DNA from: a virus
Strand: one strand, 5' to 3'
IMG/VR virus record: IMGVR_UViG_3300031578_000322
Location: 1-24,359 of that record
Length of the DNA stretch: 24,359 nucleotides
Both the position numbers and the translations under genes were made by a program. Shown piece after piece: positions 1-24,359 of this stretch (positions within the stretch are counted from its first letter, which is position 1; every line of letters starts with the position of its first letter). Under the pieces are notes generated by a model that saw only the letters and a list, made by a program, of their open reading frames with translations, did no database searches and was not told where the DNA came from.

Positions 1-569
1 ACAGTCCTAATTGTGCTGAGGGGACAGCATATCCAGCAGCCCCTGATAGTGAGTACGGTTGGGAAAAGATATTTAGTGAAAGACTATATTTAGCATATCA
101 ACGAAATTACGGACTGGATGTAAGGATAGCAAGATTTCACAATATATTTGGACCAGAGGGGGCGTGGAACAATGGTAAGGAAAAAGCACCAGCAGCACTT
201 TGTAGGAAAGTAGCAGAAGCAAAAGACAGCATTGAGATTTGGGGAGATGGAGAACAAACACGTTCTTTCCTTTACATTGGCGAATGTTTGGATGGAATAC
301 GGTTACTAATGCAAGCACCAAAAGCATTTGAACCGCTTAACATTGGATCAGACGAAATGGTAACTATTAATCTTTTAGCTGAAATGGTAATGAATATTGC
401 AAATAAGAAATTAGAAATAAAGCATATAAAAGGACCTCTTGGTGTAAGGGGGAGATGTTCAGATAACAAGTTGATACAGGAAAAGTTAGGATGGGCTCCA
501 AATTACTCTTTGTATAAGGGATTGGAGAAAACGTACAAATGGATTAATGAACAGGTAAATGGAAAGTAG
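1..569 (+). CDS. GDP-mannose 3,5-epimerase-like NAD-dependent sugar-nucleotide epimerase, C-terminal part (5' truncated)
   Basis: The frame is open from base 3 to TAG at 569, so the start lies upstream of the window. About 188 residues are visible. They include YGWEK, the catalytic YxxxK of extended short-chain dehydrogenases, followed by SERLYLAYQRNYGLDVRIAR, FHNIFGPEGAW, IWGDGEQTRSFLYI, NIGSDEMV and GPLGVRGRCSDNKLI. This run is characteristic of the GDP-mannose 3,5-epimerase family, which converts GDP-D-mannose to GDP-L-galactose or L-gulose using bound NAD. The NAD-binding Rossmann motif would be in the missing N-terminal half. The end overlaps the next glycosyltransferase gene by 11 bases, so the two are probably cotranslated. 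In a phage operon the likely role is supplying an activated sugar for a virion or host-surface glycan. The exact sugar product is inferred from family resemblance and could differ. Confidence 0.88.
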   Translation, partial: SPNCAEGTAYPAAPDSEYGWEKIFSERLYLAYQRNYGLDVRIARFHNIFGPEGAWNNGKEKAPAALCRKVAEAKDSIEIWGDGEQTRSFLYIGECLDGIRLLMQAPKAFEPLNIGSDEMVTINLLAEMVMNIANKKLEIKHIKGPLGVRGRCSDNKLIQEKLGWAPNYSLYKGLEKTYKWINEQVNGK

Positions 570-1839
570 AAAAACCATAGTGTTAGTATTACGCAGCGGG
601 GGGGACTTTGCTTTCAGAGATGTGGAATTGATAACATCACATATAAACGGAAAGTGGAAGTCTGAAATTCGACCACGTATTCTCTGTCTTTGGGATAAGG
701 CAAAAGAACACTATGATTTAGGAAATGTAGAATTTATTCCATTAACAAATGACCAACCAGGGACTTGGTCAAGAATAGCTTTGTATAGTCCTGAGATGGA
801 CCAGTATCGACCGTTCTTGTATGTTGATTTGGATACGGCAATTATTAATTCTATTGAGAATATATTTGATTTAGTTAAAGATCCTTCCCAGTTTATTACT
901 TTAGAGGACTTTTGGCAAAAGGGGAAAACAGCAACCGGTTTAGTTTGGTTTCCTGCAAATTCAGAGAAAGTAGCTGCTGTGTGGAATAGTTATAATGGAG
1001 CAGGTGGAAACAGGATGGATAAATATTTGTGGGGAGTTGTTCAACCTGATGCTTTTTGGCAGAGTTTAACGAACACAATAAAAGACTTTAAACCGCACAG
1101 ACACGAACTGCTTGAGGAACTGCCAGAGAATACTGATTTAGTTTGTTTTCATGGTAAGCCACGTGTCTTTGATGCTCAAGCAGTTTCTTGGGTCAAGTCG
1201 TATGTGGAGACAGCATTTCCAAGACGAGTAATACCAATACACAAAGTAACAGTAATAATCCCGTACAATAGGGATAGAGGGTTTTTACAGGCGGCTATTG
1301 ATAGTGTACCAAAGGATGTACAGTTGCTTTTAAGTAAAGGAGACGGGTATTGGACTGCTAATTTTAATAAAGCACTAAAGGATGCCACAGGAGATTTTAT
1401 AAAGTATTTACATGAAGATGATTTACTAACACCTAATTGTATTGAAGATTCTGTAAATGCAATAGAATCACAAAACGTAGATTTCATTCATGGAAATGCC
1501 ATTGAATTTTATATGGATAGAAAGAGGAAGAGATTTTTTAGACCGCCAATTAAATATCCAACCGTTGAAGATTTGTTAAATAAGAATAAAATTCATAGTG
1601 CAACATTAATGTATCGTAGGGAAGTATTTGAAAAACTTGGTGGTTTTAATGAGGAGATCGGGAGAGGTGTTTCAGAGGAGTACGAATTTAATTTACGCTG
1701 TTTAAAAGCAGGAATGAAAATAGGATACTGTGATTCCATATTAGCAAGGTATCGTAGACATCCAAATCAAAAAATTAAAACGACAAATAAAGAAGTAAAG
1801 TTTGAAGAGAGAGAATTAGTTAAAGAAATGTACAGATGA
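559..1839 (+). CDS. Two-domain glycosyltransferase (GT8-like N-terminus fused to GT2-like C-terminus)
   Basis: The protein has 426 residues. The N-terminal part (about 1-215) looks like a GT8-type fold: YVDLDTAI at 88-95 supplies a DxD metal/nucleotide-sugar motif, and CFHGKPRVFD near 196-205 resembles the HxxGxxKPW motif of that group. The C-terminal part (about 228-426) is GT2-like: HKVTVIIPYNR opens the domain, HEDDLL at 285-290 is the acidic motif, HSATLMYRREVFEKLGGFNEE at 346-366 is the usual family segment, and SEEYEFNLR at about 372-380 is near the expected catalytic acid. It would transfer two sugars, or one sugar with a second regulatory or inactive domain. It overlaps the epimerase by 11 bases and its TGA overlaps the next ATG (ATGA). 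Cytoplasmic; no signal peptide or membrane segment seen. Acceptor unknown. Confidence 0.82.
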   Translation: MESRKTIVLVLRSGGDFAFRDVELITSHINGKWKSEIRPRILCLWDKAKEHYDLGNVEFIPLTNDQPGTWSRIALYSPEMDQYRPFLYVDLDTAIINSIENIFDLVKDPSQFITLEDFWQKGKTATGLVWFPANSEKVAAVWNSYNGAGGNRMDKYLWGVVQPDAFWQSLTNTIKDFKPHRHELLEELPENTDLVCFHGKPRVFDAQAVSWVKSYVETAFPRRVIPIHKVTVIIPYNRDRGFLQAAIDSVPKDVQLLLSKGDGYWTANFNKALKDATGDFIKYLHEDDLLTPNCIEDSVNAIESQNVDFIHGNAIEFYMDRKRKRFFRPPIKYPTVEDLLNKNKIHSATLMYRREVFEKLGGFNEEIGRGVSEEYEFNLRCLKAGMKIGYCDSILARYRRHPNQKIKTTNKEVKFEERELVKEMYR

Positions 1840-2543
1840 TAGAAAAATCTCCAATATTAATCACAGGTACGTCTCGTGCTGGAGCAGGTATGGTTGCCGG
1901 AGTGTTTAAAATTTGTGGTGCCTTTGGTGGGACTATGACAAATAAAAAAGGATTAAATGAGAACGATAGAATTAGAGAAAAGATAATAAAACCGTATCTT
2001 GCAAAAAATAAAGTTGATCCACAGGGGCAGTATCCGCTTTTGGAAGCGGATGATAATTTGTGGATTCCTGGTAGTTTTAGAGGTTGGGTAGAACAAGTTA
2101 TGATTGATGAAGGATATACAGGTGGGCCTTGGATGTATAAGGATTCTAGAAGTGGGTTGCTTTGGCCGTTATGGAATTATGCTTTTCCAGATGCAAAGTG
2201 GATTATAGTTCGAAGGAAGCCCAGTGATATTATAAAGTCTTGTATGAAAACAGCGTACATGAATGCCTTTGAGAATCCAAAATATAGAGAGGCTGTTGGA
2301 GTAACAAAAGAAGAAGACGGTTGGCTGTGGTGGATTCATGAACATGAAAAAAGGCACTACGCCATGATTGAAGCAGGAATAAACTGTAAATTTATATGGC
2401 CTGAGAGAATGTTACAAGGAGATTATAAGCAATTATATGATACGTTAGAGTGGTTAGGGTTACCTTGGAAAACAGATGTTTTAACATACATAGACCCTTT
2501 GTTATGGAAGAGTCGTAAAAAGAAAGGAGAGAATAATGGCTAG
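1836..2543 (+). CDS. Sulfotransferase-like P-loop protein
   Basis: The protein has 235 residues. ILITGTSRAGAGMVAGVF at residues 7-24 matches the 5'-phosphosulfate-binding loop of PAPS-dependent sulfotransferases, and the CGAFGG following it is common in phage and bacterial members. WIIVRRKPSDIIKSCMKT near 121-138 fits the 3'-phosphate-binding motif (R...S). Reaction expected: transfer of sulfate from PAPS to a hydroxyl, here plausibly on the glycan built by the two preceding enzymes. The gene starts inside the ATGA overlap with the glycosyltransferase and runs 8 bases into the next gene, tying the sugar cassette to the head-tail genes. The helix-rich C-terminus is poorly matched from memory, so a related P-loop kinase-like role is not excluded. 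Confidence 0.75.
   Translation: MIEKSPILITGTSRAGAGMVAGVFKICGAFGGTMTNKKGLNENDRIREKIIKPYLAKNKVDPQGQYPLLEADDNLWIPGSFRGWVEQVMIDEGYTGGPWMYKDSRSGLLWPLWNYAFPDAKWIIVRRKPSDIIKSCMKTAYMNAFENPKYREAVGVTKEEDGWLWWIHEHEKRHYAMIEAGINCKFIWPERMLQGDYKQLYDTLEWLGLPWKTDVLTYIDPLLWKSRKKKGENNG
2523..2529 (+). promoter_or_regulatory. Shine-Dalgarno sequence for the first head-tail connector gene
   Basis: AAAGGAG lies 6 bases upstream of ATG 2536 and inside the end of the sulfotransferase gene. It is one of the clear SD sites in the window and supports ATG 2536 as the start. Confidence 0.7.
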
Positions 2544-2922
2544 AGTTTCACCAACAAGTGCAGAAGTAATTCAGATAATGGATAACTGTACAGTCAGCAC
2601 AACTATTATTGATGGACTGATTTTATCAGCAAGGTCATTATTAGATACTGTATTTTCTGAGGATACAGATATGACAGATACCGTACTAACAGAAATTGAG
2701 CGGTGGTTTGTGGCACATATGATTGCAACTGGTATTCAACGATCTACAAAGGACGAAAAGGTTGGAGATGCAAGTGTATCATATACTGGATATTGGAGTA
2801 AAGGGTTAGAGTCTACACCATATGGACAAATGGTAATAACTTTAGACTTTACTGGCAGACTGAAGCAATATTCAAATAAGGGAAGAGCAAGTATTTATGC
2901 AGTACCAGGATTTGACGACTAA
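2536..2922 (+). CDS. Putative head-tail connector (adaptor) protein
   Basis: The protein has 128 residues and no signal peptide. It is helix-rich at the N-terminus (PTSAEVIQIMDNC to IERWFVAHMIATG), the usual form of the gp6/gp15-like adaptor that docks under the portal. Strands follow (DASVSYTGYWSKGLESTPYG) and the end, GRASIYAVPGFDD, resembles the Y...PGF-type ends of connector adaptors. An SD (AAAGGAG) sits 6 bases upstream of the ATG. The stop and the next start share a base (TAATG). The call rests mainly on position: the following genes are the head-closure, gp10-like, tail terminator and tail tube order seen in HK97/SPP1-type siphoviruses. The protein itself is only weakly diagnostic. 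Confidence 0.6.
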   Translation: MARVSPTSAEVIQIMDNCTVSTTIIDGLILSARSLLDTVFSEDTDMTDTVLTEIERWFVAHMIATGIQRSTKDEKVGDASVSYTGYWSKGLESTPYGQMVITLDFTGRLKQYSNKGRASIYAVPGFDD

Positions 2923-3302
2923 TGGGAATAGTAGATATTATAACAAAAAGATGCTCCCAAGTTTGTGTTTATTGGGGGAACCCTGTTGAAGATGGACAGG
3001 GTGGAAAGACATATGACGATCCTGTAGAAATATATTGCCGTTGGGAAGAAGATCAACAACTGTTTACAGATGACAATGGTCAGAGCATAATTTCCAGAGC
3101 AGTTGTTTATTTGCTGCAAGATGTAGATAAAAATGGTATGTTGTTTCTTGGGGACTTAGATGATTTAGACAGTGATCAGGAAGGTGATCCGTCTATTGTT
3201 GAAACAGCCTTTATAATAAAAGGATTTGTAAAAACACCTGTATTAGGATCAACAACGCAGTTTATACGAAAAGTATTTTTAGTATCATGGGGAAAGCGAT
3301 AA
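2922..3302 (+). CDS. Putative head-closure / head-tail joining protein
   Basis: The protein has 126 residues, rich in beta strands, acidic and soluble. VCVYWGNPVEDGQGGKTYDDPVEIYCRWEE at about 13-42 is typical of small head-tail joining (SPP1 gp16-like stopper) proteins, which begin with a metal/compound-like barrel and carry a conserved W-x-E region. It starts in a TAATG overlap with the adaptor gene and overlaps the next gene by 16 bases. Role inferred: sealing the connector after DNA packaging and providing the tail docking surface. The order of genes supports this more than the sequence does. Confidence 0.55.
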   Translation: MGIVDIITKRCSQVCVYWGNPVEDGQGGKTYDDPVEIYCRWEEDQQLFTDDNGQSIISRAVVYLLQDVDKNGMLFLGDLDDLDSDQEGDPSIVETAFIIKGFVKTPVLGSTTQFIRKVFLVSWGKR

Positions 3303-3820
3303 TTCCATTTGGGAGTAACTTAACGGCAGAATTTGCCGCTATTCAAGCCAGACTCAATCTTGAACTTAAAAAGATTAAGGTTGATTCTTTAACTGGTTTA
3401 ATGGAAGCATCTATTCATGTTCGTAGAGAAACTGAGGACGTATCTCCTGTTACTCCTGTTGATAGGGGGAATTTGAGACAAAGTTATTTTGCAGTTGCTT
3501 CAAATGGTAAAAAAGTGAGAGATCCTGTTGGGAGTGGAAGATTTAAAGACAACCCAAAGTCTGGGGTTAAAGCAAGTGAAATGAAAGCAGATTATATTGC
3601 ACTTATTAGTGAGGCGGCAGGAGTAGCAAAAGCAACAGGAGAACCAACTTTAATTATGGGGTATTCTGCTAATTATGCAATGCCAGTTCATGAAATGGTG
3701 GGTAAGGAGTTTCATAGAAAAGATAAAGTAGCTGGACCTAAGTGGCTTGAAACTGCCGTTAAACGGAATGCAGATAAGATTGTAAGAATAGTTGCGGATA
3801 ATGCACGAATAAAAGGATAA
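3287..3820 (+). CDS. HK97 gp10-like tail completion protein
   Basis: The protein has 177 residues. The core VTPVDRGNLRQSY (near 55-67) matches the P-V-D-T-G-x-L-R-x-S signature of the HK97 gp10 family. Further on, YSANYAMPVHEMVGKEFHRK and AGPKWLETAV fit the conserved YA..vE.G and flanking C-terminal helix of that family. These proteins act at the head-tail interface or on the tail side during joining. It overlaps the preceding gene by 16 bases and ends 3 bases before the next ATG. This is one of the better supported members of the connector block. Confidence 0.78.
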   Translation: MGKAIIPFGSNLTAEFAAIQARLNLELKKIKVDSLTGLMEASIHVRRETEDVSPVTPVDRGNLRQSYFAVASNGKKVRDPVGSGRFKDNPKSGVKASEMKADYIALISEAAGVAKATGEPTLIMGYSANYAMPVHEMVGKEFHRKDKVAGPKWLETAVKRNADKIVRIVADNARIKG

Positions 3821-3823
3821 GAT

Positions 3824-4237
3824 ATGAATGCTCCAAGCGAAGATATCAAAGATTATTTAGAAGCCTACGGAGAATCGTCAGGATTAGGTTTGGATTATGC
3901 AAGCACTTTGTTTATTGGCAAAGAGCCGTCCACACCTATTGTGTGTGCAACTATATTTGATACTGCTGGATTTGCTCCTCAACTTATTTTAGATGGAGAC
4001 GAAGCAGATGTATATGAATATCCATCCATTCAAATTAGGGTAAGACATAATAAGTACCTTGATGGATGGGAACTTTTACAAAGCATAGTGATTGCCTTAC
4101 ACGGTGTGAATCATACTACTGTGAACGGAACATTATATACGTTGATCCAATGTGTCAGTGGTCCCACTCTACTGGACTGGGATGAAAACGGAAGAGCGCG
4201 TTTTATTGCAAATTTTAACATTCAGCGAACAGTATAG
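3824..4237 (+). CDS. Putative tail terminator / tail completion protein
   Basis: The protein has 137 residues with mixed alpha/beta content: an N-terminal helix (EDIKDYLEAYGESSGLG), then strands and a segment YEYPSIQIRVRHNKYLDGWELLQSIVIAL typical of tail terminator proteins, in which a Y-P-x-I-Q-I-x-V-R strand leads into a helix. Such proteins form a hexameric ring capping the tail tube and joining it to the head. It sits directly before the major tail protein gene, exactly where a tail terminator is expected. No direct catalytic motifs are expected or seen. Confidence 0.68.
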   Translation: MNAPSEDIKDYLEAYGESSGLGLDYASTLFIGKEPSTPIVCATIFDTAGFAPQLILDGDEADVYEYPSIQIRVRHNKYLDGWELLQSIVIALHGVNHTTVNGTLYTLIQCVSGPTLLDWDENGRARFIANFNIQRTV

Positions 4238-4245
4238 CTGAAAAA

Positions 4246-4252
4246 AAGGAGG
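4246..4252 (+). promoter_or_regulatory. Strong Shine-Dalgarno sequence of the major tail protein gene
   Basis: AAGGAGG lies 6 bases upstream of ATG 4259. It is the strongest SD in the late operon and precedes the gene whose product is needed in the highest copy number, as expected for a tail tube subunit. Confidence 0.75.
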
Positions 4253-4258
4253 TAAATT

Positions 4259-4684
4259 ATGGCAACAGCTGGAGTAGGAACAAAGTTTAGGAGATGGGAT
4301 GGAGCCAATTGGGTTGACATGTCACAAATAAACTCTATTGATGGTCCTAACAAAAGCCGTGATACAATTGATGTTACTTCTTTGGATTCTACAGGAGGAT
4401 ATCGTGAGTTTATTGCTGGGTTTAGGGATGGTGGAACAGTTTCACTCCCTATGAATTTTACTAGAGCAACTTACGAGCAAATGAATGATGATTTCGAAAG
4501 TGATGACATTCAGAATTATGAAATTCTCTTGCCAGATACAGAAAGTACGTCTTTTGAGTTTGAGGCTTTTGTTGTCGAACTTGGACTAGGCATCCCTACT
4601 GACGATAAGATTACAGCTGATGTAAGTCTTAAAGTTAGTGGACAGGTAGTAATTAACTCTGGGTCAGGTTCCAGTGTTGATTAA
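4259..4684 (+). CDS. Major tail tube protein
   Basis: The protein has 141 residues. The opening GVGTKFRRWDGANWVDMSQI, followed by INSIDGPNKSRDTIDVTSLD, is the characteristic start of TP901-1/lambda gpV-like tail tube proteins: a beta strand, then a P-x-x-x-x-x-I-D-V-T-S-L-D loop. FIAGFRDGGTVSLPMNF and the C-terminal ADVSLKVSGQVVI complete the tube fold. It polymerises as hexameric rings around the tape measure. Its strong SD fits high expression. The 61 bases after the gene are AT-rich and contain only a weak ATTATAA/TTATAAT inverted repeat, so I do not call a terminator there. Confidence 0.85.
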   Translation: MATAGVGTKFRRWDGANWVDMSQINSIDGPNKSRDTIDVTSLDSTGGYREFIAGFRDGGTVSLPMNFTRATYEQMNDDFESDDIQNYEILLPDTESTSFEFEAFVVELGLGIPTDDKITADVSLKVSGQVVINSGSGSSVD

Positions 4685-4745
4685 AACATTATAACTCTAA
4701 TCAGGGGTTTATTTTTTATTATAATCATTTAAAAAGTTTCAAATC

Positions 4746-5180
4746 ATGGAAAATGTATTAAGTAGAGAAAGTTTATTGAAAAAGGAAGACCTAATCATTA
4801 AAAAAGTTGATTTAGGCAAAGATGAATTTGTGTTTGTTCGTCAAATGACAGGACATGAGAGAGATACGTTTGAACAGTCTCTTATTAAAAAGATAAAAGA
4901 CAACAAAGGTATTGTAACTGCTTTTGAGCAGTCAACAGAGGATTTTAGAGCCAAGCTGGCAGTATGTACTGTATGTGATGAAAAGGGGGTGTTGTTACTT
5001 AAATCAACAGACTATGAACTTTTAAGTCAACGCATGAGTGCAGCTAGACTGGAAAAGATTGTAAATGTCGCACAGAAGTTAAATGCAATTTCGGAAGAGG
5101 ATAAGGAGGAGTTAGTAAAAAACTCCGTAGTCGGCCCAGCCGACAATTCGCCTTCAGACTTTGCAGAGAACTCAAAATAA
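4746..5180 (+). CDS. Tail assembly chaperone, upstream frame (lambda gpG-like)
   Basis: The protein has 144 residues, close to the 140 residues of lambda gpG. It begins MENVLSRESLLKKEDLIIKKVDLGKDEFVFVRQMTGHERD, the usual start of this chaperone family (I-x-x-V-x-x-G-x-V-x-V-R-x-M-x-G-x-E-R). It lies between the tail tube and tape measure genes. No SD is seen before ATG 4746, but the upstream region is AT-rich. Near its end it contains a -1 frameshift site (5117-5123), after which a fraction of ribosomes should enter the next frame and make a 260-residue G-T fusion. Role: keeping the tape measure soluble and recruiting tube subunits. Confidence 0.85.
   Translation: MENVLSRESLLKKEDLIIKKVDLGKDEFVFVRQMTGHERDTFEQSLIKKIKDNKGIVTAFEQSTEDFRAKLAVCTVCDEKGVLLLKSTDYELLSQRMSAARLEKIVNVAQKLNAISEEDKEELVKNSVVGPADNSPSDFAENSK
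5103..5144 (+). promoter_or_regulatory. Programmed -1 ribosomal frameshift signal
   Basis: Three elements stand in order. An SD-like AGGAGG occupies 5104-5109 inside the G frame. A slippery heptamer A AAA AAC at 5117-5123 is in the zero frame (codons GTA AAA AAC, residues 124-126 of G), exactly the X XXY YYZ pattern. After a 6-base spacer, a hairpin with a perfect 6-bp GC-rich stem, GTCGGC/GCCGAC, occupies 5130-5135 and 5139-5144 with loop CCA. The -1 frame is open from 5105 to 5527 and has no ATG at its head. Frameshifting here yields a 126 + 134 = 260 residue GT protein. The architecture resembles the three-part signal of E. coli dnaX. Confidence 0.88.
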
Positions 5181-5527
5181 TACATCCTGACTACTTGTTG
5201 AATTATTTAACAAGTACGCAGTTTAGTGAATGGGAAGCATACGATAGACTTGATCCAATAGGCACTTGGAGAGAAGACTTTAGGTTGGCATATTTAAGTT
5301 CTTTGGTTACAAATCTTACAATATCAGTTCATGGTAAGAAAGGAGCAAAGCATACTACACCAATGGACTTTATGTTAGATTGGACAGGAACGACTAAAGA
5401 ACCTAAGAAACAAAGTGTTGAGGAAATGAAAGAAATTCTTATGGCTTTTGCAAAGAGACAGAATAAGAGTGTAGCTAAGAAAAGAGTAAGTCCACCAGTA
5501 ACACGTTCTAAAGGGAAAAAGACATGA
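5123..5527 (+). CDS. Tail assembly chaperone, frameshifted part (lambda gpT-like, expressed as GT fusion)
   Basis: This is the -1 frame portion, 134 residues after the slip. Reading through gives a segment containing FRLCRELKIIHPDYLLNYLT and then STQFSEWEAYDRLDPIGTWR. HPDYLL...LT..Q..EWEAY..L.PIG is the signature of the gpT-like tail assembly partner. The conserved HPDYLL part lies upstream of the only candidate independent start (TTG at 5195), which would cut it off and has no SD. The fusion is therefore the natural product. The C-terminus is basic (AKKRVSPPVTRSKGKKT) and the stop overlaps the tape measure start (ATGA at 5524-5527). In lambda the GT form recruits the tail tube protein to the tape measure-chaperone complex. 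Confidence 0.82.
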   Translation, partial: LRSRPSRQFAFRLCRELKIIHPDYLLNYLTSTQFSEWEAYDRLDPIGTWREDFRLAYLSSLVTNLTISVHGKKGAKHTTPMDFMLDWTGTTKEPKKQSVEEMKEILMAFAKRQNKSVAKKRVSPPVTRSKGKKT

Positions 5528-8500
5528 ATATAGGGCAACTCATAATTACATTAGGAGCAGATACAACACAGTTGATGGCTGCACAGACAGCGATGCACAC
5601 ATTTTCTAAAAGTACAATCGCTTCTATAAATACAATGTCCCAACGGTTTCGTACTTTTGGGTACTTGGCTACTGCCGCACTTACTGTTCCTATTGTCATG
5701 GCTGGGAAAGCAGCAATGAAAATGTCTATGGAATATGAAGCTTCCTTGTCTAAAGTGATTGGGTTAGTTGGTATAGCAAGAGAACAAGTAAATGCTTGGA
5801 GTGAAGATATTTTAAAAATGGCTCCAGAAGTAGGAAAAAATCCCAAAGAATTAGCTGATGCTTTATACTTTATTACTTCTGCTGGTATTCGTGGGGCAGA
5901 GGCAATGGAAGTATTGGAAATGTCTGCCAAGGCATCCGCTGCCGGATTAGGTGAAACAAAAACGGTAGCTGACCTTGTTACATCTGCAATGAACGCCTAT
6001 GGTATTGCTAATTTAAGTGCCGCTGATGCAACAGACATACTTGTTGCTACCGTAAGAGAAGGAAAGGCAGAAGCTACTGCTTTAGCTTCTACTATGGGAA
6101 TGGTATTACCTATTGCTTCGGCTATGGGAGTTACATTTGACCAGGTTGGTGCGGGAATAGCAGCTATGACACGAACAGGTACTTCTGCTGCTACGGCTTC
6201 TATGCAATTGCGACAAATACTTAATTCTTTAATAAAACCAAGTCATGGAGCAGAAGTTGCTTTGGAAGCAATGAAAACTTCAAGTGCGGAACTTCGTAAA
6301 ACCATACGAGAAGATGGTTTGTTAAAAGCTTTAATGGATATTAATGACTTAACCAAAAAATATGGTGAGACAACAATGGGTAAAGTCTTTCCAAATATTA
6401 GAGCATTGTCTGGGGTGTTAGATATAATGGGAAAGAATTTAGGGGATAACATTACTATATTTGCTAATTTAAAAGATTCTTTGGGATCTTTGGCAAGAGC
6501 TTTTTCAGCAGCTTCTGATACTATGAAGTTCAAATTTAATGTTGCTTCTGCAACTGCTCAGGTGGCTATGAAAAAAATAGGAGATTATGTATTGCAGTTT
6601 ATTTTACCAATATTTGAATGGTTGTCTGGAATATTATCAAAATTATCAAAGTGGTTTGATACTTTAACAGAAGCACAGAGGCGACATGTATTAGTTGCTG
6701 TATTGATTGTGGCTACTTTAGGTCCATTTGCTTTACTTATAAGTCTTATTGGGTATTCTTTATCTGCATTAGCCGTTGCTTATAATGCTGTAACAGCAGC
6801 AGTGTGGAGATTAAATGCGGCAATGGCAATTAATCCGATGACCGCTGCTGTTGGTGCTATCATTTTAATAGCCGCTCACGCATGGTTGAAATATCGTAGT
6901 AGTGTTAAAGAGGCTTCTGATGCTCAATACACAATGAACGAAGAGTTAAAAAGAGGTAAAGATTTGATTGTTGAATTAAATAAACTTGAAAAACAGTCAA
7001 AAGCTGCGGAATTAATGAGTTTAGAACAAACAGGAGGTTTGAGATCTAAATACAAACAGGCTTTAGTTGAGGAACAACAATTAACAGTAGAGCTTGCCGC
7101 TGAAGCCCTTAAAAGAATAGAGGGAGATAAAAAAGTTGCAGATTTAAGGGAGAAAATAGCAAATGCCACCAATGACAAATACAAAGCGGGTTTAATTAAA
7201 CGACTTCAAGCAATGAAGGAGTATATTACATCTGATCTTTCATTAGAATATGAGGAAAGTAAAAAACGAGTTGCTATTATAGAAAAAGCACAAGCAAGGA
7301 TAGATGCTATTTTTGATAAAAAAAATACGGCTAATTCCATTGCAGAACAGTGGTTGGAAAATCAACGTGAAATTGATGCTATCTTACTTGATTTAACAGA
7401 ATCATTAACACAGATAAATAGTCTTTCTACAATAATGAAAGATTTGGGGATAGAATATCACATAACTGAAGAAAAAGCAAGTCTATTTTTAGAAACCATA
7501 CAAAAATTAATAGAAGCCGGATTATCACCTCAGAGTGAAGAAGTTCAAAAAATAATAAATGATTATAAAGCATTGGGTGTAGAATTATTAAAAGAAGATT
7601 CAATTACAGAAAAATATACGAAAACCTTAGAGGAACAAAATAAAGAATTAGATAGAATAGAAAAAAATAGAATTAAAGGTGGGATTGCTCCTGATTACAA
7701 AAAATTATTTATGCGTACAGGACAAAGTGGTGGTGGTGCGAGTATTTGGAATCCGGGAGAACAGGACAAATTTGCAACATTTAATTTGCAATTACAAAAT
7801 GATTTAGCTGCCATTACTAAGAAAGAAGAAATATTAGGTAATGCTTTTAATCAGGGTAGGGCAAATGTTCAATTATACACAAATGCCATTAATTATCTGA
7901 TAGAAAGTTTTGGGGTAGGTAATCCGGTTATTGATGAAGCTATTGAAAAATATAAAATGGCATTGGATGCTCAGGAAGGACTTATAAACAGGGAAAATGC
8001 AATAAGTACGTTGCAGGCTGCTTTTACTGATTTCTTTAGCGTGACAAAGGAAGGATTTGAGAATTTTGGAGAGTATGTAAAACAATGGGCTTTAAATGTT
8101 TTATATGCTTTTGAAAATTTAATCGCTGGAATTATTTCTAAAAAGATAATAGACGTTCTTTTCCCTACCGCAAAAATTGCAGCCACAACAGCAGCTACAA
8201 CAGTTGCCACAGCAGCAGAAACAGCAAGAGGAGCAGCAACGGCAGCTACAATTCCTGGAACACTATTAGCAAGTGCCGCCGTAGATCAATTAGCAATATC
8301 AACAGCGGCTTTGGCAGCAGCATGGGTTCCTTTTCCTGGAACCATAGCAGCAGTGGCAGCAAATGTAGGAGGTGTGGTTGCCGCAATAATGGCAGCAAAA
8401 GCAACGAAGGGATTGTCAAGTATAGCAGGAATGGCTGAAGGTGGAATTGTTCCACCCGGATTTTCAAATGATTCTTATCCAGCAAGGTTGTCATCTGGAG

Positions 8501-8634
8501 AAGCCGTAATCCCAGCACCAAAGGCTTTATCATCTGCTGGGTTAGGAATGCAAGGACAGGTTGTATTTAGAATTGAGGGGAGAGAGTTAGTTGGTATTTT
8601 GCAGAAGATGGACAAAATAGGAAATAGCTTTTAG
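5524..8634 (+). CDS. Tail tape measure protein (TP901-type core)
   Basis: The protein has 1036 residues. The first 300 residues hold the TP901 core: LIITLGADTTQLMAAQTAM, MEYEASLSKVIGLVG, KELADALYFITSAG, SAMNAYG, FDQVGAGIAAMTRTG and SMQLRQILN. A hydrophobic block at about 385-460 (LVAVLIVATLGPFALLISLI and on) could insert in the host membrane during DNA delivery. Residues 480-720 are coiled-coil-rich and charged. Residues 870-965 are an Ala-rich hydrophobic stretch. The end, AEGGIVPPGFSNDSYPARLS-S-GEAVIP, is the typical tape measure C-terminal motif. By the rough rule of 1.5 Angstrom per residue, the tail would be about 150 nm long. The start overlaps the chaperone stop (ATGA). Confidence 0.95.
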   Translation: MNIGQLIITLGADTTQLMAAQTAMHTFSKSTIASINTMSQRFRTFGYLATAALTVPIVMAGKAAMKMSMEYEASLSKVIGLVGIAREQVNAWSEDILKMAPEVGKNPKELADALYFITSAGIRGAEAMEVLEMSAKASAAGLGETKTVADLVTSAMNAYGIANLSAADATDILVATVREGKAEATALASTMGMVLPIASAMGVTFDQVGAGIAAMTRTGTSAATASMQLRQILNSLIKPSHGAEVALEAMKTSSAELRKTIREDGLLKALMDINDLTKKYGETTMGKVFPNIRALSGVLDIMGKNLGDNITIFANLKDSLGSLARAFSAASDTMKFKFNVASATAQVAMKKIGDYVLQFILPIFEWLSGILSKLSKWFDTLTEAQRRHVLVAVLIVATLGPFALLISLIGYSLSALAVAYNAVTAAVWRLNAAMAINPMTAAVGAIILIAAHAWLKYRSSVKEASDAQYTMNEELKRGKDLIVELNKLEKQSKAAELMSLEQTGGLRSKYKQALVEEQQLTVELAAEALKRIEGDKKVADLREKIANATNDKYKAGLIKRLQAMKEYITSDLSLEYEESKKRVAIIEKAQARIDAIFDKKNTANSIAEQWLENQREIDAILLDLTESLTQINSLSTIMKDLGIEYHITEEKASLFLETIQKLIEAGLSPQSEEVQKIINDYKALGVELLKEDSITEKYTKTLEEQNKELDRIEKNRIKGGIAPDYKKLFMRTGQSGGGASIWNPGEQDKFATFNLQLQNDLAAITKKEEILGNAFNQGRANVQLYTNAINYLIESFGVGNPVIDEAIEKYKMALDAQEGLINRENAISTLQAAFTDFFSVTKEGFENFGEYVKQWALNVLYAFENLIAGIISKKIIDVLFPTAKIAATTAATTVATAAETARGAATAATIPGTLLASAAVDQLAISTAALAAAWVPFPGTIAAVAANVGGVVAAIMAAKATKGLSSIAGMAEGGIVPPGFSNDSYPARLSSGEAVIPAPKALSSAGLGMQGQVVFRIEGRELVGILQKMDKIGNSF

Positions 8635-8636
8635 AT

Positions 8637-10688
8637 ATGGCTTACGGATTAAAATATGTAGTTGGTTGGCATTCTAAAAATAGGCAAGGTTATTTGTTTA
8701 TTGATCAAGAAAATTATGTTCCTCTATGTGCAAATGTCCTTCTAAATGATGATGGATCACCAATATTAAACGATGATGGTGAGTATATATACACAGCAGA
8801 TGATAGTGGTGATGAGATTAGTGTTGCTTTACCACTTAAATTAAGGCATGATTCCATAGAGATCACACACAGTTTTAATGATTGGAATAGTCCTATTATT
8901 GGACTAACAGCTTCATTTGAAATACAAAATGACAAAACTGATTTCTATGAATTGCTTCCATTATTATCTGGTACAGAACGTGAATATCGAATACGAATAG
9001 TTGATATTACTGATTCTCCTGAGGTTTCCTTGTTTGAGGGGTTCCTTAATTGTGATGTGGTAGATCAAAAAATGTTGCATTACCAATCCATTCAATTTAC
9101 AGCAAGTAGTTATCTTTCTAAATTAGAGCATCTTAACGCAACGTGTATTGACACTCTACAAAACATAGTTTTTATAGATGTTATTGATGAAATTCTTGCA
9201 TCTACTGGACAGTCATTTAATATACGAATAAATTGTTCATTATTCCCAGATGGAGATTCACTTGCTGCTGGACAAACTTTATTTAACAAAACTGGATTCT
9301 TTACAGAGTTGTTTTGGGAGGATAATGTTGAACGAAAGAATAGTTTAGAAATACTAACTTCTATACTAACTGCTTTTGATTGTTATCTGTATTGGTATGA
9401 TGGATACTGGTATATAGAACGCTATGAAGATATTTGGAGTGAGGATATTGATTATGTAGAATATCAAACAGCATTTGGGGGGTATGAAGATTCTGATACA
9501 GAGGACATCTTTAATCTTTTACAAACCCCCTCTGATTTACATGATTTAACATTTACAAATCAATCACAATTACTTTCAATTATTCCAGGATACCGTAGTG
9601 TTAAAGTTAATTTGCAGGACAAAAGATTATTTAATTTAACACTAAATGATTTTACTAATGCAGGAGATGTGTCACTTTCTCCAGCATATCCTGATTATAG
9701 AAGTTGGTTAAAATGGGCTACTGGTTATACTTGGGGTGATCTGGGGGTTCCATATATGAATATTACAAATGCTATTAAGCGTGAAGCTTTTAGTACTGAG
9801 ATAAATTATATAGGTTTATACACTCATTTTAAGGTAACTATAACGGCAGATACGCAATTAAATGTTAAGTTTAAGTATGCAACAACGGTTGATCAATTAG
9901 AAGAACCGGCAATAGGCCCATTCACCGGAGATATGTCAGATTATCTTTTTACATTTCAGTGGTTATTAAGAGTAGGAGGATTATTATTCTTTGTAACTGA
10001 AGATTCTGCAGGTGACTGGATTCACTTTCCTGGAACAGAAGCTGGTTCAATACAAAATATTGAAGTTGATGGTTCTGAGTTTGATGTAAACAATATGAGT
10101 TGTGATGTAGAATTTACAGTTCCGCTTGGAAGTGTTACTGGGAGTGCTTGGGATGATGCTACCGGACAAGACTTTGTTTTGTATCTTGCCGCTGAATCAT
10201 ACATACACAAAGACTATCCACTAATAATTAACAGAGCAGATACTGCTTGGTATGGTGATGTAATTATTACCACTACTGGTGACTTACAAGAGAATGTAAT
10301 AGAAGGGACAATTTCCACAAACTTTTTAAACAAGAAAGAAATATCGGTTGATTTGTTTGATATGGAAACTGTTAATTACAAAAACGGAGTATTGTGGGGG
10401 AACAGTTTAATAAATAGAACAACTGGGTGGACAACTGATGATATTACCGTATTAACTTTAATAGAACGGTTAATTAAAAATAAATTTCAACTTTATAATA
10501 AATGTCGACAAAAAATTACAAGTGATATTTTTCAAATAGATTTATTAAAACCACTCCAACTGTTTACAGATAGTAAGCAGTCAGACAAACCATTTGTGCT
10601 GATGGGGTATAGTTATTTTCCTGGTTCTGACAGGTATAAGATAAATTTATATGAGTATGATAATACAACTTCTATAAACATTGTTTAA
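8637..10688 (+). CDS. Large tail-tip/baseplate protein (Dit/Tal position)
   Basis: The protein has 683 residues, begins 3 bases after the tape measure stop and precedes the fibre gene, the place of distal tail and tail-associated proteins. The N-terminal part has a duplicated LNDDG motif (residues 36-48), then IEITHSFNDWNSPIIGLTASFEIQN and ERE-YRIRIVD ... LFEGFLNCDVVDQKMLHYQSIQFTASSYLSKLEHL. This strand-rich pattern (a core followed by a W/F-x-GFL-x-x-D segment and L...L) resembles a family of large tail proteins in Bacteroidota phages. Strand-rich domains follow, with DCYLYWYDGYWYIERYE in the middle. No lytic or catalytic motif was recognised. The precise role in the tip is inferred from position. 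Confidence 0.65.
   Translation: MAYGLKYVVGWHSKNRQGYLFIDQENYVPLCANVLLNDDGSPILNDDGEYIYTADDSGDEISVALPLKLRHDSIEITHSFNDWNSPIIGLTASFEIQNDKTDFYELLPLLSGTEREYRIRIVDITDSPEVSLFEGFLNCDVVDQKMLHYQSIQFTASSYLSKLEHLNATCIDTLQNIVFIDVIDEILASTGQSFNIRINCSLFPDGDSLAAGQTLFNKTGFFTELFWEDNVERKNSLEILTSILTAFDCYLYWYDGYWYIERYEDIWSEDIDYVEYQTAFGGYEDSDTEDIFNLLQTPSDLHDLTFTNQSQLLSIIPGYRSVKVNLQDKRLFNLTLNDFTNAGDVSLSPAYPDYRSWLKWATGYTWGDLGVPYMNITNAIKREAFSTEINYIGLYTHFKVTITADTQLNVKFKYATTVDQLEEPAIGPFTGDMSDYLFTFQWLLRVGGLLFFVTEDSAGDWIHFPGTEAGSIQNIEVDGSEFDVNNMSCDVEFTVPLGSVTGSAWDDATGQDFVLYLAAESYIHKDYPLIINRADTAWYGDVIITTTGDLQENVIEGTISTNFLNKKEISVDLFDMETVNYKNGVLWGNSLINRTTGWTTDDITVLTLIERLIKNKFQLYNKCRQKITSDIFQIDLLKPLQLFTDSKQSDKPFVLMGYSYFPGSDRYKINLYEYDNTTSINIV
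8742..8780 (+). repeat. In-gene tandem repeat encoding LNDDG-x3 twice
   Basis: Two imperfect 24-base units encode LNDDGSPI and LNDDGEYI near the N-terminus of the baseplate protein. The acidic D-D-G turns could bind a metal ion or form a surface loop. The repeat is in frame. Confidence 0.6.
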
Positions 10689-10689
10689 T

Positions 10690-12876
10690 ATGGATGTAAC
10701 GGTAATTAAGAAATACAGAGATAAAAACTATTTTCAAGGAAAGACTCTTCCAAATTATAGTTACGGTGCATCAGGTAGCAGTCCTACCATTGGTGTACAT
10801 AATAGTCTAACAGGGTTACAGGGTGGTTCATCCGGTGAATATTATCATCTTACTTCTGCTGAATACACCGGTACTGGTACAGGGAATTTCGTTAGGTTAG
10901 ACAGTCCTGTATTTACAACACAGATTTTATCTCCGTTAATTTATGGTTCTACTGCGGCTAATGGAAATATTATTATTCGTGGTACTTCAAATGGCACAAA
11001 AACAACCAGTGGAATATTTTTACAAGACCTTGGTGGGTATGTGGGTATTGGTACTACAACACAAACTAATAGTAGAATTTTAAATGTTGCCAGTGCTGGT
11101 ATTTATTCTGCAGGGAATTTGCAGTTTGCAGCAGGTATGAATATTTTTATGGGGGCTACTGCTGATGCAGGTACAAGATTTATTATAAAACATGTTAGTG
11201 GTGAGAGTCCAACCAATGTGTGTTTAGATTATTATGAAGATTTACGATTTAGAAGTGGTGTGGCAAGTGCTACTGAAAGAGTTCGATTTACTACTGAGGG
11301 TTATGTTGGAATTTTAACATCTACTCCGTTGGGGGCGCTTTGTATTAATGGTGGTGTTCATATTGGTGGTGACAGTGATGCCGGTGATAATAATCTATTT
11401 ATAGATGGTACCGCCCAAGAACCCAATTATACTTCTGGTTTTCAGGGGACTAATTGGAGAATACAAGCTGATGGTGATGCTGAGTTTGAAAATATGTTTA
11501 TTAGAGGTGGTTTAACGGTATCTGAATTAATTATAAATCAATTGCATTATCAAAATGGTGGATTAATAATAGGGGCAGGAGCAGGTAGAATTGCAACGGT
11601 AGTGGATGATACACAAGGAGCAGAAATTTTAACCTTTGAAGATCCCGAAGGAAATGGTGTAATTCCTTTTACTGTCGGGGCCATTGTAAAAATGCAAAAA
11701 GTAGATATTGATCGAACAACGGTAGTAAGAGTTCTTGTTCGCCAAGTTAGTGACGCTGATGCAAGTGACTACACTATTGAGTTTGAACCAACTGCTGGTT
11801 GGGTTCCTGGAGATGATGATATTGGGGTGTTTGAAATAGGTGATGAAGTTTGTGCGATAGGGCATACTACTGATACAAATTTAGATGCCAGTATTTATAT
11901 GAGTGCTACGGATGTAGATAATCCATTTTTAAGAGTGCTTGATGTTGTGGATTCATATGCCGACTGGACAACAGCAGGAGCCTCTCTTAAATTGCAGCTG
12001 GGTAATTTAGCAAGTTTGGCTGATTATGATGATGGTTCTATTGTTATCCCATCAGATCCTGGTTATGGTTTGTATTGTGACAATGTATATTTATCAGGGA
12101 CAATAATAGCAACCGCAGGGTATATAGGTGGTACAGGAGGGTGGGCGATTACAACAGGTTCATTAATTGCTGGTACAGGAGGTACAAGAATAGAATTAGA
12201 TACAACAACAGGTTTACACCTAGGAGCCACAGTATTTGCTGATGCTCCGTTCAGTGTTACGCCTGCAGGAGTTTTAAAAGCAATTTCAGGGAATATTGGT
12301 GGTTGGGATATTTCAGCCGCTGCTTTATACTACGATGGTGATTCCGATATTGAGTCTGCTGGTATGGCTCCTGCAGACTTTCCATTTTATGCAGGAGCAG
12401 ATTACGCTGATAGAGCTGACGCACCATTTAGAGTTACACCAAGTGGGTATTTAATTGCTAAAAAATTTATTTATAGTTATAAATTGAGTAATGATGTTCT
12501 TATTTCACATAATGCCGCAGCGAACTTTCCAATTACTTCATATGGTAAAATTAAAACAATAATTCTTGGGGATGATGTTCAAGAAGATCTAACAATAAGG
12601 ATTGTTCATACTGTTGATGTAGGAGCAGACGTTCTTACATATTCCCGAATATATAGAAATGGAGGAGCCGTAGGTGGTGCTCATGTAACATATAACGCGG
12701 CTGCCCCGGATCAGGCTACTTATTCCGAAGATATAACTAACTGGAATGCCGGTGATACAATTGAATTGTGGGGGTATAAATATGCTGCTGGGACATCATA
12801 CGCCACAAATTTTAGAGTATTAGGAATACATACCAGTATATCGAATGAAGTATCTGGAACTACCTCAACTCCATAA
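10690..12876 (+). CDS. Tail fibre / receptor-binding protein
   Basis: The protein has 728 residues from ATG 10690, one base after the previous stop. A TTG at 10681 in the same frame is a less likely start. Near residue 37, HNSLTGLQGGSSGEYYHLTS and the following GTGNFVRLDSPVFTT are a phage fibre motif (H-x-S-L-x-G-L-Q-G-G ... YYHL). The middle is rich in G, T, S and N with repeated strand motifs. Two copies of DAPFxVTPxGxLxA and two GGW-I/D-I segments occur near 510-600, and the last 130 residues (about 600-728) look like a separate beta-sandwich receptor-binding domain. No self-cleaving chaperone or enzymatic motif was recognised. Trimeric by analogy with other fibres. It determines host range. 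Confidence 0.8.
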   Translation: MDVTVIKKYRDKNYFQGKTLPNYSYGASGSSPTIGVHNSLTGLQGGSSGEYYHLTSAEYTGTGTGNFVRLDSPVFTTQILSPLIYGSTAANGNIIIRGTSNGTKTTSGIFLQDLGGYVGIGTTTQTNSRILNVASAGIYSAGNLQFAAGMNIFMGATADAGTRFIIKHVSGESPTNVCLDYYEDLRFRSGVASATERVRFTTEGYVGILTSTPLGALCINGGVHIGGDSDAGDNNLFIDGTAQEPNYTSGFQGTNWRIQADGDAEFENMFIRGGLTVSELIINQLHYQNGGLIIGAGAGRIATVVDDTQGAEILTFEDPEGNGVIPFTVGAIVKMQKVDIDRTTVVRVLVRQVSDADASDYTIEFEPTAGWVPGDDDIGVFEIGDEVCAIGHTTDTNLDASIYMSATDVDNPFLRVLDVVDSYADWTTAGASLKLQLGNLASLADYDDGSIVIPSDPGYGLYCDNVYLSGTIIATAGYIGGTGGWAITTGSLIAGTGGTRIELDTTTGLHLGATVFADAPFSVTPAGVLKAISGNIGGWDISAAALYYDGDSDIESAGMAPADFPFYAGADYADRADAPFRVTPSGYLIAKKFIYSYKLSNDVLISHNAAANFPITSYGKIKTIILGDDVQEDLTIRIVHTVDVGADVLTYSRIYRNGGAVGGAHVTYNAAAPDQATYSEDITNWNAGDTIELWGYKYAAGTSYATNFRVLGIHTSISNEVSGTTSTP

Positions 12877-12958
12877 TCTTAATTATTTTGTATATATAAT
12901 GTATATTTTATTAAAATTTTTTGTATAATATAACAAATTTAATTAAAAAAGTAAAGTT
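12877..12958 (+). promoter_or_regulatory. AT-rich intergenic region, possible promoter for the lysis/accessory genes
   Basis: This 82-base gap between the fibre and lipoprotein genes is the longest clean gap in the late region. It contains TATAAT at 12895-12900 and again at 12924-12929. No clear -35 box and no exact Bacteroidota -7 box (TAnnTTTG) was found. An ATAAT/ATTAT inverted repeat of 5 bp at its start is too weak for a terminator. A promoter is plausible but not shown. Confidence 0.3.
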
Positions 12959-13225
12959 ATGAAAAAAGTAATGTTTGTTTTAAGTTTAATTTTAATTGCC
13001 ACATTGTTTAGTTGCAGGAAGCCTTCTGATTGCTGGAAATGTAAAACATGGGAAAATTCACAACATCCAGCAGAAACTGATCCTATTATCACCTATCACA
13101 AAGGATGGACAGAGGAACAGATAAAAGAATATATTAATGCAAATACTATCGTTACTCTTGATACTATTCAAGGAAAAACTTATTATGTTTATCACAAAGA
13201 AACACGATGCACATTAGAAAACTAA
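12959..13225 (+). CDS. Small phage lipoprotein
   Basis: The protein has 88 residues. MKKVMFVLSLILIATLFSC has a two-lysine n-region, a hydrophobic core and a lipobox LFSC with the acylated cysteine at 19, so the mature protein is about 70 residues anchored to a membrane. Three more cysteines follow (C25, C28, and C85 near the end), the first pair in a C-W-K-C arrangement. Such lipoproteins in phage genomes can be outer-membrane spanins or superinfection-exclusion proteins. It lies between the fibre gene and a putative cell-wall enzyme, which favours lysis, but the sequence does not prove either role. No SD is seen; the upstream A-rich region precedes the ATG. Confidence 0.75.
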   Translation: MKKVMFVLSLILIATLFSCRKPSDCWKCKTWENSQHPAETDPIITYHKGWTEEQIKEYINANTIVTLDTIQGKTYYVYHKETRCTLEN

Positions 13226-13233
13226 ACTAAAAG

Positions 13234-13240
13234 AAAGGAG
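13234..13240 (+). promoter_or_regulatory. Shine-Dalgarno sequence in front of an interrupted micro-ORF
   Basis: AAAGGAG lies 5 bases upstream of ATG 13246. It is a strong SD feeding an ORF that stops after five codons, so it matters for judging the interrupted ORF at 13246-13344. Confidence 0.6.
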
Positions 13241-13245
13241 AAACT

Positions 13246-13344
13246 ATGACAACAAAGAAGTAAGTATCAAATGTGGAGCATATATGTTTCAAAGATAAAG
13301 AAATAACAGATTATGTTTCATTTAAAGATTTATTTCAACAATGA
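13246..13344 (+). pseudogene. Micro-ORF interrupted by an in-frame TAA
   Basis: ATG 13246 starts MTTKK and then meets TAA at 13261-13263. The same frame continues open for 26 more codons (VSNVEHICFKDKEITDYVSF and six more residues) to TGA at 13342-13344, which overlaps the next gene's ATG as ATGA. A strong SD upstream and the ATGA coupling downstream are the marks of a real 32-residue gene. The TAA makes it either a broken gene, a five-codon leader peptide, or a readthrough product. Other genes in this window end normally at TAA, TAG and TGA, so stop reassignment is unlikely. A GTG at 13273 could restart translation. Confidence 0.45.
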
Positions 13345-13838
13345 CAAAAGAGTTAAAAATATTAACTGAACGATTTAGTTACAGTGAAGTAACATCACTT
13401 GGACGTATGTCTTTTGTATATATTAAAGATTATGTTCAAAAACCTTTAAAAAAAGTAAAAGAATATTTCGGGCTTACTCTTGAAGATACTGTTCGCCCTG
13501 ATAATATCAAGGTGAGTAAATATACTGCATTGCCAGGTGGATTAAAATGTAAAGTAAGGATTTACAATTCTCCTAAACGTGGAGAAGTAATTTTTTTCTA
13601 TACAGAAGATGATCTTATAACAATAAAGTTTGGACTTTTGGAATGGACTTATGTTGAGGCTCACGGAGGAAATGATGCTGATGATACGGAAGGTTGTATA
13701 ATTGTGGCAAGAAATGCTGTTGATAAAGATCATATACAGGGTTCACTTCAAAAAGAGTTAGTAAGTTTTATAAAGAAAAAGATAGATGAAGGATATGAGA
13801 TAACAGCAGAATTTATCAATCATACACAAACATCATAA
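13341..13838 (+). CDS. DUF5675-like putative cell-wall enzyme
   Basis: The protein has 165 residues. FGLTLEDTVRPDNIKVSKYT, ALPGGLKCKVRIYNSPKRGE, VEAHGGNDADDTEGCIIV (106-123) and the C-terminal helix fit the DUF5675 pattern, T-L-E-D...P-x-G-x-Y...H-x-G-N...D-T-E-G-C-I-x-V. The H108-G-G-N...T-E-G-C119 layout recalls the HxG...S/T-x-G-C active site of YkuD-type L,D-transpeptidases, so H108 and C119 would be the likely catalytic pair. It sits among a lipoprotein and a membrane protein, so an endolysin-like or peptidoglycan-modifying role is a reasonable inference. It is not a recognised lysozyme or amidase. The start overlaps the interrupted micro-ORF (ATGA). Confidence 0.68.
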   Translation: MTKELKILTERFSYSEVTSLGRMSFVYIKDYVQKPLKKVKEYFGLTLEDTVRPDNIKVSKYTALPGGLKCKVRIYNSPKRGEVIFFYTEDDLITIKFGLLEWTYVEAHGGNDADDTEGCIIVARNAVDKDHIQGSLQKELVSFIKKKIDEGYEITAEFINHTQTS

Positions 13839-14065
13839 TGGACAGAAGCACACCATATTATCAAATCAGAAAAAAGATAATTTTTGACTTATTAGAAAAA
13901 TATCCTGATACTTCAACACGTGGCCTTTCTCGGATAGTGGCAAGAGACTTTCCTGAGTTTTTTAAAGATGCTGAAGAGGCAAGAACACATATAAGAGTGT
14001 ATACAGGTAAATCAGGAGGAGCAATGAGAGAAAGAATAAAAATGCGTAAATATTATAAATCATGA
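13838..14065 (+). CDS. Small HTH-like protein coupled to a metallophosphoesterase
   Basis: The protein has 75 residues and is basic. It reads IRKKIIFDLLEKYPDTSTRG, LSRIVARDFPEFFKDAEEAR and THIRVYTGKSGGAMRERIK, a three-helix pattern like a helix-turn-helix followed by a basic tail. Its stop overlaps the next ATG (ATGA), and the previous stop shares a base with its own start (TAATG). From memory, similar segments occur at the N-terminus of phage metallophosphoesterases as one polypeptide. Here they are two genes. DNA binding is inferred, not shown. Confidence 0.6.
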   Translation: MDRSTPYYQIRKKIIFDLLEKYPDTSTRGLSRIVARDFPEFFKDAEEARTHIRVYTGKSGGAMRERIKMRKYYKS

Positions 14066-14841
14066 AAAAATTCAATTGGCCGGAGACTTTTGAAGAAAGT
14101 TATGAACATTATTATTTACCAAGTACTTTACAAAACACTTTAGTACTTGCCGATACACACATTCCATATCACGATTTTCGTGCTTTGGATATTGCAACTA
14201 ACTATGGAATAACAAAAAAGATTGATTCTATTTTATTAAACGGAGACATCTTAGACTGTTATATGTTAAGTAAATACCAACCTGATCCTCGTTATAGGAA
14301 TTTTGGACAGGAGGTATTGGCTTTTCAACAGTTTATTAAAATCCTTAAATCAGCATTTCCAAATATTCCAATATATTACAAAATTGGAAATCATGAGGAA
14401 CGCTACGAAAGGATAATGATAAATCGTTGTGCTGAGTTTTTAGGAATCCCTTACTTTGAATTTGAGAATGTCTTAGGATGTAAAGATCTGGGGGTTCATG
14501 TTATTAAAGATCAGAGGATAGTTTATGCTGGGCAGTTAGCAATAGTCCATGGGCACGAAGTAAAGATGCGAGCTATTAATGTGAACCCAGCCCGTACACT
14601 ATTTTTAAAAACCCACGTAACAGCATTATGTTCTCACTTACACAGAACTTCACAACACTCTGAATCAAGCCTTGAGAAAGAAATTGTGTGTTGGTCAACA
14701 GGGCACTTAGGGGATCCACACCCAAAGTATGCAAGGATAAATAAATGGAATCATGGTATTGCCAGAGTGGAAAAGAATAAAGACGGTGAGTTTGAGGTTA
14801 TTAATTTTAATTTGAATAAAAGCAAATTATATATGATATGA
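14062..14841 (+). CDS. Calcineurin-like metallophosphoesterase
   Basis: The protein has 259 residues. Metal-binding motifs appear in order: LADTHIPYHD with D31 and H33, LNGDILD with D62, KIGNHEERYER with N110 and H111 (GNHE), IVHGHE with H163, and CSHLHRTS with H192 and H194. This is the full set for the family, with HLH in place of the usual GHTH. It would hydrolyse a phosphodiester or phosphomonoester; substrate unknown, possibly DNA given the upstream HTH-like partner. Cytoplasmic. It starts at ATGA 14062-14065 and ends in another ATGA (14838-14841), so it is in a coupled chain. It is unrelated in detail to the Mre11-like gene on the other strand. Confidence 0.88.
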   Translation: MKKFNWPETFEESYEHYYLPSTLQNTLVLADTHIPYHDFRALDIATNYGITKKIDSILLNGDILDCYMLSKYQPDPRYRNFGQEVLAFQQFIKILKSAFPNIPIYYKIGNHEERYERIMINRCAEFLGIPYFEFENVLGCKDLGVHVIKDQRIVYAGQLAIVHGHEVKMRAINVNPARTLFLKTHVTALCSHLHRTSQHSESSLEKEIVCWSTGHLGDPHPKYARINKWNHGIARVEKNKDGEFEVINFNLNKSKLYMI

Positions 14842-14993
14842 CCGTAATGTGTCCAATATGTTTGCAATGGCATGAAGTGGATGACGACATCTTCTTTGAC
14901 GATTTAGGAGAGGATGAGAATACAGAGTGGATATGTTTGGACTGTGAAGATAAATATCAAATAATCTTGGAAACAATAATAGAAAGGAATTAG
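14838..14993 (+). CDS. 51-residue zinc-ribbon microprotein
   Basis: The ATG overlaps the metallophosphoesterase stop (ATGA) and the frame ends at TAG 14991-14993. The protein has CPIC at 5-8 and CLDC at 33-36, separated by a very acidic loop, which is a classic two-knuckle zinc ribbon. The gene was found by reading the frame in the gap before the next gene. The SD-like AAAGGA of the following gene lies at its end. Function unknown; zinc ribbons of this size often adapt other proteins or bind nucleic acid. Confidence 0.75.
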   Translation: MTVMCPICLQWHEVDDDIFFDDLGEDENTEWICLDCEDKYQIILETIIERN

Positions 14994-15000
14994 TAAAGTC

Positions 15001-15630
15001 ATGAAAGATTTATTTAAAAATGGAGTTATTGTGCTTCTTATAATAGCAGCACTTTACATTATCTTTTTGCGTGAGTGTAAATCACCACCCCCTTGCCCCG
15101 CAAAGGATGAAATACTTATTCGGCAAACTACTTGGGATTCTATTTTAATGGTAGCAAACAAACCACCACAAATTAGAATAGATACGGTTTGGAAAACAAG
15201 ACCAACTGTTACACCAAATCCCCAACCAGACATTCCAAAGCCAGTTGTAATAGACGAAGGAACAGACATAGGAGATTTAATTTATGGATACTCTGACACA
15301 TTAAAGAATAAAGAAATTGATGTTTGGGTAAATTATAGCATCCGTGGAGAGTTAGTAGATAGAGAATGGCATTACAACCCTATTACAACAGAAATAAGCG
15401 TAGATAGTATTATTTATAAGCCTTACCCTGTGGAAGTAGAAAACCCTGTTAAAACCCCTCAAAAAGGGTTCTACGTGTATAGTACTGCAGGAGGGAATAA
15501 AACAGCTTTTTTATTCGGAGGGGGATTGGATTATATAACTAAGAAACAAACAATGCTTGGTTATCAATACCAGAGATTTGGGAATGAGAATATACATAGT
15601 ATAAAATTGGGTGTAAAATTATTTAAGTAA
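15001..15630 (+). CDS. Membrane-anchored protein with beta-rich C-terminus (spanin-like candidate)
   Basis: The protein has 209 residues. The N-terminus MKDLFKNGVIVLLIIAALYI has a single hydrophobic segment at about 8-23, followed by a Cys/Pro-rich linker (RECKSPPPCP) and a Pro-rich spacer near 50-80. Residues 95-150 are strand-rich. The last 50 residues (about 158-209, ending HSIKLGVKLF) alternate hydrophobic and polar residues like outer-membrane beta strands and end in F-K. This could be an inner-membrane-anchored protein that reaches the outer membrane, like an i-spanin or a Bacteroidota phage DUF6808-type protein. The latter is a guess from memory. It has AAAGGA upstream. Its 3' end overlaps the opposite-strand gene by 8 bases. 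Confidence 0.6.
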   Translation: MKDLFKNGVIVLLIIAALYIIFLRECKSPPPCPAKDEILIRQTTWDSILMVANKPPQIRIDTVWKTRPTVTPNPQPDIPKPVVIDEGTDIGDLIYGYSDTLKNKEIDVWVNYSIRGELVDREWHYNPITTEISVDSIIYKPYPVEVENPVKTPQKGFYVYSTAGGNKTAFLFGGGLDYITKKQTMLGYQYQRFGNENIHSIKLGVKLFK

Positions 15631-15949
15631 CTTTCGTCCAATAATACCCTTCTCTTGTTTTCTTGTGTGTTTTTAAGGCACGAAATATTAAGCGATCTGA
15701 TACACCTGTTGCTTTAGCTGCTTCTATTACACTTGTGTATTGTGCAATTCTATTGTATAGATGATCATACTGAATAACGGCAGTTTTATGAGCACTATAT
15801 CTTGCATAAACATAATCTTGTCCAGCATCAAAACCAACTCCCCACATTAGAGATAAATGTTTCCTAACGAATCCCTGGTATTCAGCTGGAATTTGATCTT
15901 CATACTTGACAGTAAGCATCATTGTTCTTACTGCAATGTCTTGTTCCAT
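15623..15949 (-). CDS. NUMOD1-like DNA-binding protein without a nuclease domain
   Basis: The protein has 108 residues. VIQYDHLYNRIAQYTSVIEA, AAKATGVSDRLIFRALK and GYYWTKV at about 58-106 match the NUMOD1 repeat (V-x-Q-Y-D-x-x-x-x-x-I-x-x-Y-x-S-x-x-E-A...TG...I...GGYxW), a helix-turn-helix module usually found beside HNH or GIY-YIG nucleases. The N-terminal 57 residues are a conserved-looking but unrecognised domain, and no nuclease motif is present. It may act as a stand-alone DNA-binding protein. It is the most distal gene of the minus-strand operon and converges with the plus-strand operon. Confidence 0.65.
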   Translation of the reverse strand: MEQDIAVRTMMLTVKYEDQIPAEYQGFVRKHLSLMWGVGFDAGQDYVYARYSAHKTAVIQYDHLYNRIAQYTSVIEAAKATGVSDRLIFRALKTHKKTREGYYWTKVT

Positions 15950-15979
15950 TTATCATGTTATTGATTATTTATTTTATTA

Positions 15980-16201
15980 TCATGGCTGTTGAGTGTCAAT
16001 ACAATATTTATGACTATCAGACTCATCAGTCACCTCTGGCACTGGACGGAGATACCAGTCAATGTCTAACCATATTTGAGTCCACAAAACAGGAAACTCC
16101 CTTATTATATGATGTTTTTTTGAATGAGCAATATATTTACCTTCTTTCGGCAAATCCTCCTCAGAGTTAATAAATACCTTTTCGTATAGTTCTCTTTTCA
16201 T
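15980..16201 (-). CDS. Conserved phage hypothetical protein
   Basis: The protein has 73 residues. Segment EDLPKEGKYIAHSKKHHIIR with a later DIDWYLRPVPE is a pattern I associate with small early proteins of Bacteroidota phages, whose W-Y-L-x-P motif ends a short beta-rich domain. It begins a single base from the stop of the upstream 61-residue gene. Function unknown; it is an acidic, soluble, cytoplasmic protein. Confidence 0.6.
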   Translation of the reverse strand: MKRELYEKVFINSEEDLPKEGKYIAHSKKHHIIREFPVLWTQIWLDIDWYLRPVPEVTDESDSHKYCIDTQQP

Positions 16202-16202
16202 A

Positions 16203-16388
16203 TCACTTATGTTTAATTTTTCTTAATAGTCTTGCTAAAACATTATGTTTTGTGCCGTCAAACTCAACTAACATGGTTGACATTCGACTTCTAATACATT
16301 TACCATTTGCCCTTCTTACTGCATTACAGGGCTTGCCTTTTAATGATTCATCGGTAAGCCTGTCACCTAAATAAATATAGTCAGACAT
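16203..16388 (-). CDS. Conserved small phage protein of unknown function
   Basis: The protein has 61 residues and is basic. It reads YIYLGDRLTDESLKGKPCNA, VRRANGKCIRSRMSTMLVEFDG and VLARLLRKIK, a compact domain with repeated R/K and C-x(n)-C positions. I recall phage proteins of the same general shape (GDRLTD...G-K-C-I-R...LLRKI). The strong positive charge suggests nucleic-acid binding. It is separated by one base from the downstream gene and 34 bases from the upstream one. Confidence 0.6.
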   Translation of the reverse strand: MSDYIYLGDRLTDESLKGKPCNAVRRANGKCIRSRMSTMLVEFDGTKHNVLARLLRKIKHK

Positions 16389-16422
16389 CTCTATTTATCT
16401 TTAATGTTTGTTAATTTCATAA

Positions 16423-17169
16423 TTATTGACATTTACAATTATAAATTCCACTTCCACAATCAGGACAAACATCTGGATTACCTCGTGATTTATCTTCTCC
16501 ATAGCTTAATCCTGCTTGAAATCCCTGTAAATAGATATCACTATTATGTATTGCCTGCATATCACTTCTTTCATATATATCATGTAATAATTCTTCATCA
16601 CTCATTTCAGGATAGTCATTGCTCTGAGAGGCGTAAAACTCACTCATGTTCTCCATCTCTTTCTCTATCCACTCGTCAAATAAATCCTTACTTATTTGTT
16701 GCTTACCATCATTGTAGGCATTGTAAAGTAAGTTAGTAACATATTGAACAAAATCCGCACTCTTTCGCTGTTCCGACTTTTGGCTGCCTTTTATTCCGTC
16801 TTTTGGCTGCTTGAAAGGTTGAACTTTTAATGCTCTTTCACTATAATCTCTAGATATAAAATTGCCACACTTCCAACAGGTTTTATTTCCTTCTTTAGGT
16901 ATAGTGCTTTTTCCTGTATCATAGCCACATTTTTCACATGGTTTATACCATACATCATAATCTCCAAGTGTTTTCTTTTTTTCCCCCTGCTCTATCTCTT
17001 TGTCGAGGGCTGCGAGTTCTTTATTAAGCCTTGCGCCTTTCTCTGATGCTTCTATACTGCAAGACATATTATGTACATGAAGATATGTGGCAGTTCTATC
17101 AAGTTCTTTTTCATAAAGCTTTATTAACTCTTCCATTTTTTCAATCTTCTTCTCTTGTAGTGTTTTCAT
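16423..17169 (-). CDS. Zinc-ribbon and coiled-coil phage protein
   Basis: The protein has 248 residues from ATG 17169, chosen over an upstream in-frame ATG at 17193 because AAGGAGG lies 4 bases before it and the start sits in an ATGA overlap with the upstream gene's stop. Residues 1-75 form a charged coiled coil (EKKIEKMEELIKLYEKELD). CEKCGYD and CWKCGNF (about 78-105) make one zinc ribbon, and CPDCGSGIYNCKC at the C-terminus makes another. Between them is a helix-rich segment with DEWIEKEMENM, QSNDYPEMSDEELL and LQGFQAGLSYGE. Function unknown. Confidence 0.72.
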   Translation of the reverse strand: MKTLQEKKIEKMEELIKLYEKELDRTATYLHVHNMSCSIEASEKGARLNKELAALDKEIEQGEKKKTLGDYDVWYKPCEKCGYDTGKSTIPKEGNKTCWKCGNFISRDYSERALKVQPFKQPKDGIKGSQKSEQRKSADFVQYVTNLLYNAYNDGKQQISKDLFDEWIEKEMENMSEFYASQSNDYPEMSDEELLHDIYERSDMQAIHNSDIYLQGFQAGLSYGEDKSRGNPDVCPDCGSGIYNCKCQ

Positions 17170-17366
17170 ATCCCCTCCTTTTCTATTTTCCATTCATGGA
17201 TTCCTGCAACTTCAAAATTTAACTCATTGAGTTTTTCTGTAAGTTCATTAACTTTATCAATAAGAATATTAATAACTAAAATATTAATAACTCCTACTAA
17301 TTCATGAGCATCTGTATAATTCGCTGCATTATGTAATCTAATGTTAATTTTTTCTATTGTTTTCAT
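17166..17366 (-). CDS. Small coiled-coil protein with in-frame duplication
   Basis: The protein has 66 residues. MKTIEKINIRLHNAANYTDA is followed by a hydrophobic INILV-INILI duplication and a leucine-rich helix (DKVNELTEKLNELNFEV), so it is probably a short coiled-coil protein. The stop overlaps the next ATG (ATGA 17166-17169). No known family was recognised. The 15-base duplication at 17265-17294 looks recent. Confidence 0.55.
   Translation of the reverse strand: MKTIEKINIRLHNAANYTDAHELVGVINILVINILIDKVNELTEKLNELNFEVAGIHEWKIEKEGI
17174..17180 (-). promoter_or_regulatory. Shine-Dalgarno sequence deciding the start at 17169
   Basis: Read on the minus strand, AAGGAGG ends 4 bases before ATG 17169. 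It lies inside the end of the 66-residue gene and shows that the 248-residue protein begins at 17169 and not at 17193. Confidence 0.7.
17265..17294 (-). repeat. 15-base in-frame tandem duplication
   Basis: The 13-base word AATATTAATAACT occurs at 17265-17277 and again at 17280-17292, a period of 15 bases. It duplicates five residues (INILV, INILI) in the 66-residue protein without breaking the frame. Confidence 0.75.
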
Positions 17367-17372
17367 AGTTTT

Positions 17373-17633
17373 TTATGAGTTAATATCTTCTAATTCTTCA
17401 ATACGCTTCTTTAATGCTCTAATAGTTTTACAAACAGCATAATCATTTATCCACTTAGGATCATCAATGAAGGTTAATACTACTGCTTCGCTTCTATTTA
17501 GATCATAAAGTATCCCATCTTCGGGTTGCTTAATAAATTCAGCAAGAGCCATAATTTGCAATCCTTCAAATCCAGAAACAATAATATTTCCTTTTTTGTA
17601 TTCTTCTAAAATTTTATCTTTTAGTTCTTTCAT
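17373..17633 (-). CDS. Hypothetical early phage protein
   Basis: The protein has 86 residues and no membrane segment. An N-terminal helix (MKELKDKILEEYKKGNIIVS) precedes an acidic middle (EDGILYDLNRSEAVVLTFID) and a C-terminal charged helix (CKTIRALKKRIEELEDINS) that looks like a coiled coil. No family recognised. It ends 6 bases before the next gene. Confidence 0.5.
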   Translation of the reverse strand: MKELKDKILEEYKKGNIIVSGFEGLQIMALAEFIKQPEDGILYDLNRSEAVVLTFIDDPKWINDYAVCKTIRALKKRIEELEDINS

Positions 17634-17639
17634 GAGTGG

Positions 17640-17783
17640 TTAATTTGTTGGGTGTAAATAATTATAACAATTTGTATAACTACCAGTAAAATGAATAGTT
17701 CCATTTTGATCTACAACTTTATATTGCGTTACTTCCGTGCTTGTACCTGTAAAATAGGGTTCAATTCTTAAAAAGGGTTTCAT
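17640..17783 (-). CDS. 47-residue microprotein
   Basis: A frame from ATG 17783 to TAA 17640-17642 fills most of the gap between two flanking genes. The protein is beta-like: MKPFLRIEPYFTGTSTEVTQ, YKVVDQNGTIHFTGSYTNCY, NYLHPTN. Alternating polar and hydrophobic residues with a D-Q-N-G turn suggest a small beta sheet. It keeps the same strand as all neighbours and is 6 bases from the downstream gene. No family recognised. Support is its position and protein-like composition. Confidence 0.55.
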   Translation of the reverse strand: MKPFLRIEPYFTGTSTEVTQYKVVDQNGTIHFTGSYTNCYNYLHPTN

Positions 17784-17831
17784 ATCTTTTATTTTAGTGG
17801 TTAAATTATCTCTCTTGTAGTGCCATAGCTT

Positions 17832-18185
17832 TTAGTTTATAGGCTTATAATCTAACCCTCCGTTAAGAATGTGATCTAATAATTCAGGTTTTTTTCTCAT
17901 TTTAATCACTTCTTTTAATGTAGGTCTATACCAAATAAATGTAGGTTCTTGCTTAGGTACTATATCATTATAAAAAGTGCTATGAGCATAATTACCGCAT
18001 TTTTCGCATTTAAACATAAATGGGGTTACACCTGAATCTATATCTTTTGTTTTTGTAATATGTCCGCAATTACATTTATAACAATTAACTCTATTTGTAA
18101 GATCAGTTTTGGTGTAATATTCATCTGTGTTTACTTCATATAAAAGTTTATTATAATCTCTTTCAATTTCTCTTTGGCTTTTCAT
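17832..18185 (-). CDS. Zinc-ribbon protein with a helical C-terminal tail
   Basis: The protein has 117 residues. A zinc ribbon is formed by CYKCNCGH (about 35-42) and CEKCGNY (about 60-66). The C-terminal part, FIWYRPTLKEVIKMRKKPEL, LDHILNGGLDYKPIN, resembles the W-Y-R-P-T-L-x-E-V-x-x-M-R-K-x-P tail found in phage early proteins. Function unknown; zinc binding predicted from the four cysteines in two CxxC or CxC pairs. Confidence 0.62.
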   Translation of the reverse strand: MKSQREIERDYNKLLYEVNTDEYYTKTDLTNRVNCYKCNCGHITKTKDIDSGVTPFMFKCEKCGNYAHSTFYNDIVPKQEPTFIWYRPTLKEVIKMRKKPELLDHILNGGLDYKPIN

Positions 18186-18228
18186 CTTCTTAGTTTATTA
18201 TGTTGTGTGAGTTTTAGTTTATTGTGAG

Positions 18229-18435
18229 TTATTTCCATACTATACCAATACCATTACAAGTTCTGCATTGCTCAGGAGTTATATCAGTAGTTCCCCAATT
18301 ACCCGATGTTTGGTTATAAAATCCATTTGGAACAAGCCCATTACCATTACAAACAGGACACACAAACGGTCTCCGTTCTTCTTTAAATGCTTCTTTGGGC
18401 AACTCATTATTGTGATTAAATTTTATTGCTTCCAT
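18229..18435 (-). CDS. DnaJ-type zinc-finger small protein
   Basis: The protein has 68 residues with two CxxCxGxG motifs: CPVCNGNGLV and CRTCNGIGIV, the repeat of the DnaJ/Hsp40 central cysteine-rich domain. There is no J domain, so it is not a co-chaperone in the usual sense. Such short cysteine-rich proteins occur widely in phage early regions. It probably binds one zinc ion through the four cysteines. Confidence 0.72.
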   Translation of the reverse strand: MEAIKFNHNNELPKEAFKEERRPFVCPVCNGNGLVPNGFYNQTSGNWGTTDITPEQCRTCNGIGIVWK

Positions 18436-18454
18436 ATCTATTAGTTTGAAATCA

Positions 18455-18880
18455 TTAAATTAACCCCATTTTTAAAAGTATTTTATCAATAGCGTCCCAA
18501 TCAGCATAGGGACGAGATGATATTTCTTTATTAAATATTAATGGAAATCCAAGTCCCGCATCATCAATATACAAATGTCCATAAGCCTTTGGACTTGTCG
18601 TCCAAGTCTTCTGTGTGGGATTAGATTGAACTCCATAAAGGGGAATATCATTTTCAGTAAACCACCTTACCGCATCGTCAAGAAAATTCCCTGTGACATC
18701 TTCAATAGTCGGGTCGCCTGTATCACCACCCTTAGTCCTATTACTACGCATGGTAAACAAAATTAAGTTATGTCCATTTGCAACTAACTTTTTAAGATAT
18801 GGTATTGCTCCTATATCATGACCAACTTCAGGAAACTCGTGCGTTACACACGTACCATCAAAATCAATACATATTTCCAT
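18455..18880 (-). CDS. HAD-superfamily hydrolase, BT0820-like
   Basis: The protein has 141 residues. HAD motif I is IDFDGT with D6 and D8, followed by the BT0820-type CVTHEFPEVGHDIGA. Motif II is LILFTMRS with T43. K98 in SPKAYGH and the acidic pair D106-D107 in YIDDAGLG complete the active site. It should be a magnesium-dependent phosphatase; substrate unknown, possibly a nucleotide or other small phosphate ester. The close match to the Bacteroides BT0820 type supports a Bacteroidota origin. The start is ATG 18880, three bases after the stop of the upstream 36-residue ORF. Confidence 0.82.
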   Translation of the reverse strand: MEICIDFDGTCVTHEFPEVGHDIGAIPYLKKLVANGHNLILFTMRSNRTKGGDTGDPTIEDVTGNFLDDAVRWFTENDIPLYGVQSNPTQKTWTTSPKAYGHLYIDDAGLGFPLIFNKEISSRPYADWDAIDKILLKMGLI

Positions 18881-18882
18881 AA

Positions 18883-18993
18883 TTAATTAGATAACGTTAA
18901 AATTATTAGTTTATACTCCCCATTCGCTCTTGCAAGCAGTTGAAGCCTCTTGATAGTTTCAAGGTCTGTTGATCCTATAAATAGTTCTTCCAT
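18883..18993 (-). CDS. 36-residue microprotein between the HAD and upstream genes
   Basis: A frame from ATG 18993 to TAA 18883-18885 fills the gap between the 78-residue protein and the HAD hydrolase. It reads MEELFIGSTDLETIKRLQLL, ARANGEYKLIILTLSN, an amphipathic helix plus a hydrophobic strand. It is spaced 2 bases from each neighbour. No family recognised. Confidence 0.5.
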   Translation of the reverse strand: MEELFIGSTDLETIKRLQLLARANGEYKLIILTLSN

Positions 18994-18995
18994 GG

Positions 18996-19232
18996 TTATT
19001 CTATTAGATCATTAATTATTATACCGTATTTTTCAAGTAGCTCGTCGAATCTTTTATACACAAGATCAATAGCTTCAAATTGGTCCAAATCATTAACTTG
19101 TGATTCTAATTCTTTCCTGCTATTCTGTGAAAACTCCCAAATGACAAGAGTCATAGCAAGCGACTTGTGACATCGTTTCAATGCCATGTCGTCATCATGA
19201 TTGTCAAGATTAAACTTTAATATCCCTTTCAT
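18996..19232 (-). CDS. Small conserved phage protein
   Basis: The protein has 78 residues. MKGILKFNLDNHDDDMALKR, CHKSLAMTLVIWEFSQNSRK has the shape of a known phage family: an N-terminal F-N-L strand, an acidic D-x-D-D-x turn, a helix ending in VIWEF/VVWDL, then a charged C-terminal helix (FDELLEKYGI). The gene's start overlaps the stop of the Rad50 C-terminal half by one base (19232). Function unknown. Confidence 0.6.
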   Translation of the reverse strand: MKGILKFNLDNHDDDMALKRCHKSLAMTLVIWEFSQNSRKELESQVNDLDQFEAIDLVYKRFDELLEKYGIIINDLIE

Positions 19233-19846
19233 TAGTTTATTTCTTTTACTTTACTTTTCCCTTTTCTAATACTAACTTCAAAAGTTTTATCAGCGTAACT
19301 TGCCAGTACTGGTTCATGCGTGACAATTATAAATTGAATCCCAAGTTTGTCTGATATTTCTTTTACCATTTGTGATGCTTTTTCCTGATAGTCTTCGCTT
19401 AAATATCTAAATGGCTCATCCAATATAATAGTATTCCTTGTCCTTGGCATTGCCATACTCCAACTTGCTATTCTTAAAGCAAATGTAGCAACATCAACCG
19501 CCCCTACACCACTCGCAGTTAAAGGATCTACTTTCATTCCATCTCTAACAAAAAATAAATCACATTCTGTTTTATTTCTGCGTTGTACAAACTCCACTTC
19601 CAGTGTGTAAGGATCAAGGAATACAGCCTCCAATGCAAGTGAAGTAATATCGGAAATGTGGAATTGTAGTTGTTTTTGTGTTTCCATTCCTACAATTCTA
19701 ACGATTTCTCTTGCTTGTTCATGCTTTCGCAAAGAACGTTTTTTATCTTTTAATTCCTCTTGGAGTTTTAAAAGAGACTGTTCTATTTGGAACTTTTGTC
19801 CTTTCTGTTGTTCAAGTGTGTTCCTAAGTAGTTGAATTGTCATCAT
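19232..19846 (-). CDS. Rad50/SbcC-like ATPase, C-terminal half (signature and Walker B)
   Basis: The protein has 204 residues, starting at a tandem ATG (19846 or 19843). An N-terminal coiled coil (about 10-60, LEQQKGQKFQIEQSLLKLQE) leads to a lobe with EVEFVQRRNKTECDLFFVRD. ASGVGAVDVATFALRIASWS at 111-130 is the degenerate signature region, NTIILDEPF with D143-E144 is Walker B, and IIVTHE with H177 is the H-switch. There is no Walker A, so this cannot be an ATPase alone. The missing P-loop half is encoded at 22244-23293. Together with the Mre11-like nuclease it should form a DNA-end processing complex. The upstream end overlaps the 60-residue gene by 23 bases. Confidence 0.85.
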   Translation of the reverse strand: MMTIQLLRNTLEQQKGQKFQIEQSLLKLQEELKDKKRSLRKHEQAREIVRIVGMETQKQLQFHISDITSLALEAVFLDPYTLEVEFVQRRNKTECDLFFVRDGMKVDPLTASGVGAVDVATFALRIASWSMAMPRTRNTIILDEPFRYLSEDYQEKASQMVKEISDKLGIQFIIVTHEPVLASYADKTFEVSIRKGKSKVKEIN

Positions 19847-20006
19847 GTGTTATTTCTCTATGTTCTATTGTAATTCTATGAATAGGTAAAACTTTTCCAC
19901 AGTTTTCACACTCAACATGAGTTCTTGGTACTTGTTGATACCATTCTTTGCTATGGAAATGTTCTAGAACTATTACAATATTATAATGTTTGCACTTTTT
20001 ACTCAT
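19824..20006 (-). CDS. 60-residue Cys/His zinc-binding protein
   Basis: The protein begins at ATG 20006 (a TTG three bases upstream is less likely) and ends at TAG 19824-19826, overlapping the Rad50 C-terminal half. It reads MSKKCKHYNIVIVLEHFHSK, then HVECENCGKVLPIHRITIEH with C-x-x-C. Two C-x-x-C/H sets (C5-x-H7 and C-E-N-C) suggest one zinc site. Highly charged His-rich tail. Unknown function; start and stop overlap neighbours. Confidence 0.55.
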   Translation of the reverse strand: MSKKCKHYNIVIVLEHFHSKEWYQQVPRTHVECENCGKVLPIHRITIEHREITHDDNSTT

Positions 20007-20244
20007 CAATATTATATTTTTCTTCCAATTCTTTTACAGCTTTCTTGATCTCTATTTCAAGAGTTTCAATTCCCTTTTCCATTCCAGCTAATTTGGTTTG
20101 AGCTTCTTTAATGGACTTACAATTCCAGTCATCAAGCAGTTGTTTCATCAACGCTGTTTCTTGTCCTCTAAGTTCGGAGACTTTCGTTTTGGCTTCTTCA
20201 ACCTGATCTTTCAAGTTGAGTAATTCTTGTTCTGTTAAACTCAT
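19999..20244 (-). CDS. Coiled-coil protein, possible Rad50 middle piece
   Basis: The protein has 81 residues, almost entirely a charged coiled coil: EQELLNLKDQVEEAKTKVSE, LRGQETALMKQLLDDWNCKS, then LAGMEKGIETLEIEIKKAVK. A break with DDWNCKSIKEAQ in the middle is like the return turn of a short coiled-coil hairpin. Its position just upstream of the Rad50 C-terminal half, whose own N-terminus is coiled coil, suggests it may be a detached Rad50 arm segment or an accessory to it. That is inference. Its start overlaps the upstream membrane microprotein (ATGA at 20241-20244). Confidence 0.6.
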   Translation of the reverse strand: MSLTEQELLNLKDQVEEAKTKVSELRGQETALMKQLLDDWNCKSIKEAQTKLAGMEKGIETLEIEIKKAVKELEEKYNIDE

Positions 20245-20348
20245 AGTATTTGTGGTATTACGGTGTAAAAAATAAAGGCTAATATTCCTGTAATAAGGAG
20301 CATAAGAACCCAGTCAAAAAAGTTTGCAATTCTTTCTTTAAAATTCAT
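20241..20348 (-). CDS. 35-residue single-pass membrane microprotein
   Basis: A frame from ATG 20348 to TGA 20241-20243 fills the gap between two genes and overlaps both: 11 bases with the upstream gene and ATGA with the downstream one. It reads MNFKERIANFFDWVLMLLIT, GILAFIFYTVIPQIL: a charged N-terminus and one hydrophobic segment of about 20 residues (13-35). A membrane protein of this size in an early operon could be a host-membrane effector or immunity protein. No family recognised. Confidence 0.65.
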   Translation of the reverse strand: MNFKERIANFFDWVLMLLITGILAFIFYTVIPQIL

Positions 20349-20541
20349 CAGTGTATTGTTTTAACATGTTTATAGCAAATCTGTAACATTCTATCTTAGG
20401 AGTAAGATTCAGTATATGTTTATCAGCAAGTACAGGATCTATGTTCCCTTGTTTGAGTGAATTCATTGACTTATCTCTTGCTCTTAGCAATTCATTTAAT
20501 TGCTGTTGCAATAATTCTATTGGTAGTAGTATTGTATTCAT
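20338..20541 (-). CDS. Small helical phage protein
   Basis: The protein has 67 residues and is mostly helical (PIELLQQQLNELLRARDKSM, then KIECYRFAINMLKQYTDEF). No family recognised. It overlaps both neighbours (4 bases with the upstream frame's ATGA-type end and 11 with the membrane microprotein), typical of the operon's packed layout. Confidence 0.5.
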   Translation of the reverse strand: MNTILLPIELLQQQLNELLRARDKSMNSLKQGNIDPVLADKHILNLTPKIECYRFAINMLKQYTDEF

Positions 20542-20762
20542 CGTATTTTCACAAATTCTTGTGCCTCTTCTTTACTTATTATTCCCTCATTTTTTAAAGC
20601 CAATGCAAAATCTCCTCTATAAATTGGGTGTGCATTTCTTAACAATGTAATAGGTCCCATTGTCTTCACAGCATCACTTAATATTTTATTATGTGCTGCT
20701 ACATAGAATTCCAATTCACGTCTGAGTGAACGTACTTTTACTCGAATGTATCTTCTTTCCAT
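20538..20762 (-). CDS. Small hypothetical protein
   Basis: The protein has 74 residues from ATG 20762; a further in-frame ATG at 20783 would overlap the upstream gene by 17 bases and is less likely. Reading MERRYIRVKVRSLRRELEFY, then YRGDFALALKNEGIISKEEA. Basic N-terminus (R/K-rich), acidic C-terminus. No family recognised. The stop overlaps the next gene's ATG (ATGA at 20538-20541). Confidence 0.5.
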   Translation of the reverse strand: MERRYIRVKVRSLRRELEFYVAAHNKILSDAVKTMGPITLLRNAHPIYRGDFALALKNEGIISKEEAQEFVKIR

Positions 20763-20766
20763 TTTC

Positions 20767-21021
20767 TTAATTATAATGTTCAATTATTTTTTTATTTCCA
20801 AACTTATCTTTTTCAATTTGTTTTATTCTTTTATACTTAAATCTTCCATGAACCGTCAAATGATAATTTTTGCTTTCTCCATAAAAACGTGATTTTTGAT
20901 CTTTTTCTCGTCTCTTTTTTCTATTATCAAATTCTGAAATGTAACTTCCAATTATTGGATTTTTAACATTTCCATTTTTGTCATATTCCTTTTTATAAGG
21001 AATGTTTAAACTTCTTTCCAT
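20767..21021 (-). CDS. Small highly basic protein
   Basis: The protein has 84 residues and is strongly basic: DNRKKRREKDQKSRFYGESK, NYHLTVHGRFKYKRIKQIEK. The YHLTVHGRFKYKRIKQ segment is like small phage nucleic-acid-binding proteins I have seen, but I cannot name a family. It begins 1 base after the stop of the 46-residue zinc protein. Function unknown, likely nucleic-acid binding by charge. Confidence 0.5.
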   Translation of the reverse strand: MERSLNIPYKKEYDKNGNVKNPIIGSYISEFDNRKKRREKDQKSRFYGESKNYHLTVHGRFKYKRIKQIEKDKFGNKKIIEHYN

Positions 21022-21022
21022 T

Positions 21023-21163
21023 TTATTTTATTTTTATATGTTTTTCTTTACATTGCTCACTACAAAAATGTAACTCATTCCCTTTCTTACTGGTAACTCT
21101 AATTAAAAGTCCTTTGCATACTTTTCGGCAATGGTCACATACTACACAATTTAATTTTCGCAC
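21023..21163 (-). CDS. 46-residue zinc-finger microprotein (GTG start)
   Basis: A frame from GTG 21163 to TAA 21023-21025, between the Mre11-like gene and the next one. The GTG shares a base with the TAG of the Mre11-like gene (TAGTG), so translation is probably coupled. Reading MRKLNCVVCDHCRKVCKGLL, then FCSEQCKEKHIK: CVVCDHC and FCSEQC together give a C-x2-C-x2-C...C-x3-C pattern resembling MYM/TRASH-type zinc fingers. It is one of several such proteins in the operon. Confidence 0.65.
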   Translation of the reverse strand: MRKLNCVVCDHCRKVCKGLLIRVTSKKGNELHFCSEQCKEKHIKIK

Positions 21164-22032
21164 TACTCTAAATTTTTATAAATTATTTCTTTTACCTGTT
21201 CTCTTACCTTATTTGCATTAAAAAATATTTCTAAGTTGTCTTCAAAACTCATTTTAGCTTTCCAGTCATCATTTAACTTGCCTACAAAGGCATCTATGCG
21301 GTGATCTCTTTCTTCTTTGCGTTCAATATGTTCCCTGCTTATCACCCCTTCTTGTATAGGCAAATTTATCCATTCAATGCTATTGTCTTCAGCATACCAC
21401 AAAGCTACTCTTGGCTGATAGTCTATCTGATCTGCTACCTGTCGTGTCAGATTGCCTGGATTTACTAATCTACGTCCTTTGTATTCTACTGTAAAACTTG
21501 TATGATTATCTCCTGTAACTATTAGATCAAATTGAGGATATTTCCTCAATATTCCTTCTGCCATTCCTCCACTTGCTCCTGGAAATGGTTTTTGTAAATA
21601 TGTGAGGTGGTGCCAAACAAGCATACTTAATGGTAATTGACTATGGCAAATATGCACTGGTTCTTGTCCCCAATGAGTACCATTACATACGGTTAATTTT
21701 TGAGCCACATCTAAATTATGAATTCCACTTTTAAAAAGTAAATCTAAATTATGTTGTGGTAAATCATGTTGTCCATAAATAGTATAAAATCTATCTGGTA
21801 TATGTATTATTGCCATTGTTAATAACCATGGACTTGGTTTCCAATGATGAAATAAATCACCTGCATGAACTACTGAGCATTTATATTTAGCCTGCAAATC
21901 CTTTATAAATTGAACGGCATCCCATTGTTCCTTCTGAAAATCTCCTGTAAAGCAAGTGGGAGTATCCTCACGAAGGTGCCAATCGGAAGTCAAGATTGCT
22001 GAAACTTTTTTATTTACTTTTGTTCTTTCCAT
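21163..22032 (-). CDS. Mre11/SbcD-like nuclease (metallophosphoesterase)
   Basis: The protein has 289 residues. Metal-binding motifs appear in order: LTSDWHLRED with D17 and H19, VHAGDLFHHW with D59, IYGQHDLPQH with Q88, H89 and D90 (GQHD in place of GNHD), VWHHLTY with H141-H142, TGDNHTSF with D175, H177 (GDNHT in place of GHTH), and the NPGNLTRQ stretch typical of the SbcD/Mre11 family. It should be a manganese-dependent double-strand exonuclease/endonuclease that works with the Rad50-like ATPase. The gene lies between the two Rad50 halves on the same strand. Its stop overlaps the zinc-finger microprotein GTG. Confidence 0.88.
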   Translation of the reverse strand: MERTKVNKKVSAILTSDWHLREDTPTCFTGDFQKEQWDAVQFIKDLQAKYKCSVVHAGDLFHHWKPSPWLLTMAIIHIPDRFYTIYGQHDLPQHNLDLLFKSGIHNLDVAQKLTVCNGTHWGQEPVHICHSQLPLSMLVWHHLTYLQKPFPGASGGMAEGILRKYPQFDLIVTGDNHTSFTVEYKGRRLVNPGNLTRQVADQIDYQPRVALWYAEDNSIEWINLPIQEGVISREHIERKEERDHRIDAFVGKLNDDWKAKMSFEDNLEIFFNANKVREQVKEIIYKNLE

Positions 22033-22238
22033 TTTATATATTCATCTTTAGTTACAAACTCCCATCTATTCCAACTTAGTCGTTTTTTATGTACATTCCA
22101 TTCCCATCTTTCTAACAAATAAACTATCTCTAACCAAATATATAGATGTTGACATTTAATAGGAAAAAATGCAAATCTTTTTGTTATTCTCATAAATTTA
22201 TTTTCACATGCTTTTGCATGTTTTGTTTTCCATTTCAT
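22014..22238 (-). CDS. Small Trp/Lys-rich protein
   Basis: The protein has 74 residues, positively charged, with many aromatic residues (IWLEIVYLLERWEWNVHKKR, LSWNRWEFVTKDEYIKWKEQ). It overlaps the start of the Mre11-like gene by 19 bases and begins 5 bases after the end of the Rad50 N-terminal half. No family recognised. It might be an adapter between the two, but this is only positional. Confidence 0.5.
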   Translation of the reverse strand: MKWKTKHAKACENKFMRITKRFAFFPIKCQHLYIWLEIVYLLERWEWNVHKKRLSWNRWEFVTKDEYIKWKEQK

Positions 22239-22243
22239 AATTT

Positions 22244-23293
22244 CTATCTTTTAATTATTTGACCACATAAAATACAAGTACTGCCAACAGGCATAGCTTC
22301 GTCTAATTTAGCTTGTAAGGTGCTTTTTAAAGCAGTTTTACTATTTAGCATAGTAGTTGTATTGTTTATAGTAGAAAGTAGCTTAGACAAGCTAATTTGC
22401 GTTGTTTCTAAACTATCTAACTCCTCATACAATTCCAACACAGCCTTTAGTGGTTTTTCAACAGTAACAATTTTATTTGCTTTTTCAATATCTTCTCTTA
22501 CCTTTATAATATCCTCAATGTCATTCCACAAACTACCACCATCAATTTCAAGGTCTTCTTTCTCATCCTTCAGTTTAAAAATATTATCAAGTGGTTTTTC
22601 AAATTTTAAAACATTTGATGCCTTTTCAATATCAGTTTGCAACATTGTTATTTTTGCTACAAGGACTTGAAGTTTTCTACGTGTATCTACTGAATTGATA
22701 AATTTCTTATCCATTTCTTCAAGCACCTCAACTTCAATTTCAAACTTTTCCAAGTGTTCAAACTGTTTCAGTTGTTCTTTGTAGTTTCCCTCTTGTCCTT
22801 CCTGATACTTAATATCATTTGTCAGTTGCCTTATACTGCTGTTTATGGTTTGTGTAGCTCTATCTATTTTATCTAACCTTGCAACTTTGTTGAAATACTG
22901 AGCAACTGCTCCTGGTGTTTCACTTAAAAGAAACGGTGCATCGAGTTGCATTTGTAGGTTCACATCTGACAGGTTAAGTGCCTGTACAATTTCATCAGGA
23001 ACAGTTGTACCAAATGCCTTGAAATGTAAGTCTCCTAAGATGTATTCCTGTTCTTTGTCTTTTTTCTTTACAACATGAGCATCATCTGTAAATAATTCAA
23101 CTCTTGTTTCACCACCCCAATGAGAACGCATTTCATCACCGGATGGTTTATGAAAGGCCAACCACCGCAAAGCTCTGATAATGGCTGTCTTTCCACTGTC
23201 TGAAGAACCTACAATAATATTAACTCCTTTATCAAATTCAAGATAATTGTCTTCGTGGCTTTGAAAGTTTTGTATTTCAAGTGATTTAATCAT
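22244..23293 (-). CDS. Rad50/SbcC-like ATPase, N-terminal half (Walker A and zinc hook)
   Basis: The protein has 349 residues. The start IKSLEIQNFQSHEDNYLEFD is the usual SMC/Rad50 opening; IIVGSSDSGKT at 26-36 is Walker A. SHWGGETRVELF and LQMQLDAPFLLSETPGAVAQ match the lobe and Q-loop region. Residues about 180-330 are coiled coil. The protein ends TCILCGQIIKR, so the CxxC zinc hook (C340, C343) is at the extreme C-terminus. It lacks signature and Walker B, which are in the 204-residue protein at 19232-19846. The full arm is therefore encoded in pieces. The total of the two halves, 553 residues, is close to the 560 of T4 gp46. It starts 8 bases inside the upstream 76-residue gene. Confidence 0.88.
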   Translation of the reverse strand: MIKSLEIQNFQSHEDNYLEFDKGVNIIVGSSDSGKTAIIRALRWLAFHKPSGDEMRSHWGGETRVELFTDDAHVVKKKDKEQEYILGDLHFKAFGTTVPDEIVQALNLSDVNLQMQLDAPFLLSETPGAVAQYFNKVARLDKIDRATQTINSSIRQLTNDIKYQEGQEGNYKEQLKQFEHLEKFEIEVEVLEEMDKKFINSVDTRRKLQVLVAKITMLQTDIEKASNVLKFEKPLDNIFKLKDEKEDLEIDGGSLWNDIEDIIKVREDIEKANKIVTVEKPLKAVLELYEELDSLETTQISLSKLLSTINNTTTMLNSKTALKSTLQAKLDEAMPVGSTCILCGQIIKR

Positions 23294-23516
23294 TTTTTTT
23301 TAATTTAAATAAAGGAGTATCCCATTCTGTTCCAAATCCCATAATATAGTGATAATACGGTTTTCCATTTTTGATTCTAAAAGAATTATCTTCTTCCATT
23401 TCACCTTTGCACAATTTTCTTTTCTTCCCCCATTCCTTTATGTAATAAATAATACCATCACATTCATTTGGAAATTGTTTTTTACAATGAGAACATCTTT
23501 TTATAATTTCAATCAT
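23286..23516 (-). CDS. Small Cys-rich phage protein
   Basis: The protein has 76 residues. CSHCKKQFPNECDG has a CxxC followed by another cysteine, with C36 in KLCKGEM further on, so a zinc site is likely. The tail (GKPYYHYIMGFGTEWDTPLF) is aromatic-rich. No family recognised. Start at ATG 23516 within an ATGA overlap with the upstream 25-residue ORF. The stop overlaps the Rad50 N-terminal half by 8 bases. Confidence 0.55.
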   Translation of the reverse strand: MIEIIKRCSHCKKQFPNECDGIIYYIKEWGKKRKLCKGEMEEDNSFRIKNGKPYYHYIMGFGTEWDTPLFKLKKND

Positions 23517-23590
23517 TTTTTAAAAATATTATATAATTCGTTTTCATTGCCTCTACCATAAGATATGGCAAACTTATCAATTCTTTTCAT
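23513..23590 (-). CDS. 25-residue micro-ORF with ATGA overlaps on both sides
   Basis: ATG 23590 to TGA 23513-23515 gives MKRIDKFAISYGRGNENELY, NIFKK. The start overlaps the stop of the 101-residue gene (ATGA 23587-23590), and its stop overlaps the next ATG (ATGA 23513-23516). Double coupling favours real translation, or the ORF may serve to pass ribosomes between genes. It is too short for any family call. Confidence 0.5.
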   Translation of the reverse strand: MKRIDKFAISYGRGNENELYNIFKK

Positions 23591-23892
23591 GATGGTTCTA
23601 TTACTCTTATTTCTGCAATAACATTTATAAATTCTTTATTCTCACAGGAAATTTTATCAAACTTTATGAGTTTGTTTTTATTTAACTCTTCTACTATTTG
23701 TAATACAGATGAAAATTCTATTGTTCTTTCTTCGATCATCAACAAGTCTTTTTTAGAATACATCTGTTTACTTTGTACTTTTCTAATCCTACTTACTTGT
23801 ACTGGTATTGTAAGTGCGGTATCTTTCGTAACGGAATAATTCAATAGTGCTTTTACTGCCCTAACAATTCTACGTTTGGTTTCAATTTTCAT
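23587..23892 (-). CDS. Hypothetical early phage protein
   Basis: The protein has 101 residues with a very basic N-terminus (MKIETKRRIVRAVKALLNYS), then PVQVSRIRKVQSKQMYSKKD and a C-terminal acidic part (FDKISCENKEFINVIAEIRV). No recognised domain. Start and stop both lie in ATGA overlaps with neighbours. Confidence 0.5.
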   Translation of the reverse strand: MKIETKRRIVRAVKALLNYSVTKDTALTIPVQVSRIRKVQSKQMYSKKDLLMIEERTIEFSSVLQIVEELNKNKLIKFDKISCENKEFINVIAEIRVIEPS

Positions 23893-24263
23893 CTTTTAAT
23901 TATTAGTTCTTCACCTGTTAAAGCAAAGTAAAGGTTCTGGATAGAGTGGATATGCTTTATATGCCTATATTCAGCTATAGGTAATACTTGCCCTTTGCAT
24001 AAAAGTACATGATCCTCTTTTAAATATAATCTTATATCTATACCGTTAGATACAGGTAAATAAACATCATTTGATTCGTCTCTTTTACCACCAAACTTCA
24101 ACAACCATTCTTCTGTGAGGGGGATAGGCTCTATAAAATCTACTAAATCACCTCCCTCATATTCACTGGTAGATATTCTTCCATCATGATAAATTCCCAA
24201 AATGATAGATATTATTTCATCTGTAAAAACATAATTCCCAATTCTTAACTCTGTTGCTTTCAT
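23889..24263 (-). CDS. Conserved Bacteroidota phage/prophage protein of unknown function
   Basis: The protein has 124 residues. MKATELRIGNYVFTDEIISI at the start, IEPIPLTEEWLLKFGGKR in the middle and IQNLYFALTGEELIIKR at the end are a recurrent pattern in Bacteroidota phages and prophages: ELRIGNYV...EPIPLTEEWL..FGF...H.LQNLYFALTGEEL. Function unknown, but it is a good lineage marker. Start and stop are in ATGA overlaps (24260-24263 and 23889-23892). Confidence 0.75.
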   Translation of the reverse strand: MKATELRIGNYVFTDEIISIILGIYHDGRISTSEYEGGDLVDFIEPIPLTEEWLLKFGGKRDESNDVYLPVSNGIDIRLYLKEDHVLLCKGQVLPIAEYRHIKHIHSIQNLYFALTGEELIIKR

Positions 24264-24359
24264 CCCTGCATCATTTTTAAAGTATTACTTTCTTTTGAAG
24301 CTACATTAAATATAGAAATCGCATCTGCAACAGCCTCGTCAATATATTTTGTTCCGGTG
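24260..24359 (-). CDS. C-terminal end of an unidentified protein (5' end beyond the window)
   Basis: The frame is open from the window edge to TGA 24260-24262 and gives the last 32 residues, TGTKYIDEAVADAISIFNVA, SKESNTLKMMQG. It is a single predicted helix and too short for identification. The stop overlaps the next ATG (ATGA), as elsewhere in this operon. Confidence 0.55.
   Translation of the reverse strand, partial: TGTKYIDEAVADAISIFNVASKESNTLKMMQG

Follow-up and report, generated by a model that had tools for sequence, protein, structure and literature searches.

A conserved slippery heptamer between an SD-like element and a compact hairpin points to programmed -1 frameshifting at the G/T tail chaperone junction of an uncultivated phage group

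For phage lambda, the -1 frameshift that yields the tail chaperones G and GT was reportedly worked out by Xu, Hendrix and Duda; the lambda slippery heptamer is GGGAAAG, and we found the same heptamer in phage mEp390. Frameshifting of this kind is already known across tailed phages, and the lambda case, which requires about 1 GT per 30 G, has been reviewed (PMC5009743). By analogy with lambda, G would bind the tape measure protein and the T part would recruit tail tube subunits, roles for which a low GT:G ratio would be wanted. Signals that pair an SD-like element with a hairpin are also known, from dnaX and IS elements. Among phages, conserved hairpins were reported in three of five clusters, one of them being judged relevant (PMC4066793). 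No publication on the combination described below was found in the literature searched, which left most subscription journals outside its scope; what appears to be new is a conserved SD, heptamer and hairpin combination in an uncultivated group, the shortness of its stem, the replacement of one hairpin by another and the presence of an SD in SD-poor genomes.

The window analysed is an IMG/VR virus record of 24,359 nt. Profile searches gave the local gene order tail terminator, tail tube, G, T and tape measure, and the features of this region, all on the + strand, are as follows.

4247-4252, +, SD AGGAGG of the tail tube gene, conserved in 95% of loci
4259..4684, +, tail tube protein gene (PF16460, E 1.6e-11)
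4746..5180, +, G, tail assembly chaperone of 144 aa, the zero-frame product (phrog_344, E 7e-16), flanked by the tail tube and tape measure genes (profile searches)
5104..5109, +, SD-like AGGAGG, 7 nt 5' of the heptamer (sequence; AAG GAG codon excess)
5117..5123, +, slippery heptamer A_AAA_AAC in the G frame, read GTA AAA AAC (sequence; 189 of 190 related loci)
5117..5527, +, T domain in the -1 frame (PF06223, Phage_tail_T, Minor tail protein T, E 1e-16)
join(4746..5123,5123..5527), +, predicted GT fusion of 260 aa, T lacking a start codon of its own before HPDYLL
5130..5144, +, 6-bp hairpin, 6 nt 3' of the heptamer, with arms GTCGGC (5130-5135) and GCCGAC (5139-5144) around the loop CCA (covariation, parsimony, codon choice)
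5524..8634, +, tape measure protein gene (PF10145, E 1.5e-27; tape measure PHROGs)

Elsewhere in the window, a glycosyltransferase gene and a sulfotransferase-like gene lie at 559-2543, upstream of the neck and tail genes. An SbcC/RecN-like ATPase is apparently split between separate genes, one for its N-terminal part (22244-23293) and one for a part resembling its C terminus (19232-19846), with a metallophosphoesterase gene between the two (19232-19846, 21163-22032 and 22244-23293 for the trio, - strand).

Several marks of a lambda-type G/GT system are found at this locus: a gene pair flanked by tail tube and tape measure, a predicted -1 shift near the end of G, the G and T profiles, a conserved -1 heptamer, and a T domain which has no start of its own and is homologous to lambda T (PF06223). 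It differs from lambda in the heptamer, which is A_AAA_AAC, and in the conserved SD-like element and hairpin. These two additions are shared with E. coli dnaX, where an SD-like element, a heptamer with six A and a downstream stem-loop are likewise combined and the hairpin is spaced by 5 nt as against 6 here. The dnaX heptamer, A_AAA_AAG, is however much stronger, its SD stands at 10 nt rather than 7-8 nt, its stem has 11 bp rather than 6, and its shift gives the shorter product whereas the G/T shift would give the longer. The G/T junction of Moraxella phage Mcat20 also has A_AAA_AAC followed by a hairpin, of 8 bp, and a homologous T domain, but it has no strong SD, the hairpin and its spacing are different, and the annotation marks no frameshift. 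Among the distant isolates examined, A_AAA_AAC lies near the end of G in Moraxella, Acinetobacter and Psychrobacter phages and GGGAAAC or GGGAAAG in Streptomyces and E. coli phages; some of these isolates have a downstream hairpin and none has a strong SD. Finally, the prfB gene of Bacteroidia carries a perfect SD-like element at its frameshift site in bacteria that hardly initiate via SD, although this is a +1 shift at a stop codon of a host gene, with no hairpin described (PMC8710568).

A sequence-only reading of this DNA had described an AGGAGG, an in-frame A_AAA_AAC and a GTCGGC/GCCGAC hairpin separated by 7 and 6 bases, and all three were found with these spacings, spanning 5104-5144; the AGGAGG ends 8 nt before base 5118. 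The complete string of SD, spacer and heptamer occurs once in the window and in 0/100 shuffles, while its parts taken singly are not rare (13 copies of AGGAGG, 9 of AAAAAAC). The same reading held that the hairpin stands out, and indeed no other stem in the 24-kb window reaches 6 bp with 5 or more GC pairs and a loop of 3-8; 0.05% of 21-mers match its folding quality. The hairpin criteria of PMC4066793 ask for a start 4-10 nt after the motif, a GC first pair and at least 7.6 kcal/mol; here the spacing is 6 nt, the first pair is G-C and the energy is -9.8 kcal/mol, and the compact stem, at 15 nt, is shorter than the 17-140 nt that the same criteria specify. Because the folding z-score of the 64-nt region, calculated for the single sequence, is only -1.7, we sought comparative evidence, and this proved much stronger.

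Related loci were collected in five scans, four over viral contigs and the fifth over genome contigs, giving 190 loci with both G and T, some of which are overlapping pieces of one contig, and 106 distinct sites. All 190 loci have T in the -1 frame relative to G; 189 carry A_AAA_AAC as the heptamer, and the remaining one carries A_AAA_AAT. The proposal that a -1 signal joins the tail chaperone genes finds strong support in the comparison. On this comparative basis we consider it very likely that these phages use programmed -1 ribosomal frameshifting like that of lambda G/GT, with stimulators both upstream and downstream of the slip site, such that G and a smaller amount of GT would be made from one start. 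Slippage of RNA polymerase on the A-run, ribosomes not being involved, would also produce a fusion, and such slippage can be stimulated by a nascent RNA hairpin (PMC5009743). In 104/106 sites, however, the run is exactly six A; it is invariably followed by C and invariably in the X_XXY_YYZ phase, and the hairpin lies 3' of it, whereas a polymerase-stimulating hairpin is proposed to form behind the run. Polymerase slippage usually needs A-runs longer than six, and taken together these features make a transcriptional origin of the fusion extremely improbable.

The frame of T itself speaks to whether T could be a separate protein, started internally or by coupling, with AGGAGG as its SD. This element does precede the T frame, which is closed by a TAA at 5102-5104 and then open to the stop at 5525-5527, and the window offers a TTG at 5195. 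That TTG is the first ATG, GTG or TTG in the -1 frame, but it lies ~85 nt off, within the conserved HPDYLL, a stretch that the -1 frame had been noted to supply, and no such codon is found at SD distance. Moreover, 98/106 sites have no ATG, GTG or TTG between the upstream stop of the T frame and the HPD motif, which argues against separate initiation, and the T residues KKLRSRPSRQF are conserved 5' of any start codon; a separately initiated T is almost certainly not the explanation. The ribosomal frameshift, by contrast, would fuse the T domain to the first 126 residues of G. In eight relatives (L041, L086, L108, L112, L129, L166, L180 and L200) G ends right after the heptamer, with TAA or TGA next, so that the tail of G seems dispensable; one of the eight carries A_AAA_AAT.

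The hairpin retains at least 5/6 pairs at the same six-nt spacing in 74/106 sites. Its two variable pairs each fall at the third position of T codons, the wobble position of the -1 frame, with CG, GC, UA and AU variants for pair (47,59) and GC, AU, UA, CG and GU types for pair (50,56). The covariation score is 0.263 against 0.076 when shuffled, and on a G+T tree, from which the residues encoding the signal had been left out, parsimony infers 12 and 23 paired-to-paired double changes, about 35 in all. RNAalifold predicted no structure from the alignment, probably because stem-less sites and alternative hairpins break the consensus, and we therefore relied on the tree and on counting of named structures.

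Since the near-invariant pairs coincide with the T residues RPxRQ, the stem might be merely a by-product of this motif, kept without selection on the RNA: four of the six pairs are partly fixed by the T codons CGN CCN .. CGN CAR, and 17/106 sites have no significant hairpin. Arginine can equally be encoded by AGR, yet the stem uses CGN in 77/84 and 76/86 cases where ~38 would be expected from each locus's own usage (~90% against ~45%), indicating that codon choice keeps the stem. The covariation at T-frame wobble positions and the poorer folding of T-synonymous recodings relative to natural sites (median z -2.0) point the same way, as does the behaviour of sites that have lost the compact stem: 15 of these 32 fold significantly better than T-synonymous recodings and have acquired another stable stem, mostly longer but with its 5' start at about the same position. 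At least 5 pairs are also kept in 6/8 of the sites where G stops after the heptamer and the region no longer encodes G. A by-product of coding is thus very unlikely, and the comparison identifies the hairpin as a real RNA structure selected beyond protein coding.

Selection at the nucleotide level is also evident, by codon comparison, for the SD-like element. The Lys-Glu pair before the heptamer is encoded AAG GAG in 62/85 sites as against 8.6% elsewhere in the same loci (p 5e-47, pooled, related sites being counted as independent), and in the 20 SD-poor loci AAG GAG is used in 13/16 as against 4.2% of Lys-Glu pairs, related sites again being counted as independent. In 66 sites the distance from the end of GGAG to the heptamer is 8 nt. 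Single-site significance is weak because Asp-Lys-Glu codons resemble an SD, the per-site synonymous null giving p below 0.05 in only 14/106 sites. The element could accordingly be a by-product of encoding Asp-Lys-Glu-Glu, inert where the anti-SD is occluded, leaving only the heptamer and perhaps the hairpin to matter. Such codons yield an SD-like string by chance fairly often, 40/106 sites have no strong SD, and F. johnsoniae ribosomes generally fail at SD recognition (PMC8710568). Set against this are the codon excess, in SD-poor loci as elsewhere, and the near-perfect SD that the same phages keep at their tail tube gene, which implies that SD recognition may work there; we regard an inert element as possible but unlikely. 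The SD and the compact hairpin tend to occur together (Fisher p 2e-5), an association that is not significant on the tree. The conservation check in related phages favours heptamer, hairpin and SD alike; given the sites that have no significant hairpin or no strong SD, the full set is not obligatory.

To call the signal a textbook case was nevertheless an overstatement, given how little most of these genomes use SD at gene starts. In the window an SD precedes 11% of gene starts, with an anti-SD energy no better than the control; two relatives, G001 and G006, reach 2% and 49%, and two isolated Bacteroidota phages 0-2%. Gene starts are preceded by A at -3 and around -12, the arrangement also reported for F. 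johnsoniae (PMC6847099). Several relatives encode signal peptides ending in AQ, and DUF5675 was found, among 14 control genomes, only in the Bacteroides genome. An AQ end is a Bacteroidota habit, and together these features suggest that the host of most members is probably a member of the Bacteroidota. The best terminase matches are Cellulophaga and Croceibacter phages; capsid and portal matches point elsewhere, and MAG contigs with relatives are labelled Firmicutes, Gallionellaceae, Clostridiales, Ralstonia or Moraxella. A phage-encoded bS21, as a possible way to free the anti-SD, was not found in 13 records, some of them fragments.

Against this background, 95% of loci, and 84% of the SD-poor set, carry a near-perfect SD at the tail tube gene (AAAGGAGG ahead of the ATG, window 4247-4259), as though this signal were kept for the tail protein made in greatest abundance. 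Most genes neighbouring it have almost no SD. Most of these genomes, then, have hardly any SD at their gene starts but retain a strong one in two places, the shift site and the tail tube gene, and its retention at the latter even in the SD-poor set cautions against calling the hosts SD-blind. Two loci (L152 and L169) have no near-perfect SD at the tail tube gene and keep the strong SD at the shift site. In the SD-rich loci L044, L045, L048, L205 and L212, both the strong SD and the hairpin are absent from the shift site. By eye this suggests an inverse relation between stimulators there and the frequency of SDs at gene starts; with few tree-based independent pairs, the relation is not significant.

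In the proposed mechanism, tRNA-Lys on AAA and tRNA-Asn on AAC would slip back one base onto AAA AAA, after which the ribosome would continue with CTC CGT AGT. The hairpin 6 nt downstream may slow or tension the ribosome at the slip site, and the upstream AGGAGG may add to the effect by pairing with the 16S anti-SD of the elongating ribosome, an action made uncertain by the fact that the probable hosts hardly initiate via SD. One tentative idea, which we rate as somewhat improbable, is that ribosomes of SD-poor hosts (probably Bacteroidota) still use SD/anti-SD pairing in elongation, the pause at the short hairpin freeing the occluded anti-SD so that the stimulators act jointly; pausing followed by pairing has been proposed for prfB in F. 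johnsoniae (PMC8710568). The expectation that the signal would be efficient is doubtful. The site is A_AAA_AAC and not a highly shift-prone heptamer such as A_AAA_AAG, and A_AAA_AAC is of low efficiency in E. coli (PMC4066793, PMC5009743), a weakness that may not extend to the host. The stem is half the length of those of HIV (12 bp) and dnaX (11 bp), and most pausing at the HIV stem is lost once it is shortened to 6 bp (PMC8861025). A weak heptamer and a weak stem with an SD would agree better with frameshifting at a few percent, the range that lambda needs (30:1, PMC5009743), than with the high level of dnaX.

The junction peptide also needs revision. VKKLRSR had been put forward, but it would arise only from slippage before AAC decoding; should the tandem slip follow the decoding of AAC, VKNLRSR is the predicted main junction. 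Glu-C should give LVKNLRSRPSRQFAFRLCRE across the junction for the tandem slip and LVKKLRSRPSRQFAFRLCRE for the other version, while trypsin is predicted to cut both into fragments too small for detection.

The 106 distinct sites, with their compensatory changes, hairpin swaps and losses, constitute a natural comparative data set that bears on what sets low-level -1 frameshifting in phage tail assembly. They show selection acting on a stem of 6 bp with a 3-nt loop, half as long as the stimulators characterised in HIV and dnaX, and they offer a defined construct with which to ask if an internal SD can be paired by ribosomes of SD-poor bacteria during elongation. If the tentative idea above is true, pausing followed by pairing would operate here in a -1 signal conserved throughout a large group of phages.
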